From the NCBI RefSeq assembly GCF_005886345.1, contig NZ_PNEC01000008.1:1-64000 (forward strand): a stretch of 64,000 bases of DNA, read 5' to 3'. Of the stretch, positions 1 through 64,000 are shown one piece after another. Origin of the DNA: Pseudoalteromonas phenolica (lineage in GTDB: Bacteria > Pseudomonadota > Gammaproteobacteria > Enterobacterales > Alteromonadaceae). How positions within the stretch are numbered: the first letter of the stretch is position 1; every line of letters begins with the position of its first letter. The translations under genes and the position numbers were made by a program. The notes beneath the pieces were generated by a model. The model saw only the letters and a program-made list of their open reading frames with translations. It made no database searches and was not told the DNA's origin.

Positions 1-43
1 CGTATCTTCGGATGTGAGAGTTCAAGTCTCTCCTTCCGCACCA
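1..43 (+). tRNA. tRNA-Leu, 3' part only
   Basis: The window opens inside a leucine tRNA. Bases 2-43 are identical to the 3' part of the two complete tRNA-Leu genes downstream (long variable arm, T arm, acceptor strand and encoded CCA). Base 1 is C where those copies have A, inside the 3' strand of the anticodon stem. The missing 5' part may therefore carry a compensating change or belong to another isoacceptor. The anticodon is not in the window. Confidence 0.85.
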
Positions 44-86
44 TGTTCTTAAAGTTTGAACTAAAAAAGCTTTTACTACCTTTAGT

Positions 87-161
87 TGGAGTATCGCCAA
101 GCGGTAAGGCAGCGGGTTTTGATCCCGCCATTCTCAGGTTCAAATCCTGATACTCCAGCCA
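87..161 (+). tRNA. tRNA-Gln (anticodon TTG)
   Basis: This 75-nt gene includes the encoded CCA. The acceptor strands TGGAGTA and TACTCCA pair fully. The anticodon arm has a CGGG/CCCG stem around a TTTTGAT loop, giving anticodon TTG for CAA/CAG codons. The T arm carries TTCAAAT. It sits 5 nt before tRNA-Leu and is surely part of the same transcript. In E. coli a Leu/Gln/Met tRNA array occupies the same place next to ubiF. Confidence 0.95.
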
Positions 162-166
162 ACATT

Positions 167-251
<85 letters not shown>

Positions 252-296
252 TGTTCTTTAAGTTAGAACTAAAACAACTTAACTTACTCTTGAAGT

Positions 297-381
297 TGGA
301 GTATCGCCAAGCGGTAAGGTCAGAAGAGAGAGGTTTTTTCCTCTCACTCATTCGCCCTCAGATTCAAATCCTGAGACCAAC
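297..381 (+). pseudogene. Decayed tRNA-Gln copy
   Basis: The first 24 bases repeat the 5' end of the neighbouring tRNA-Gln genes exactly (acceptor 5' strand and D arm). The anticodon arm is replaced by unrelated DNA that forms a GAGAGG/CCTCTC hairpin around six T residues. A T-arm-like segment returns near 358-374, but its last stem pair is broken (A opposite C) and the 3' acceptor strand no longer matches TGGAGTA. There is no plausible anticodon, so a working tRNA-Gln is unlikely. It lies between intact copies and probably arose by unequal recombination or insertion within the array. Confidence 0.75.
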
Positions 382-402
382 GATGATTTGTATATTTTCT
401 GT

Positions 403-477
403 TGGAGTATCGCCAAGCGGTAAGGCAGCGGGTTTTGATCCCGCCATTCTCAGGTTCAAATCCTGATACTCCAGCCA
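403..477 (+). tRNA. tRNA-Gln (anticodon TTG)
   Basis: This 75-nt gene is identical to the copy at 87-161, with full acceptor pairing TGGAGTA/TACTCCA, anticodon TTG and encoded CCA. It is the second intact glutamine gene of the array, followed 23 nt later by the last tRNA-Leu. Confidence 0.95.
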
Positions 478-500
478 ATCTCTTCTAGAGATAAAACATT

Positions 501-585
<85 letters not shown>

Positions 586-670
586 TGTTTTCAAAATCTC
601 ATCTAATCACCTTCACTCATAGTTAAATCACTCATATTCTATTTTATAATCTATATATTTTTGCACTCAT

Positions 671-695
671 AAAAAAGCGAACCTCAGTCCGCTTC
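671..695 (-). terminator. Terminator of ubiF
   Basis: Read on the minus strand, AAGCGGAC and GTTCGCTT pair (one G-T) around a TGAG loop, followed by a run of six T. It lies about 20 nt after the ubiF stop codon and faces the convergent tRNA array. Confidence 0.7.
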
Positions 696-716
696 AGTCA
701 AAGTTTCTTCTCTACT

Positions 717-1880
717 CTAAAAATCACCGCCCATGGCATGCTTTAATACTTGCTTCTTCAGCACACCAGCATTGTCAGCCACTTTTAGTGCTACATTACG
801 AAGGTGCTTCAATGGTTTTATGTCATTAGAGAAACCAAAGTAACACGCGTCCATCATACTCATCATCGCCAAATTATCTAAACGACGTTTTTTCTCATAT
901 TTATGCAAAGCTAAAGGGCAGCCAAAATCGTCTGTCGATTCTAATGCATCGGCTAGGGCAGCGACGTCTTTAAAGCCTAGGTTAACCCCCTGACCTGCTA
1001 AAGGGTTGATCGTATGGGCTGAATCTCCCACAAGTACAACTCTACCTTGTGAATAAGTATTGGCATGTTGTCTGGCAAGCGGAAACACCGCCTTTTCTTG
1101 AACACTAAAATCTCCAGGCAACGCAAAGAAGTTTGACTGAATTTCAGCTTTTAATTGCTCATTCGATAATTGTTTCAATCGAGCAAGCTCAGCGCTATCG
1201 TGATACCAAATTAAATTGGCATACGGTGCGTGCATAGGCAGAAACGCAATTGGGCCAGTTTGTTTAAATTGCTGCCATGTTTTTGTTTGCTGCGGAGCAT
1301 CAATTTTGATTAATACACCCATACAACTTTGTTGATATTGCCAGCCTGTAACACCTATTCCAACTAAATGTCTTACCTGTGAGCGACCACCATCAGCGGC
1401 AACAAGTAAATCGGCGGTATAACTTTTGTTTTTATAGTGCAGTATAACGTTATCATCAGATTGCTCTATGCTCACTGGTAAACCATCAACTTGCTCAACT
1501 TGTATTTGCCATTGCTCAAATTGCGTCCATAAACTGGCTTGCGTTAAGCTGTTTTCGATAAGATGCCCAAGGTGACTCGTGCCCACTTCTTCACTATCAA
1601 ATAACAATGAGTTTTGTGCTGACTCATAGGCTTCTAGTTGGGTATAAGGGGCAATTCTAGCTTCTCTGAGTAAAGGCATTGCGCCTAAGTCATCAAGTAA
1701 AGCTTCTGAAAAGCGGTTGATGGCAGAGATTCGAATATCAATTTTTTCACTCGCAAGCACCGCATGAGAGTCGATACACTGTTGCTCTAAAACTGTTACC
1801 GACGCGCCCTGTTTTGCTAGCTTAATTGCTGTAGCTGCACCGACCATGCCGCCACCGACTATAACCACCTTGTTTTTCAT
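717..1880 (-). CDS. ubiF: UbiF-type FAD-dependent ubiquinone hydroxylase
   Basis: A 387-residue flavoprotein monooxygenase of the UbiH/UbiF/VisC family, which hydroxylates the ring of ubiquinone precursors at the membrane. Residues 5-16 hold the FAD-binding Rossmann motif VVIVGGGMVGAA. A GDSAHTINPLAGQG motif around residue 285-300 is the second FAD/ribityl signature of the family. The specific name UbiF (2-octaprenyl-3-methyl-6-methoxy-benzoquinol hydroxylase) rests on gene order: in E. coli ubiF also sits between the Leu/Gln tRNA array and miaB. Sequence alone would not exclude UbiH or VisC. An AGAGG ribosome site precedes the ATG, and a perfect 16-bp inverted repeat lies just upstream. Confidence 0.82.
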   Translation of the reverse strand: MKNKVVIVGGGMVGAATAIKLAKQGASVTVLEQQCIDSHAVLASEKIDIRISAINRFSEALLDDLGAMPLLREARIAPYTQLEAYESAQNSLLFDSEEVGTSHLGHLIENSLTQASLWTQFEQWQIQVEQVDGLPVSIEQSDDNVILHYKNKSYTADLLVAADGGRSQVRHLVGIGVTGWQYQQSCMGVLIKIDAPQQTKTWQQFKQTGPIAFLPMHAPYANLIWYHDSAELARLKQLSNEQLKAEIQSNFFALPGDFSVQEKAVFPLARQHANTYSQGRVVLVGDSAHTINPLAGQGVNLGFKDVAALADALESTDDFGCPLALHKYEKKRRLDNLAMMSMMDACYFGFSNDIKPLKHLRNVALKVADNAGVLKKQVLKHAMGGDF

Positions 1881-1898
1881 CTATTTTGCCTCTTAAAA

Positions 1899-1914
1899 AC
1901 AATGTCAACATTGT
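1899..1914. promoter_or_regulatory. 16-bp inverted repeat upstream of ubiF
   Basis: ACAATGT and ACATTGT form perfect 7-bp arms separated by CA, 19 bp upstream of the ubiF start codon. The size and symmetry suit a dimeric repressor operator, but no known consensus is matched with confidence. It could also be chance. Confidence 0.35.
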
Positions 1915-1998
1915 ACCGCAAGCCACGCTAATTTGTCTGACTGTAATGCGCAAAATACGTTTCAATTTGATCACGCTTTGCAAAGTTAAAAACTATAC

Positions 1999-2027
1999 TT
2001 GGCTAGATGTGCTTGGTCATATAAAAT
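1999..2027 (+). promoter_or_regulatory. Predicted promoter of miaB-ybeZYX-lnt
   Basis: A -35 TTGGCT at 1999-2004 and a -10 TAAAAT at 2022-2027 are separated by exactly 17 bp. The promoter is about 88 bp before the miaB start codon and is the best sigma-70 match in the ubiF-miaB gap. Confidence 0.5.
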
Positions 2028-2114
2028 ACGCGTCCTTTAAGTTGTGCGTATACTTTTTAGGTCTAAGCAAGTGGCCTAAATCAGAGTCCGAATTGAAAAC
2101 GAGGCAATATTTCA

Positions 2115-3548
2115 ATGAGTAAAAAATTGCATATTAAAACCTGGGGTTGTCAGATGAACGAGTACGACTCGCAGAAGATGGCTGACCTGTTAGATGCAAC
2201 CAATGGTTATGAAGTAACCGAAGAAGCTGAACAAGCCGATGTTATCTTACTCAACACCTGTTCAATTCGTGAAAAAGCACAAGAAAAAGTGTTCCATCAA
2301 CTGGGTCGCTGGAAGTTATTAAAAGATGACAACCCAGATCTTGTTATTGGTGTGGGTGGTTGTGTAGCTTCACAAGAAGGCGACACTATTCGTCAGCGCG
2401 CACCATTTGTTGATATCGTATTCGGCCCGCAAACATTGCACCGTTTACCTGAGATGATCAAGCAAGTACAAAGCAAGCAAGGTGCGGTTGTTGATATTTC
2501 ATTCCCTGAAATTGAAAAGTTTGACCGTCTACCAGAGCCTAAAGCAGAAGGCCCTACGGCATTCGTTTCAATTATGGAAGGCTGTTCTAAATACTGTACT
2601 TTCTGTGTTGTACCTTACACACGTGGTGAAGAAGTAAGCCGTCCGTTAGATGACGTATTACTAGAAGTTGCACAACTTGCTGAGCAAGGTGTTCGTGAAG
2701 TTAACCTACTTGGCCAAAACGTAAATGCATTCCGCGGTGAAATGCACGATGGTGAAATTTGCTACTTCTCAGATCTACTACGTTACGTTGCTGCCATTGA
2801 TGGTATTGACCGTATTCGATACACCACATCTCACCCAGTTGAATTCACGCCTGACATCATTGAAGCGTACGCGGATGTGCCTGAGCTTGTAGATCACTTA
2901 CACTTACCGGTACAAAGCGGTTCTGACCGTGTTCTTAACCTTATGAAACGAGGTCATACAGCGTTAGAGTACAAGTCAACTATTCGTAAGCTACGTAAGA
3001 TCCGCCCTAACCTGTCAATGTCTTCAGACTTCATCATTGGTTTCCCTGGTGAAACAAACGCTGACTTTGAAGCAACAATGAATCTGATCAATGACATTGG
3101 TTTTGATATGAGCTTCAGCTTTATCTATTCAGCGCGCCCTGGTACGCCTGCGGCTGATTTGCCTGATGATGTTTCAGAGCAAGAGAAGAAAGAGCGTCTA
3201 TACATTCTTCAAAACCGTATCAACCAGATGTCTCAAGACATCAGTCGTAAGATGTTTGATACTGAGCAACGTATTTTGGTTGAAGGTCCATCGAAGAAAA
3301 ACCCAATGGAACTGCGAGGTCGTACCGAAAACAACCGTGTTGTGAACTTTGAAGGTCCGCATTCAGTGATCGGTCAGTTCGTTGATGTACGTATTACCGA
3401 AGCTTTACCTAACTCTTTACGTGGTGAGCTAATTCGTACAGAATCAGAAATGAATTTAAGGAAAGATGTTGCACCTGCCGATATTTTAAATCGTGCGCCG
3501 TCGGAACCCGAAGCCGATGAGTTAGGTGTTGCAACCTTTACACCTTAG
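2115..3548 (+). CDS. miaB: tRNA-2-methylthio-N6-isopentenyladenosine synthase MiaB
   Basis: A 477-residue radical-SAM methylthiotransferase that adds the methylthio group to i6A37 of tRNAs reading UNN codons. The N-terminal UPF0004 domain has its cluster cysteines at [12 protein letters not shown] (about 10), NTCSIRE (about 48) and VGGCVASQ (about 82). The radical-SAM motif [17 protein letters not shown] is near residue 155, and the C-terminal TRAM domain covers about 375-440. Length and motifs are normal for the family. It heads the miaB-ybeZ-ybeY-ybeX-lnt operon conserved across gammaproteobacteria, close to its own kind of substrate (tRNA-Leu genes are nearby, although those with anticodon TAG are not classic MiaB substrates). 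Confidence 0.97.
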
Positions 3549-3562
3549 TTAAATACAGATTG

Positions 3563-3582
3563 CGCCAGCACTTTTGCTGGCG
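3563..3582 (+). other. Intercistronic hairpin between miaB and ybeZ
   Basis: CGCCAGCA and TGCTGGCG form a perfect 8-bp stem with a 4-nt loop, 14 nt after the miaB stop codon and 21 nt before the ybeZ start. There is no T run behind it, so it is more likely an RNA processing or stability element, or a weak attenuator, than a full terminator. Confidence 0.5.
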
Positions 3583-3603
3583 CGGTTGTTACAGGAAGCA
3601 ATT

Positions 3604-4647
3604 TTGAGCAGTCAACTAAAGAATATTGAGTTTTATTTAGAGCCCGCCGACAACGTTCGCCTTTCATCACTTTGCGGCCCTTTTGACGAGAATTTAAAAC
3701 AAATAGAACGTCGCCTTGGGGTTGAAATCACGCACAGAGACAACTGGTTTAAAGTGACTGGACAACCTGTTCAAGCTAAAGCCGCTACCGATATCATAAA
3801 AGGTTTATACATTGATACTCAGCCTGTTCGTGGCGAAGTAAGTGAAATTGAACCTGATAACGTGCACTTAGCGATCACTGAAGCGAATTGCCTTGAGCAA
3901 GATTCACCGAGTGTTTGGAACGAAGAAGTTTATATTAAAACCCGCCGTGGTGTGATTAAGCCTCGAAATCCGAATCAGAGTCAGTATGTGGCTAATATTC
4001 TTCGTCATGATATCAGTTTTGGTATTGGTCCTGCAGGTACTGGTAAAACCTACCTTGCAGTTGCTGCTGCTGTTGATGCACTAGAACGTCAAGAAATTCG
4101 TCGCATTTTATTAACTCGCCCTGCGGTTGAAGCAGGTGAAAAACTTGGCTTCTTACCTGGTGATTTAACACAAAAAATCGACCCATACCTGCGACCACTC
4201 TACGACGCATTATTTGAAATGCTTGGCTTTGAGAAGGTTGAACGTTTAATTGAAAAGAATGTCATAGAAGTTGCACCGCTTGCCTATATGCGTGGCCGAA
4301 CGCTTAATGACGCCTTCATCATTCTGGATGAAAGCCAAAATACCACCACAGAGCAAATGAAAATGTTCTTAACGCGTATCGGCTTTAATTCAAAGGCAGT
4401 GATCACAGGTGACATTACGCAAGTTGATTTGCCTCGTGGTGCGCGCTCAGGTCTTCGTCATGCCATTGAAGTACTGAGTGATGTCGATGAGATTTCATTT
4501 AATTTCTTCAAGTCACATGATGTTGTTCGTCACCCAGTTGTGGCACGTATTGTTGAAGCATACGAGAAGAAAGAAGAGTCTGAGCGAAAAGAAAAGACCG
4601 AAAAAGAACGCCTTCGTAAAGAAGCGAAAGCAAATCAAGCTGAGTAA
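3604..4647 (+). CDS. ybeZ: PhoH-family ATPase YbeZ
   Basis: A PhoH-like ATPase of about 347 residues that acts with the endoribonuclease YbeY in RNA and ribosome quality control. The N-terminal KH-like region begins EFYLEPADNVRL. Walker A GPAGTGKTYLA lies near residue 142 and Walker B IILDESQNT near 237. The start chosen is TTG at 3604, because an ACAGGAAG ribosome site (3591-3598) sits 5 nt before it and E. coli YbeZ aligns from there. A TTG at 3574 would add ten residues read through an RNA hairpin and has no ribosome site. The C-terminal tail is highly charged and probably disordered. The stop lies 5 nt from ybeY, indicating coupled translation. Confidence 0.95.
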   Translation: MSSQLKNIEFYLEPADNVRLSSLCGPFDENLKQIERRLGVEITHRDNWFKVTGQPVQAKAATDIIKGLYIDTQPVRGEVSEIEPDNVHLAITEANCLEQDSPSVWNEEVYIKTRRGVIKPRNPNQSQYVANILRHDISFGIGPAGTGKTYLAVAAAVDALERQEIRRILLTRPAVEAGEKLGFLPGDLTQKIDPYLRPLYDALFEMLGFEKVERLIEKNVIEVAPLAYMRGRTLNDAFIILDESQNTTTEQMKMFLTRIGFNSKAVITGDITQVDLPRGARSGLRHAIEVLSDVDEISFNFFKSHDVVRHPVVARIVEAYEKKEESERKEKTEKERLRKEAKANQAE

Positions 4648-4652
4648 CGAAC

Positions 4653-5114
4653 ATGAGCGTTGAATTAGATTTACAAATTGTCTGTGAATTTGAAGATTTA
4701 CCTTCACATGAACAGTTTGAATTATGGGCTGACAAGGCCCTATCTGCGTATCGTGAACATGCAGAATTAACGATCCGTATTGCTGATGAAGCTGAAAGCC
4801 AAGAGCTTAACAGCCAGTATCGTGGCAAAGATAAGCCAACTAACGTGCTGTCTTTTCCATTTGATGCGCCACCAGGCATCGAACTCCCTCTTGTTGGCGA
4901 CTTAATTATTTGCCCACAAGTTGTAAAAGCAGAGTCTATTGAGCAAGAAAAAAACTTTCATGAGCACTTCGCTCATATGACGATTCATGGCTGCTTGCAT
5001 TTACTTGGATTTGACCATATAAATGAACAAGACGCCATTGAGATGGAAGGCATCGAAAAAACATTATTAGCCGAATTGGGCATAGACGATCCATATCGTG
5101 ATGATGCTTACTAA
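4653..5114 (+). CDS. ybeY: Endoribonuclease / rRNA maturation factor YbeY
   Basis: A 153-residue zinc metalloprotein of the UPF0054 family, needed for 16S rRNA 3' maturation and 70S quality control. The metal site HGCLHLLGFDH (H-x3-H-x5-H) is intact near residues 113-123, followed by the acidic segment EQDAIEMEG typical of the family. It starts 5 nt after the stop of the ATPase gene ybeZ and precedes ybeX, matching the E. coli order. Confidence 0.96.
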   Translation: MSVELDLQIVCEFEDLPSHEQFELWADKALSAYREHAELTIRIADEAESQELNSQYRGKDKPTNVLSFPFDAPPGIELPLVGDLIICPQVVKAESIEQEKNFHEHFAHMTIHGCLHLLGFDHINEQDAIEMEGIEKTLLAELGIDDPYRDDAY

Positions 5115-5157
5115 GTTCGGCTAACAGAATTTTATTTAATTGGAGATATAAAAAGAA

Positions 5158-6036
5158 ATGAGCGACGATAACTCGCAAAGTAGTCAGGGTTCTGCTGGCA
5201 AAAGCTGGCTAGGACGCATTACCCAGATGCTGCAAGGAGAACCCCAAAATAAAGAAGAGCTGGTTGAAGTCATCGCTGATGCGCAAGAGCGTGCACTCAT
5301 CGATCCTGAGACCAAAGACATGATGGAAGGCGTATTAAGCGTTTCTGAACTTAAAGTTCGCGATATCATGATCCCTCGCTCTCAAATGATTACTTTAGAT
5401 GTAGATGAGTCTCTAGAAAATCAACTACCGATTATGGTTGAATCATCACACTCTCGCTTTCCTGTGATCTGTGAAGACAAAGACCATGTTGAAGGTATTT
5501 TACTGGCTAAAGACTTACTGCCGCTGATTTTGGATAAATCTGATGCCCTACCGGCATTAAGAGAATATCTTCGCCCTGCTATCGTGGTACCAGAGAGTAA
5601 GCGTGTTGACACCTTACTAAATGAGTTCCGTCAAAAGCGTTACCACATGGCGATTGTTATTGATGAGTATGGTGGTGTATCAGGCCTAGTAACCATCGAA
5701 GATATCCTTGAAACAATTGTCGGTGAAATAGAAGACGAACATGATGATGAAGACGAGCACAATGATATTCGTCAACTATCGAAGCATGTATTTACTGTTC
5801 AGGCGCTGACACCATTAGAAGAATTTAACGAGTTTTTTAATACCGAATACGATACTCAGGAAGCTGATACTATCGGTGGTATTATTCTTCATGCCTTTGG
5901 TCACATGCCGAGTCGTGGTGAAATAATCGACATCGAACCGCTACAGTTTAAAGTGACTAACTCTGATAATCGTCGTATTATTCAACTTCAAGTAACAGTA
6001 CCAAAGACTGAAACTACCGAAGATCACGTTGAGTAA
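5158..6036 (+). CDS. ybeX: CorC/YbeX CBS-domain protein
   Basis: A 292-residue cytosolic protein of the CorC family, historically linked to Mg2+/Co2+ efflux and, in E. coli, to ribosome metabolism. Two CBS domains span roughly residues 65-190 ([14 protein letters not shown] and [20 protein letters not shown]). They are followed by an acidic linker ([12 protein letters not shown]) and the C-terminal CorC_HlyC transporter-associated domain (about 205-285). There is no membrane segment. A GGAGAT ribosome site lies upstream of the ATG. The last codons overlap the lnt start by 8 nt, so the two are translationally coupled. Confidence 0.94.
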
Positions 6037-7591
6037 GCTGTTTTCCCTCTTTTCTAACAAACATGCTTGGCTTGCATTTTTTGCAGGCCTTGCCATGACT
6101 TTTAGCTATGCACCATTTAGCCTATGGCCCATAGCTATTTTTGCACTCGTTGCGGCTTGCTTCGTAACAGATAAACAGTCAGCCCGAAGCGCGGCTAAAT
6201 ATGGCTTTGCTTTTGGTTTTGGCTGGTTTGCACTTGGTATAAGCTGGGTGCATGTCTCTATAGCTCAGTTCGGTGGATTACCTTTACCAGTTTCTTTATT
6301 ACTGATGGGCTTACTCTGTGCCTATTTAGCAATTTACCCTGCGCTGGCCTTTGCATTTGCAGCTAGGTTCAGCCAAAGCGCGTGGCAAAGGATCGCATTG
6401 TTAATAGTTGGTTTTGCTATTACAGAATTTTTACGTGGTAAGTTATTAACTGGCTTTCCATGGCTCAGCTTTGGTTATGCCTTTACTGATTCACCACTTA
6501 ATATCTTTGCGTCTTTAATTGGCGAGTTTGGCTTAACTTTACTGGCAGTATTTTTTGCTAGTAGCATTTATTACAGCATTAAAGCAAAACATGCTTCTTT
6601 TTCGCTTTCAGCAATTGCCACTTTGATCTGTTTATATCTTATTAGTAGCTTCACAGTTTCTACTTCGCACTCTGATAAGCACATCTCAACTTTGCTTGTA
6701 CAAGGCAATATTCAACAGAGTTTACGCTGGGAGCCAGAACAATTTTGGCCTACCATGTCTAAATATAGAGATATGACTCGAGTAGAGTGGGCAGAAACAG
6801 ACCTAGTAGTTTGGCCTGAGGCTGCAATTCCCGAAATAGAAGATATGGCCTCGCCCTTTCTGGAAGGGCTAGATGCTGCTGCTGCATTTAACAATACAGC
6901 TGTTATTACTGGCATTCCTGATTATCAATTTGATACCAAAGCGGTTTATAACACCTTAATTGTACTTGGTAAAAAATATCCTGAGTCAAACCAAGGGCAT
7001 TATAATTACTTACATTCAAACCGTTATCAAAAACATCAATTACTTCCTATCGGTGAATTTGTTCCCTTTGAGAATATACTAAGACCTTTGGCACCACTGT
7101 TTAACCTTGCCATGTCCTCTTTTTCTCGTGGTGAGAGAGTACAAGACAACCTCATTGCTAACGGCTTATATATTTTACCCGCCATCTGCTATGAAATTGT
7201 ATTTAGCGAATTAGTCAGAGACAACTTTACTGAGCAGTCAGATATATTGTTCACAGTGAGTAATGATGCTTGGTTTGGAGACTCTCACGGCCCTCATCAG
7301 CATATGCAAATTGCTAGAATGCGCGCCCTAGAACTGCAAAGACCGCTTGTTCGAGTCACCAATAACGGTATTACGGGCGTCTATGACCCCATCTCTCAAA
7401 ATGAGCAAACAATACCGCAATTTGAAGCGACAGTACTCAAAACTGACTTACAGCTGATTAAAGGATTGAGCCCTTTTAGTAAATATGGTCATTTACCCAT
7501 CTGGATTTTGGTCGGGTTTTTATCTATTTGTGTCTTTTTACCACGTTTGAAAACAAGCATAGCAAACAAACTTGAAAGGAATTTTTTCTAA
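6029..7591 (+). CDS. lnt: Apolipoprotein N-acyltransferase Lnt
   Basis: A 520-residue inner-membrane enzyme that N-acylates the N-terminal cysteine of apolipoproteins, the last step before sorting by Lol. About six hydrophobic segments fill residues 10-205, and a nitrilase-like periplasmic domain follows. Catalytic residues are visible: Glu in VVWPEAAIPE (about 270), Lys near the RYQKHQLLPIGEFVPFE segment (about 335) and Cys in LPAICYEIVFSE (about 390). A last hydrophobic segment at about 485-505 completes the topology. Translation starts at a TTG that overlaps the ybeX stop region by 8 nt; the next in-frame ATG lies inside the first membrane segment. Confidence 0.96.
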   Translation: MSKLFSLFSNKHAWLAFFAGLAMTFSYAPFSLWPIAIFALVAACFVTDKQSARSAAKYGFAFGFGWFALGISWVHVSIAQFGGLPLPVSLLLMGLLCAYLAIYPALAFAFAARFSQSAWQRIALLIVGFAITEFLRGKLLTGFPWLSFGYAFTDSPLNIFASLIGEFGLTLLAVFFASSIYYSIKAKHASFSLSAIATLICLYLISSFTVSTSHSDKHISTLLVQGNIQQSLRWEPEQFWPTMSKYRDMTRVEWAETDLVVWPEAAIPEIEDMASPFLEGLDAAAAFNNTAVITGIPDYQFDTKAVYNTLIVLGKKYPESNQGHYNYLHSNRYQKHQLLPIGEFVPFENILRPLAPLFNLAMSSFSRGERVQDNLIANGLYILPAICYEIVFSELVRDNFTEQSDILFTVSNDAWFGDSHGPHQHMQIARMRALELQRPLVRVTNNGITGVYDPISQNEQTIPQFEATVLKTDLQLIKGLSPFSKYGHLPIWILVGFLSICVFLPRLKTSIANKLERNFF

Positions 7592-7599
7592 AGTACATC

Positions 7600-7643
7600 A
7601 TACCATTCCTCAAAATAGATCACTCAATGAAGAGGGTTAGTAT
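7600..7643. repeat. Short (internally deleted) copy of an extragenic repeat
   Basis: A 44-bp segment begins ATACCATTCC and ends GGGTTAGTAT. Its right 36 bp (7608-7643) match the right end of the 163-bp element at 55745-55907 in 30 of 36 positions counted by eye. Its left 10 bp match that element's left end in 9 of 10. It looks like the same repeat family with about 119 bp of the middle removed. It lies between the lnt stop and the shared terminator. Confidence 0.6.
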
Positions 7644-7651
7644 CACATAAT

Positions 7652-7675
7652 AAAGGCGGCTAATGAGCCGCCTTT
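7652..7675. terminator. Bidirectional terminator between lnt and the NagX-like gene
   Basis: AAAGGCGGCT and AGCCGCCTTT pair perfectly over 10 bp around an AATG loop, between two convergent genes. A/T-rich flanks allow termination in either direction. Confidence 0.8.
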
Positions 7676-7697
7676 GCGTTAGGGCTTTGCAAGAGCT

Positions 7698-8879
7698 TTA
7701 AAGCTTTAATCTCACACCAAGCTTGTTTAAGCCAGTCACAGCAAACATCATCATCACTGCAAACCCTAGGCTCCATAGAATCCCCATAACGCCACTACTC
7801 ATAAACTCAGGTCTTGCTGGAATTGATAGTAGCTGTAAGGCTGCAATTAAAATATAAGGCAAGATATAAATTAATAATGGGTTATTTGCTGCCGGTTCAA
7901 ATACCTTGCACCAATCAGTCTGTGCCTTTAACTCAACGATGTAATAAATAGCACCAAAGATCAGTGCACAGAAGAAGATACTCATGAATGCCCAACTTGG
8001 CGTTGCCCATATCTTAGAAACTGGCCAATGCCACCAGCTCAATAAGGTAAGTGCGCCACTAACAAATACAAAAGCAAAATAGTTGAACCTTTTTTTGGAA
8101 GTTAATTTATCGTGATAAAAAATTAAACTCATCACCACACCTGCTAACACTATCGTCGCATGAGTATGGTTTCGATTATCTTCGACAAGTCGGTCAAGCA
8201 CACCGTTAATACCACTTAAGTGCTCTACAACAAAAAATAGCGCGACAAAAGCAAGACTGGCCGCAATTAATTTAATGACATCTTGCTTAGTAAATAAATA
8301 AACTGCCACGCTGAAAATAAACGCCCATCCGATTAGGCCTAGGATCCCCCACCATTGAAGCGTCATACCACCGTAAGGGCCGTCATAAAAATATGCCAGT
8401 ACAATAAGGCCAAGTATGCCTAAATATTTGCAGCCTTTGACCAATACACTTGAAAGATGTTTTGGATAATAACTCCATATGAGTAGTACACAGGCATACA
8501 TCAACAAAGTCCAAAGCGGGATAGGTATCGGCATTTTGCTTTCGTCATAACCATATATGGTGTTTACCATAAACAAGCCGATTACGATTAAGCCGAGTGC
8601 TCTGAAGGCTGCATCAATCAATAAATGTTTTGAGCTCGCCCCTTTTGCAACTTTTGCTTGTGTTGAAAATGGAATAGACATTCCCACAATAAATAAGAAT
8701 GCTGGGAATACTAAATCTACAAAAGTCATGGCGTTCGCATCGGCAGGCATATGCGTCATCCAAGCAGGAATATTTTTAATTGCGGCAAGTTCGTTCACAA
8801 ATACCATGGTGAGGATCGTCAAACCACGGAAAACATCGATAGCCAGAATGCGACGGCTAGGTAAGCTGTGCTCAGTCAT
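7698..8879 (-). CDS. NagX-like membrane acyltransferase (DUF5009 / HGSNAT-like)
   Basis: A 393-residue polytopic membrane protein with about ten hydrophobic segments. The N-terminal block, with RILAIDVFRGLTILTMVFVNE and later DLVFPAFLFIVGMSIPFS, is the signature of the COG4299 family, related to heparan-alpha-glucosaminide N-acetyltransferase. In Shewanella and relatives the family member NagX sits in chitin/N-acetylglucosamine operons. Here no sugar genes are adjacent, so the substrate is unknown. A GAGAG ribosome site precedes the ATG. The gene stands alone between a small membrane protein upstream and a terminator shared with lnt. Confidence 0.8.
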   Translation of the reverse strand: MTEHSLPSRRILAIDVFRGLTILTMVFVNELAAIKNIPAWMTHMPADANAMTFVDLVFPAFLFIVGMSIPFSTQAKVAKGASSKHLLIDAAFRALGLIVIGLFMVNTIYGYDESKMPIPIPLWTLLMYACVLLIWSYYPKHLSSVLVKGCKYLGILGLIVLAYFYDGPYGGMTLQWWGILGLIGWAFIFSVAVYLFTKQDVIKLIAASLAFVALFFVVEHLSGINGVLDRLVEDNRNHTHATIVLAGVVMSLIFYHDKLTSKKRFNYFAFVFVSGALTLLSWWHWPVSKIWATPSWAFMSIFFCALIFGAIYYIVELKAQTDWCKVFEPAANNPLLIYILPYILIAALQLLSIPARPEFMSSGVMGILWSLGFAVMMMFAVTGLNKLGVRLKL

Positions 8880-9208
8880 TTATTTCTCTCTTATCAATAG
8901 CTGCTCAAAGCTACCGAAAGCAACACAAAGCTGCAATTAAACACTATAAATCGCGGGTAAAATCAGCTGAAAATAATGAATCGTTTGATAAATTAGTTGA
9001 AGGCTTTTCAAGTACCTATGGAAAGTAAGTGACACATTAACGGAAAACTTAACCAATAATCGCTTGAGTAAAGTAAAAGATAGGATATGACTTAATAAAT
9101 AAAGATAAATCTCATTTTCTTATGAAGAAAAATGATATCTATCTTCTCCTTCAGTCAATACACAGTGCAGTGCATGATAGATTTTCATTTAGTCATATTG
9201 AACTGACA
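8880..9208. other. 329-bp gap upstream of the NagX-like gene
   Basis: No convincing gene is present. The gap should hold the promoter of the minus-strand NagX-like gene and the end of the transcript of the small membrane protein. The one clear structure is the imperfect inverted repeat at 9102-9145. Confidence 0.6.
9102..9145. repeat. Imperfect 20-bp inverted repeat
   Basis: The left arm is 9102-9121 and the right arm 9125-9145, separated by ATG. The arms are complementary except for two mismatches and one extra A. It lies about 60 nt after the stop of the small membrane protein gene and about 220 bp before the NagX-like start. It could be a long weak terminator or an operator. There is no clear T run. 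Confidence 0.45.
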
Positions 9209-9517
9209 CTAGAAAAAAGCATAACTGATCATTACGATCACAGAGACCGCCATAAAACGTGTATCAAAATCACGCATTCTTTTTGTTAATAGATGCAAAC
9301 GCTTATCCTGCGTTTTACTTAACTCTCCACACTTTAAAGACTCTTCAAGGGCCAGCACAAACACGTTATTAACCCCTACTTTCATTTTGTCTTTTGATAA
9401 ACGGGTAAATACTTCAGGGTATGTCTCTGCAACATGTGCTTTTATTTCATTAACATGCTTGGCTCTGAAATAAACAAAAAGTACCATTAATGTAGTGATA
9501 ACAAGACCCATATACAT
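9209..9517 (-). CDS. Small membrane protein of unknown function
   Basis: A 102-residue protein with a hydrophobic helix at each end (about residues 2-16 and 88-102) and a charged, mostly helical middle (HVNEIKAHVAETYPEVF, KTQDKRLHLLTKRMRDF). No family is recognised. The start is well supported by AAGGAG 5 nt before the ATG. The C-terminus ends in the second helix (SVIVMISYAFF), so both termini may face the same side. It lies downstream of the FKBP gene but behind a terminator, so it is probably transcribed separately. Confidence 0.65.
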   Translation of the reverse strand: MYMGLVITTLMVLFVYFRAKHVNEIKAHVAETYPEVFTRLSKDKMKVGVNNVFVLALEESLKCGELSKTQDKRLHLLTKRMRDFDTRFMAVSVIVMISYAFF

Positions 9518-9539
9518 ATTCTCTCCTTACATTATGTAT

Positions 9540-9565
9540 AAAAAAGGAGGTTAAGCCCCCCTTTC
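9540..9565 (-). terminator. Terminator of the FKBP gene
   Basis: On the minus strand an AAAGGGGG-type arm pairs with CCTCCTTTT across a short loop, followed by T residues, 13 nt after the FKBP stop codon. Confidence 0.7.
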
Positions 9566-9577
9566 ATGTTTCTAAAT

Positions 9578-10060
9578 TTATGATTCTATCTTTAAAAGCT
9601 CTACTTCAAAAATCAGCAATGAGCCGGCAGGAATTTTACCTGCGGCGCGGTCTCCGTAACCTAACTCAGGACTGATATAAAACTTGAACTTACTGCCTTC
9701 AGTCATTAGCTGTACACCTTCAGTCCAACCTGGAATAACCTGGTTTAAGCCAAAGCTGATCGGGCTATTTCGCTCTACAGAGCTATCAAATACGGTGCCA
9801 TCCGCAAGTGTGCCATGGTAATGTACTTTTACTTTACTGGTGGCAGAAGGTTTTACATCCCCCTCCCCCTGCGTAAGCACTTCATACTGTAAGCCAGAAT
9901 CAGTTGTGACCACTGTGTCTTTTTTTGCATTTTCTGCCAAAAACTCAGCTGCTTTAATACGGTTCTCTCCTGCAGCAGCTTTGTTCTTTTGCGATGCGCG
10001 AGAAAATAGTGCCACCAAAATCACGATGACAATCACTAAAATTACATTGGTTGTAGACAC
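9578..10060 (-). CDS. Membrane-anchored FKBP-type peptidyl-prolyl isomerase
   Basis: A 160-residue protein with one N-terminal hydrophobic segment (about 5-20), a short charged linker and a C-terminal FKBP domain (about 52-158). FKBP landmarks are visible: VHYHGTLADGTVFDSS, GLNQVIPGWTEGVQLM and GSKFKFYISPELGYGDRAAG. It should catalyse proline isomerisation in substrates in the periplasm, or at the membrane if the anchor is not cleaved; no lipobox is present. It lacks the long FkpA dimerisation domain, so it is nearer to short FklB-like proteins. It starts 5 nt after the stop of the LonH-type protease gene, suggesting one transcript and possibly a shared role in protein quality control. Confidence 0.88.
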   Translation of the reverse strand: MSTTNVILVIVIVILVALFSRASQKNKAAAGENRIKAAEFLAENAKKDTVVTTDSGLQYEVLTQGEGDVKPSATSKVKVHYHGTLADGTVFDSSVERNSPISFGLNQVIPGWTEGVQLMTEGSKFKFYISPELGYGDRAAGKIPAGSLLIFEVELLKIES

Positions 10061-10065
10061 GCTAC

Positions 10066-12477
10066 TTACTCCTTATCTTGTTCTGTTTCTTCTTTTTCAT
10101 TATCACCACTGACCACATCTGCAATTTGCTGCAGTCGAGCCAGTGTTAGCGCATTAATAGAGCCCCTTGGGTATTCACCCTCGACTAGCTCTCCGGCGTC
10201 ACGATTCATCAATAAGCTCAATGCTTCATCTACGTTTGAAACTGCATAAATATGGAAACGGCCACGCTCTACTTCTTGTAAAACTTCGTCATCTAAGACT
10301 AAATTAACGCGGTTAGACTGAGGAATGATCACACCCTGCTGACCGGTTAAACCACGCATTTTACAAAGCTTAAAGAAGCCTTCAATTTTTTCGTTTACGC
10401 CACCAATCGCCTGCACTTCACCATGTTGGTTAATAGAACCTGTAAGCGCTAATGACTGGTTAATGGGTAGTTGAGTGATAGCTGAGATTAACCCGCATAA
10501 TTCAGCAAGCGAGGCACTATCGCCATCAATATATCCATAACTTTGTTCAATCGCGATATTGGCACTGAGTGTCAAGCTAAAGTTTTGTGCATACTTGTTA
10601 CCTAGATAACCCGTTAATAGCATAACGCCTTTAGAATGAATTGACTTACCTAAGTCTGCTTCTCGCTCGACGTCAATAACGCCATCAGAGCCTGCGTAAA
10701 CCGTAGCCGTAATACGCGCTGGCGTACCAAATGCTGTATCACCTATATGCAATACCGTCAGACCATTGATTTTAGCAATTGCTTCACCGTCAGTTTCTAT
10801 CAGTGTGTGGCCTTCTTTAATATCGCTTAGCATATTCTCACTAAGTTGACCGGTGCGATACTGCTTACCGGCAATGGCTTCATCAATATGCTCTGCGGTA
10901 ACCTCTGTCACATTATCCTGTTTCGCATAAAAGCTTGCTTCTGCGACTAACTCGAGCACATCTGCAAATCGTGCTGACAGCTTGGTATGGTGCTCTGCTT
11001 GGCGATAACTAAACTTGAGCAAACGCGCAAGGCCACACGCTGAAATACCGCAGTTTAAAGTTTTATCGCAGTACTCAAGTACTTTAGTTATAAACTGATA
11101 TTGAAGTTTATCGCTACTTGGCAAGTAATAGTCAAAATCAGCCAATACCCTAAATAGCTCTGCAAACTCCTCATCGTAATCACTGATGGCATAATATAAA
11201 TCACGTGAACCCAACAGAATAATCTTCACATCTAGTGGAATTAACTGAGGGCGGAGCGTGAAGCTGCTGCCTACTGAGCTATCTTGATATGGCAAATCAT
11301 TCTTTATTTGGTGGGTTTTAAGAGACAACTTTAGACCATCCCACACTTGCGAGTTAGCCAAGACTTTATCAGCATCCATGATCAGATAACCACCATTGGC
11401 CTTATGTAGCGCACCCGGTTGGATTGAGCGATAACTGGTGATTAAGTTGCCTTGTGAAGTGGCGTATTCAACCTTGCCAAATATATTGCCAAAAGTTGGG
11501 TTTGGTTCGTACACCACAGGTGCAGCCTCTCCATCTTTATATTCAACCAGAATATTAGGCGCAAAGAAGTCATTTAACATACCGCGGTGATCAAACTCAT
11601 CTTTGTTTTCCTCGCTGCTGCTGTCATCAAGCCACTCTAGCACCGCATCGACAATTTCAATGCGGACATCTTTCAGATAACGAATGACACCAATGTGGCT
11701 GGCATACTTGAGCTCTAGTTTCTTCAGTAAAGGTTTAGTGGCAGTTTCAACCGTTTGCTTCTTTAAGTTTCTCAGCTTTTCAGATGACTCACGTTTCCAA
11801 CGTGGTAGCTCAATTAAGGCTTCAATTAGGTCATCTTCTAACTTATCAATGGCATCAAAAAAGTGTTCTTGCACCTTCTCATCAAGTGCAGCAAATTCTG
11901 CATCATCTAATTGTTTACCATCGATCACAGGCGCAAAGGCCACCTGATTACTTTCTTCTATCAATGCCACACTTTTTTTAGCGGCAAGCTCTGCCACTGC
12001 GGTAATGGCAGCGTCATATTTGTTATCGAACTCTTTATCGATGGACTTTTTTTTGCGTTGATAACCCGGGTTATCAAATGCTGCAGGAAAAGTATCAGCT
12101 ACTTCATCTAAAAACTCATCCATGTCATCAGCAAGCTCTTTGCTCTGACCTGGCTGCATGAATAGCGCGATAGGTTTACGGTGATCGTCGTAGTTATTGA
12201 CGTACAACCACTCATTTGGCGTTGATTTAGTTTTACTGTGTGCTTCTAACTTGTCTTTTACCATGGTAAAACGGCCTAATGCCGCTTCGCCCATTACAAA
12301 AGTGTTATAACCAGGCAAATCCATACCCAGTGAGAAATCTAAAGCACTTTGAGCGCGTTGCTGACCAATAAATGTCAACGCTTCAGGATAAGGATTGCGC
12401 ATGCATGACTCAACATGCGCAAGAGAAACAGTTGGCGCTAAGGCCTCAATAGGTAAAGGTGCTATCTTATTCGTCAT
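10066..12477 (-). CDS. LonH/LonB-type S16 family protease
   Basis: An 803-residue protein of the YcbZ/LonH group: an N-terminal AAA_32-like ATPase region followed by a C-terminal Lon protease domain (about 560-780). The Lon catalytic dyad is present: Ser in GDSAS at about residue 654 and Lys in VNEKIEG at about 697, spaced 43 residues as in E. coli Lon. The nucleotide loop is unusual. Near residue 60 the sequence is GEAALGRFT, without the usual Walker A lysine. The middle is a long charged helical region (about 130-290) as in LonB-like proteins. It is distinct from the housekeeping Lon. It overlaps nothing and is followed closely by the FKBP gene. Confidence 0.88.
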   Translation of the reverse strand: MTNKIAPLPIEALAPTVSLAHVESCMRNPYPEALTFIGQQRAQSALDFSLGMDLPGYNTFVMGEAALGRFTMVKDKLEAHSKTKSTPNEWLYVNNYDDHRKPIALFMQPGQSKELADDMDEFLDEVADTFPAAFDNPGYQRKKKSIDKEFDNKYDAAITAVAELAAKKSVALIEESNQVAFAPVIDGKQLDDAEFAALDEKVQEHFFDAIDKLEDDLIEALIELPRWKRESSEKLRNLKKQTVETATKPLLKKLELKYASHIGVIRYLKDVRIEIVDAVLEWLDDSSSEENKDEFDHRGMLNDFFAPNILVEYKDGEAAPVVYEPNPTFGNIFGKVEYATSQGNLITSYRSIQPGALHKANGGYLIMDADKVLANSQVWDGLKLSLKTHQIKNDLPYQDSSVGSSFTLRPQLIPLDVKIILLGSRDLYYAISDYDEEFAELFRVLADFDYYLPSSDKLQYQFITKVLEYCDKTLNCGISACGLARLLKFSYRQAEHHTKLSARFADVLELVAEASFYAKQDNVTEVTAEHIDEAIAGKQYRTGQLSENMLSDIKEGHTLIETDGEAIAKINGLTVLHIGDTAFGTPARITATVYAGSDGVIDVEREADLGKSIHSKGVMLLTGYLGNKYAQNFSLTLSANIAIEQSYGYIDGDSASLAELCGLISAITQLPINQSLALTGSINQHGEVQAIGGVNEKIEGFFKLCKMRGLTGQQGVIIPQSNRVNLVLDDEVLQEVERGRFHIYAVSNVDEALSLLMNRDAGELVEGEYPRGSINALTLARLQQIADVVSGDNEKEETEQDKE

Positions 12478-12515
12478 TCCTAACTTCTTTTTATTATCTA
12501 ACCCAATTGGCTAGA

Positions 12516-12974
12516 CTATGGAGACAATGCTTTTCGGCTGAACTCTTGGTGCTCACATTGGCTACATGCTTTAATTTCAGAGGCATAAAGTACATCTGTA
12601 GTATGATTACAATTTTTACATACTAATTGCCCCATGGCTATCCATTCACCTGCTTTGTAAACCCCATCATGCTCAAAATCTTTTAATAGTGCCTGCCATT
12701 CTAACTGTGTGCGGTCTTCAAGTTGTGCCAACTCAAATAGCACACCCGCCTTTAATTCTTGCCAAGCAATATCACCAGTGTCTTTATAGTCATCTTCTAA
12801 ATGTTGTAAATCACGCTTGAGATAGTGACTATAGTTTTTAACCTTCTCTTCACCAAGCTCCTTTAGCTTACCTTGGCTTTCGATAAATTTATTAATTAAG
12901 TCTTCAAGTTCATGCTCTTTTATATCTTTCAGCCAATGAGCAAAATCATCTAACCACTTTTTATACTCCGCCAT
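12516..12974 (-). CDS. ybeL: YbeL-type zinc-ribbon protein (DUF1451)
   Basis: A 152-residue protein with a highly charged helical N-terminal two thirds and a C-terminal zinc ribbon (CKNCNH and CSQCEH). The segment QLEWQALLKDFEHDGVYKAGEW is characteristic of the family. Function is unknown. The start at 12974 is preferred over the ATG 12 nt upstream because GGAG lies 6 nt before it and the upstream ATG has no ribosome site. Its position next to divergent leuS matches E. coli ybeL. Confidence 0.9.
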   Translation of the reverse strand: MAEYKKWLDDFAHWLKDIKEHELEDLINKFIESQGKLKELGEEKVKNYSHYLKRDLQHLEDDYKDTGDIAWQELKAGVLFELAQLEDRTQLEWQALLKDFEHDGVYKAGEWIAMGQLVCKNCNHTTDVLYASEIKACSQCEHQEFSRKALSP

Positions 12975-13148
12975 GGCAGACTCCATTTTTCAGTAAACTT
13001 TCTATAACTATAGTCCAGTGGCAAAAAAGTGATATTTTGCTGCCTTTTAAGCTCCACAAAATGCACCTCTATGGCTGTGATTCACTCAGTTTTTGGGGTA
13101 TGCTATCGAACAATTTTTTATTAATTTGCAAGAAGTCTGGAAACATAG

Positions 13149-15737
<2,589 letters not shown>

Positions 15738-15738
15738 G

Positions 15739-16236
15739 ATGCGTTTAACGCATTCAATTAAGCATGGGCTAGCATTTTTGCTAGCCTGTGTTTTGTTATC
15801 TGGCTGTGGCTTTCATTTAAAGCAAGCGTCTTACTTACCACCTGAACTTCGTGCGCTTCACCTTAGTGCAGATGATAGTAAGTCAGATCTATTCACCGTG
15901 TTAAGAAAAGATCTTGTTAACTCACAAGTTTTAATTAACCTAGGTAGCAACCAAAAAAAGCTACCAGAATTACATCTCTATCGAGACTCTTTAACTCGTC
16001 AAACTTTGAGCTTATTCAAAAATGGTCAAGTTGCGCAGTATGAGTTGGCTTATTCAGTGTCATACCGTGTTACTCGCCCTGGTAGCGACCCAGTTGAAAA
16101 AGGCTTCGAAATCTATCGCAACTATCAAGATGACCCTGACAATGCTCTAGCTAAAGCAAAAGAGTTAGATATTATTCTGGATGAACTTCGCCATCAGGCG
16201 AGCAAACGAATTATTCGAGAGCTATCACAACTCTAA
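15739..16236 (+). CDS. lptE: LPS-assembly lipoprotein LptE
   Basis: A 165-residue outer-membrane lipoprotein that plugs the LptD barrel during lipopolysaccharide insertion. A lipoprotein signal peptide ends in the lipobox LLSGC, with the lipidated Cys followed by GFHLK, the typical LptE start. The ATG at 15739, 1 nt after the leuS stop codon, is chosen. An ATG 18 nt upstream inside leuS would only lengthen the signal peptide. The stop overlaps the holA ATG by one base. Confidence 0.93.
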   Translation: MRLTHSIKHGLAFLLACVLLSGCGFHLKQASYLPPELRALHLSADDSKSDLFTVLRKDLVNSQVLINLGSNQKKLPELHLYRDSLTRQTLSLFKNGQVAQYELAYSVSYRVTRPGSDPVEKGFEIYRNYQDDPDNALAKAKELDIILDELRHQASKRIIRELSQL

Positions 16237-17273
16237 TGCGCTGTTACGCTAATCAACTTCCCGATACTTTGCGCAAAGGCCTAGCCCCATTCTATTTGGT
16301 GTTAGGTGAAGAACCTTTTCAAGAAGCACAATGTGTGCAGCAAATAAAGCAAGCGGCAAAACAACAAGGCTTCGACGAAGTCATTAAATTTAGTTTGTTA
16401 CCAGGCTTTGATTGGCAAGAATTACTTGCACAATACAATAGTATGTCACTGTTTAGTGCACGCACACTAATTGAGTTTGACTTGAACCAGCAAAAACCCG
16501 GTACTGCAGGTAGTGATGCATTTAAGCAGCTAACTGCTCAACCAAACCCTGATGTGGTTTTAATAGTCAAAGGTCAAAAGGCAAGTCAAGAAATCCAACG
16601 TGGCGCATGGTTTAAAGGCTTAGAAAAGCAAGGCGTATATGTGCCTTGTTATGAATTGACTGGCCAACACTTGCAGCGATGGCTTGATTCGCAAGCCAAG
16701 CAGTTGAAAGTCGCGCTAACACAAGATGCTAAAAAGCAACTTTTACTTGCTACAGAAGGCAATTTACTCGCGACACATCAAGAGCTAGAAAAATTAGCGC
16801 TGCTGTACCCCGCTCAAACCATCAATGATGAACAAATCCTGGCGGGCCTGCTTAATCAAAGTAAATTTGATATTTTTGACCTGACTAATGCAACCCTTGC
16901 TGGTCAGGCAAAAAAAATCACTAAAGTGATGGTTAAGTTAGCTGAAGATAACACCGAGCCGAATACCCTAGTTTGGGCGCTGAATAAGCAGCAGCAGACC
17001 TTAGTATCAATTAAGCAAGGCTTACAACAAGGTCAAAATATTACTGCGCTCTATAAACAGCACAATATTTGGAAAAACCAGCAGCCTTTAACTCAACAAG
17101 CACTTGATAGATTACCTTTGCATCAACTTGAGCAAATCGGTCTGTTATTGGCACAAATAGACAGTGGCTATAAACGCGGAGAACTCACAGCGCCTTATCA
17201 AGCACTACTTCATTGCGCACTAAGCTTTTGCTATCACATTCCAATTGGTCTACCCATAAATCACACTGATTAA
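16236..17273 (+). CDS. holA: DNA polymerase III delta subunit
   Basis: A 345-residue clamp-loader subunit that opens the beta sliding clamp. The N-terminal segment PFYLVLGEEPFQEAQ is the usual start of the HolA fold. The rest shows the expected three-domain, helix-rich composition without a Walker motif. It overlaps the lptE stop by one base and is followed by nadD after 5 nt, the order seen in E. coli. Confidence 0.94.
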   Translation: MRCYANQLPDTLRKGLAPFYLVLGEEPFQEAQCVQQIKQAAKQQGFDEVIKFSLLPGFDWQELLAQYNSMSLFSARTLIEFDLNQQKPGTAGSDAFKQLTAQPNPDVVLIVKGQKASQEIQRGAWFKGLEKQGVYVPCYELTGQHLQRWLDSQAKQLKVALTQDAKKQLLLATEGNLLATHQELEKLALLYPAQTINDEQILAGLLNQSKFDIFDLTNATLAGQAKKITKVMVKLAEDNTEPNTLVWALNKQQQTLVSIKQGLQQGQNITALYKQHNIWKNQQPLTQQALDRLPLHQLEQIGLLLAQIDSGYKRGELTAPYQALLHCALSFCYHIPIGLPINHTD

Positions 17274-17278
17274 ACAAT

Positions 17279-17908
17279 ATGATTGCACTTTTCGGTGGTA
17301 CTTTTGATCCCGTCCATTTAGGACATCTAAACATGGCCGAGCAATGCGTTACAGAGCTAGGGCTGTCTGAATTACGATTCTTACCATGCGCCATACCTGT
17401 ACACAAAGCACAGCCTAAGATTACTGACACACACCGTCTCAACATGCTCGAGTTAGCAACTCAAGGTAAGAGAGCATTCACTATTGATAAAAGAGAGCTT
17501 GAGCGACAAGGACCTTCTTATTCACTGTTAACACTGCAGGAATACCGAGGCGAGCAGCCTAATTCATCCATCATTTTTTTGATGGGTATGGACTCATTCA
17601 ATAGTTTAACGTCTTGGTATGAATGGCAAGCCATTACACAGCTTTGCCACATCGTGGTATATCAGCGACCAGGCGAGGCTTACAAACCAAACCCAGCTCT
17701 TGCCAACTACGTGGAACAAGCTCAAGTTGAGACAAGTGAGCTGTTACTCACGAAAAAAGCAGGTCATTGTCATTTTTTAACCGGTCCAAGTTTTGATGCC
17801 GCATCTAGCGATATCAGAAAACTAATAAATAATCAAAAACCTATGGAACAATTTCTCGCGTCTTCGGTCATAGATTACATTCGTACTCATCAGCTCTATG
17901 CTGAATAA
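17279..17908 (+). CDS. nadD: Nicotinate-nucleotide adenylyltransferase
   Basis: A 209-residue enzyme that adenylates nicotinate mononucleotide in NAD synthesis. The nucleotidyltransferase signature GGTFDPVHLGHLNMAE at residues 5-20 contains the HxGH site. The family's C-terminal motif appears as SSDIRKLI near 180. It lies between holA and rsfS, in conserved order; cobC, found between them in E. coli, is absent. Confidence 0.95.
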   Translation: MIALFGGTFDPVHLGHLNMAEQCVTELGLSELRFLPCAIPVHKAQPKITDTHRLNMLELATQGKRAFTIDKRELERQGPSYSLLTLQEYRGEQPNSSIIFLMGMDSFNSLTSWYEWQAITQLCHIVVYQRPGEAYKPNPALANYVEQAQVETSELLLTKKAGHCHFLTGPSFDAASSDIRKLINNQKPMEQFLASSVIDYIRTHQLYAE

Positions 17909-17964
17909 ACCAATGTACTGTGCTACCATACGCGCCTTATTTTTTAAGCATAGAGATACAAGAT

Positions 17965-18282
17965 TTGAATTCTGAACAATTATTAGACTTTGCATTAGAC
18001 AAAGTTGACGACATGAAAGCCCGTGACATTGTTAAGTTAGATGTAAAAGAAGTGAGCTCTGTAACGGATTATTTGGTCATTTGCTCAGGTAACTCAAAAC
18101 GTCACGTACAGTCTATTGCTGAACACGTTGCTAAAGAAACGCGTCATGCTGGTGAAGACCTATTAGGCATTGAAGGACAAGATGTGGGTGAGTGGGTATT
18201 GGTTGATTTGGGTGATGTGGTTGTTCATGTTATGCAAGATCAAACTCGTGACTTGTATGACTTAGAGAAACTTTGGGGCTAA
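17965..18282 (+). CDS. rsfS: Ribosomal silencing factor RsfS
   Basis: A 105-residue protein that binds uL14 on the 50S subunit and blocks subunit joining in stationary phase. The conserved core [22 protein letters not shown] and the end [26 protein letters not shown] are both present. TTG at 17965 is chosen because it gives exactly the E. coli length and is preceded by an AGAGATA element. A GTG at 17920 would add 15 unrelated residues. Confidence 0.93.
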
Positions 18283-18284
18283 CT

Positions 18285-18755
18285 TTGAAGATTCAATTGA
18301 TTGCCGTTGGCACAAAAATGCCAGCTTGGGTTGAAACTGGATTTAAAGAATATCAACGCCGATTTCCTAAAGATATGGCATTAGAGTTACTTGAAATTCC
18401 AGCAGGTAAACGAGGCAAAAATGCAGATATTAAACGCATTTTGCAGCAAGAAGGTGAGAAAACACTCGCAGCCATCCCTAAAGGTAATCGTATTGTCACG
18501 CTAGAAGTCACAGGTAAAGCTTGGGATACGCATCAATTAGCCAACAATATGCAAAAGTGGCAGCTAGATGGTCGCGATGTCAGCTTATTAATTGGTGGCC
18601 CTGAAGGGCTTGCACCTGAATGTATTGCAGCTTCTGAGCAAAAGTGGTCATTATCAGCACTCACCTTGCCTCATCCTCTGGTACGTATTATTGTTGCTGA
18701 AAGTTTGTATAGAGGTTGGAGTTTAAATAACAACCATCCCTATCACAGAGAATAA
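18285..18755 (+). CDS. rlmH: 23S rRNA pseudouridine-1915 N3-methyltransferase RlmH
   Basis: A 156-residue SPOUT-class methyltransferase acting on helix 69 of 23S rRNA. The knot signature [23 protein letters not shown] and the C-terminal NNHPYHRE are intact. The start is a TTG 2 nt after the rsfS stop, with a GGGG ribosome site 6 nt upstream. This gives the sequence beginning (M)[12 protein letters not shown], aligned to E. coli RlmH. A further upstream TTG overlapping rsfS is less likely. Confidence 0.95.
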
Positions 18756-18765
18756 TGCCAAATAA

Positions 18766-20637
18766 ATGATCTATAAAAGACCAACAATACGTGACCATTC
18801 TGCTGAGGCAAACTTGTTTGCACGTCGCGCTTTTGTTGGTTTTGTATTTGTCACCATTCTTATCGGAATATTGCTCAGCAACGCCTATAACCTTCAAGTT
18901 AAAGAGCATGATACATATAAAACTCGCTCTAATGATAACCGCATTAAAGTTATCCCTGTCGCCCCTAACCGAGGTTTAATTTACGACCGTAATGGTGTTT
19001 TACTGGCCGAAAACCGCCCAGTTTATAACCTTGAAGTGATCCCTGAGCAAGTTGATAATATTGCTGAACAACTTGCTGACATTGGTACGCTACTCAATAT
19101 TTCGATAGAAGATCAGAATACCTTTTTAAAAAACATTCGCCGTAAACAACGCTTTAAGAGTCGTGTAATTAAAGCTCGACTAAATGAACAGGAAGTTGCC
19201 TTATTTTCGGTTAATCAACATAAGTTTCCTGGTTTCAGCATAGAAGCCCGCCTTGCTAGATATTATCCTTATGCTGACACCCTCACCCACGCTCTGGGTT
19301 ATGTCGCCAAACTAAACAGAAAAGAACTGGCTGAACTTGAACTCAATGACGAAGCTACGAATTACCGAGCAACCCATGATATTGGCAAACTGGGGATCGA
19401 GAAATTTTACGAAAGAGAGTTGCACGGCATTGTTGGTTCACAACGTGTTGAAGTGAATAACCGAGGCAGAGTGATCCGCACTTTGAGTGTTGACGCCCCA
19501 ACGCCAGGACAAGATTTAGTTTTAACATTAGACATCGGTTTGCAACAAGTTGCCAAAAAGGCGCTTGAAGGTATGCGTGGCGCAATTGTGGTCATGGATC
19601 CAAAAGATGGTGGTATTCTCGCGCTGTATTCTAACCCAAGTTATGACCCTAATCTGTTTGTTCATGGCATTAGTGGTAAAGACTATCGCGCTTTATTAAA
19701 CCCTGACCGACCTTTGATCAATAGAACAACTCAAGGTCGCTATGCACCTGCTTCAACGGTCAAGCCACATTTAGCTATTCTAGGATTAGAAGAAGAGGTG
19801 ATAAAAGAAGATACTCGAATCTGGGACCCTGGCTTCTTCCAATTACCTAATGTTGAGCATAAATGGCGAGACTGGCAACGCTGGGGGCATGGCCATGTTG
19901 ATGTATACAAAGCCATTGAAGAATCTTGTGACACTTTTTATTACCATATAGCTAATGAAATGGGGATCACCAAAATCAGTGACTTTATGAATAAATTTGG
20001 CTTTGGTGATTTATCTGGTATCGATATTCATGAAGAGACTGCAGCCATATTACCTACAGTAGCTTGGAAAAAAGAGCGCTTTAAAGAAAACTGGTGGACA
20101 GGGGACACCATCTCTGTAGGTATAGGCCAAGGTTACTGGACTGCGACGCCTATGCAAATTGCCAATGCTGTTACCATCATGGTTAACAAAGGAGAGCATT
20201 ATCAACCTCACCTTGTACAAGTTAAAAAGCAGTATGATGACATTACACCAATGTATACCGAAGAGCGTCCACCTATTATTCTTAACAATGAAGATCATTG
20301 GCGTATCGCATTAGAAGCCATGCATAATACGGTAACCAAAGTAACTGGGACTGCTCACAAAGCTTTTAAAGGTGCAGACTACGATCCTGCAGGTAAAACA
20401 GGCACAGCCCAGATAGTTAGCATTGCACAAGGTGAAAAGTACGATGCTGAAAAGCTAAAAGAGCGCCATCGCGATAATGCTATTTACACCGGTTTTGCGC
20501 CTTATAATGACCCAAGAGTCGTTGTGACTGTCGTGGTAGAAAACCAAGGTGGCGGCAGTAAAATTGCAGCCCCCATTGCACGTCAGCTAATGGATTACTA
20601 TTTCACTGCCAATCCGCTTCAAAAAGGAACAAACTAA
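18766..20637 (+). CDS. mrdA: Penicillin-binding protein 2 (elongasome transpeptidase)
   Basis: A 623-residue class B penicillin-binding protein that cross-links peptidoglycan during cell elongation with RodA. One N-terminal membrane anchor is at about 22-42, a dimerisation domain follows, and then the transpeptidase domain. The active-site motif STVK has its serine at residue 330, the E. coli position; SCD and KTGTAQ motifs follow at about 387 and 545. The stop overlaps the mrdB ATG by one base. Confidence 0.97.
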   Translation: MIYKRPTIRDHSAEANLFARRAFVGFVFVTILIGILLSNAYNLQVKEHDTYKTRSNDNRIKVIPVAPNRGLIYDRNGVLLAENRPVYNLEVIPEQVDNIAEQLADIGTLLNISIEDQNTFLKNIRRKQRFKSRVIKARLNEQEVALFSVNQHKFPGFSIEARLARYYPYADTLTHALGYVAKLNRKELAELELNDEATNYRATHDIGKLGIEKFYERELHGIVGSQRVEVNNRGRVIRTLSVDAPTPGQDLVLTLDIGLQQVAKKALEGMRGAIVVMDPKDGGILALYSNPSYDPNLFVHGISGKDYRALLNPDRPLINRTTQGRYAPASTVKPHLAILGLEEEVIKEDTRIWDPGFFQLPNVEHKWRDWQRWGHGHVDVYKAIEESCDTFYYHIANEMGITKISDFMNKFGFGDLSGIDIHEETAAILPTVAWKKERFKENWWTGDTISVGIGQGYWTATPMQIANAVTIMVNKGEHYQPHLVQVKKQYDDITPMYTEERPPIILNNEDHWRIALEAMHNTVTKVTGTAHKAFKGADYDPAGKTGTAQIVSIAQGEKYDAEKLKERHRDNAIYTGFAPYNDPRVVVTVVVENQGGGSKIAAPIARQLMDYYFTANPLQKGTN

Positions 20638-21743
20638 TGGTGCTGAGTCACAAGCGTACTTTTTGGCAAAAAGTCCACTTAGATTTACCTTTATTAATTG
20701 CATTATGTTGCATGATGTTGGGCAGCTTAGCCATAGTTTATAGCGCAAGCGGGCAAAATATGGATATGATACTCAGGCATTCCATCCGCATGGGTGGTGC
20801 CATAGTCGCGCTACTGGTATTTGCACAAATCCCCCCTATTACATTAAAACGCCTTGTTATTCCCTTGTATTTAATTGGTCTCGCCATGTTGGTCGCAGTG
20901 TTTTTCTTTGGCATTACCATAAATGGTGCTAAACGCTGGTTAAACTTAGGCGTCACTAACTTTCAACCATCTGAAGTCATGAAACTTGCAGTGCCAATGA
21001 TGGTTGCTTGGTATATTTCTCAACATCGTATGCCTCCTAAGTTACTCAATCTCTTTATCGGCTTTGTTTTGTTGTGTGTACCGACTTTTTTAATTAAAGA
21101 ACAACCTGATTTAGGCACATCTTTATTAATAGCAAGCTCAGGTATTTTTGTGCTGTTTCTCGCGGGTTTGAGTTGGCGACTCATTGGTGGTGCTGTGTTA
21201 TTAATGATCCCTGCGGTATTTGCTTTTTGGCATTACGGAATGCGCGCTTACCAAAAGCAACGCGTGATGACTTTACTCGACCCAGAAAGCGACCCACTCG
21301 GAGCCGGTTATCATATTATCCAATCAAAGATTGCCATTGGCTCTGGCGGTGTTGAGGGTAAAGGCTGGTTACACGGAACCCAATCACAACTTGAGTTTTT
21401 ACCTGAGCGACACACAGATTTTATCTTCTCGGTATTGAGTGAAGAATTTGGTTTAATGGGTGTTGTTCTGCTGCTAAGTGTTTATTTATTTATTATTGGC
21501 CGAGGCTTACTGATTGCTGTAAAAGCACAAGATGCATTCAGCAAACTACTCGCAGGTGCCTTAACATTGACTTTCTTTGTTTATGTATTTGTCAATATCG
21601 GCATGGTATCAGGGCTATTACCTGTTGTTGGCGTTCCTTTACCTCTTATCAGTTACGGTGGTACTTCAATGGTTACGCTCATGGCAGGGTTCGGTATCAT
21701 AATGTCTATAGCGACAGATAAGAGGATGTTATTAAAATCATGA
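20637..21743 (+). CDS. mrdB: Peptidoglycan glycosyltransferase RodA
   Basis: A 368-residue SEDS-family membrane protein, the glycan polymerase partner of PBP2. About ten membrane segments are present. Family landmarks include NGAKRWLNLG, FQPSEVMKLA, the periplasmic ERHTDFIFSVLSEEFG and the C-terminal PLPLISYGGTSM. It overlaps mrdA by one base and rlpA by four bases, so mrdA-mrdB-rlpA are translated together. Confidence 0.97.
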   Translation: MVLSHKRTFWQKVHLDLPLLIALCCMMLGSLAIVYSASGQNMDMILRHSIRMGGAIVALLVFAQIPPITLKRLVIPLYLIGLAMLVAVFFFGITINGAKRWLNLGVTNFQPSEVMKLAVPMMVAWYISQHRMPPKLLNLFIGFVLLCVPTFLIKEQPDLGTSLLIASSGIFVLFLAGLSWRLIGGAVLLMIPAVFAFWHYGMRAYQKQRVMTLLDPESDPLGAGYHIIQSKIAIGSGGVEGKGWLHGTQSQLEFLPERHTDFIFSVLSEEFGLMGVVLLLSVYLFIIGRGLLIAVKAQDAFSKLLAGALTLTFFVYVFVNIGMVSGLLPVVGVPLPLISYGGTSMVTLMAGFGIIMSIATDKRMLLKS

Positions 21744-22501
21744 CTAGGTTGTATAAGGCAGGTTTACTTGCACTTTTTGTCATTTTTATCATTGGCTGTA
21801 GTTCACGCTATCATACACGCCAAGACACAGCGCCTGTTCGTACTCCAACTGAGCACGAAATGCGTGATGCCAAAGTCAAAGCTGAACCTAAAAGTGTTAG
21901 TGCAGGAAGACCCTATGTGGTGAGAGGCAAACAATACCACCCCATGTCTGACGAAAAAGGCTACACCGCAGAAGGGATTGCGTCGTGGTATGGACAAAAG
22001 TTTCACGGTTACTATACCTCAAACGGTGAAATCTTTAACATGTATGACATGACCGCAGCGCACAAAACACTGCCACTACCCAGTTTTGTCAAAGTAACCA
22101 ATTTAGAAAATGGTAAATCTGCCATTGTCAGAGTCAATGACCGCGGACCATTTCACGATGATCGCATCATAGACTTATCTTATGCCGCAGCCTATAAGCT
22201 AGGTTATCATAACCAGGGTACAGCTAAGGTTCAGATTGAAGCCATTACACTTGATAGAGTTGCACCAAGATTAACTTATATTCAGGTCGTTGCTAGTAGT
22301 AATAAAAACAATATTCAAAAATTAGCGAACAAATTAGGTACCCAACTAGAGATCAATACCAACATTGCACAAGAGGGTGGGCTTCATAAATTAAGGCTCG
22401 GACCATTAGAGAGTGACGAGCACGCTCAAACACTTCTGAAAAGTTTGCAAGCGGGGGAATTTCGCCACGCCTTCTTGCTTTACAGTGAGCAACGACTTTA
22501 G
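21740..22501 (+). CDS. rlpA: Septal ring lytic transglycosylase RlpA
   Basis: A 253-residue outer-membrane lipoprotein. The signal peptide ends at IIGC (lipidated Cys near residue 20). A double-psi beta-barrel domain (about 70-165) carries GIASWYGQKFHG and RVNDRGPF, and a C-terminal SPOR domain (about 175-250) binds denuded septal glycan. In Pseudomonas RlpA cleaves such glycan; activity here is inferred. The ATG overlaps the rodA stop by four bases. Confidence 0.93.
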   Translation: MTRLYKAGLLALFVIFIIGCSSRYHTRQDTAPVRTPTEHEMRDAKVKAEPKSVSAGRPYVVRGKQYHPMSDEKGYTAEGIASWYGQKFHGYYTSNGEIFNMYDMTAAHKTLPLPSFVKVTNLENGKSAIVRVNDRGPFHDDRIIDLSYAAAYKLGYHNQGTAKVQIEAITLDRVAPRLTYIQVVASSNKNNIQKLANKLGTQLEINTNIAQEGGLHKLRLGPLESDEHAQTLLKSLQAGEFRHAFLLYSEQRL

Positions 22502-22548
22502 AATAGAAAAGAGCTGACTAATTTTAATTTTACCGACAAAAGAACATA

Positions 22549-23712
22549 ATGACTTTATTAAAAACCAAACTACTCACCAAAATTTGTGGCCTTGTGTGCT
22601 CTGCTACACTGTTTTCAGCTTCTGCACAAATTCTTCCTTCTACCCCGCAGATCAATGCGAAAGGTTATTTCTTAGTTGACTACACCACAGGTAAAGTCAT
22701 TGCCGAAGGTGAACCAGACACTAAACTCGCTCCAGCTAGCTTAACCAAGATGATGACTAGCTATGTGATCGGTGTCGAAATTGAAGCCGGTAATATTTCA
22801 CCAGATGATAAAGTCACGATTAGTGAAAAAGCGTGGGCAAAAAACTTCCCAGGTTCATCAGTGATGTTTATCGAAGTTGGTAAACAAGTCACTGTAGACG
22901 ACCTTAACCACGGTATCATTATTCAATCGGGTAATGATGCGTGTGTTGCTATGGCCGAGCATATTGCTGGTAGTGAAAGTGCATTTGCAGATTTAATGAA
23001 TGCACATGCCGAGAAGCTAGGTATGTCTAACACGCACTTTATTAATAGTCATGGTCTAGATACTGACGAACACTACACCACACCTCGTGATATGGCGACT
23101 TTAGGTGCAGCACTTATTCGTGACGTGCCAGAAGAGTATGCGCTTTACAAAGAAAAGTCTTTTACCTACAACGGTATAAAACAATATAACCGTAACTCTC
23201 TTTTATGGGATGCAAGTCTTGACGTTGATGGTATTAAAACAGGTCACACGTCAGAAGCTGGCTACAGTCTAGTAACTTCAGCCACCAAAGACGATATGCG
23301 TTTAATTGCTGTTGTGATGGGCACTGATAGTGAACGTGCACGTAAAGTTGAAAGCAAAAAATTACTAAATTATGGCTTCCGTTTCTTTGAAACAATTACT
23401 CCATATAAAGCAGGTGATAGCTTTGCTGAGCAACGTATTTGGATGGGTAATAAAGAAACTGTTTCATTGGGTATTTTAGAAGACACCCCAATTACAATTC
23501 CTCGTGGCCAGCGTAAAAACTTAAAGGCTAATTTTGAATTAGACAAGACACTTGAAGCGCCACTTGCGAAAGGCACCACTGTTGGTAAATTATTCTTGCA
23601 GTTAGAAGGTGAAGAAATTGCTCAATACCCACTTGTCACACTTGAAGAAATTGAAGAGGGTAGCTTCTTCAGCAAGATCTATGACTATTTACGTTTACAG
23701 ATTATGCAATAA
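22549..23712 (+). CDS. dacA: D-alanyl-D-alanine carboxypeptidase (PBP5 type)
   Basis: A 387-residue periplasmic enzyme that trims the terminal D-Ala of peptidoglycan stem peptides. A cleavable signal peptide covers about 1-26. Catalytic motifs are SLTK (Ser about 64), SGN (about 127) and KTG (about 231). The C-terminal PBP5-C domain and a terminal amphipathic helix (IYDYLRLQIMQ) anchor it to the inner membrane. It is the last gene before a strong terminator. Confidence 0.96.
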   Translation: MTLLKTKLLTKICGLVCSATLFSASAQILPSTPQINAKGYFLVDYTTGKVIAEGEPDTKLAPASLTKMMTSYVIGVEIEAGNISPDDKVTISEKAWAKNFPGSSVMFIEVGKQVTVDDLNHGIIIQSGNDACVAMAEHIAGSESAFADLMNAHAEKLGMSNTHFINSHGLDTDEHYTTPRDMATLGAALIRDVPEEYALYKEKSFTYNGIKQYNRNSLLWDASLDVDGIKTGHTSEAGYSLVTSATKDDMRLIAVVMGTDSERARKVESKKLLNYGFRFFETITPYKAGDSFAEQRIWMGNKETVSLGILEDTPITIPRGQRKNLKANFELDKTLEAPLAKGTTVGKLFLQLEGEEIAQYPLVTLEEIEEGSFFSKIYDYLRLQIMQ

Positions 23713-23730
23713 CTGATTTAACACTGTGCA

Positions 23731-23758
23731 ACGCCTCCTTTGTGAGGCGTTTTTTTTT
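23731..23758 (+). terminator. Terminator of the leuS-dacA operon
   Basis: ACGCCTC and GAGGCGT pair around a CTTTGT loop, followed by eight or more T, starting 18 nt after the dacA stop codon. Confidence 0.9.
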
Positions 23759-23842
23759 GCCGTAAAAATGATAGAATGCCCGCCATTATTGAGCGTGTGT
23801 AAAATAAAAACGCTACACACCATTTGCAATGAGGACACCTTC

Positions 23843-24121
23843 ATGGTTCAACCTGTTAAAAATACTAAGTTTGACGAATACTTAGAGTTCCCTTGCCCAT
23901 TTACATTCAAAATTATGGGTCTAGCAAATGTAAATCTGACTGATCAGATCCTTGCAAAACTGCAAACAATTGCTCCTGGCGACTATGCGCCTAAAGTAAA
24001 GCCAAGTAGCAAAGGCACTTATGAGTCAGTTACTTTGGTAGCAACAGTGACGTCAAAAGAGCACATCGAGCAAATCTATACCGAAATTGGTAATATTGAA
24101 GACGTGCGTTACGTACTTTAA
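23843..24121 (+). CDS. ybeD: YbeD/DUF493 family protein
   Basis: A 92-residue ferredoxin-like-fold protein of the DUF493 family, with motifs [13 protein letters not shown] and [20 protein letters not shown]. The biochemical role is unknown; the family nearly always precedes lipB. The ATG at 23843 is supported by GAGGA 7 nt upstream and by the E. coli length. The reading frame is open further upstream through the dacA terminator, but that part is not conserved. Confidence 0.92.
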
Positions 24122-24130
24122 GGGACACTA

Positions 24131-24784
24131 ATGACACAAAGTACCGTGATAGTTCGTCAATTAGGTTTACGTAGTTACGAACCTATTTGGCAAAAGATGC
24201 AAGACTTCACTGACACCCGCGATGATAACAGCGCTGATGAAATCTGGTTTGTTGAGCATGAGCCTGTATTTACTCAAGGGCAAGCAGGTAAAGCTGAACA
24301 TGTATTAGCACCGGGCGATATACCTGTTATTCAAGTTGACCGAGGTGGTCAAGTCACTTATCACGGTCCGGGTCAGCAAATGATGTATGTACTTTTCAAC
24401 CTCCGCCGTCTAAAAATCGGAGTCAGAGAACTCGTTACTTGGCTTGAAGAGTGCATTGTCGACCTACTCAAAGAGTACGACATCAATGCTTATGCAAAAG
24501 CCGACGCCCCCGGTGTTTATGTCAACGACAGTAAAATTGCATCACTGGGCCTTCGCGTTCGTCGCGGCTGCTCATTTCATGGACTTGCATTAAACGTAAA
24601 CATGGACATGAGTCCATTCATGCGTATCAACCCTTGCGGTTATGCAGGCATGAACATGGTACAAACAAGCGAATTAAATGGCCCGTCGCAGCTCGATGAA
24701 GTTGCGCAAGGTCTTGTTAAACATATGCAAAAACGCTTAAAAGCAGAGCATGTTGAACACAAAAAAGGGTTTGAGAACGAATGA
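24131..24784 (+). CDS. lipB: Octanoyl-ACP:protein N-octanoyltransferase
   Basis: A 217-residue enzyme that moves octanoate from acyl carrier protein to lipoyl domains. Signature motifs are [13 protein letters not shown] (about 78-90), the catalytic-lysine region [22 protein letters not shown] (Lys about 136) and NPCGYAG with the catalytic Cys (about 173). Its stop overlaps the lipA start (ATGA), coupling the two steps of lipoate assembly. Confidence 0.96.
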
Positions 24785-25746
24785 GTAAACCAGTAAAAAT
24801 GGAGCCCGGGGTAAAGCTTCGCGATGCTGAAAAAATGGCATTGATCCCAGTTAAGGTTATGCCAACTGAGCGTGATGAAATGCTTAGAAAACCCGAGTGG
24901 CTTAAGATCCGTTTACCGAAATCAAGTGAACGTATTGAGGGCATCAAGCAAGCCATGCGCAATCACGGATTACACTCTGTATGTGAAGAGGCGTCTTGCC
25001 CTAACTTATCTGAGTGCTTTAATCATGGTACCGCCACGTTCATGATCTTAGGTGCAATTTGTACACGCCGTTGTCCTTTCTGTGATGTTGCACACGGCCG
25101 CCCATTAAAACCAGATGCTGAAGAGCCGGAAAAACTGGCTTTAACCATCAAAGATATGAAGCTGAAGTACGTAGTTATCACTTCTGTAGATCGTGATGAT
25201 TTACGTGATGGTGGCGCACAACACTTTGCTGATTGTATTAAGGCAATCCGTAAGCACAATCCTGAAATCACCATTGAAATCCTAGTACCTGATTTCCGTG
25301 GCCGTATGGAAAAAGCATTAGAAATATTAACTGAAACGCCACCAGATGTGTTCAACCATAACTTAGAAACTGCACCACGCCTTTATAAGCTAGCGCGTCC
25401 AGGTGCCGATTATAAGTGGTCTTTAGAATTACTTCGTCGTTTCAAAGAAGCTCACCCGAATGTTAAAACCAAATCAGGTCTTATGGTTGGTTTAGGTGAA
25501 GAGATTTCTGAAATCGAAGAAGTGTTGCGTGACCTTCGTGAGCACAATGTTGACATGTTAACTGTTGGCCAATATTTACAGCCTTCTAAGCACCATTTAC
25601 CTGTAAAGCGTTATGTGCCACCAGTTGAATTTGATGCATTAAAAGACTATGCCGACGAGATTGGCTTTACACATGCTGCATGTGGCCCGTTTGTTCGCTC
25701 TAGCTATCATGCAGATCAGCAAGCAGCAGGTAAAGAAGTTAAATAA
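24781..25746 (+). CDS. lipA: Lipoyl synthase
   Basis: A 321-residue radical-SAM enzyme that inserts two sulfurs into protein-bound octanoate. The auxiliary cluster motif is [12 protein letters not shown] (about 67-78) and the radical-SAM motif is CTRRCPFCD (about 93-101). A conserved C-terminal RSSYHAD segment supplies the serine ligand of the auxiliary cluster. It ends the ybeD-lipB-lipA operon in front of a perfect terminator palindrome. Confidence 0.97.
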
Positions 25747-25760
25747 TCACTACTTTTAGA

Positions 25761-25790
25761 AAAAACGCGATGTCGAGACATCGCGTTTTT
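25761..25790. terminator. Terminator of ybeD-lipBA
   Basis: A perfect 30-bp palindrome with 14-bp arms separated by GA: A5, then CGCGATGTC and GACATCGCG, then T5. It starts 15 nt after the lipA stop. Confidence 0.92.
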
Positions 25791-25821
25791 TATGCCTAAA
25801 TTTCAGCTCTCTGCAGCGTAA

Positions 25822-25839
25822 TGTAAAACATATATTACA
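25822..25839. promoter_or_regulatory. TyrR-box-like operator of tyrP
   Basis: The sequence TGTAAA-N6-ATTACA matches the TyrR box consensus TGTAAA-N6-TTTACA with a single mismatch. It lies about 90 bp before the tyrosine permease start. In E. coli, tyrP is controlled by TyrR through such boxes. A TATAAC at 25856-25861 may be the -10 element. Confidence 0.6.
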
Positions 25840-25928
25840 AACACGTATCTTGATTTATAACAAAGTAGTTTCAATTTTTCGCTCTGCGTTATATCTTGCC
25901 TGCTCTCTCACACATAAAGGGGCAAAAT

Positions 25929-27134
25929 GTGATTAAGAATAAAACCATCGGCAGTATGCTGATTGTCGCAGGAACGACAATTGGTGCAGGTATGTTGGCC
26001 TTACCAATTGCTTCAGCAGGTATCGGTTTTAGCGCGTCATTAATTTTAATTTTATTTACCTGGTTTCTGATGACTTACACAGCACTTTTAATGCTTGAGC
26101 TTCATCAATATGCTAACCCAGATGCAACCTTAAATACCCTAGCTAAAACATTGCTTGGCAAACGCGGGCAATATGTTGCCAACTTTGCGATGGTGTTTTT
26201 ATTCTATGCCTTATGTGCAGCATATATAGCTGGAGGGGGTTCACAGTTACAAAGCAAAATAAATGCAGCCTTTGACACTAATGTTGCTCCTCAAGTCGGT
26301 TCGATTCTAATTGCAATTCTGGTTGCAACGATTGTAACCATGGGCACGTCAACGGTAGATAAATTAAACCGAGTTTTATTTACAGTTAAGGTACTTGTAT
26401 TAGCAAGTCTCTTCTTTGTATTGACGCCCTATGTGCAAGGCCAACACCTTCTTGAAATGCCGCTTGAACAAGGCTTACTCATATCAGCAATCCCTGTTAT
26501 ATTCACGTCTTTTGGTTTTCATGGTTCAATTCCTTCTATTGTTAAATATGTCGGTGTTGATATTCGTTCTCTTAAAAAAGTAATGATATTCGGTGCGTCT
26601 GTGCCTCTTATTATTTATGTATTTTGGCAATTGATCAGCCAAGGTATGATGAGTCAGTCTCAACTATTACAAGCCGAGGGGTTACAAGGCTTTATCGGTA
26701 ATGTCACGCAATTAGTACAAAGCCCACAAGTAAGTACTTCTATTACTATCTTTGCAGATCTTGCTCTTGCTACTTCTTTCTTGGGTGTGAGCTTAGGCTT
26801 ATTTGACTTTTTTGCCGATACCTTTAAACAGGGCGACAACAAAAGTGCCCGATTAAAAACAGCATTTATTACTTTCTTACCACCTCTAGGCTTTGCCCTT
26901 TTTTATCCTCAAGGGTTTATAACAGCGCTAGGCTATGCCGCAATTGCGCTGGTAATTTTGGCGATATTTTTACCTGTTGCGATGGTTTGGGTACAGCGCG
27001 CACAGCAACAAGAAATAGAGGGCTATCAAGTTAAAGGCGGCCGTTTAGGATTGAGTCTTGCGGCTTGCTGTGGAGTTGTCATAATAGCAGCTCAAGGTTT
27101 GCAGATGTTTGGTGTTATTCCAGCACTAGGCTAA
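25929..27134 (+). CDS. tyrP: TyrP-type aromatic amino acid:H+ symporter
   Basis: A 401-residue, eleven-segment permease of the HAAAP family that imports tyrosine (family also Mtr, TnaB). It begins with IKNKTIGSMLIVAGTTIGAG, and FTSFGFHGSIPSIVKY and LATSFLGVSLGLFDF are close to E. coli TyrP. The start is GTG at 25929, preceded by AAAGGGG at the right distance; an upstream in-frame start at 25896 lacks conservation. A TyrR-box-like operator upstream supports an aromatic substrate. Confidence 0.85.
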   Translation: MIKNKTIGSMLIVAGTTIGAGMLALPIASAGIGFSASLILILFTWFLMTYTALLMLELHQYANPDATLNTLAKTLLGKRGQYVANFAMVFLFYALCAAYIAGGGSQLQSKINAAFDTNVAPQVGSILIAILVATIVTMGTSTVDKLNRVLFTVKVLVLASLFFVLTPYVQGQHLLEMPLEQGLLISAIPVIFTSFGFHGSIPSIVKYVGVDIRSLKKVMIFGASVPLIIYVFWQLISQGMMSQSQLLQAEGLQGFIGNVTQLVQSPQVSTSITIFADLALATSFLGVSLGLFDFFADTFKQGDNKSARLKTAFITFLPPLGFALFYPQGFITALGYAAIALVILAIFLPVAMVWVQRAQQQEIEGYQVKGGRLGLSLAACCGVVIIAAQGLQMFGVIPALG

Positions 27135-27147
27135 TTACGACTTTTTG

Positions 27148-27173
27148 GGGTTATCCCGCAAACCTGATAACCC
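27148..27173 (+). other. Hairpin after tyrP
   Basis: GGGTTATC and GATAACCC pair over 8 bp around a 10-nt loop, 13 nt after the tyrP stop. Only a short T/C stretch follows, so it is a weak terminator or a processing signal before the lipoprotein gene. Confidence 0.5.
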
Positions 27174-27188
27174 TTCACAAGGACGACT

Positions 27189-28055
27189 ATGAGATCTCAC
27201 TTGGTTTTACTTTCGCTGTCTTTTTTAAGTGCTTGTAGTGGCGGTGGCAGTGAGCCTCTAAGAAAAGACAACACAACTACTCCCTCCATTACTCAAACAG
27301 CCCAATGCGGTGATAGTTTCTCTGCTCAGCGGAATTTAAATAAGCAAGAAATAAATACAGCTTATTGGCAAATAGAAGGTGAACAGCTTCAGACAAAACC
27401 ACAAGTAAACTTCTTTACAACTCGCTCTAGTAGCCTTGCAGAGACTTCTTATCGAGGCTCAGAAACTCTATGTGAACAAGTAGCCAATATATTCGGTGCA
27501 GATATCAGAGAAACTTGGCAAGGTGCTGAAACAAGCTCTATCAAGCCAGGACAGCAATTAAAATATACACCTGAATTAAGCTTATCATTCTCTCTACCTA
27601 ACTTCGCATCTTTAGCCGATTGGCGAGCTCAAGGCAGTCCCCGCTCGGTGACGACACAGCTTGCTAAAAGCACCTTAACTGTTTGGTATGAAAACAATGA
27701 AGATCAACGTTTTTTACAAGGCGAGTTAGTAAACAATCAAAAAGAACTACCGCTTAATTGTGAAAACAATGCCTTTCAATTAACGGTATTGCTAAGCGAA
27801 ATTGACTCACAATTTAGTGCGAATCTAAACCCTGCTTATTGTGAAGAAAGTAGAAATGGAAATATTACGAAAACGTCTTGTTTGAATGTTAGTTTGGCAG
27901 AAACGGTTGCAATTGAACAATGCCAGTTTGCTCTAACCGATGTATATATACCTGATAGTCAAGGCAATAAAACGGCTGTTAAATTGGCTGGAAAAGTGAG
28001 CGCTGCGACTGACTCAGGTGTGATACTTAACGTCGATGGTATTGATATAAATTAA
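27189..28055 (+). CDS. Predicted lipoprotein of unknown function
   Basis: A 288-residue protein with a signal peptide ending at the lipobox LSAC (Cys about 16), then a Gly/Ser-rich CSGGGSEP linker typical of Alteromonadales lipoproteins. The mature part is polar, with cysteines at about 38, 98, 198, 221, 232 and 246 that could form disulfides. No known domain is recognised. A GGACG ribosome site precedes the ATG. It follows tyrP after 54 nt and may be partly co-transcribed. Confidence 0.7.
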   Translation: MRSHLVLLSLSFLSACSGGGSEPLRKDNTTTPSITQTAQCGDSFSAQRNLNKQEINTAYWQIEGEQLQTKPQVNFFTTRSSSLAETSYRGSETLCEQVANIFGADIRETWQGAETSSIKPGQQLKYTPELSLSFSLPNFASLADWRAQGSPRSVTTQLAKSTLTVWYENNEDQRFLQGELVNNQKELPLNCENNAFQLTVLLSEIDSQFSANLNPAYCEESRNGNITKTSCLNVSLAETVAIEQCQFALTDVYIPDSQGNKTAVKLAGKVSAATDSGVILNVDGIDIN

Positions 28056-28085
28056 CCCATAGCTAAGATTTCAATGTTGTAGCTA

Positions 28086-28592
28086 TTAAGTCGCAGTTGA
28101 GCGTGTCTTGAATTTTGTTTTAATCACAAAAAATACTGGCAGAAAACACAGTATCACAGTACAAATATTTACCAGTGGTAATATTGTTTTATACAAATAG
28201 GTTGAGTAGCTTAAATCTAGATAGTGTCTGTCTACTAATCTAAACAGCTGCATAATTGGTGCAGGCAAAATGATCAATTGCGCAAGCACACTTTGCCATA
28301 AGTATGCTTTATCTTTGAGAGCCCAGATAGCTAAAATAGCCATAAAAACCAGATCACTGAATGCCCAATAGATGTAGCGAATAACATAGAGATCGGCATC
28401 TACTTGCTTCACGACCGGAAAAGAAAAATATCCTAAAACGTAAAATGCGGCACATAATGCCGCATATCTTAATGCTTTCTCATCTCTTAAAACTAAAAAC
28501 AACACCACAGCAATAAAAGTTAATAATGTTGCATGATCTCTGATCAATAGAAGAAACTGATTGAAGTAAGTGCTGTTTAAATCGAAGGACAT
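28086..28592 (-). CDS. Five-to-six-segment membrane protein, unknown function
   Basis: A 168-residue hydrophobic protein with segments at about 15-35, 42-60, 70-90, 98-115 and 138-160 and a basic C-terminal tail (KTKFKTRSTAT), which suggests a cytosolic C-terminus. No family is recognised. The ribosome site is weak. It starts 24 nt after the stop of a 30-codon ORF on the same strand, so the two may form one transcription unit. Confidence 0.68.
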   Translation of the reverse strand: MSFDLNSTYFNQFLLLIRDHATLLTFIAVVLFLVLRDEKALRYAALCAAFYVLGYFSFPVVKQVDADLYVIRYIYWAFSDLVFMAILAIWALKDKAYLWQSVLAQLIILPAPIMQLFRLVDRHYLDLSYSTYLYKTILPLVNICTVILCFLPVFFVIKTKFKTRSTAT

Positions 28593-28616
28593 AAGAGTGC
28601 ATTCTAGTCCGGATGA

Positions 28617-28709
28617 TTAAACTAATGACACCTTAGGTGGCTCATCATTATCATCAGCACCATCGCCATTATTACCTGGAATATAAGCGTATTTACTTAA
28701 CATAGACAT
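28617..28709 (-). CDS. Small ORF, 30-residue peptide of unknown function
   Basis: A 30-codon ORF beginning MSMLSKYAYIPG, with an acidic centre (GDGADDNDEPP) and ending KVSLV. Support comes from a near-perfect ribosome site AAGGAG 8 nt before the ATG. There is also a 13-bp inverted repeat whose inner end overlaps that site. The ORF sits 88 nt after pomB and 24 nt before a membrane protein gene on the same strand. It has no hydrophobic segment or obvious leader. It could be a small regulatory or precursor peptide. Whether it is translated cannot be told from sequence. Confidence 0.55.
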   Translation of the reverse strand: MSMLSKYAYIPGNNGDGADDNDEPPKVSLV

Positions 28710-28720
28710 ATGTGTATCTC

Positions 28721-28771
28721 CTTGATAGTTGGTCCAAGTTCAAATTAGCGTAAAATGAACCATCTATCAAG
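28721..28771 (-). promoter_or_regulatory. Inverted repeat overlapping the small ORF's ribosome site
   Basis: Arms 28721-28733 and 28759-28771 are complementary over 13 bp with one mismatch. In a minus-strand RNA the 3' arm ends in the first three bases of the AAGGAG ribosome site of the 30-codon ORF, so folding could hinder initiation. A possible promoter (TTGATA, 17 bp, TAATTT) also uses the 5' arm, so a protein operator is the alternative. Confidence 0.5.
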
Positions 28772-28797
28772 AAAGATAATACTAAAGCGCTACAAAA

Positions 28798-29727
28798 TTA
28801 ATTACCACGCAATTCTATAGGATCGGATTCTTTTGCCTTACCTTGCAAAATAGAAATTTCGACACGGCGGTTTCGGCGCCTATCATTATCATTCTCATTC
28901 GGAACCAATGGCCTAGTATCCGCGTGACCCACTACTACCATACGATTCTTATCAAACCCTTGAGCTTTAACCATTTCACTGGCAACAGCTACGGCACGTG
29001 TTGCCGATAAGTCCCAATTATTCGAGTAAAGCTCGTTAGTCACTTGAAAATCATCAGTATGGCCTGAAACGGTTATTTCACCGGGAACATCTTTGAGTAA
29101 ATCTGCGATTTCACGAATGATAGGTTTGAATTTAGGTTGAAGAAATGCGCTACCAGAGGGGAAAGCACCATTTTCTTGGATCCGAATAATAATTTGCTGA
29201 CCTAATGACTCAAGTTCAATCGCACCATCCATAATCTGCTTTTCCATTTGCTGAGCGATCTTTTTCACAAGCTCATTTACTTGCTCTTGATCTGCAGCTG
29301 AAATAGCTTGCTCCATCGATTGCTCTTGCGAGGTACTTTGTGATTCGCCACCCCGCTTATTGCCTCTCTGCTCTTGACGTCCCCCTGCAGAGGCTTCATC
29401 ACCAGCTTGGAACTCCAACATTTGTTGTGTCATTTCAACAGTTTGCTGTTGAATTGTCTCAATAGGAGTGGGCTCAGGTTTACCTGGAGTAAACTCCATT
29501 GCAATGACGCTTGTCCCTTTTGGAATATCTTTTACTTCAATTTTGTTTTGCACACCGAAAGCAAACTTCATAGAACCAGCAATCTGTTTAAACTTCAATA
29601 CATCCATCTCTGAGAAAGCCAGCAGCAGTACGAAGAAACACATCAATAACGACATTAAGTCAGCAAATGTTCCCATCCAAGCAGGTAAACCCGGGGGAGG
29701 ACATTTACATTCTTGTTCATCTGACAT
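28798..29727 (-). CDS. pomB: Sodium-type flagellar motor protein PomB
   Basis: A 309-residue stator subunit with one membrane segment (about 17-40) and a C-terminal OmpA-like peptidoglycan-binding domain (about 175-295). The ion-binding aspartate is Asp23 in GTFADLMSLLM, equivalent to PomB Asp24. The N-terminal CPPPGLPAWMGTFADL and following FSEMDVLKFKQIAGSMKFAFG are the Vibrio PomB type rather than H+-type MotB, so Na+ coupling is inferred. A Q/E/S-rich linker covers about 105-160. It directly follows pomA. Confidence 0.94.
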   Translation of the reverse strand: MSDEQECKCPPPGLPAWMGTFADLMSLLMCFFVLLLAFSEMDVLKFKQIAGSMKFAFGVQNKIEVKDIPKGTSVIAMEFTPGKPEPTPIETIQQQTVEMTQQMLEFQAGDEASAGGRQEQRGNKRGGESQSTSQEQSMEQAISAADQEQVNELVKKIAQQMEKQIMDGAIELESLGQQIIIRIQENGAFPSGSAFLQPKFKPIIREIADLLKDVPGEITVSGHTDDFQVTNELYSNNWDLSATRAVAVASEMVKAQGFDKNRMVVVGHADTRPLVPNENDNDRRRNRRVEISILQGKAKESDPIELRGN

Positions 29728-30495
29728 CTACTCCTCCTTATCGCTACCGCGTTTTGATTCTGGGAGGTAGTTTTTAAGAATACCTTCAATTACTTTCGGG
29801 TTTTGACCATCTTGAATACCCAAGATAGCATCTAGAATTAAACGTTGGTTTTGTTCTTCTTCATCTTTACGAAGTTCAAGTTTAGCTTGGATTGGAATAG
29901 CAACTACATTGGCAAGGAATGCTCCGTATAAGGTTGTGAGAAGCGCTACCGCCATCGCCGGACCAATCGCTTTTGGGTCATCCATGTTTGATAACATAGC
30001 AACAAGACCAATTAGCGTGCCTATCATACCCATAGCTGGTGCGATATCCGCCAAAGATTTAAATAAGTTAGCACCTAATTCATGGCGCGTTGTTGTCAAA
30101 GAAATATCTTTAAGTAATGTCGCGCGAACAACATCAGCATCGTGACCATCAACAAGCATATCAACTCCTTTACGCATAAATGCGTTAGGGATTTCTGCTT
30201 CTTCAAGCGCTAAAAAACCGCCCTTTCGAGCTGAATCTGCAAGCTCTACCGCTTTTTCAATCAACTCTTCCGGAGTCTCAATTTTAAACATGAAGGCCTT
30301 ACCAACGACTTTACCTATGCCTAAGAACTGGCTCATAGTAAAGTTCGAGAGTACGATGAAAATAGAGCCACCGAATACAATGACGGTAGATGGGCCATCA
30401 CCAAACATGGCCAAGTCACCATTACTACTCATGAACATCGCCATGATGACCAAACCTATTGCACCTACTATTCCGATAACGGTTGCTAAATCCAC
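29728..30495 (-). CDS. pomA: Sodium-type flagellar motor protein PomA
   Basis: A 255-residue, four-segment stator protein of the MotA/TolQ/ExbB family. It begins MDLATVIGIVGAIGLVIMAM, and the conserved loop ALADIAPAMGMIGTLIGLV-type segment (here LADIAPAMGMIGTLIGLVAM) and PIQAKLELRKDEEE are typical of Vibrio PomA. Start codon GTG is supported by GGAGG 5 nt upstream. The pair is divergent from xseB-ispA-dxs, the same neighbourhood as in Vibrio, with no other flagellar gene nearby. Confidence 0.95.
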   Translation of the reverse strand: MDLATVIGIVGAIGLVIMAMFMSSNGDLAMFGDGPSTVIVFGGSIFIVLSNFTMSQFLGIGKVVGKAFMFKIETPEELIEKAVELADSARKGGFLALEEAEIPNAFMRKGVDMLVDGHDADVVRATLLKDISLTTTRHELGANLFKSLADIAPAMGMIGTLIGLVAMLSNMDDPKAIGPAMAVALLTTLYGAFLANVVAIPIQAKLELRKDEEEQNQRLILDAILGIQDGQNPKVIEGILKNYLPESKRGSDKEE

Positions 30496-30821
30496 TATCC
30501 CCTCCAGAGAATACTTATCATTACTTTTTTATTATGACACTCGAAGTCAATTTTTTGAGTGGCAACTACAAATATCATGCTTAATTCGAATATTTGCAAA
30601 CCTTGTGCCTATGTTACATTGAAAGGTCTAGCTTTCAGTAAGACTTTTATCGGCAAAATATTGAATATCTTAACTCAATTATCACCTTAATTAATTGAGC
30701 TTAACGAATAATTTGCTCGAAATAACTTTATTGTCTCACAAACTCTACAACAAGTTTTGACCTGAGTCCGTAATCCCCCTAAAATTGCCATCTTACAAAT
30801 AATCGCTGAACAAGAAGTAAT
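30496..30821. other. 326-bp divergent promoter region pomA/xseB
   Basis: No gene is present. It carries the xseB promoter at 30757-30785. For pomA on the minus strand, TTGACT and CATAAT elements are visible around 30530-30555, but with wrong spacing. The rest is AT-rich with no repeat that I could recognise. Confidence 0.6.
30757..30785 (+). promoter_or_regulatory. Predicted promoter of xseB-ispA-dxs
   Basis: A -35 TTGACC (30757-30762) and a -10 TAAAAT (30780-30785) are separated by 17 bp. Each is one mismatch or less from strong consensus positions, ending 36 bp before the xseB ATG. Confidence 0.65.
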
Positions 30822-31064
30822 ATGGCTGCAAAAAAACCTGAAAATTTAAGTTTTGAAGAAGCAATGGCAGAACTTGAAGACATAGTTCAAGCAATGGAAC
30901 AAGGTAGCCTTACTTTAGAACAGTCACTCAAACAATTTGAACGTGGTGTACAACTTGCCAATGCTTCAAATGAAAAGCTGAGCAACGCAGAGCAAAAAGT
31001 TTCGATTCTTATGGGCAATGACCCTGAAGCACCCGTTACTGCAATGCCTAACCAGCTAGATTAA
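30822..31064 (+). CDS. xseB: Exodeoxyribonuclease VII small subunit
   Basis: An 80-residue, mostly helical protein. The conserved core LSFEEAMAELEDIVQAMEQGSLTLEQSL is followed by a second helix with FERGVQLANASNEKL. It pairs with XseA to degrade single-stranded DNA. It precedes ispA by 9 nt, in the usual xseB-ispA-dxs order. Confidence 0.96.
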   Translation: MAAKKPENLSFEEAMAELEDIVQAMEQGSLTLEQSLKQFERGVQLANASNEKLSNAEQKVSILMGNDPEAPVTAMPNQLD

Positions 31065-31073
31065 GATCTAACA

Positions 31074-31961
31074 GTGAATTTATTAGAACAAATTAGAGCA
31101 GCACAAAGTCGGCTAGATACCTATATAGGTGAATACTTTTCGAAGCCGTTAGACACGGATAATACGGTAAAAGAGGCCACTTATTATAGTATAAATAATG
31201 GTGGCAAACGTCTTAGGCCATTTCTTGTGTATAGTGTGGGTAACCTATTTGGTGCCAATGAAGCTGACCTAGATGTAGCAGCTGCCGCCATTGAGTGTAT
31301 TCATAGTTACTCTTTAGTACATGACGATCTTCCTGCTATGGATGACGATGATTTACGTAGAGGTAAGCCGACCTGTCATATAGCATTTGATGAAGCACAA
31401 GCGATTTTAGCCGGTGATGCACTACAAACTTTAGCATTTGAGCTATTAAGTGAACACACCTTCCAAGTATCTGCCCAGCAGCAGTTAGCTATGATAAATA
31501 CATTGGCCAAAGCCTCTGGTATTCAAGGAATGGTGGGTGGACAAGCCCTTGATATTGCAGCGACCGATATGAGTGTAACCTTAGATGAGCTGGAACGTAT
31601 ACATCGCTTAAAAACAGGGGCTCTTTTAAATTGTGCCATTAAACTTGGCGCATATTGTGCGCCAAATATTGATGAAGAAGTAATGAGCGCTTTAGATACC
31701 TATGGGCAAAAACTAGGGTTAGCATTTCAAGTTCAAGACGATATCCTTGATATTGAAGGCGACACTGCCGTGCTCGGTAAACCTCAAGGCTCTGACTTAG
31801 ATAATCACAAGTCAACCTACCCTGCATTACTTGGGCTTGATGGTGCAAAGAATAAAGCACATCAATTAGTGGAAGATGCGCTGCTTGCACTTGATGCAAT
31901 ACCTCATAATACCGATGTATTAGCAGAACTGGCAAAATATATAATTGAGCGTGATCACTAA
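31074..31961 (+). CDS. ispA: Farnesyl diphosphate synthase
   Basis: A 295-residue trans-prenyltransferase making C15 diphosphate for quinones and undecaprenyl phosphate. The first aspartate-rich motif is DDLPAMDDDD (about 84-93), the second QVQDDILDIEGD (about 220-231), and the N-terminal NNGGKRLRPF binds substrate. Start codon is GTG, 9 nt after the xseB stop. Length is normal. Confidence 0.96.
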   Translation: MNLLEQIRAAQSRLDTYIGEYFSKPLDTDNTVKEATYYSINNGGKRLRPFLVYSVGNLFGANEADLDVAAAAIECIHSYSLVHDDLPAMDDDDLRRGKPTCHIAFDEAQAILAGDALQTLAFELLSEHTFQVSAQQQLAMINTLAKASGIQGMVGGQALDIAATDMSVTLDELERIHRLKTGALLNCAIKLGAYCAPNIDEEVMSALDTYGQKLGLAFQVQDDILDIEGDTAVLGKPQGSDLDNHKSTYPALLGLDGAKNKAHQLVEDALLALDAIPHNTDVLAELAKYIIERDH

Positions 31962-32066
31962 TACTCTACCATGACGTATTGATGACGAGCAGAATAAAAT
32001 TTATAAAAATTAAGTAAACCTTTGTATATAATTGAATAAGGTTTGTGTAGGACACATGTTGAAAGA

Positions 32067-33926
32067 ATGAAACTGGACAGTAGCAAGTACCCATTACTCG
32101 CCTTGGTTGATGAACCGGCGCAATTACGTCAATTACCACAGCCCCAACTGGGTAAGCTGAGCGACGAATTAAGAGATTACTTACTTAATTCGGTTTCTCA
32201 GAGCAGTGGCCACTTGGCTTCAGGCTTAGGCACCGTCGAGCTGACAGTGGCTTTACATTACGTATATGACACACCTGAAGATAGATTAATTTGGGATGTG
32301 GGTCATCAAGCTTACCCACACAAAATCTTAACGGGTCGTCGCGATGCCATGCATACGATCCGTCAAAAAGATGGGTTGCATCCATTTCCTTTTCGTGAAG
32401 AAAGTCAATATGACACCTTCAGTGTGGGCCATTCAAGTACCTCAATTTCAGCGGCATTAGGTATGTCTATTGCTGCTCAGAAAGAAGGGAAAGGCCGTAA
32501 AACTGTCGCCGTTATAGGTGATGGTGCGATCACTGCAGGTATGGCATTCGAAGCGATGAACCACGCTGGAGATATCAAGTCTGACATGCTAATTATCTTA
32601 AATGATAATGAGATGTCTATCTCTGAAAATGTAGGTGCGCTAAACAACCACTTTGCACGTATTCTTTCAGGTAGCTTCTATACCAATATTCGTGAAGGCA
32701 GTAAGAAAATTCTCTCTGGTGTACCGACGGTCAAAGAGCTTGCAAGTCGTATGGAAGAGCACTTAAAGGGCATGGTCATTCCTGGCACTTTCTTCGAAGA
32801 GCTTGGTTTAAATTACATTGGTCCAATTGATGGTCACGACGTTAATATGCTCGTTGATACGCTAAGAAATATGCGTAACCTTAAAGGGCCACAGATTTTG
32901 CACATCAAAACGCAAAAAGGTAAAGGTTACAAACCAGCTGAAGCCGACCCTATCGGCTACCACGGTGTGCCAAAGTTCGATCCAAGCGTGCATAGCTTGC
33001 CAAAATCGAAACCTAGCGCCCCTACTTTTTCAAAAGTATTTGGTGATTGGTTATGTGATATGGCAGCACAAGATCCTAAGCTTATGGCGATTACACCAGC
33101 GATGCGTGAAGGTTCAGGTATGGTGCGTTTCTCAAAAGAGTTTCCTGAACAGTACTTTGATGTTGCCATTGCTGAGCAACACGCTGTTACCCTAGGTGCA
33201 GGTTTCGCATGTGAAGGCCTTAAACCCGTAGTTGCTATCTACTCAAGCTTCTTACAACGTGCTTACGACCAACTTATTCACGATGTCGCGCTACAAAACT
33301 TACCTGTGCTATTTGCAATTGACCGTGCAGGTATTGTTGGCGCTGATGGTGAAACTCACCAAGGTGCATATGACTTAAGCTTTATGCGCTGTATTCCAAA
33401 CATGATCATCATGGCACCAAGTGATACCAACGAATGTCGTCAGATGCTTTACACTGGCTACCAGTGTAACCAACCTGTTGCGGTGCGTTACCCTCGTGGT
33501 AGTGCCGGTGATAATGATGTAGAAACGCAGATGCAAGCGTTTGAAATTGGTAAGGGCAACGTGATCCGTGAAGGTGAGAAAGTGGCCATCTTAAGTTTTG
33601 GCACACTACTTCATAATGCCAAACAAGCTGCTGAAAAGTTAAATGCAACTCTCGTTGATATGCGATTTGTAAAACCGCTTGATGAAGCCCTCCTCGTTGA
33701 ACTGAGCAAAACCCATGATCGCTTTGTATGTCTTGAAGATAACGCCATAGCCGGTGGTGCTGGCAGTGCTGTTATGGAATTCCTCGGCGCACAAGGTATT
33801 CACACACCGGTGTCATTATTTGGTATTCCAGATGAATTTATCAAGCACGGTACGCAAGACGAAATGCATGCAGAAATGGGCTTATGTGCTGATTCAATCG
33901 AGCAGCGTATTAGGGCGCTACTTTAA
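32067..33926 (+). CDS. dxs: 1-deoxy-D-xylulose-5-phosphate synthase
   Basis: A 619-residue thiamin-diphosphate enzyme that condenses pyruvate and glyceraldehyde-3-phosphate, the first step of the MEP isoprenoid pathway. The ThDP motif is [23 protein letters not shown]-like (GDGAIT near 153, N about 180), and [10 protein letters not shown] carries the catalytic Glu (about 370). The ATG at 32067 matches E. coli Dxs (KYPLLALVD); an upstream TTG at 32043 would add eight unrelated residues. The ribosome site is weak (GAAAGA). Confidence 0.96.
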
Positions 33927-33935
33927 TAAACACTG

Positions 33936-33975
33936 AAGCATAAAAAAAGGAGCCTTAGCTCCTTTTTTTATGCTT
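33936..33975. terminator. Bidirectional terminator between dxs and the GGDEF gene
   Basis: A 40-bp perfect palindrome: the arms contain GCAT, seven A and GGAGC, with a CTTA loop and the complementary GCTCC, seven T and ATGC. It serves two convergent genes. Confidence 0.92.
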
Positions 33976-34011
33976 TAAAATCTTTAATGAAATGAAACTT
34001 ACCACTTAGAA

Positions 34012-37000
34012 TTAACGCATCCAAATTTTCACATCTGCGAGCCCATTAGCCTGTAAGGTTTGTAGTTGAGACTCCACATTACTTGTTTGCTCAAACTCAA
34101 ATGCATCCAACTGTTCATCAAATGTAATCGTTGCAGCACCATCGCCACCACGTTGTTTTACTTGATGAAGTGCAACATCGGCTAAATTAACAGAGGCCTC
34201 CCAACTGATAACTTGCCCACCTAATAAAGGCAGAGGATAAAATGACCAGCCCATAGAAACCGTCATATTGATTGACTTACCATTCGGTAATTGGAAATCA
34301 CATTCAGCAATAGCACGGCATAGCTCTTTTATATAGCTTTCAATCGCGTCACGTTTAAAATCTCTGAGCAATAATAAAAACTCATCACCACTCCAACGTG
34401 CCACATAATCAGAGCCTTGTGTCCGAGTATTGAGCAACGTTGAAAGCTGTTGCAAACAGCTATCTCCCCCTATAGGGCCATAGGCATCATTCACTTTACT
34501 AAAGTTATCGACATTTATGATAAGTAGTACTAGACGCTTATTTTGCTGCTGAAGCGACTGTGCATTACGCTGATAGTGTTCGACATCTTTTGGCAACTGA
34601 TCAAACAAGAAACGACGGCTTTTCAGTCCTGTTAACTCATCTGTATGACTCACTAACTTCATTTGCGTATTCACTTCATTAAGCTTATCGTTAGCTTGCC
34701 TTAATGCCATAGTTCGCTCAGCGACTAAGCTTTCTAGCGCTTGCTGTTTGCGGCGTTCTTGAGCTCTGAATATCCAAAAGAATACGTAAAACAGCAAAAC
34801 AAAGCCCAAGGCAATCAATAACCTAAAATAAATTGTTTCGTCAAATCGCCTAGGGATTTCAATTCGTTGTGAGACACTACGCGCTTGTTGCCACCCTTCA
34901 CCTTTTCGTTTTACTTGTAGTTCAAAACTATAAACTCCCGGTGCTAAGTTAGTGTAAATCGCCTCACGACGATTAAACACTTCACGCCATTCACTTTGTT
35001 CTTTCCCTGTCAGTCTATATCTAAACTCAATCCCTGTGGGAGCATAAAAGTCAATTGCTGTGTAGTTAATGGTAATATCGCGTTCACTGGTATCTAAATT
35101 CAGTAAATCGGTGAACTCACTAGCAATCAGTTCTCTATTTTGCGTTAGTACTGCTTCTAATTTAGGTGTTAGCTCTTTAGAACCGAATAGTTCAACGTTC
35201 TTCGGGATCTCAACCATTCCCTGTGAGCTTGGATACCAAATAGAATTTTGTTGCTCTAAAACAGCATCACCACCAAACCCAGAACAACACCGCCCTACTT
35301 TACCATCTAGCTGACGATCGAATTGACTGATCACCTGTTCAACTTTCAAATTCGAAATAGGATGCGCAAACTGCGCGGCAGGAAGACGATATACCCCTTT
35401 TCTGGTACTGACCCAAATTAATGCCTGTTGCTCATCATAATAGAGCGAGGATATTGAACCATGAGGTAAGCCATTTGAGGCATCAAGCTGATACCAATCG
35501 CCCTTTGCAGTTCGATAAAATAACCCATCATTCCAAGAGCCAACTAAAGTCGCCACACCTTGAATATATAAAATACTGGTAACATAAGCGGACTCTAAAG
35601 ACGTTTGACCACCGAGCTTTTCAATGCCTTTTTGATTAAATTGATAAGCTCCTTTGTTGGTGCCTATAAACCCGACATTTGGCTGATCATTGATATACGT
35701 GACAAACCTACTGCCTAGACTGCCTAAATAATCGTTATAGGCAAAAGGAGTTAGTCCAGAGTATTCAAGACGATATATACCACTACCTGTACCAATCCAA
35801 ATTCCCCCTCGCTGAGATGGTGTAATGGCCAATACAGGAGTTTGTCGAAGCTCTCGAAACGGCAATAGCTGTAATACACCTTGCTCGTAAATTAATGTCC
35901 CACGCTCAGTACCTATGAAAAGGCTGTTACCGCTAAACTCAAGCTCATAAACCGCACTGTTATTGAGTTCTTCTGAGTCAATAACAACCTGAAATGCATC
36001 TTGGTTATTTAAATAGCCAACACCACTTCTAGCGGCTATCCAAGTTCTACCCTGATTGTCTGTTGTCATTGCAGTGATCCCTTGCTGACTATTCCCGTCA
36101 ATCATATGACGGGCTATATTGCCAGTATGTGCAAACCACAAGCCTTCGTTTAAACTGGCAAACCAAATATTCCCTTCGCCGTCTTTAAACATATCAGAAA
36201 ACCAAATTGCTTGATCGGCATGAATAGGCTCCACATAACGCCAGTCAGACACACCTTCTCTGAACATAAGTCTGCTAGAGGTAGATACCCATAACCCTGT
36301 ATCTGAGTCGTACATAAATTTATAGACAGCACCGTTACCGAGCTCAGTATATTTTCTAAGTACCTGATCGATATCTAAGAAGTAAGCACCTAATTCAGAG
36401 GCTAAATACAAACGCCCCTCAATCCATGCTAAATCATGAATAATAGTCTGTGCTAATTGTTCTGGGAGAGATAAACGAAAGCCAAGCTCTAGACGAAACA
36501 CATCTCTGCGATTGGTGGCTGATTTGGTAATTTTTAAAAGATTACGCTCATTTACCAACCATAAACCATCGGTACCTTGGGCGATTTTAGACACACTACC
36601 TACAATCTGATTAATGCGGTTAACAGGAAACTTTTTATTGTCTTCTGCTGAATCAAATGCACGTTGTGCTTGTTGGTCATTGCCAATGTAAAATAAGCCA
36701 TTACCTGCAACCCAGATGTCACCTTGACTATCCTCAACAATATCTAAAATTGGCCCTTTGATATTAAAAGAATGCACTTTTAATGTATGAGGATCCAGAC
36801 GGTGTAATCCACGTTTCGTTCCAATCCATAACTTACCATGTCTATCTAACAGTAACTTATGAATGGCATTGGTTTGCAAGAATTGTGTGTTTTGGGTTGT
36901 GAAATTGCGAAACTGATAACCATCAAAACGACTGAGACCAAATTGAGTGCCAAGCCATACATAGCCTTGTTGGTCTTGCACCAAACTTTTTATTGATTGT

Positions 37001-37116
37001 GAGGGTAAGCCATTTTGTACATTCCATTGCTTCACAATATAGTCATTGATGGCAGCCGATACTGAAAAACTCATCAGTATAAACAGCCAAGACACTAGCA
37101 AGGTTTTTTTGATCAT
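34012..37116 (-). CDS. Two-component-propeller sensor with diguanylate cyclase domain
   Basis: A 1034-residue membrane sensor. After a signal peptide (1-22) come repeated propeller blades with W-G-T/W-L-G-T signatures such as GYVWLGTQFGLSRFDG (about 30-640) and a Y_Y_Y beta domain with GVYSFELQVKRKGEGWQ (about 670-745). One membrane segment follows (about 757-782), then a short coiled coil and a GGDEF domain (about 825-995). The A-site reads SGDEF at about 906-910, and there is no RxxD inhibitory site in the usual position. The periplasmic part should sense a ligand and control c-di-GMP synthesis if the SGDEF site is active. It starts 21 nt after pgpA, so co-transcription is possible. Confidence 0.88.
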   Translation of the reverse strand: MIKKTLLVSWLFILMSFSVSAAINDYIVKQWNVQNGLPSQSIKSLVQDQQGYVWLGTQFGLSRFDGYQFRNFTTQNTQFLQTNAIHKLLLDRHGKLWIGTKRGLHRLDPHTLKVHSFNIKGPILDIVEDSQGDIWVAGNGLFYIGNDQQAQRAFDSAEDNKKFPVNRINQIVGSVSKIAQGTDGLWLVNERNLLKITKSATNRRDVFRLELGFRLSLPEQLAQTIIHDLAWIEGRLYLASELGAYFLDIDQVLRKYTELGNGAVYKFMYDSDTGLWVSTSSRLMFREGVSDWRYVEPIHADQAIWFSDMFKDGEGNIWFASLNEGLWFAHTGNIARHMIDGNSQQGITAMTTDNQGRTWIAARSGVGYLNNQDAFQVVIDSEELNNSAVYELEFSGNSLFIGTERGTLIYEQGVLQLLPFRELRQTPVLAITPSQRGGIWIGTGSGIYRLEYSGLTPFAYNDYLGSLGSRFVTYINDQPNVGFIGTNKGAYQFNQKGIEKLGGQTSLESAYVTSILYIQGVATLVGSWNDGLFYRTAKGDWYQLDASNGLPHGSISSLYYDEQQALIWVSTRKGVYRLPAAQFAHPISNLKVEQVISQFDRQLDGKVGRCCSGFGGDAVLEQQNSIWYPSSQGMVEIPKNVELFGSKELTPKLEAVLTQNRELIASEFTDLLNLDTSERDITINYTAIDFYAPTGIEFRYRLTGKEQSEWREVFNRREAIYTNLAPGVYSFELQVKRKGEGWQQARSVSQRIEIPRRFDETIYFRLLIALGFVLLFYVFFWIFRAQERRKQQALESLVAERTMALRQANDKLNEVNTQMKLVSHTDELTGLKSRRFLFDQLPKDVEHYQRNAQSLQQQNKRLVLLIINVDNFSKVNDAYGPIGGDSCLQQLSTLLNTRTQGSDYVARWSGDEFLLLLRDFKRDAIESYIKELCRAIAECDFQLPNGKSINMTVSMGWSFYPLPLLGGQVISWEASVNLADVALHQVKQRGGDGAATITFDEQLDAFEFEQTSNVESQLQTLQANGLADVKIWMR

Positions 37117-37137
37117 ACACTCACAATCTTTTATTGA

Positions 37138-37623
37138 TTAAGCTACTAAGAACCCAGTTTTAAACAAAGCTTGTACACAAATCAACGAAAAAATACCCGC
37201 TAAAATGTCATCAGCCATGATCCCGAAGCCACCATGCAGCTTTTTGTCTAACATTCTAATGGGGCCTGGTTTGGCAATATCGAAAAATCTGAATAATATA
37301 AAGCCAACTAAAAGTGCTTTCCAAGATAATGCTGCGCCTATCATGGTAATGTAAAAACCAGCCACTTCATCCCAAACAATTGCAGGATGATCATGAACTT
37401 GAACATCTTTAGCCGTTTGTCCGCAAACCCAAATACCGAATACACTGATCACAACTGCAAAAACACATTGCAGCCATAATGGATAACTTGCTGTAATGAA
37501 AATAAGTGGTAATGCACCTAAAGTACCAAATGTACCCGGGGCAAATGGGGCAAGTCCTAAACCAAAACCCAAACCAAAAAATTGATGGGGTTTACGAATA
37601 TCAAATTTGTACTGCTTAGCCAA
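37138..37623 (-). CDS. pgpA: Phosphatidylglycerophosphatase A
   Basis: A 161-residue inner-membrane enzyme that removes the phosphate from phosphatidylglycerophosphate. The N-terminal GLGLAPFAPGTFGTLGALP and middle PAIVWDEVAGF are family hallmarks; several hydrophobic segments follow. It is 8 nt downstream of thiL, the gene order found in E. coli. Confidence 0.94.
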   Translation of the reverse strand: MAKQYKFDIRKPHQFFGLGFGLGLAPFAPGTFGTLGALPLIFITASYPLWLQCVFAVVISVFGIWVCGQTAKDVQVHDHPAIVWDEVAGFYITMIGAALSWKALLVGFILFRFFDIAKPGPIRMLDKKLHGGFGIMADDILAGIFSLICVQALFKTGFLVA

Positions 37624-37631
37624 ACCGACTC

Positions 37632-38594
37632 CTAACTAAAATGTTCAAAGCCAGTTGCGGGAAATGGCCAAGGTTTATCTTTATAAAGTAGCGATACATC
37701 GCCTGCATTTGCGTTAATTTGCCCGATACAGGTTGGTGTCACACCATATTCTGCCAAGCGCTTTTCTACTGCTACTCTATTACTATCAGGCACAGTAAAC
37801 AACAACTGATAATCATCGCCATAGGCCATTGCCAGCATTAAACGTACTTCTTCATCTGGTAAATTTTTCAGCGCTGTTGAAAGCGGCACTTTATCAGCAT
37901 GGATTGTCGCACCAACACCTGAGTGGGTCAGAATATGATTCAAATCAGCCAGCAAACCGTCAGAAATATCAATGGCTGAATTCGCCAAACCACGTAAAAC
38001 CTGGCCTGCTGCAACTTGGGGGGCTGGATAATCAAACTTTTTCTGAGCATAACTGCGGTCTTCATCACTGAGATCCCACCCTTGTTTACGTGCTTCGATT
38101 GCCAAAGCAGCATCTCCAAGGTCGCCAGTCACATATAACCAATCACCTACTTTAGCACCACTTCGCGTCAACGCTTTGCCTTTTGGCACAATGCCTTTAG
38201 CGCACACAGTAATCGTTAATGGACCTTGTGTGGTGTCACCACCAATCAGTTGCACGTTATAGTATTCGGCAATATCGTGCATACCTTCTGTGAACTGTTC
38301 CAGCCAAGTTTCATCAACATTAGGTAGCGTCAATCCGATGGATATCCAAGCAGGCTCTGCCCCCATTGCAGCTAAATCACTTAAGTTTACCGCTAAAATT
38401 CGGTGTCCTAAGGCTTTAGGAGAAATATCAGAAAAGAAATGGACGCCTTCAACCAGCGTATCTGTGGTGACCGCTAATTGGCAGCCTTCGGGGATAGTAA
38501 CTAGGGCGCAATCATCACCTATGCCTAAGTCTACATCACGTCGAGTAATGCCACGGCCGGTGAAAAATCGATTGATTAACTCAAATTCCTTCAT
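37632..38594 (-). CDS. thiL: Thiamin-monophosphate kinase
   Basis: A roughly 320-residue AIR-synthase-fold kinase that makes thiamin diphosphate. Motifs are DVDLGIGDDCALV, VNLSDLAAMGAEP, GGDTTQGP and NSAIDISDGLLADL. The ATG at 38594 gives the normal start MKEFELI, but it lies directly behind the T run of a terminator-like hairpin and has no ribosome site. A TTG at 38627 has AAAGG upstream, but its frame runs through the hairpin and adds 11 residues. Either start is possible; homology favours 38594. Confidence 0.92.
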   Translation of the reverse strand: MKEFELINRFFTGRGITRRDVDLGIGDDCALVTIPEGCQLAVTTDTLVEGVHFFSDISPKALGHRILAVNLSDLAAMGAEPAWISIGLTLPNVDETWLEQFTEGMHDIAEYYNVQLIGGDTTQGPLTITVCAKGIVPKGKALTRSGAKVGDWLYVTGDLGDAALAIEARKQGWDLSDEDRSYAQKKFDYPAPQVAAGQVLRGLANSAIDISDGLLADLNHILTHSGVGATIHADKVPLSTALKNLPDEEVRLMLAMAYGDDYQLLFTVPDSNRVAVEKRLAEYGVTPTCIGQINANAGDVSLLYKDKPWPFPATGFEHFS

Positions 38595-38597
38595 ACA

Positions 38598-38621
38598 TAA
38601 AAAAGCCGGCCTAAGCCGGCT
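38598..38621 (-). terminator. Terminator-like hairpin between nusB and thiL
   Basis: On the minus strand AGCCGGC and GCCGGCT pair around TTAG, followed by six T, 18 nt after the nusB stop codon. The T run ends four bases before the thiL ATG. It should terminate much of the transcription reaching it, unless read-through or antitermination supplies thiL-pgpA. Confidence 0.8.
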
Positions 38622-38638
38622 CTCCAAATTGTTTGCCT

Positions 38639-39049
38639 TTATTTGCGAACTGCTTTAACTGCTTTGTCTAAAACACCGTTCACAAACTTATGGCTGTCTT
38701 CTGCACCAAAGATTTTCGCAAGCTCAATGCCTTCATTGATTGCTACTTTGTAAGGTACATCTTCACGGAACTTAAGTTCGTATGCACTTAAGCGTAATAC
38801 TGCACGCTCAACTTCATCTAAGTCTTCAAACGGGCGAGAAAGATGTGGCTTAACAAGCTCATCTAATTGTTTTACGTTTACTGCAACACCGCGAGCAAGA
38901 TCTTTAAAGTATTCTACGTCTACTTTAGATACATCATTCTCGATCAACATTTGTTGCTCAATATCGGCAATCGGGTTGCCACTTAATTGCCAAGAGTATA
39001 CGGCTTGAAGCGCTAATATACGTGCTTTACGTCTTGCTGCTGGTTTCAC
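38639..39049 (-). CDS. nusB: Transcription antitermination factor NusB
   Basis: A 136-residue all-helical RNA-binding protein that acts with S10 in rRNA antitermination. It begins [22 protein letters not shown] and carries the conserved [21 protein letters not shown] and [27 protein letters not shown]-type core. It lies 11 nt after ribH, as in E. coli. Confidence 0.96.
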
Positions 39050-39060
39050 TGAGGATCCTC

Positions 39061-39525
39061 TTAAATTTGCTCTAGCACGTTCACCATTTCTAGTGCACCA
39101 AGGGCTGCTTCGCCGCCTTTGTTGCCCATTTTAGTGCCCGCACGTTCAATGGCTTGCTCAATGCTTTCCGTGGTTAATACACCAAATGCTACCGGAATAT
39201 CATAGTCTAATGAAACGCTTGCAAGTCCTTTGTTTGACTCGTTAGCAACTAGGTCGAAATGTGGAGTACCACCACGGATGATAACGCCTAATGCAATGAT
39301 TGCATCGTGCTCTTTTTTCATCGCTAAACGCTTAGCTGCTAATGGTAACTCAACGGCACCTGGTACATATACCACAGTGATGTCTTCTTCTTTAACACCA
39401 CCAACACGCTTTAGCTCGTCAACAGCACCTTCAAGTAAGCTACTACCGATAAAATCATTAAAACGTGAAATAACAATGGCAAATTTTTTGCCAGGAGCGT
39501 ATTTGTTACCTTCAATAATCTTCAT
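39061..39525 (-). CDS. ribH: 6,7-dimethyl-8-ribityllumazine synthase
   Basis: A 154-residue enzyme condensing the ribityl-pyrimidine with dihydroxybutanone phosphate. [26 protein letters not shown] (with the catalytic His) and the C-terminal [13 protein letters not shown] are all present. It is separated from ribBX upstream by a terminator, so it probably has its own promoter in 39526-39640. Confidence 0.96.
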
Positions 39526-39643
39526 TAGATGGTCCTAATCTTCTTAATGTTTCGTACTTTGCAATCAAAGTGCGCCGAATACGCAATAAGCAATTGCCAA
39601 ATTGGCGCGCATAATAGCACAGTTTTGGTTAACCCCAAATAAC

Positions 39644-39669
39644 AAAACCCGCTGTCATCAACGGGCTTT
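39644..39669 (-). terminator. Terminator after ribBX
   Basis: On the minus strand AAAGCCCG pairs with CGGGTTTT (one G-T) around a 10-nt loop, 10 nt after the ribBX stop codon. It splits the rib cluster into two transcription units unless leaky. Confidence 0.7.
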
Positions 39670-39678
39670 TTCATTCAA

Positions 39679-40791
39679 TTATTTAGGCTCTACGTATTCA
39701 ATGACTTCTAGGTGGAAACCTGAAAGTGCATGATATTTTTTCGGCATACTCATTAGGCGCATTTTTTGAATACCTAAATCAGCTAAAATCTGCGAGCCAA
39801 CACCAACGGTACGAGATGTACCTTGGAATTTACGCTGATTCACAGTTTCGCCCGCATCTTGCGCAGCAAATGCTTTTACCATGTGCTCGATGTCTTCAGT
39901 TTGTTCCTGTTTACCTAGAATAACTAGCACACCGTTATTTTCGCTGATGTGCTTCATCGCACCATGCAAGCTCCAGCTACGATCAGCGCCTCTGTCTGAT
40001 AGTAAGACATCATTAAAGGTGCTTTGTAAGTGAACACGAACTAGCGTTGCATCACTTTCTGAAACTTCACCTTTGAGTAAAGCATAATGAAGCTGGTTAT
40101 CAATGGTGTCTTTGTAAGTGACTAAGTCGAACTCACCATACTCAGTTGGCAATTTACACTGCGCAACTTTTTCGATAGTTGTTTCGTTTAAATTACGATA
40201 TTCAATTAGGTCAGCGATAGTACCAATTTTTAAACCATGCTCTTTGGCAAACACTTCTAACTGAGGACGACGCGCCATAGTACCGTCTGGGTTTAAGATC
40301 TCAACAATGACTGAAGCGGGTTCTAAACCAGCTAAACGCGCTAAATCACAGCCTGCTTCTGTATGACCAGCACGAGTTAATACCCCACCAGGTTGTGCCA
40401 TAATTGGGAAAATATGACCTGGCTGCACGATGTCTGTTGGCACTGCACCTTTAGCCACTGCTGCCTGTACTGTACGAGCACGATCAGCGGCAGAAATGCC
40501 AGTAGTGACGCCTTTTGCCGCCTCGATAGACATTGTGAAGTTAGTTGAGAATTGCGCGCCGTTATTTCTCACCATTAATGGTAAATCAATTTGCTGACAA
40601 CGCTCTTGAGTCATAGTTAAACAAATTAAACCACGGCCGTGGGTTGCCATGAAGTTTATGGCGTCCGCTGAAATATGCTCGGCTGCGATGATTAAGTCAC
40701 CTTCATTTTCTCGGTCTTCATCATCCATCAAGATAACCATTTTACCGGCTTTAATGTCTTCGATGATCTCTTGTGCGCTGTTCAAGTTCAT
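39679..40791 (-). CDS. ribBX: DHBP synthase fused to a degenerate GTP cyclohydrolase II domain (RibBX type)
   Basis: A 370-residue protein. Residues 1-205 are a complete 3,4-dihydroxy-2-butanone-4-phosphate synthase, with [16 protein letters not shown] and [13 protein letters not shown]. Residues 206-370 resemble GTP cyclohydrolase II but lack its zinc-binding cysteines: where RibA has VRVHSECLTGD...CDC, this protein has [11 protein letters not shown] and DRGADRSWS. This is the RibBX arrangement described in Shewanella and other Proteobacteria. GTP cyclohydrolase activity is therefore not expected here, and a separate RibA should be encoded elsewhere. Confidence 0.9.
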
Positions 40792-40814
40792 AATTTACCT
40801 GTTTAATTAATTCG

Positions 40815-41471
40815 CTACTTAATAAAGCCTGCGTTTGCCAATAAGTTCATTGTGAGAGTAGAGCTTGGTGCAGGTTCTTGAGCTCCAAGTACTAGGCGTT
40901 CCAAATAACGTGCAATTTGATCCACTTCTAAGTTAATTTTACTGCCCACTTTAAATTCAGCAATGGTTGTCTCTTGTGCTGTATGCGGCACAATTGTCAG
41001 CTTAAACTGACAATCTTTAATTTCATTTACAGTTAAGCTGATACCATCAATGGCTACTGAACCTTTGTATGGAATATATTTCATCAGTTCACTGGGCGCT
41101 TCTAACCAATATTCGGTTGCACGGGCATTGGGTGAAATCGCCACGACTGTCGCAATGCCATCAATGTGACCTGAGACTAAGTGGCCGCCTAATCGTGAAA
41201 CAGGCTGTAATGCTTTTTCTAAATTAACTGTTTGCCCTAGCTTATATTGAGCAAATTGCGTCAATTTCAAGGTCTCATTTGAAACATCGGCACGAAAACC
41301 ATCAGAAAATTTTTCAACAACCGTTAAACACACGCCATTTGTAGCAATGCTATCGCCTAACTGTACATCGCCTATGTCTAAATTTGGGCTACTTACACGA
41401 ACCGTTAGGTCGCCTTGATTTTGTTTCAACTCAGTCAACTTACCGGTTGCTTCAATGATACCTGTAAACAT
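40815..41471 (-). CDS. ribE: Riboflavin synthase alpha chain
   Basis: A 218-residue enzyme dismutating two lumazines to riboflavin. It starts with the invariant MFTGI and has two lumazine-binding barrels, each with its signature (NGVCLTV near 45, DGISLTVNE near 145). It lies between ribD and ribBX with short gaps, all minus strand. Confidence 0.96.
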   Translation of the reverse strand: MFTGIIEATGKLTELKQNQGDLTVRVSSPNLDIGDVQLGDSIATNGVCLTVVEKFSDGFRADVSNETLKLTQFAQYKLGQTVNLEKALQPVSRLGGHLVSGHIDGIATVVAISPNARATEYWLEAPSELMKYIPYKGSVAIDGISLTVNEIKDCQFKLTIVPHTAQETTIAEFKVGSKINLEVDQIARYLERLVLGAQEPAPSSTLTMNLLANAGFIK

Positions 41472-41476
41472 AAAAC

Positions 41477-42598
41477 TTAACCTTTTTGCGCTACTTTACG
41501 TGCTGTTAAACGAATATCATCGCCAATTTGCTTAATATCGTGCCATTGTAGGCTCTGTACATCTGCCATCTGCGTCAACTCTGACACGTTAAATAAACCT
41601 CGCGCGTCTTGACCCATGATTTTAGGTGCTAAATAAAGAATATAATTATCGATAAGATTTAATTCGTGAAACTTACCCGCAAGCGTCGCGCCAGCTTCAA
41701 CGAATACACTGTTGATACCATGCGCAGTTAATTGCATTAACGCTTTTTTGATATCAACCTTACCATTCATAGAGTCAACCACCAGCTCTGTGACATGTTC
41801 AGGCCATTGGTGTGTTGTGTCTGCTTTTGTTCTTAGAATTATAATAGGACTATTAATTGAGAATAATGCTAAGTCTGGAGACAAACGGTTTTGAGAATCA
41901 ATGATCACTCGAATAGGCTGGCGAACTGACAACCCTTCCGCAAGCTTAAGCTGCTCTACTGAAAGTCGTACATTTAATTTGGCATCATCAAACAGCACAG
42001 TATCAGCACCCGATAACACGGCACAGTGCTCAGCACGTAACAACTGTACATCTTGACGGGCTGCACTTGAGGTGATCCACTTACTCTCACCATTTTTTAA
42101 TGCGGTTTTGCCATCTAGACTCGCAGCCAATTTACAACTTATATAAGGTAAGCCCGTTTCCATTCGAGTTAGAAAACCTGGGTTCAGTGCTCTTGATTCT
42201 TGCTCAAATAAACTTGATGCGGTTTCAATGCCTGCTTCTTCTAACATACGTAAGCCGCGACCTGCAACTTCTGGGTTAGGATCGACCATGGCGGCAACAA
42301 CGCGGCTAACTCCAGCATCGATTAGACCTTTTGCGCAGGGCGGGGTTCTACCATAATGGCTACATGGCTCCAAGGTAACATAAGCGGTTGCGCCTCTTGC
42401 CTTGTCCCCAGCCATCTTTAATGCGTGTACTTCGGCATGACTTTCACCCGCTTTTTGGTGATAACCCTGACCTACTATATCGCCGTCTTTTACGATGACA
42501 CAGCCCACATTAGGGTTAGGTGAAGTGGTAAAACGACCTTTAGCAGCAAGCGCGATGGCCTGCTGCATAAATTCTTTATCTTGCTCGCTAAACATCAA
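41477..42598 (-). CDS. ribD: Bifunctional pyrimidine deaminase/reductase RibD
   Basis: A 373-residue protein for the second and third riboflavin steps. The N-terminal deaminase zinc site is HAEVHAL (about 50) and [11 protein letters not shown] (about 75-85). The C-terminal NADPH reductase domain begins near [20 protein letters not shown] (about 150). The start codon overlaps the nrdR stop by four bases, so the genes are translationally coupled. Confidence 0.96.
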
Positions 42599-43044
42599 TC
42601 TCCAAGCCTCGCGATTTCCTCGCCAAACTCTCTAATATCTTCAAATGAGCGGTATACGGATGCAAAGCGGACATAGGCCACTTTATCGAGCTTTTTCAGC
42701 GCTTCCATAATGCATTCACCAATCATATGGCTTGCCACTTCACGCTCACCCGTAGCGCGAATTTGCGATTTAATTTGATGTACGACTTCTTCAATTTGCT
42801 CAGTACTCACTGGGCGTTTCTCTAACGCGCGGTGCAGACCATTTAATAGTTTGTCTTCATTGAATGGCTCTCGAGAACCATCTTGTTTAATTACCCGCGG
42901 CATGACTAATTCGGCACCTTCAAACGTCGTAAAGCGCTCATGACATAACACACACTCTCTACGGCGACGGACTTGATGGCCTGAGCCGACTAAACGGGAA
43001 TCAATGACTTTTGTTTCTTTAGCGGTGCAAAATGGACAATGCAT
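42595..43044 (-). CDS. nrdR: Ribonucleotide reductase repressor NrdR
   Basis: A 149-residue zinc-finger and ATP-cone repressor of nrd operons. The zinc ribbon uses CPFC at residues 3-6 and CVLCH near 31-36. The ATP cone follows ([25 protein letters not shown]). It begins the nrdR-ribD-ribE-ribBX unit directly downstream of the glyA terminator, the conserved gammaproteobacterial order. Confidence 0.97.
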
Positions 43045-43064
43045 AGATAATCACTTGTGAAAAA

Positions 43065-43092
43065 ATATAAAAAAGGCCGCAAATGCGGCCTT
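43065..43092 (-). terminator. Terminator of glyA
   Basis: AAGGCCGC and GCGGCCTT pair perfectly around ATTT (minus strand), followed by six T, 36 nt after the glyA stop. Confidence 0.9.
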
Positions 43093-43127
43093 AATCATAA
43101 CAAAATTCTTTGATTTTGTGAGCGAAA

Positions 43128-44384
43128 TTACGCGTAAACTGGTAATTTAGCGCAGATAGCTTTTACTTTCTCTTTTACTTCTGCTTGTACTGACTCATCG
43201 TTGATGTTGTCTAGTACGTCACAGATCCAACCAGCAAGCTCTGCTGACTCAGCTTCTTTGAAGCCACGACGCGTGATAGCTGGAGAACCAATACGAAGAC
43301 CAGACGTTACAAACGGTGAGCGTGGGTCGTTTGGTACTGAGTTTTTGTTCACAGTGATGTTAGCACGACCAAGTGCCGCATCAGCATCTTTACCTGTGAT
43401 GACTTTGTCGATTAGGTCTAATAAGAATAAGTGGTTGTCTGTTTTACCAGAAACAACTTTATAGCCACGCTCTTGTAGAACAGCAACCATTGCCTGTGCA
43501 TTCTTAACAACTTGCTCTTGGTAAGTTTTGAATTCTGGCTGTAATGCTTCTTTGAAAGCAACCGCTTTACCAGCGATAACGTGGCATAGAGGACCACCTT
43601 GACCACCTGGGAATACTGCGCTGTTTAGCTTCTTGTAGATGTCTTCATCATCACAAGCTGAGATGATAAGACCACCACGAGGACCCGCAAGCGTTTTGTG
43701 CGTCGTCGTAGTTACAACGTGTGCATGTGGTACAGGGCTTGGGTAAACACCTGCAGCAACAAGACCTGCAACGTGTGCCATATCAACTAATAGGTAAGCA
43801 CCTACTTTGTCAGCGATTTCACGGAATTTAGCCCAGTCAACGATACCTGAGTATGCTGAGAAACCACCGATGATCATTTTTGGCTTGTGCTCAAGTGCTA
43901 ACGCTTCAACCTGTGCGTAATCAATCTCACCCGTTTCTTCGTTTAGACCGTACTGGATAGCGTTGTACGTTTTACCAGAGAAGTTTACGTGAGAACCATG
44001 TGTTAAGTGACCACCGTGCGCAAGGCTCATACCTAATACAGTGTCGTGTGGCTGAAGAAGCGCTTGGAATACTGCCGCGTTTGCTTGTGAACCAGCATGT
44101 GGTTGTACGTTTGCATAAGTAGAACCGAAAAGCTCGTTAGCACGGTCAATAGCCAGTTGCTCAACAACGTCAACGTGCTCACAACCACCGTAGTAACGCT
44201 TACCTGGGTAACCTTCAGCATATTTGTTAGTTAATTGAGAACCCTGAGCTTCTAAAACACGTGGGCTACAGTAGTTTTCAGAAGCGATAAGCTCGATGTG
44301 CTCTTCTTGACGAGTCGTTTCAAGTGCAATCGCATTTGCTAATTCAGGATCAAAATCTGCAATGTTCATGTTACGTTCTAACAT
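43128..44384 (-). CDS. glyA: Serine hydroxymethyltransferase
   Basis: A 418-residue PLP enzyme converting serine and tetrahydrofolate to glycine and methylene-THF. The PLP lysine motif is [16 protein letters not shown] (Lys about 230). It begins [12 protein letters not shown], matching E. coli. The ATG at 44384 is chosen because AGGAG lies 5 nt upstream; an earlier start 18 nt upstream contains that ribosome site inside its coding sequence. It is probably monocistronic, with a TACAAT -10-like element upstream. Confidence 0.97.
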
Positions 44385-44559
44385 GGGGTCTCCTAGGTAC
44401 ACGTTTAGGGTAGTAAAAGCTGTATTGTACGCAGTTATGCGTCTGATGCCTATAATTTCGGCTTGAGCATATTTAAACAGGGATTGAAATTATTTCACAG
44501 TGTTTATGTAATGATATTTTTTTATTTAAACATTAAAAAAACAAATAAATAAGAAGGGA

Positions 44560-44624
44560 ATAAATAAGCGTTATTTATATAGGGTGAGTTTGGTAAACTT
44601 TTTAAGTCTACAAAGGCTCACCCT
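44560..44624. other. Tandem palindrome and long hairpin downstream of thrC
   Basis: 44560-44578 is ATAAATAA-GCG-TTATTTAT, a perfect palindrome. 44581-44624 forms a two-part stem: outer AGGGTGAG/CTCACCCT (8 bp) and inner GTAAACTT/AAGTCTAC (one G-T). There is no T run on either strand, so it is not a classic terminator, although it lies 14 nt after the thrC stop. It could be an RNA 3'-end stabiliser or part of the glyA upstream control region. Confidence 0.5.
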
Positions 44625-44637
44625 TAGCGATTAATAA

Positions 44638-45921
44638 TTACAGTAATTTAGCAAAAACGGCCGCTTTTAATTGTGTATAATCGGCTTGCATAGGCTCAGC
44701 TAAACACTTTTTATCTAAGGCATCTTGCAGCACGCTAGGCATTGCAACCTCTTGCTCAAGTACCTCTTCTACTGAAGATTTAAACTTTGCAGGGTGAGCC
44801 GTAGCCAAACAGATCCCCACAGCATCCTCCGCTTTATCTAAAGTCAGACCTTCAAGTGCAATGGCGGTATGCGGTTCCATCACGTAACCCGTTGCAGCAA
44901 TCTCTTTCATTACCGCTTGCGTGCGACTTTCTGAGACGCCTCTTGAATAAAACTCATGTTTATCGAAATCACCGCGTTCTAGCATTGTCTCAACGCGAGG
45001 CCAGTTATTAGGTTTACTCACATCCATTGCATTTGATAACGACTCTAATGTGGCATTTGGCGACCACTCACCCGACGCCATATAACGAGGTACAGTGTCA
45101 TTTTGATTAGTAGTTGCAGACAAGTTTGCAATAGGTAAGCCCAGCGCTGCTGCTATCATAGCTGCACACACATTACCAAAGTTACCACTTGGTACAGAAA
45201 CATGCACTTTACCTCTTTGCTCTGCAGGTAATTGAGCAACTGCTTCAAAGTAATAACACACTTGTGCAACTAGACGGCTGATATTGATAGAGTTGGCGGA
45301 GTTTAAACCCAGCTTTTCTTTCATTTCATCATCTAAGAACGCCTGCTTAACCAATGCTTGGCAATCATCGAAGCTGCCTGCAACGGCGTAACAGTGAATA
45401 TTTCCACCTAAAGTCGTGAATAGCTTTTGTTGAGCGAGCGAGATCTTGCCTTCTGGATAAAGTATAACTACATCAACATTTGGCTTGTTATAAAAAGCAT
45501 GTGCTACCGCTGCACCTGTGTCACCACTGGTCGCAGTTAAAATTGTGACTCGCTCACCTTGATTAAATAAACCAATACATTCAGCCATAAAGCGTCCGCC
45601 AAAATCTTTAAACGCCAAGGTTGGACCATGGAACAATTCTAAGCAATATTGCTTATCGCCAATTTGCTTAAGCGGCGCCGGAAAATTAAAAGCACGCGCG
45701 ACCATCTCGGCTAACGTATCTTTTGGTAGTTCATCACCAATTAAGTGGCTCAATACTTCGACACTTCTTTCAACAAATGGCTTTGCAAGTAAAGCATCGA
45801 TATTTTCTAATTTGCTCAGTTGCTCTGGAAAAAATACCCCTTGGTTACGACCAAGACCTGTTTTAACAGCGGTTGTGAAAGACACTTGCTGCGTGACATC
45901 TTTTAAGTTTACAAGTTGCAT
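44638..45921 (-). CDS. thrC: Threonine synthase
   Basis: A 427-residue PLP enzyme converting O-phosphohomoserine to threonine. The PLP lysine lies in FHGPTLAFKDFGGRFM (Lys about 107), and TATSGDTGAAVAHAF and SVPSGNFGNVCAAM bind cofactor phosphate. It is the last gene of thrLABC, 3 nt after thrB. Confidence 0.97.
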   Translation of the reverse strand: MQLVNLKDVTQQVSFTTAVKTGLGRNQGVFFPEQLSKLENIDALLAKPFVERSVEVLSHLIGDELPKDTLAEMVARAFNFPAPLKQIGDKQYCLELFHGPTLAFKDFGGRFMAECIGLFNQGERVTILTATSGDTGAAVAHAFYNKPNVDVVILYPEGKISLAQQKLFTTLGGNIHCYAVAGSFDDCQALVKQAFLDDEMKEKLGLNSANSINISRLVAQVCYYFEAVAQLPAEQRGKVHVSVPSGNFGNVCAAMIAAALGLPIANLSATTNQNDTVPRYMASGEWSPNATLESLSNAMDVSKPNNWPRVETMLERGDFDKHEFYSRGVSESRTQAVMKEIAATGYVMEPHTAIALEGLTLDKAEDAVGICLATAHPAKFKSSVEEVLEQEVAMPSVLQDALDKKCLAEPMQADYTQLKAAVFAKLL

Positions 45922-45924
45922 TGA

Positions 45925-46863
45925 TTATTCTCCTTGTGAAATGGCACGCGTGCCTTGTTGGTCTAGCTTACAAATATGGCTAAAACCGTGTTCATTAATG
46001 TAGTGTTCGTTTAACCAAGCTTGACACTGCTCTGCCGCTTGTTTTGTTTTACAAATAGTAAAGAGTGTGGGACCTGCACCTGAAATACTTACCAGCTCAG
46101 CGCCAAGTTCAGATAGCGCTGTTTTAGCTTGTGCAAACCCAGCGATTAAAGCGTGTCGATACGGCTCTGCCATATCATCTTTCATCAGAGAGAGCGCTAA
46201 ATCGAATTGCTCAGTTTGCATCAGAAGGCAAAAGCTCGACAAACGCTGCGCAAATTCAATGGCTTCTGAGGTGCTTCTTTGCTTTGGCAGTACTGCACGT
46301 GCTTTTGCTGTATTTAACGCAAAGCCCGGGTATGCCGCGACATAGTACCACTCAGAGTTAACAGGCACAGATAAGGCTTTGTTAGGCACAAGATCAGCGG
46401 TCAATTGTAAACCGCCTAAATAACAAGGTGTGATGTTGTCATAGTGACGAGCGCCGCTCACCTTAGCTTCAAAATCTGCCATTAATTCAATCAGCTCGAT
46501 TTGACTAAGATTCGTTTTTGCAAACTCATTCAAAGCAGCAAAAGTTGCCACTACAGAGCAGGCGCTCGAACCTAGACCTGAACCAATTGGTAACCGCTTC
46601 TCAAGCTCGAGATAGACCGCCGGCATACTAGGTGCAACATGTTCACGAAAGTGCACTAAGCACTGATAGGCCAAGTTTTCGTGGGCCTCCCCCGGTAATT
46701 TATCGGCATAAGGACCAGAGCAAATAAACGTGTCTTGCTCTGCCGCTTTAACATTCACTACATCACCCAGTAGCTCACCGTTTATTGGCGCAAGCGCAGC
46801 GCCTAAAGAGTCAAAGCCAACACAAAAGTTGCCGATAGACGCGGGTGCATAAAAACTGATCAT
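45925..46863 (-). CDS. thrB: Homoserine kinase
   Basis: A 312-residue GHMP-family kinase phosphorylating homoserine. The ATP-binding motif RLPIGSGLGSSACSV is near residue 90, and the N-terminal FYAPASIGNFCVGFDSLG and C-terminal SISGAGPTLFTI are family signatures. It lies between thrA (9 nt) and thrC (3 nt). Confidence 0.97.
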   Translation of the reverse strand: MISFYAPASIGNFCVGFDSLGAALAPINGELLGDVVNVKAAEQDTFICSGPYADKLPGEAHENLAYQCLVHFREHVAPSMPAVYLELEKRLPIGSGLGSSACSVVATFAALNEFAKTNLSQIELIELMADFEAKVSGARHYDNITPCYLGGLQLTADLVPNKALSVPVNSEWYYVAAYPGFALNTAKARAVLPKQRSTSEAIEFAQRLSSFCLLMQTEQFDLALSLMKDDMAEPYRHALIAGFAQAKTALSELGAELVSISGAGPTLFTICKTKQAAEQCQAWLNEHYINEHGFSHICKLDQQGTRAISQGE

Positions 46864-46872
46864 AACGTCTCC

Positions 46873-49287
46873 TTAACGCGACTGTGTTTTTAAGATATCT
46901 GCAAATACACCCGCCGATGTCACCTCAGCACCCGCGCCATATCCGCGAATAACAAATGGGCGTGGTTGATAGTATTGACTTAAAATTGCCAAAGCATTTT
47001 CACCATCACGAATATCATAAAGTGCATGCTGCTTATCAACCGCTTCTATACCCACTTTACATTTACCGTTTTCGATGCTACCGACATAGCGCAACACCTT
47101 GGCTTCACTCGCAGCACTTTGAATCTTGTCAGCAAATGGCGCATCAAGTTCAGGTAGCTTAGCCATAAACTCATCAACACTTGTACCTGGCGCAAATGAC
47201 TCAGGAACAACCGCTTCAACTTCAATATCAGATAACTCTAATTCAAGGCCTGATTCACGGGCGATGATCAAAAGCTTACGCGCGACATCTGTTCCTGATA
47301 AATCATCTCGCGGATCGGGTTCTGTAAAGCCATTCGCTTTCGCCTTTGCAGTCGCTTCTGACAAACTTAAGCCATCTTCAAGTACACCAAACATGTATGA
47401 GAGTGAACCAGAAAGAATACCGTTAAATGACAATAACTCGTCTCCGGCACCAAAAAGTAGCTGCAAGTTGTCTAGTACCGGCAGACCTGCACCTACATTT
47501 GTTTCATATAAGAATTTGCGCTGACGTTTTTGCGCTGAGCTTTTTAAAGACTGATAGTATTCAAAACTACCTGTATTGGCTTTTTTATTTGCAGCAACCA
47601 CATGGAAACCCGCATCTAAAAAGTCATAATATTGATCTGCTAGTTGTTGTGACGAGCTACAATCCACCAGCACAGGGTTAATAAGGTGATTTTCTCTGAC
47701 AAACTGCTCTACTTTAGCCAGTTCGAAACCTGATGTTTGTTGCTCCAATTGAGCTTGCCATGCACCAAATTCGATGCCGTTTGCATCTAGTAAAAGCTTT
47801 CGTGAATTAGCCACACCATAAAGGTTCAGCTTCACATTGCGCTTTGCCAGCCAATCTTGTTGTTTTTCAAGTTGCTTAACCAGTTCTTGACCGACTAAGC
47901 CACAGCCTAATAAAAACACATCAATTGAAGGCACATGAGTGAAGAAGTTTTCGTGACAGACTTTCACTGCGTCATTGCACAGAGCACCATCGACCACCGC
48001 AGAAATCGCACTTTCAGTAGAGTCTTGAGCAATGGCTACTATATTAACTTGAGCTTGTGCCAGTGAATCAAAGAACTTAGCAGCAAGTCCTTTATGTGCT
48101 CTCATGTTATCACCTACCAAAGTCACTATGGCAAGTTCACGTTGCACTTGTACAGGTTCAATTAATCCAGCTTGCGACTCAAGTTCAAATGCTTGCTCTA
48201 GGGCACTTAAAGCTAAATTTAAATCTTCTTCATGCACACAGAAACTAATGCTGAACTCGCACGATGACTGCGTGATCAAAACAATAGAAACATTATCATT
48301 GGCAAGCGCACTAAAAACACGTGCAGCCATACCAACTTTGCCTTTCATGCCGGGGCCTGACACCGTCAACATCGCCAAATTCTCTAGCGATGAAATGGCT
48401 TTAACAGTTTCGTCGCTCAGGCATTCATTTGAGATCACAGAACCTGGCGCATCAGGATTATGGGTATTTTTAATTTCACATGGCACGCCAACTTTCGCGC
48501 ACGGTAAGATCGTTTTTGGATGCAAAACTTTAGCGCCAAAATATGACAGCTCCATCGCCTCTTTATAAGATAAGCTATCTACCTTGCTGGCTTTTTTAAT
48601 AAAACGCGGATCGGCATTATAAACGCCATCAACATCTGTCCAAATTTGACAGACTTCGGCTTTTAAACAGGCAGCAGCTACAGCTGCAGAATAGTCTGAA
48701 CCATTGCGGCCTAGGGTTGTTAGTTCGCCTTGATTATTTACCCCAGAAAAACCCGGCATAATATAAAAGTCAGCTGGTTGCGACTTTAAAACTTCAGCAA
48801 AACGCTGTTCACTCGCGACTAGGTTTACCTCAGCATCAAGATACCCGCCCTGAGTCTCAATACATTGCAATGCTTCTAGGTATGTAGCCCTTTGACCTAG
48901 CATGGCAACCATAAGTGCAACACTCACTCGTTCCCCAAAGCTGATCACAAAGGCATTAACTTGCTCTGGGCAATGCTTAAGTAATTTAACCCCTGCTAGC
49001 TTATCACTTAGCTCAGCAAAGCTTGGCCAATGAGCGACAACAGAGTCTAACTGCTCGACTTCACGCTTCAAGCTGTCTGCGCGATTCAGCAAAGCCTGCC
49101 ACTGAACACTGTAGTCAACACCTTGCTCAGCAAGCTTAGCTAACTCAACAAGTTGGTCAGTCATACCGCCTGGGGCCGAAAGCACAACTAAGGCTTGCTC
49201 GCCTGCTTGAGACTCGATCAATTGCTTGACCCGTTTGAGACAATCAAAGTCGGCGAGCGAAGAGCCGCCAAATTTTAAAACTCGCAT
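46873..49287 (-). CDS. thrA: Bifunctional aspartokinase / homoserine dehydrogenase I
   Basis: An 804-residue fusion. The N-terminal aspartokinase begins VLKFGGSSLADFD and contains GFSGVNNQGELTTLGRNGSDYSAA. Two ACT-type regulatory segments follow at about 310-450, which in E. coli bind threonine. The C-terminal homoserine dehydrogenase starts near 460 (VFLLGCGLVGQELV) and has VAANKKANTG and GILSGSLSYMFG. It commits aspartate carbon to threonine and is preceded by an attenuator. Confidence 0.97.
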   Translation of the reverse strand: MRVLKFGGSSLADFDCLKRVKQLIESQAGEQALVVLSAPGGMTDQLVELAKLAEQGVDYSVQWQALLNRADSLKREVEQLDSVVAHWPSFAELSDKLAGVKLLKHCPEQVNAFVISFGERVSVALMVAMLGQRATYLEALQCIETQGGYLDAEVNLVASEQRFAEVLKSQPADFYIMPGFSGVNNQGELTTLGRNGSDYSAAVAAACLKAEVCQIWTDVDGVYNADPRFIKKASKVDSLSYKEAMELSYFGAKVLHPKTILPCAKVGVPCEIKNTHNPDAPGSVISNECLSDETVKAISSLENLAMLTVSGPGMKGKVGMAARVFSALANDNVSIVLITQSSCEFSISFCVHEEDLNLALSALEQAFELESQAGLIEPVQVQRELAIVTLVGDNMRAHKGLAAKFFDSLAQAQVNIVAIAQDSTESAISAVVDGALCNDAVKVCHENFFTHVPSIDVFLLGCGLVGQELVKQLEKQQDWLAKRNVKLNLYGVANSRKLLLDANGIEFGAWQAQLEQQTSGFELAKVEQFVRENHLINPVLVDCSSSQQLADQYYDFLDAGFHVVAANKKANTGSFEYYQSLKSSAQKRQRKFLYETNVGAGLPVLDNLQLLFGAGDELLSFNGILSGSLSYMFGVLEDGLSLSEATAKAKANGFTEPDPRDDLSGTDVARKLLIIARESGLELELSDIEVEAVVPESFAPGTSVDEFMAKLPELDAPFADKIQSAASEAKVLRYVGSIENGKCKVGIEAVDKQHALYDIRDGENALAILSQYYQPRPFVIRGYGAGAEVTSAGVFADILKTQSR

Positions 49288-49308
49288 AATTTTTCCTCAT
49301 TCCAAAAA

Positions 49309-49348
49309 CGAAAAAAGGCCTGTGTTCGTAGTGAACACAGGCCTTTTT
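49309..49348 (-). terminator. Attenuator of the thr operon
   Basis: On the minus strand A5-GGCCTGTGTTC pairs with GAACACAGGCC-T6 around a 5-nt loop, about 20 nt before thrA and 24 nt after the thrL stop. A competing stem can form between ACGACC inside thrL and GGTCGT after its stop, the expected layout for ribosome-controlled attenuation. Confidence 0.9.
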
Positions 49349-49371
49349 CTAATGCGCAACGACCTATGCCA

Positions 49372-49428
49372 CTATCCAGTTAGGATGGTGGTTGTAATAA
49401 TGGTCGTAATTAAATTCATTGTTTTCAT
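49372..49428 (-). CDS. thrL: thr operon leader peptide ThrL
   Basis: An 18-codon leader, MKTMNLITTIITTTILTG, with seven Thr and four Ile codons. Scarcity of charged tRNA-Thr or tRNA-Ile would stall the ribosome here and favour an antiterminator, allowing transcription of thrABC. Composition and position match E. coli thrL, though the sequence differs. No strong ribosome site is visible (GGGCAG is 12 nt upstream). A weak promoter candidate (TTAAAT, 17 bp, CATAAT) lies in the 49470-49515 region. Confidence 0.9.
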   Translation of the reverse strand: MKTMNLITTIITTTILTG

Positions 49429-49597
49429 AATTATTAGACTGCCCGAAAATCAGACACCATGCAACCGTCTTTCCATGAAATTATTATGCAAAAAACTCAA
49501 GTTTAATTTAAAGAAAGGAAAAATTAGACATTAGTATAACTTTTATAAGTTAAATAGAGAAAACGAGGGAGTAAAAAGACTAGGCTAAAAAAACGAG

Positions 49598-49963
49598 CTA
49601 TCTGAGGCCATAAGTGTGTAAGACGTTTAATAAAATATCAGATTTAACTGGTTTTTCTATAAATGAAATTGCACCGAGTTGCTCAACTCGCGCTTTCATT
49701 TCTGGTTGAATATCCGCAGATATGACTACAACAAAAGTTTCGATAACTTGAGATTTAACGGCCTGTAAAACTCCTACTCCATCGAGTTCGGGCATCGTTA
49801 AATCAAGGCAAAGTAAATCAACTTGGTGGTTACTTAAAACTTCTAATGCTTCAACACCATTTTTTGCTTGCAAGATTGTTGCATCAAACGCGGATGACAA
49901 GCAACGAACCACTTGTTTACGGGCAACTACTGAATCATCACAGACCAAAATAGTAAAGCTCAT
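49598..49963 (-). CDS. Single-domain response regulator (CheY-like receiver)
   Basis: A 121-residue receiver domain with no output domain. The acidic pocket is Asp9/Asp10 and the phosphoacceptor is Asp54 (LLCLDLTMPELDG). Ser82 (ISAD) and Lys104 (FIEKPVK) complete the site, so it should be phosphorylatable. It stands divergent to a sensor kinase gene 235 bp away, which is its likeliest partner; no chemotaxis genes are near. The family may act by protein contact, as CheY or a phosphorelay shuttle does. Confidence 0.88.
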   Translation of the reverse strand: MSFTILVCDDSVVARKQVVRCLSSAFDATILQAKNGVEALEVLSNHQVDLLCLDLTMPELDGVGVLQAVKSQVIETFVVVISADIQPEMKARVEQLGAISFIEKPVKSDILLNVLHTYGLR

Positions 49964-50046
49964 CTTTTAAACTCATTCACTCGAAATTAACCAACTAATA
50001 GTACCTTATTTAAAATTATTTATAACATATTAATCTTAAGACATAC

Positions 50047-50111
50047 TTAAAGCACTAAATCAGACCGATATAATATCTAACCAGACAATGGCATTGTAAA
50101 CAATAATGCCA
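50047..50111 (+). promoter_or_regulatory. Putative promoter and inverted repeat upstream of the sensor kinase
   Basis: A perfect -10 TATAAT is at 50069-50074 with a weak -35 TTAAAG 16 bp upstream. Downstream, at 50089-50111, TGGCATT and AATGCCA form 7-bp inverted arms around a 9-nt centre that itself holds ATTGT/ACAAT. This would lie in the 5' untranslated RNA or act as an operator. Confidence 0.4.
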
Positions 50112-50198
50112 GATAAATATTTATTTTTACGTCTTTATTAGCTAAGTTTAACAACAGACATATCTATTTGTACAAAATCAGGGAGCCTAGCTTCATTC

Positions 50199-51962
50199 AT
50201 GCTACAAAAAAGCCTATCAAAAAAGCTACTTACGAATGTGCTATCGGTTTACTTTTTGTTAACTTTCCTTGTCACATGTGGTCAGGTCGTTACTGAGTAT
50301 ATCAATACTAAAAATTATATTCAGAACGAGTTAACCATGCTGCAAAAAACTTTTAGCCGAAGTTTAACGCGTGCTATTTGGGAATTAAACACCAAGCAAA
50401 CCGTTACTACTGCAGAAGGCCTGCTGGCAATCCCTATGATTGAAGGCATTATCGTACGTGACGATAGTGGTGAAATTATCTCTCAACTAGGTCGCTCTCT
50501 TGATATTCATGAGCTGTATAGCCAACAACTTGTTCAAGAAGAAGCAATCATCGAAGATACACCTTCTGGCCTCTTTGGATATACCTTTCCACTCATTTTC
50601 GAGTTTTCAGGTCGAGCGACACAAGTTGGTGATGTCACACTCTTCTCAAGCCGGGAAGTTGTGCTTAGCCGTATTATGTTATCTATATATTTCTTACTTG
50701 GTAACGCAGTCGTAAAGACCACTTTCCTAATCATTTTATTTTTAATTGCTTTCAGAAAGCTGCTAACAGAACCATTAACTGACTTAACTGAACAGATTGA
50801 AGCATTTGAGTTAAATGATGACATCGATGGACAGCGCATTGACATTGGCACAACGGAACGCAATGAGTTAAAAGTGATGGAGGAGGCTTTCAATAAACTG
50901 ATAGACAAAGTCAGTGACTATCGCAACCAACTCGATGACACGCAAAAAGAACTATTAATCAGTAATGAGAAGTTAGACCAACACAATTTGCAGCTAGAGC
51001 AAGAAGTTGCTCGAAAAACATCAAACCTCAGCCAAGCCATGATGGACTTACAGCAGCAAAAATACGAACTTGAAAAACAAAAACTTACACTTACAGAAGA
51101 AATCGACTTACGTCGTCAAACTGAACAAGAATTGCTGACTAAACAAAAAGAACTTGAGCGTTATTTAGATGAATTAAACATGGCCCAAGAACGCCTTGTT
51201 GGGTCTGAAAAAATGGCGGCATTAGGTGGTTTAGTAGCGGGTATAACGCACGATATCAACACCCCTGTTGGCATTGGTGTTACAGCAACCTCATTTTTGC
51301 AAGAACGTTTGGAGCAAATTGAAGCAGCTTATAAAGACAAAACACTTTCTCCAAAAGCGCTTGAAGAGTTTATTAACGACGCTAAGCAAAGCACCAGTTT
51401 ACTGACTACAAACTTAGATAGAGCCTCTGAGCTGGTTGCTAGCTTTAAGCAGATTGCGGTAGACCAAGCCAGTGAGGCTGTCCGCAATATCAATTTGAAG
51501 CAATATCTTGCTGAGGTTATTCGCTCGTTGCATCCCAAATTAAAGAAAACCAAGCATGCGATTAATATTGAATGTCCTGAAGACCTTCAATTGAATTTAC
51601 CTGCAGGTGCAATTAGCCAGATTTTTACCAACTTGATTATGAACTCACTTATTCATGGATTTGAAGGTATTGATCAGGGTGAGATTAATATAGAGATTAA
51701 AAATGATAACGAGGATGTAGTTATTCATTACAAGGACAATGGCCGTGGTGTGAGCCAAACGCAACTTGAAAAGTTATTCGACCCTTTCTTTACAACTAAA
51801 CGCGACCAAGGTGGTAGTGGTTTAGGCACACATATAACGTTGAACCTGGTAAAACAGACATTAAACGGAGAAATAGAAGTAAACAGTGAGGAAGGAAAAG
51901 GCTTGAGTTATTTGATCCGATTCCCTAAGACACTACAACAACCGACAAGTATGTTCGATTAA
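50199..51962 (+). CDS. Sensor histidine kinase
   Basis: A 587-residue membrane kinase. It has two membrane segments (about 12-35 and 160-185) with a 120-residue periplasmic domain between them. HAMP (about 185-240) and a long coiled coil (about 240-330) follow. The dimerisation helix carries the phosphoacceptor His at about 350 (AGITHDINTPVG). The ATPase domain has the N box FTNLIMNSLIHGFEG (about 475) and the glycine boxes DNGRGV and GGSGLGTHI. This is the HPK4-like H-D-x-N-x-P type. There is no receiver on the protein, so it likely phosphorylates the divergent receiver protein at 49598-49963. Confidence 0.9.
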   Translation: MLQKSLSKKLLTNVLSVYFLLTFLVTCGQVVTEYINTKNYIQNELTMLQKTFSRSLTRAIWELNTKQTVTTAEGLLAIPMIEGIIVRDDSGEIISQLGRSLDIHELYSQQLVQEEAIIEDTPSGLFGYTFPLIFEFSGRATQVGDVTLFSSREVVLSRIMLSIYFLLGNAVVKTTFLIILFLIAFRKLLTEPLTDLTEQIEAFELNDDIDGQRIDIGTTERNELKVMEEAFNKLIDKVSDYRNQLDDTQKELLISNEKLDQHNLQLEQEVARKTSNLSQAMMDLQQQKYELEKQKLTLTEEIDLRRQTEQELLTKQKELERYLDELNMAQERLVGSEKMAALGGLVAGITHDINTPVGIGVTATSFLQERLEQIEAAYKDKTLSPKALEEFINDAKQSTSLLTTNLDRASELVASFKQIAVDQASEAVRNINLKQYLAEVIRSLHPKLKKTKHAINIECPEDLQLNLPAGAISQIFTNLIMNSLIHGFEGIDQGEINIEIKNDNEDVVIHYKDNGRGVSQTQLEKLFDPFFTTKRDQGGSGLGTHITLNLVKQTLNGEIEVNSEEGKGLSYLIRFPKTLQQPTSMFD

Positions 51963-51984
51963 AATACAGCTTTCTTTAACTGAT

Positions 51985-52014
51985 TTAAGCCCTGATTATT
52001 CGGGGCTTAATTTT
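51985..52014 (+). terminator. Terminator of the sensor kinase gene
   Basis: TTAAGCCC and GGGCTTAA pair around an 11-nt loop, followed by TTTT, 22 nt after the stop codon. Confidence 0.75.
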
Positions 52015-52077
52015 ATCCCCCAAGCAAAATAAATATTGCTATCATAGCCAACATTAAAATCAGTGGATAATAACAAT

Positions 52078-52989
52078 ATGTGGTTCAGCAACCTGATCTG
52101 TTACAGATTCAAACAAGACGTTTCATATAACCAAGAAGACTTTGAAAAAGCCTTAGAGCAAGACGTATTCCGCCCTTGTGGTAGCCAAGAAATGAATACA
52201 TTTGGCTGGACAAAAGCATTTGGCAAACACGGGCAAATTTTATCGCACTTCTCTGAAAAAAGTATTTTAGTGTGTGCAAAACGTGAAGAGAAGGTGCTTC
52301 CTGCTTCAGTTATCAACGATATGCTAGCTGAAAAAATTGAATTAATTGAACGCGAAGAAAACCGTCCAGTTAAGAAAAAAGAAAAAGATGAGCTTAAGGA
52401 GAACATCTTAAGCACATTGCTTCCTCAAGCGTTCAAAAAATCGAGCCTACAATTTGCTTTTATAGATCAAGTAAATGGCTGGGTTATTGTGAACAGTGCG
52501 AGCTTTAATAAAGCCGAAGAGTTACTCGCACTACTTAGAAAGTCATTAGGCACACTGCCTGTGGTACCTGCGTTTGCTAACTATGATTTAGATGTATTCT
52601 TAACTGACTGGCTAACTCACTTTAATGCCCCTGATGGTTTCGCGATTGGCTCAGATGCAGAACTGCAAGAGCCTGATGACAACGGTGCGCAAGTTAAATT
52701 AAAGCAGCATGATTTAGCCAGCGAAGAGATCAAAACTCACTTAGAAAATGGTAAGCGTGTTACTAAACTAGCGCTTGATTGGCGTGAACGTGTGAAGTTC
52801 ATTTTGCAAAATGACGGTACATTAAAACGCTTAAGCTATGCCGATGCGCTAAAAGAGCAAAATGCAGATATTCCAAAAGAAGATATGGCCATTAAGTTAG
52901 ATGCCGATTTCATCTTAATCACAGAAGAAATTAAAGAGCTACTTGAAGAACTCACTTCTGGGTTAGGTGATAAAGAAGATTTAGCTTAA
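52078..52989 (+). CDS. rdgC: Recombination-associated protein RdgC
   Basis: A 303-residue DNA-binding ring protein that limits RecA activity. It begins MWFSNLICYRF and has the conserved CGSQEMNTFGW, NTLLRKSLGTLPVVP-type segment (here LLALLRKSLGTLPVVPAF) and KLALDWRERVKFILQNDGTLKRL. The ATG at 52078 gives the E. coli length of 303; a GTG 15 nt upstream would add five residues and contains the likely ribosome site. Confidence 0.95.
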   Translation: MWFSNLICYRFKQDVSYNQEDFEKALEQDVFRPCGSQEMNTFGWTKAFGKHGQILSHFSEKSILVCAKREEKVLPASVINDMLAEKIELIEREENRPVKKKEKDELKENILSTLLPQAFKKSSLQFAFIDQVNGWVIVNSASFNKAEELLALLRKSLGTLPVVPAFANYDLDVFLTDWLTHFNAPDGFAIGSDAELQEPDDNGAQVKLKQHDLASEEIKTHLENGKRVTKLALDWRERVKFILQNDGTLKRLSYADALKEQNADIPKEDMAIKLDADFILITEEIKELLEELTSGLGDKEDLA

Positions 52990-53026
52990 TCTTTTATTCA
53001 AAGTACAAAATGAATACTTAAACTAG

Positions 53027-53050
53027 AAAGGAGCCAAACGGCTCCTTTTT
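53027..53050 (+). terminator. Terminator of rdgC
   Basis: AAAGGAGCC and GGCTCCTTT pair around AAAC, followed by T residues, about 38 nt after the rdgC stop. It can also serve the convergent yqhD-type gene. Confidence 0.88.
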
Positions 53051-53092
53051 TATAAGATGGATTAACCTAAGCTTAGGTTAAATTAAATGAAT

Positions 53093-54247
53093 TTACTTGG
53101 CTGCTAACAGTATCTCTTTAACGATATCTAACGTTAGATCACCAGTTTCACTTAATTGAGTTAATCCCATTTTTTCCATATTAGCTACTACCGTATCAAT
53201 GCCTTCATCATCGATACCATAGTGAGACAGTGCAGTAACAATATCTAATGAGTTGAAAAACGCTTCAGTCTTATCTATTGCCTGATTAATCTTCTCGTCT
53301 TCAGTGCCGTCTGTAATGTCCCATACACGCTCAGCAAATTGTACTAGCTTGTCATGTTTATGTGCTTTACGTACTCTTAATAAGCTAGGAAGAACAATGG
53401 CGAGTGTACGACCGTGCGCAATACCGAACATCGCTGTCAGTTCATGACCAATCATGTGAGTTGACCAATCCTGTGGTACACCAACACCGATAATGCCATT
53501 CAGAGCAGATGTAGCTGACCACATAAAGTTCTTACGAGCCGCTAAATCATCACTTTGATAAGTAACCGGGCCATCTTCAATTAAGGTTCTTAAAATTCCT
53601 TCAGAGAATCTGTCTTGCACTTTTGCACCGACAGGCTGAGTCAGGTATTGCTCAACTACGTGCACAAACGCATCTGCTACGCCATTCGCCACCTGCTCTT
53701 TTGGTAAAGAGAAAGTAAAGTCTGGATCTAGCACTGAAAACTGTGGATACACTAGTGGCGATGTAATTGGGTATTTTTGCTCATTGTAGGTCACCACAGA
53801 AAAGGCATTCATTTCAGAGCCAGTCGCAGGTAAAGTCGCAATACAACCAAGCGGTACCGCTTTTTCAACTGGCACAGGATTAAAGCCGTGGAACAATAAT
53901 GTATGATGATCTTTATCAGCATTCGCTGCTAAAGCGATAAATTTTGTGCCATCCATCACTGAGCCACCGCCAACAGCAAGTAAAAAGTCGATGTCGTTCT
54001 CTTTCACCACTTTTACCGCTTTCATTAAAGTCTCAAATTGCGGATTTGGCTCAATACCACCAAATTCAATTACTTCGCGATCACCTAAATTGCTAACCAC
54101 TTTTTCTAGGGTGCCAAAGCGCTTAACGCTACCACCACCATATAAAACCATTACTTTTGCCGATGCTGGAATAAGCTTATCTAGTTCGCCCAGTCTATCT
54201 TGACCAAATACGATTCGAGTCGGATTGTAAAAATCAAAGTTTTGCAT
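53093..54247 (-). CDS. yqhD: YqhD-type iron-containing alcohol dehydrogenase / aldehyde reductase
   Basis: A 384-residue NADPH-dependent reductase of the iron-ADH family, which detoxifies short-chain and lipid-peroxidation aldehydes. Cofactor motifs are YGGGSVKR (about 38) and GGGSVMDGTKF (about 94-104). Metal ligands are visible in ANGVADAFVHVVEQY (Asp, His) and HMIGHELTAMFGIAHGRT (two His). Similarity to E. coli YqhD runs over the whole length. A divergent AraC regulator matches the E. coli yqhC-yqhD arrangement. Confidence 0.9.
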   Translation of the reverse strand: MQNFDFYNPTRIVFGQDRLGELDKLIPASAKVMVLYGGGSVKRFGTLEKVVSNLGDREVIEFGGIEPNPQFETLMKAVKVVKENDIDFLLAVGGGSVMDGTKFIALAANADKDHHTLLFHGFNPVPVEKAVPLGCIATLPATGSEMNAFSVVTYNEQKYPITSPLVYPQFSVLDPDFTFSLPKEQVANGVADAFVHVVEQYLTQPVGAKVQDRFSEGILRTLIEDGPVTYQSDDLAARKNFMWSATSALNGIIGVGVPQDWSTHMIGHELTAMFGIAHGRTLAIVLPSLLRVRKAHKHDKLVQFAERVWDITDGTEDEKINQAIDKTEAFFNSLDIVTALSHYGIDDEGIDTVVANMEKMGLTQLSETGDLTLDIVKEILLAAK

Positions 54248-54356
54248 AATGTGCCCCTATGTATTTTGTTAAGTACAGAATAGCAATTCATAGGTTTATT
54301 AAAATGACTTAAACCATCAATATCATGCCTAAAACTCTCACTCTTAATAAATCCAG

Positions 54357-54384
54357 TTAAAAGTACTTTCCCTCTTGGTATAAT
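54357..54384 (+). promoter_or_regulatory. Predicted promoter of the AraC-type regulator
   Basis: A -35 TTAAAA (54357-54362) and a consensus -10 TATAAT (54379-54384) are separated by 16 bp, 30 bp before the regulator's ATG. Confidence 0.55.
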
Positions 54385-54413
54385 AAATCCATCAAATAAC
54401 TTGGTAACGAACG

Positions 54414-55286
54414 ATGCAATCACTCATTACACAACTAGAACTATTAGCACCCTCTGAAGGTTATAACCAGACATTTATTAACGGCGTTGGTATCTATAAA
54501 AGCAGTGAAAGCGCACAAAAAACGCCACTGTGTTACAGCCAAGGCATTATTTTTGTTCTACAAGGGCAAAAACGGGTCTTTTTCGATGAGCAAATTTATA
54601 CTTATAACCCAGATAATTATTTGGTCCTCACCGTGCCTTTACCTGCAGAGTGTGAAACACAACTTATAAACAACAAACCGTTACTGTCATTAATCATCGA
54701 CTTTGATATGCCTTTACTTGGGGAGTTAGTAAGGGTATTTGATGAACATGGAAAACTAAATAGCAGCGATAAAATTAACAATGCAAAAGGCCTATTCGTC
54801 AGTGAAAATACCGACGCTTTATCTTGCACGCTCACTCGATTAGTTGATTGTTTAAGCTCAAAGTTACAATCTGACGTTATTGGTAAGGGCTTGATAAGGG
54901 AAGTCTTTTATTATGTATTGCAAGGCCCACAAGCATCGCCTTTATTTGATCTCGTCTCACATAATACGCATATGTCTAAAATGGAGCGCATACTCAAGCA
55001 TCTGCATAATCACTATGATGACAAGCTTGATGTTGAACAACTCGCTAGTATGGCAAATATGAGCCCCTCGACTTTTCACAGAAACTTTAAACAGATAACC
55101 GCATCTTCACCCATCCAATACGTAAAGAAGCTCAGATTATCTAAAGCCAAAGAGTTGTTGCAAGATCAAGGGCTCAAAGTAAAACAGGCCGCGGCACAAG
55201 TTGGCTATGAAAGTGCTACCCAGTTTAGTCGCGAATTTACACGTTACTTTGGTCTATCACCGAGTGATTATGCCAAAGCGAATTAA
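54414..55286 (+). CDS. AraC-family regulator (YqhC-like)
   Basis: A 290-residue transcription factor. An AraC_N (PF06719-type) cupin-like domain (about 20-170) is followed by a double helix-turn-helix domain (about 185-287), with LDVEQLASMANMSPSTFHRNFKQIT and VKQAAAQVGYESATQFSREFTRYFG. E. coli YqhC has the same architecture and activates yqhD in response to aldehydes. Divergence from the YqhD-type gene supports the same role here, as inference. Its stop overlaps the convergent acetyltransferase stop by four bases. Confidence 0.88.
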   Translation: MQSLITQLELLAPSEGYNQTFINGVGIYKSSESAQKTPLCYSQGIIFVLQGQKRVFFDEQIYTYNPDNYLVLTVPLPAECETQLINNKPLLSLIIDFDMPLLGELVRVFDEHGKLNSSDKINNAKGLFVSENTDALSCTLTRLVDCLSSKLQSDVIGKGLIREVFYYVLQGPQASPLFDLVSHNTHMSKMERILKHLHNHYDDKLDVEQLASMANMSPSTFHRNFKQITASSPIQYVKKLRLSKAKELLQDQGLKVKQAAAQVGYESATQFSREFTRYFGLSPSDYAKAN

Positions 55287-55735
55287 AAATGCTTTTCGAA
55301 GAGTAGCAGCTGATGCTCACCATGCTGACAGCGCTTAAACTCTTGGTAGCCAAGTTTACGGTAGATGTGTTGCCCTCTTTCATTAAAGTCAAACACATCT
55401 AGCCAAATTCGCTGGCAAGCGAAGTGCTCAAGGCAATATTGCTCCATCGCTTGAATAGCCAACTGCCCTATTCCAGCACCGCGATGACCTATCACTATGC
55501 GCCTAAACTCAATAGTGTTATTGGGCTCCAAAGCAAGGATAATAAAACCCACCAACTGTTCACTTTGAAAAACTGACAAGTATTGAATTGCAGGGTCTTG
55601 CATACTGACCAAGTGCAGCTCTTTGGAATTGGCTAAGATATATTCACTCACGTCAGACTGCTGCTCCCACGTCACCAAATCATCTAAATGCGCTTCATGA
55701 GTAGCAAAAAGTTTTATGTACAGCTTTGACATCAT
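55283..55735 (-). CDS. GNAT-family N-acetyltransferase
   Basis: A 150-residue protein with the GNAT fold. The acetyl-CoA loop lies in RRIVIGHRGAGIGQLAIQAMEQY (about 78-100) and the C-terminal NERGQHIYRKLGYQEF (about 119-134) is the usual beta-bulge region. The substrate is not predictable. It is convergent and overlapping by four bases with the AraC-type gene. Confidence 0.85.
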   Translation of the reverse strand: MMSKLYIKLFATHEAHLDDLVTWEQQSDVSEYILANSKELHLVSMQDPAIQYLSVFQSEQLVGFIILALEPNNTIEFRRIVIGHRGAGIGQLAIQAMEQYCLEHFACQRIWLDVFDFNERGQHIYRKLGYQEFKRCQHGEHQLLLFEKHF

Positions 55736-55744
55736 TTTTCCTAA

Positions 55745-55907
55745 ATACCAATCCCCAATAATACTAAAATCATTTTGAAGGACTAAAACTGATGCTAGCT
55801 TCGTTAAAAATTTCTTATTTAGAACAACTAAATTGCAAAATTTTAGCCTCGCTATCGACTAGTTTTCCTTGCCTCAAAATAGCTCTCTCTATTAAGAGGA
55901 TTGGTAT
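55745..55907. repeat. 163-bp MITE-like extragenic repeat
   Basis: Perfect 10-bp terminal inverted repeats, ATACCAATCC and GGATTGGTAT, bound a 163-bp non-coding, AT-rich segment. Its right 36 bp recur with 30 of 36 matches at 7608-7643. There is no ORF inside. The pattern fits a small non-autonomous element dispersed in the genome. Its right end abuts the tkt terminator. No clear target duplication can be read. Confidence 0.65.
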
Positions 55908-55910
55908 AAA

Positions 55911-55934
55911 AAAACCCGCAGCAAGTGCGGGTTT
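55911..55934 (-). terminator. Terminator of tkt
   Basis: ACCCGCA and TGCGGGT pair around CTTGC (minus strand), followed by seven T, about 26 nt after the tkt stop. Confidence 0.88.
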
Positions 55935-55958
55935 AAAATCATTTAATTTAGTTATGGA

Positions 55959-57953
55959 TTAAGCAAATAAACGGTTAGCTTGTGCTACCACATTGTCAAC
56001 TGTGAAGCCGAAGTGTTCAAAAAGCTCACCTGCAGGTGCTGACTCACCAAATGTTGACATACCAACCACTGCGCCGTTTAAGCCAACATACTTGAACCAG
56101 TAGTCAGCAATACCCGCTTCAACGGCAACACGACGTGTTACTGCAGCTGGTAAAACGCTTTCTTTATATTCAGCTGACTGTGCATCAAATACATCAGTTG
56201 AAGGCATAGACACAACACGTACTTTCTTGCCTTGTAAGCGTAACTCTTTCGCAGCATCTACTGCTAACTGTACTTCTGAACCTGTAGCAATCAAAATAAG
56301 CTCAGGGTTACCGTCACAGCTAAGCACATAACCACCTTGCTTAATTGCAGCAACTTGTGCTTCGTCACGTGCTTGTTGCTCTAAACCTTGGCGAGTAAAG
56401 ATAAGTGATGTTGGGCCATCTTTGCGTTCAATCGCTTGCTGCCAAGCAACTGCAGACTCAACTTGGTCACATGGACGCCAGTTTACTAGGTTAGGTGTTA
56501 AGCGCATGCTGGCAATTTGCTCAACCGGTTGGTGCGTCGGACCATCTTCACCCAGACCAATTGAATCGTGAGTATAAACAAAGATGCTTGGCTGCTTCAT
56601 TAATGCTGCCATACGTACCGCGTTGCGCGCGTACTCCATGAACATTAAAAAAGTTGCACCATAAGGTACGAAGCCTTTGTGTAGTGCAATACCGTTCATG
56701 ATTGCTGACATACCAAATTCACGTACACCGTAGAAAATGTAGTTACCTGAAGCATCATCAGCCGTTAAGCCTTTTGAGCCTTCCCATAGAGTCAGGTTAG
56801 AGCCTGCAAGATCAGCTGAGCCGCCCATAAATTCAGGAAGAATTGGACCAAATGCATTCAGTGCATTTTGTGACGCTTTACGTGTCGCAGGATTAGCTGG
56901 GTTTGCTTGAAGCTCTGCAATGTATTTTTCAGTTTCAGCTTGCCAGTTTGTAGGTAGTTCGCCTTTCATTCGACGCTCAAACTCAGCCGCAAGTTCAGGG
57001 TACGCCATTTGGTACTCTGTGAATTTCACTAACCAGTGGCTTTGTGCTTGTTGACCACGAGAAGAGGCATCCCACTTCGCGTAGATGTCTTCAGGGATTT
57101 CAAACGCATCGTGATCCCAACCAAGGAATTCACGTGCTGCTTTAATTTCTTCATCACCTAATGGTGCACCGTGACAATCGTGGCTACCTGATTTGTTTGG
57201 TGAGCCATAACCAATTACTGTCTTACAGCAAATAAGTGTTGGCTTGTCAGTTTCTGCACGAGCCGCTTCGATTGCCGCTTTAATTGCATCGCTATCGTGA
57301 CCGTCTACATCAGCAATTACATGCCAGCCGTAAGATTCAAAACGTTTCGGTGTATCATCGCTGAACCAGCCTTCTACTTCACCATCGATTGAGATGCCGT
57401 TGTCATCCCAGAATGCGATAAGCTTACCAAGACCTAGTGTACCGGCTAATGAACAAGCTTCATGTGAAATACCTTCCATTAAACAGCCATCGCCTAAGAA
57501 GGTGTAAGTGAAGTGGTTTACAATATCAAATTCGTCACGGTTGAATTGCGCTGCAAGTGCTTTCTCAGCAATCGCCATACCTACCGCGTTAGTGATACCC
57601 TGGCCTAGTGGGCCTGTTGTTGTTTCTACACCTGGTGCATAGCCGTACTCTGGGTGGCCCGGTGTTTTAGAATGCATTTGACGGAAGTTTTTCAGATCAT
57701 CAATAGAAAGATCATAACCGCTCAGGTGCAACAAAGAATAAATAAGCATAGAGCCGTGACCGTTTGACAGAATAAAGCGGTCTCTGTCAGCCCACTCTGG
57801 GTTGCTTGGGTTGTGCTTTAAATAATCGCGCCACAGTACTTCTGCGATATCGGCCATGCCCATTGGTGCTCCAGGGTGGCCTGATTTAGCTTTTTGTACT
57901 GCGTCCATAGACAGAACGCGAATGGCATTTGCAAGTTCTTTGCGAGACGGCAT
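55959..57953 (-). CDS. tkt: Transketolase
   Basis: A 664-residue thiamin-diphosphate enzyme of the pentose phosphate pathway. ThDP motifs are [13 protein letters not shown] (about 154) with the NGISIDG segment. GHPGAPMG at about 25-32 and [16 protein letters not shown] (about 470) are transketolase signatures. Length matches E. coli TktA. It is divergent from metK. Confidence 0.96.
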
Positions 57954-58099
57954 GAATTCTCCTACCTTTAATAATGTTGCGCTGAAATGTCAGTGTTCTC
58001 ATTCTGACTCATTTATGGTGCTTTCTGCAACGTAAATACCTGAGAAAAAGAGAGCTAAACCTGCTTATTTCAAGATCTGCAATTGAAAAAATCTAATTC

Positions 58100-58115
58100 A
58101 GACGTCTAGGCGTAA
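58100..58115. promoter_or_regulatory. MetJ operator (two tandem met boxes) of metK
   Basis: 58100-58107 is AGACGTCT, a perfect met box. The next eight bases, AGGCGTAA, match it in 5 of 8 positions. Just downstream, TAGGCA (58122-58127) and TAGAAT (58145-58150) with 17-bp spacing form a likely promoter, so MetJ with S-adenosylmethionine would repress metK from here. Confidence 0.75.
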
Positions 58116-58216
58116 AAAAGCTAGGCAAGTTAATTTGTTTTAGATAGAATACGCCCCTTATTTTTTCGCGCTATCCCCGATGTTCGTGAAGCGCAATATT
58201 TGTGAGCATAGATACA

Positions 58217-59404
58217 ATGGCAAAACACTTATTTACTTCTGAGTCTGTTTCTGAAGGTCATCCGGATAAAATCGCTGATCAGATCTCTGACGCGGTACTA
58301 GATGCAATCATTACGCAAGACAAACACGCACGTGTTGCTTGTGAAACTATGGTTAAAACAGGCGTTGCGATCATCTCTGGTGAAATTTCAACAGATGCTT
58401 GGGTAGACCTAGAGTCAATCACGCGTAAAGTAATCACAGATATCGGTTACACGTCTTCTGATGTAGGTTTTGACGGTGACACATGTGGCATTATGAACCT
58501 TATCGGTCAACAATCTCCTGAAATTGCACAAGGCGTAGACCGTTCTAAGCCAGAAGAGCAAGGTGCGGGTGACCAAGGTCTAATGTTTGGTTATGCAACG
58601 AACGAAACACCAACGCTTATGCCTGCGCCACTTTACTACTCACACTTATTAGTAGAGCGTCAAGCACAAGCGCGTAAATCAGGTATCCTACCTTGGTTAC
58701 GTCCTGATGCTAAATCTCAGGTAACTTTCGTATATGAAGATGGTAAACCTGTTGCTATCGATGCTGTTGTACTTTCAACTCAGCACAACCCAGACATCGA
58801 GCAGGATGCACTGGTTGATGCTGTTATGGAAAACATCATCAAGCACACGCTACCTGCAGAGTTATTAACTGAAGATACTAAATACTTCATCAACCCAACG
58901 GGTCGTTTCGTGATCGGTGGTCCAGTAGGTGACTGTGGTCTAACAGGCCGTAAAATCATCGTTGACACATACGGTGGTATGGCACGTCACGGTGGTGGCG
59001 CTTTCTCTGGTAAAGATCCATCAAAGGTTGACCGTAGTGCAGCTTACGCTGGTCGTTATGTTGCTAAAAACATTGTTGCAGCAGGCCTTGCTGATAAGTG
59101 TGAAATCCAAGTTTCTTACGCTATCGGTGTAGCTGAGCCAACGTCAATCACAATTGATACGTTTGGTACTGGTAAAGTTTCTGAAGAGAAGTTAGTTGAG
59201 TTAGTTCGTGAGCACTTCGACTTACGTCCTTACGGTATCACTAAGATGCTAGACCTTCTTCACCCTATGTACCAAATGACTGCAGCATACGGTCACTTCG
59301 GTCGTGAGCCGTTTGAAATGACGGTAGGTGATGATACTTTCACCGCATTCAGCTGGGAAAAAACAGACAAAGCAGACGCACTAAGAGCTGCTGCTGGCTT
59401 ATAA
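58217..59404 (+). CDS. metK: S-adenosylmethionine synthase
   Basis: A 395-residue enzyme making SAM from methionine and ATP. Signatures are [29 protein letters not shown] and [19 protein letters not shown]. The ATG at 58217 ([11 protein letters not shown]) matches E. coli; a GTG 15 nt upstream is less likely. A met-box operator upstream suggests MetJ control. Confidence 0.97.
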
Positions 59405-59420
59405 TTTTAAGTCATCTGTT

Positions 59421-59455
59421 AAAAAGGCGCTTGCCTGAAAAGAAGCGCCTTTTTT
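59421..59455. terminator. Bidirectional terminator after metK
   Basis: AAAAAGGCGCTT and AAGCGCCTTTTT pair perfectly around a 10-nt loop, between convergent metK and the HDOD gene. Confidence 0.9.
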
Positions 59456-59484
59456 AACACCTAAGTTTTACCAAAAAATAGTCG

Positions 59485-60390
59485 TTAGTGTATAAAGTAC
59501 TCTTCTACATCTTCTTTAAGGTTAGTGTAATCATCGTCACTTAATTCTAATGCAACTAACACCAAATCTTTAAATGCGAACCAATCACCGCAAGGTCTAA
59601 AATGCTTTGCTTCAAAGGATAAATTCTCTGCTAGTTTCATTGCCGCGAAAGTCGCTTTGAGTGTTGGGTCTGTTTCTTCCTTTAAGTATGATTCATCGTG
59701 ATGTCGTAAAATCATTTGGCAGATAGGCTTAGGAAGGTGCCAAGAGGATGCTAGGTAATAGCCAACGATGGTATGACTTACCGGATATATTTGCTCCTCG
59801 TAGTAGAGCAGACTCTTCTCACCCCTTTGATAAGCTCGTGTCATCAAATCATTATAATTATCAAAGCGCATTGCCATTGCGGGTATCCCTGAATCATGGA
59901 ATAACCCAAGAAGTTGAAGGTTTTCTAGCGGTACAGTAGTTTTAATTTGTTTACCTATTGCCATTGCCAATTGCGACATATCGGTAGCATTATCCCAAAA
60001 CCGCTGCAGTGAAATACTACATTCCTCCTGTTCAAAGGCATTCTTTAGCAAATGGCCTGTCACTAATTGTGTAATGCAATTTACACCTAAAAGTATCACA
60101 GCCTGTCGTATATCTGAAATGGTTCTTGACATGCCGTAAGCTGGAGAATTAATAACCTTCAAGACTGCAGCAGCAGTCCCTACATCTTCACTTATAATCT
60201 CAGCAATATTACCAAGTTCAGGCTCATCACTATTCAATTCATTTTGTAAATTTTGTAATACTTCAGGCTTTGAGGGCAAACTAAAACCAGACTTCAGATC
60301 TGCCAACACCTTGTCATCAATGTCGATCATACGTGGCGTTTTTTTGGGTAGTCGTTTGCTGATTGTAGTAGAGGAATTGCGATTACTCAA
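59485..60390 (-). CDS. HDOD-domain protein
   Basis: A roughly 300-residue protein with an HDOD domain (about 35-235), a non-catalytic relative of HD phosphohydrolases found in signalling. Visible are the N-terminal helix region LPSKPEVLQNLQNELNSDE, then SPAYGMSRTISDIRQAVILLG and LLGLFHDSGIPAM. There is no output domain. Start is uncertain: TTG at 60390 overlaps the upstream gene's stop by eight bases, suggesting coupling; an ATG at 60330 (MIDIDDK) has no ribosome site. Confidence 0.82.
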   Translation of the reverse strand: MSNRNSSTTISKRLPKKTPRMIDIDDKVLADLKSGFSLPSKPEVLQNLQNELNSDEPELGNIAEIISEDVGTAAAVLKVINSPAYGMSRTISDIRQAVILLGVNCITQLVTGHLLKNAFEQEECSISLQRFWDNATDMSQLAMAIGKQIKTTVPLENLQLLGLFHDSGIPAMAMRFDNYNDLMTRAYQRGEKSLLYYEEQIYPVSHTIVGYYLASSWHLPKPICQMILRHHDESYLKEETDPTLKATFAAMKLAENLSFEAKHFRPCGDWFAFKDLVLVALELSDDDYTNLKEDVEEYFIH

Positions 60391-61051
60391 AGCCGATACA
60401 ATTAGACATCTCTAACTTAAATGACTTTGAATACTGAGGCTTAAGGAGAAAATGAGCTAAGTTATTGAAAGTATGCCTAACCCCTTTTAAAGCGGTTTTA
60501 TTACTTAACCAACGTGGTATTTTACCTTGCGGATTGGCATAAATCTCATGCTGAATATGAAGACCATTTTGTTTGTCTTCAAGCAGCCAAAACCCTTCTA
60601 CGGGGGTGACTAAAATAGCATTTATATCTTTTTCTATGAATTTATTTAATTTAGCTTCACCTACAGATCGGATTATGATTTTTGATTTCGATTCGTTAAT
60701 TTTTTTATGACAAGAGTGTGTAAGCATTACCCTATCTGTAACAGGCCAAGGCGCTGCAAGCTCAGTATAAACAATATCTTCAGCACTATTGGGAGAATTA
60801 ATTTTTTCAACTTTGCTAACATTTTTGAGCCAATTTGACGCATTTTGGGTATCGTTTAGTAAGGCGATTAAACTCATGCGATCCGCATTAGGAATGAAAG
60901 TGGCTGCCTGAATTGCAATTACGCCAGAATCTTGCGTTTGAAACTTGATAACTAAATTATCTTTACTATGCCAAGTTATCCAATTGGCCTTTGTATCTAA
61001 TGAAAGAAATAAGAAAAAGCTCCATAAAGCCATTTTATAGAGCTTCATCAT
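60383..61051 (-). CDS. Secreted START-like domain protein
   Basis: A 222-residue protein with an N-terminal signal peptide (about 1-22) and a START/SRPBCC-like lipid-binding fold, suggested by ASNWLKNVSKVEKI, VYTELAAPWPVTDRVMLTHS and GFWLLEDKQNGLHIQHEIYANPQGKIPRWL. This pattern occurs in bacterial START proteins of unknown role. Ligand unknown. It lies 3 nt after ygiF and overlaps the HDOD gene start. Confidence 0.75.
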   Translation of the reverse strand: MMKLYKMALWSFFLFLSLDTKANWITWHSKDNLVIKFQTQDSGVIAIQAATFIPNADRMSLIALLNDTQNASNWLKNVSKVEKINSPNSAEDIVYTELAAPWPVTDRVMLTHSCHKKINESKSKIIIRSVGEAKLNKFIEKDINAILVTPVEGFWLLEDKQNGLHIQHEIYANPQGKIPRWLSNKTALKGVRHTFNNLAHFLLKPQYSKSFKLEMSNCIGFE

Positions 61052-61054
61052 ATT

Positions 61055-62575
61055 TTATCGCCAATAAGGCATGCTATTTAGAGAGACTTTACGGCTTTGT
61101 TCCATTGCCTGAACTAAAAAATCAGCTTTTTTAACAAGCCAAGCTTTTATTTCTTCAAGTTCAGATGAGTCTTGCCTTTCACACAATAATTTAAGGTAGG
61201 CTAATGTTTCTAACTCATAGATGCCATAGGCAATATCAATCCAAGGTGTACGAAATGCTTGGCGTATCTCTTTATCATACAAAGACCCCAAACAATTACC
61301 ACTCAGCAAAGCCCTGTCCAGTCTCGAGCGAAGTGATAGATAATCCTCTGTAGACAAACTCTTGCCTTCAGGCAAAGCTGATTGAAGTCCATGCCAATCT
61401 TTTTCGAAGGCGGTATTTGCTACTTCTTTAATAGGTAATTCTGCAGCAGTAACTGCATTTTGACTCCATTCTTGACGCCAGCCCTTATCAACTAACCATA
61501 GAGTTAAAGAGAGCAAAAGCTTGTTGTAGCGAGGGCTATTAAATAAATCTTCAATATCATTGACGCTTGGCTGTTCAGCTTTTAATTCAGCGATTAAAGC
61601 TGCAAGCGCATCTGCATTATTGATTTTTTTATAATAAGCATGACGTTTAGATGTATAGGTCTTGAGGTGAATCGCATTTTCAACCCAATCAAGCTCTGAC
61701 ATTAACCAATCAATTTCTCCAAGTAATCGTTCTGTTGAACGCCCTTCCACAATTGGAGTAAATAATTTAAAGGCATGCTTAATAAGGTTTACGCCATCAA
61801 TCACACGCTTTAAAGTTTTTAAACTTGGTTTGTTGAAATAACATTGCTCGTGCTTTTGTACAAACTCAATGCCATAATTCACACACTGCACAAGTGCTTT
61901 TTCTTGAGTTGCATGGCGGTTCAGTTTCACAACACCAATGTATTTATTAGCCGTTAGTGGCTTATCATCCGCTAAACGATATCCTCTAGCTGCTTTAGAA
62001 TATAAGCCCATTCTCAAGCCACCCATTGCGACTAGATGATCAGCAAGCAGGAATAAGTCATTGCGATCGCCTTCGACTAACTCGATCTCTAACTCTGAAA
62101 TGCTCTCGACCTGACCCTGAGCAACAATCTCGCCTTTGTCTAGCACCACTTCTATTGTTGAGCCCTGCTCAGTTTCAATCAACCATGTACGGCGGATGAA
62201 GTTTGTACTAAAAATAGGATAAAGGTTGTCATTTATTGCCGTAACCTGCATACCATGTGGCCATATATTTGGCTTAAATGCATTTAAGTTTGGCCTTGTT
62301 GAATCAAGCGGTAAGTTATACTCTGGACGTTGATGTAACCCCCCAACGACTTGCCCTGCCAATTTGATCGTTTGCTCACAATCACCATCACAGCAACGTG
62401 TTCTCAAACCAATATCAAGCGCTCTAAGCTCTCTGTTTGGGGTATCAAAATAAGCATTTTTTAAATTTTTGGCGGGTTTATTTTTAACAGTTTTAGCAAA
62501 CTGCATAATGAGGCCAGGGATCAGCGGAACCTCATTGTCTGAAAGTAAAAACTTCAGTTCTATCTCTGTGTCCAT
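61055..62575 (-). CDS. ygiF: CYTH/CHAD inorganic triphosphatase YgiF
   Basis: A 506-residue protein. The N-terminal CYTH domain (about 1-205) carries the EIELK signature at residues 4-8 and basic/acidic tunnel residues. The C-terminal CHAD domain (about 215-500) is helical, with conserved His residues as in polyphosphate-binding CHAD. The E. coli homologue hydrolyses inorganic triphosphate. It is divergent from ygiM, as in E. coli. Confidence 0.9.
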   Translation of the reverse strand: MDTEIELKFLLSDNEVPLIPGLIMQFAKTVKNKPAKNLKNAYFDTPNRELRALDIGLRTRCCDGDCEQTIKLAGQVVGGLHQRPEYNLPLDSTRPNLNAFKPNIWPHGMQVTAINDNLYPIFSTNFIRRTWLIETEQGSTIEVVLDKGEIVAQGQVESISELEIELVEGDRNDLFLLADHLVAMGGLRMGLYSKAARGYRLADDKPLTANKYIGVVKLNRHATQEKALVQCVNYGIEFVQKHEQCYFNKPSLKTLKRVIDGVNLIKHAFKLFTPIVEGRSTERLLGEIDWLMSELDWVENAIHLKTYTSKRHAYYKKINNADALAALIAELKAEQPSVNDIEDLFNSPRYNKLLLSLTLWLVDKGWRQEWSQNAVTAAELPIKEVANTAFEKDWHGLQSALPEGKSLSTEDYLSLRSRLDRALLSGNCLGSLYDKEIRQAFRTPWIDIAYGIYELETLAYLKLLCERQDSSELEEIKAWLVKKADFLVQAMEQSRKVSLNSMPYWR

Positions 62576-62679
62576 TAGGGCAAGTGATTACCTATAAAAT
62601 TGTAGAAGGGTAAAAATATACAAAGCAGTAGCCATTTGCAATCTTTTTGCCGCAAGTTCAAGGAAGTTTAGCGCTTCAC

Positions 62680-62708
62680 TTGATATTGCCCTTTGAAATT
62701 CATACTAT
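62680..62708 (+). promoter_or_regulatory. Predicted promoter of ygiM
   Basis: A -35 TTGATA (62680-62685) and a -10 TACTAT (62703-62708) with 17-bp spacing lie 32 bp before the ATG. Confidence 0.55.
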
Positions 62709-62739
62709 CTGAAAAAACTACTCTCTATAAAGGTCACGG

Positions 62740-63351
62740 ATGTTAAAACGTATTTTAGTGCCAACACTTTTCGCACTTGTTTCGCACTATTCACTCGCTG
62801 AAGAGGTGCAAGCTGCTGAAACAAACAACGCTAGCGAAAATGTAGCCTATATTTCAGATAATCTATTCGTTTATGTACATTCTGGACCTGGCAAAAATTA
62901 CCGTATTGTCGGTTCAGTAGATGCAGGCAGTCAAATTGCGCTGATGCAAGGTAATGAAAATGGTTTTCAGCAAATCACTGACGACAAAGGACGCGAAGTG
63001 TGGGTTGAATCACAATTTGTTTCAACCCAAGCTGGCTTTGCCATGCAGTTAGATGAGTTAGGCTTACAACTACAGCAAACTCAACAAGCATTGAATGATG
63101 CACAGACAGATTTACCTCGCTTACAGCAGCTCAATCAAGACCTAGAATCTGAAAATCAAAATTTACAGCAAACGATCCAACGCTTAGAAAAATCTGTAGA
63201 AGATGAAAAGCAAAAAGCCCTGAACTCAGATCAAGCTGAACAACATCTCATGTTAACGTATGGTGGAGCTATTGGTATTGGTGGTTTACTAATTGGTGTA
63301 ATTCTAACTTTATTGCTCTCTCGTAAAAAACGTTACGATGGATGGGCATAG
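62740..63351 (+). CDS. ygiM: SH3-domain membrane protein YgiM (TIGR04211)
   Basis: A 203-residue protein with a signal peptide (about 1-20), a bacterial SH3 domain (about 35-95: YISDNLFVYVHSGPGKNYRIVGSV), a coiled coil (about 105-165) and a C-terminal membrane segment (about 173-192) ending in the positive tail SRKKRYDG. It probably sits in the inner membrane facing the periplasm. Function is unknown. Confidence 0.92.
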   Translation: MLKRILVPTLFALVSHYSLAEEVQAAETNNASENVAYISDNLFVYVHSGPGKNYRIVGSVDAGSQIALMQGNENGFQQITDDKGREVWVESQFVSTQAGFAMQLDELGLQLQQTQQALNDAQTDLPRLQQLNQDLESENQNLQQTIQRLEKSVEDEKQKALNSDQAEQHLMLTYGGAIGIGGLLIGVILTLLLSRKKRYDGWA

Positions 63352-63380
63352 AACATTATTAGTCTCAAAATCATTACTTA

Positions 63381-63410
63381 AAAAAACCGCATTTCAAAAT
63401 GCGGTTTTTT
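63381..63410. terminator. Bidirectional terminator after ygiM
   Basis: A6-CCGCATT and AATGCGG-T6 pair around a short loop, 29 nt after the ygiM stop and facing a convergent gene. Confidence 0.92.
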
Positions 63411-63427
63411 TATTTTTGTCTGCAATG

Positions 63428-63991
63428 CTATTTAGTAAATAACTCACTGATATTACTTAAATCTGATTTACCCTCTGCGATTTCATCTGGCGTTAAACCT
63501 GATAACTCATGCGGAAACACTAACCACTCATCTGATTCATGAATGAAATAATCAGGCTTCATAGGTACTTTAGTATTCTTTGGCTTGTAGTAAGGGCAAG
63601 CTGTACGAATGTCTTTAGGCAAGTTTAAACGCATTAGCTCAGAAAGCTTTTCTTTTAATGCAAAAATACTGCGGCCTGAATCAAACACATCGTCCACAAT
63701 GAGTAACGAGTCATCTGCATTCGCATTTTCGATAATGTAATGAAGACCGTGTACTTTAATTTCTTTTGATTGTTTGCCGATACCATAGTAAGAAGATGTA
63801 CGCACAGCAATATGATCTGTCTCTATACCTTTGTAATCGTAATACTCTTGCACAGCGATACCGATAGGCGCACCACCTCGCCAAATACCAATGATGAAGT
63901 CAGGACGGAAACCATCATCATAAACTTGCGCGGCTAAACGAAAAGAATCCTCAAGCAACTGCTGTGCTGTGATATAGCACTTATCTGACAT
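63428..63991 (-). CDS. Purine-type phosphoribosyltransferase (COG2236)
   Basis: A 187-residue type I phosphoribosyltransferase. The PRPP loop is LLIVDDVFDSGRSI (about 97-110) and the N-terminal FIIGIWRGGAPIG contributes the pyrophosphate loop. In related marine genera it is annotated as hypoxanthine phosphoribosyltransferase, but the base specificity (hypoxanthine, xanthine or guanine) cannot be fixed from sequence. The ATG is nine bases from the window end, so its promoter lies outside. Confidence 0.88.
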   Translation of the reverse strand: MSDKCYITAQQLLEDSFRLAAQVYDDGFRPDFIIGIWRGGAPIGIAVQEYYDYKGIETDHIAVRTSSYYGIGKQSKEIKVHGLHYIIENANADDSLLIVDDVFDSGRSIFALKEKLSELMRLNLPKDIRTACPYYKPKNTKVPMKPDYFIHESDEWLVFPHELSGLTPDEIAEGKSDLSNISELFTK

Positions 63992-64000
63992 ACAAACCCC

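Follow-up and report, generated by a model that had tools for sequence, protein, structure and literature searches.

Is the 30-codon open reading frame that lies between a stator gene and a membrane protein gene of Pseudoalteromonas phenolica a gene, and if so, where does its product act and on what? The following sections describe the locus, its conservation in the genus, its distant relatives and the explanations that these permit.

Organisation of the locus

The window, i.e. the whole stretch of 64,000 nucleotides analysed here, contains the reading frame (MSMLSKYAYIPGNNGDGADDNDEPPKVSLV) at 28617..28709 on the minus strand, with an ATG start and 30 codons plus stop. A ribosome-binding site, AAGGAG (28718..28723, minus strand), is located exactly 8 nt upstream of the ATG, and a gap of 24 nt separates the frame from the membrane protein gene that follows it (28086..28592, minus strand, 168 aa), exactly as the sequence-only reading had described. 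The upstream gene (28798..29727, minus strand) encodes a stator protein scoring 498 bits on the NCBIfam model PRK08944 'MotB family' (cut-off 259); the name pomB, given to it by the same reading, fits this match and the adjoining PomA-like gene, the latter judged by eye. The next long reading frame (27189-28055, plus strand) is convergent, no one-TM gene lies directly downstream, and neither a sensor kinase nor a regulator nor any third gene is linked to the window locus. A promoter scan returned three promoter-like sites, all on the plus strand, against 4.0 expected, and its sole terminator-like site falls within the membrane gene.

The conserved core of the peptide extends from K6 to D19 (28653..28694, minus strand) and reads K-Y/F-x-x-M/I/L-P-G-x-N-G-x-G-x-D according to the alignment columns. 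P11, G12, G15, G17 and D19 do not vary in an alignment of 22 rows, and column counts over 51 sequences give the Pro, the Asn, two Gly and the Asp of the core as invariant. The conserved block lies mid-peptide and is followed by an acidic C-terminal tail that is variable among the 51 sequences. Any Cys is present in just 10 of these 51 peptides, and none is conserved. No export signal is readable by eye in the window peptide, YIPGNN and PGNN being no double glycine, nor was a signal sequence recognised by eye in the other Pseudoalteromonas peptides. GGAG or AGGA occurs 3-18 nt ahead of the start codon in 42 of 51 relatives and is missing in 9.

Two loci (L076 and L198) possess an additional peptide-like frame upstream of the peptide, with an altered C-terminus and without an additional membrane gene. 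In the clade L199-L202, L206, L216, L222 and L223, approximately the last 70 nt before the peptide start contain a stretch conserved by eye, with the order TTGGCAAAGTAC, a TTAGC-TAAAGT-like block and then, in most of that clade, TTA(A/G)CAAGTGTAA; this is perhaps a promoter or operator.

Selection and conservation within the genus

In 25 independent pairs, drawn from 51 sequences with each sequence used once, dN/dS of the peptide is 0.29 in frame but 1.21 and 1.12 when the frame is shifted; the selection excluded pairs of identical sequences and those exceeding 0.7 synonymous changes per site. Changes at codon positions 1, 2 and 3 number 63, 63 and 129. A DNA palindrome as the sole conserved element is ruled out because changes pile up at third codon positions, and a chance reading frame by the frame-specific purifying selection together with conservation across the genus. 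Sequence comparison thus makes it nearly certain that the frame is a real gene. The earlier claim of a real small gene holds, and loss of the frame in relatives, which that reading had named as its refutation, did not occur.

Of the 108 genus genomes, 72 contain a match to the peptide (E<=1) in a six-frame search. Matches number 78, of which 75 are followed within 600 nt by a gene of the same membrane family; the remaining three are weak (E>=0.3) and fall inside frames of 370 and 3982 aa. The membrane family itself yields 99 hits, i.e. 98 genes, two overlapping hits in genome G091 being counted as one, in 92 of the 108 genomes. Direct peptide matches (E<=1) are found in 72 of the 92 membrane-positive versus 0 of the 16 membrane-negative genomes (Fisher 1.4e-9). 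A peptide-like frame precedes 97 of the 98 membrane genes, comprising 75 membrane hits with a search match upstream and 22 of 23 further loci read individually; in the exception (G046:C39) the contig end truncates the locus. In L084, L088 and L097, which have tandem duplicates of the membrane gene, every copy is accompanied by a peptide of its own. Both observations support the proposal of the sequence-only reading that the peptide acts with the downstream membrane protein.

Distances of peptide and membrane protein correlate after removal of pomB divergence (partial r 0.43, 0 of 999 permutations, 51 sequences). Compared with the adjoining pomB, the pair changes far more quickly, judged by mean identities among the 51 sequences of 53 percent for the peptide and 56 percent for the membrane protein versus 92 percent for pomB. 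It is dispensable, since 16 of the 108 genus genomes do without it. The order pomB - peptide - membrane gene is found in 50 of 50 named contigs, all Pseudoalteromonas, with pomB at most 5 kb upstream in every one of them. Among the named relatives listed, P. phenolica S3663 is nearest, its membrane protein being 84 percent identical.

The membrane partner

The AlphaFold2 model of the membrane protein (mean pLDDT 86) was interpreted as having five TM segments, with a break at 108-110 in the fourth, and loop charges predict an N-out/C-in topology. Conserved polar positions show a modest excess on the outer side, with 11 of 19 outer and 8 inner in an alignment of 19 rows. The best kept residues of the wider alignment A4 are Y73, R118 and W76, followed by P152, R122 and N142, all on the predicted outer side except P152. 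In the model, residues such as R72, Y73, W76, R118 and D121 would form a cluster on the outer face. No His or Cys is conserved throughout the family.

Neither Pfam nor NCBIfam contains a family matching the window peptide, so that the earlier verdict of no recognised family stands. The window membrane protein has no match in Pfam, NCBIfam or PHROGs, and in PADLOC just two, at E 0.23 and 0.66. PHROG_31674, of unknown function, weakly matches three distant members (E 0.0027-0.051). The 19 members of the first profile (A1) touch 12 Pfam families at E<=1, the best being DUF1275 (8.9e-4). Foldseek detects no fold relative of the five-TM model at E<=0.001; VIA-align gives helical bundles with a best Z of 8.7, and the best viral fold match has E 0.079. 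No PDB sequence matches the membrane protein at E<=1, and no Rfam family reaches the gathering score in five loci. In the open-licence literature searched, no description of this peptide/membrane family was found, and six peptide strings did not occur in the literature text searched.

Distant relatives

Profiles were broadened stepwise from A1 (19 members) to A3 and A4. Of 40 genomes from another family of the order, 20 carry the membrane protein according to the widened profile. When the order is sampled evenly, 40 of 394 genomes match, or 29 of 394 after setting aside eleven. Ten of these (G212, G240, G266, G278, G310, G320, G416, G425, G434 and G443) match only around profile positions 32-81, in frames of 75-97 aa, and G314 is a partial match with no Gly-rich frame ahead. 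The own genome's other match (C89) and one of seven in genome G012 (C1), each in a 79-aa frame, were excluded likewise. The even class sample, searched with the widened profile, returns one of 369 genomes, the own genome only; the other class search returns two of 369, the own genome and one partial match to positions 60-102. On these samples the family appears restricted to the order. Profile comparison by hhalign connects A1 with a seven-row alignment including the phage protein gp6 (97.4 percent, E 1.5e-11) and, weakly, with the f20-type proteins (29 percent, E 6e-4), which A4 finds at E 5e-7 to 7e-12. The seven membrane-family matches of G012 (L226-L230 and L106) include one that is short and partial, and on two contigs the copies lie within 16 kb of each other or in tandem.

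Of 53 distant membrane genes, 39 have a Gly-rich, acidic, Pro-containing motif frame at most 450 nt upstream; for places picked at random in these loci the figure is 1611 of 20000. This pattern, like that for one-TM genes, was chosen after data inspection. A narrower limit of 130 nt gives 37 of 61, duplicates partly counted, against a background of 463 of 20000. The 14 of 53 genes without a motif frame within 450 nt include second tandem copies in L140 and L142, and three of them (L109, L228, L231) have a Gly-rich frame upstream that the pattern missed. Other tandem duplicates, in other-family loci such as L105 and L118-L120, each keep a peptide.

The motif is carried by Sec-type precursors, by double-glycine-like leaders, by FlgM-like proteins or by almost nothing, the Sec signals and double-glycine leaders being assigned by eye. 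Sec-type precursors with tandem repeats occur in L104 (five copies), L131 (VGGQGGGVEPVA, six), L132 (VGGHGGVEPVA, five) and L134 (VGGGVEPVS, eight), single-copy ones in L143 and L239. Arrays of 5-8 near-identical copies, such as that in L104:10047-10424, are unusual in themselves. Double-glycine-like leaders are present in L106, L107, L108, L226 and gp5 of phage C5a; those tested match no NCBIfam model at E<=10, and a ComC match for L226 (E 0.055) remains below the cut-off. Proteins of 81-112 aa in L235, L237, L238 and L241 have one to three GNGAGIEPPK-like tail copies at or near the end, and the motif frames of L236, L240 and L243 are very short, with 19-23 aa.

Distant membrane genes are also frequently followed by a gene for a one-TM protein of 75-150 aa. 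It starts within 150 nt of the membrane-gene end in 39 of 52 cases versus 300 of 3120 random places, one additional distant membrane gene sitting at a contig edge. The count is 19 of 52 if an overlap of 45 nt is allowed and 39 of 52 with 150 nt, because one large subgroup overlaps by approximately 107 nt. These third genes are very divergent.

Copies in phages, prophages and plasmids

The Pseudoalteromonas phages C5a (L249:3580-4655) and ACA1 (L250:2691-3766) possess a three-gene version consisting of the peptide gp5 (MNKQHVNGKSVLLSAQVSGGEDTQDNGGGGGGVEPPKLN in C5a), the five-TM protein gp6 and the one-TM protein gp7. It is located in the immunity region, between a protease gene (LexA-like per the ACA1 record) and the repressor. 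The same record mentions a weak HHpred match of gp5 to TIGR01847, an export signal. A term search of the ACA1 paper text (PMC10612066) finds no gp5, gp6, gp7, TIGR01847, bacteriocin or export.

The copies in L108 and L109 adjoin genes that, judged by eye, are those of a prophage repressor and of recombination, and the L109 peptide (MKHKYSYIPGGDNGTDEVRND) resembles chromosomal peptides. In the prophage-like region of L108 a further 72-aa Gly-rich protein (8573-8791, with GSGGGTEPP and TGGGGLDPK) follows the cassette.

A relative of the L238 protein is present on 60 plasmid records, none covering 80 percent of the query. The four records examined (L246-L248 and L251, approximately 4657-5719) carry the cassette relative beside sul1 and blaPER. 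The plasmid peptide relative resembles FlgM, though below the threshold (E 0.5). In two of three translated plasmid records the annotated peptide frame is without the tail. PER genes are reported to originate in Pararheinheimera (PMC7782503), so the plasmid copy beside blaPER looks like a passenger.

Searches of plasmids with the peptide and scans of viral contigs gave no lead, nor did searching phages with the membrane proteins of L109 and L104; for the window membrane protein, phages and plasmids offered no useful match.

Comparison with known systems

Among the closest systems are gp5-gp6-gp7 of C5a and ACA1, which combine a Gly-rich peptide with an EPPK tail, a related five-TM protein and a one-TM third gene in the same order. 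The window family shares with them a homologous five-TM protein after a Gly-rich acidic peptide (E 1.5e-11), although the phage protein was found with L106, at approximately 24 percent identity, and not with the window protein. The phage genes differ from the window locus in the double-glycine-like leader and in the third gene, as no one-TM gene directly follows the membrane gene in the window.

Double-glycine exported peptides, such as class II microcins and the ComC type, have leaders that end in GG (or GA/GS) and contain spaced hydrophobic residues. Several relatives have N-termini resembling such leaders of C39-exported peptides, but the window peptide is without GG and no family model matches it. 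The own genome encodes two proteins with a C39 peptidase, on other contigs (C108 and C96).

In AgrD/AgrB the peptide core contains a Cys and the membrane protein a His/Cys active site. The adjoining of a small peptide gene and one polytopic membrane gene is similar here, but the peptide is without a conserved Cys and the membrane family without a kept His or Cys. SecM and TnaC, arrest and attenuation leaders, have conserved arrest residues close to the 3' end and leave space for a regulatory RNA before the next gene. The window family, in contrast, has its conserved block mid-peptide, a variable end and gaps of 2-57 nt to the membrane gene, as read in the first 30 loci. DUF1275 (PF06912) is weakly matched by 5 of 19 members, whereas the window protein matches no Pfam family and the gathering score is not reached. 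DUF1275 proteins are other genes elsewhere in 6 of 21 genomes, and none occurs in the window genome at E<=0.001.

A proposed exported ligand and its membrane partner

The reading we prefer, with a probability of roughly 0.45, is that the peptide is an exported ligand and the five-TM protein its dedicated membrane partner, probably a sensor. The Gly-rich acidic peptide would act outside the cytoplasm, as a signal or modulator dedicated to the five-TM protein of the inner membrane. A product acting there as a ligand fits because the motif persists while its carriers, mostly of export type and some in tandem, change. The partnership is suggested by the five-TM protein being the only constant companion, with its best conserved residues outward in the predicted topology. 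The Pseudoalteromonas peptide would be exported too, a double-glycine ABC exporter being one candidate route, and would bind at the periplasmic face of the five-TM protein, in the cluster of R72, Y73, W76, R118 and D121. Binding may then be signalled inward through the one-TM partner in other lineages and through an unlinked partner in the lineage of the window. The sequence-only reading had proposed a regulatory or precursor peptide; the exported, repeat-bearing relatives would favour a precursor or ligand over a regulatory peptide. Several findings speak against a ligand: the core is invariant, more so than expected of a pheromone that sets specificity; an export signal is not readable in the window peptide, and the window locus has no linked signalling gene; 14 of 53 distant genes have no motif frame; the pair is missing from 16 of 108 genus genomes; and the five-TM model is without a significant fold relative.

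An extension of this reading, itself unlikely, is a system of peptide communication among Gram-negative marine bacteria, in which one motif would reach a dedicated five-TM receptor by any of several interchangeable routes of export: Sec precursors holding as many as eight copies, double-glycine leaders, FlgM-like proteins or a gene pared down to 19-38 aa. Phages would have taken it up into the immunity region, and by analogy with arbitrium temperate phages might use the cassette to sense lysogen density.

Rather unlikely, too, is a peptide that is not exported and serves as a small subunit or assembly factor, binding the five-TM protein from the cytoplasm or at the surface to stabilise or tune it. 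The absence by eye of a signal sequence from the Pseudoalteromonas peptides, the pairing with the membrane gene down to tandem copies and the invariance of the short core would all agree with this, but the cassette relatives with Sec-type signals, tandem repeats and double-glycine-like leaders place the motif outside the cytoplasm.

The same leaders in several lineages would also agree with a microcin-like bacteriocin peptide and a membrane immunity protein, as would the weak detection of TIGR01847 in gp5 in the ACA1 record, the membrane partner immediately downstream, the copies in phages and prophage-like regions, and the divergence of both proteins, much faster than that of pomB. We regard this as improbable: the pair has a single fixed locus (50 of 50 named contigs), and its presence in 92 of 108 genomes is not sporadic; the peptide is small, hydrophilic and acidic, and its core does not vary; precursors made of tandem repeats do not suit a bacteriocin; and the leaders tested are without an NCBIfam match.

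A cis-acting leader, whose translation would control that of the membrane gene by pausing or coupling and whose product would be functionless, might be read from the gap of 2-57 nt between the frame and the membrane gene that follows it, as seen in the first 30 loci, and from the Pro-Pro close to the stop in some tails. It is very improbable, however, with a conserved block that is central and a C-terminus that varies, with gaps so short that they leave little space for alternative RNA structures, with relatives bearing tandem repeats and Sec-type signals, with extra peptide-like frames in L076 and L198 that have no extra membrane gene, and with no Rfam family at the gathering score in five loci. 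Least probable of all is an action on the flagellar stator PomAB encoded alongside in the genus, to which pomB in 50 of 50 named contigs and the FlgM similarity of the plasmid relative might point, as synteny by itself is weak evidence and no pomB match is found in 55 distant loci, many with only 1.5 kb of flank.

Significance

The arrangement of a peptide with a membrane partner is already known, and the present family, whose carriers are interchangeable, matches none of those tested. A gene of approximately 20-40 codons, small enough to escape annotation, forms half of a module in 92 of 108 genomes of Pseudoalteromonas, a genus studied for biofilms and bioactive compounds. The peptide/membrane-protein pair is small, clean and amenable to testing, and natural variants such as the repeat precursors and phage copies already hint at the part of the peptide that matters. 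Should the pair signal, it would represent a new peptide-sensing system for Gram-negative bacteria and their temperate phages.
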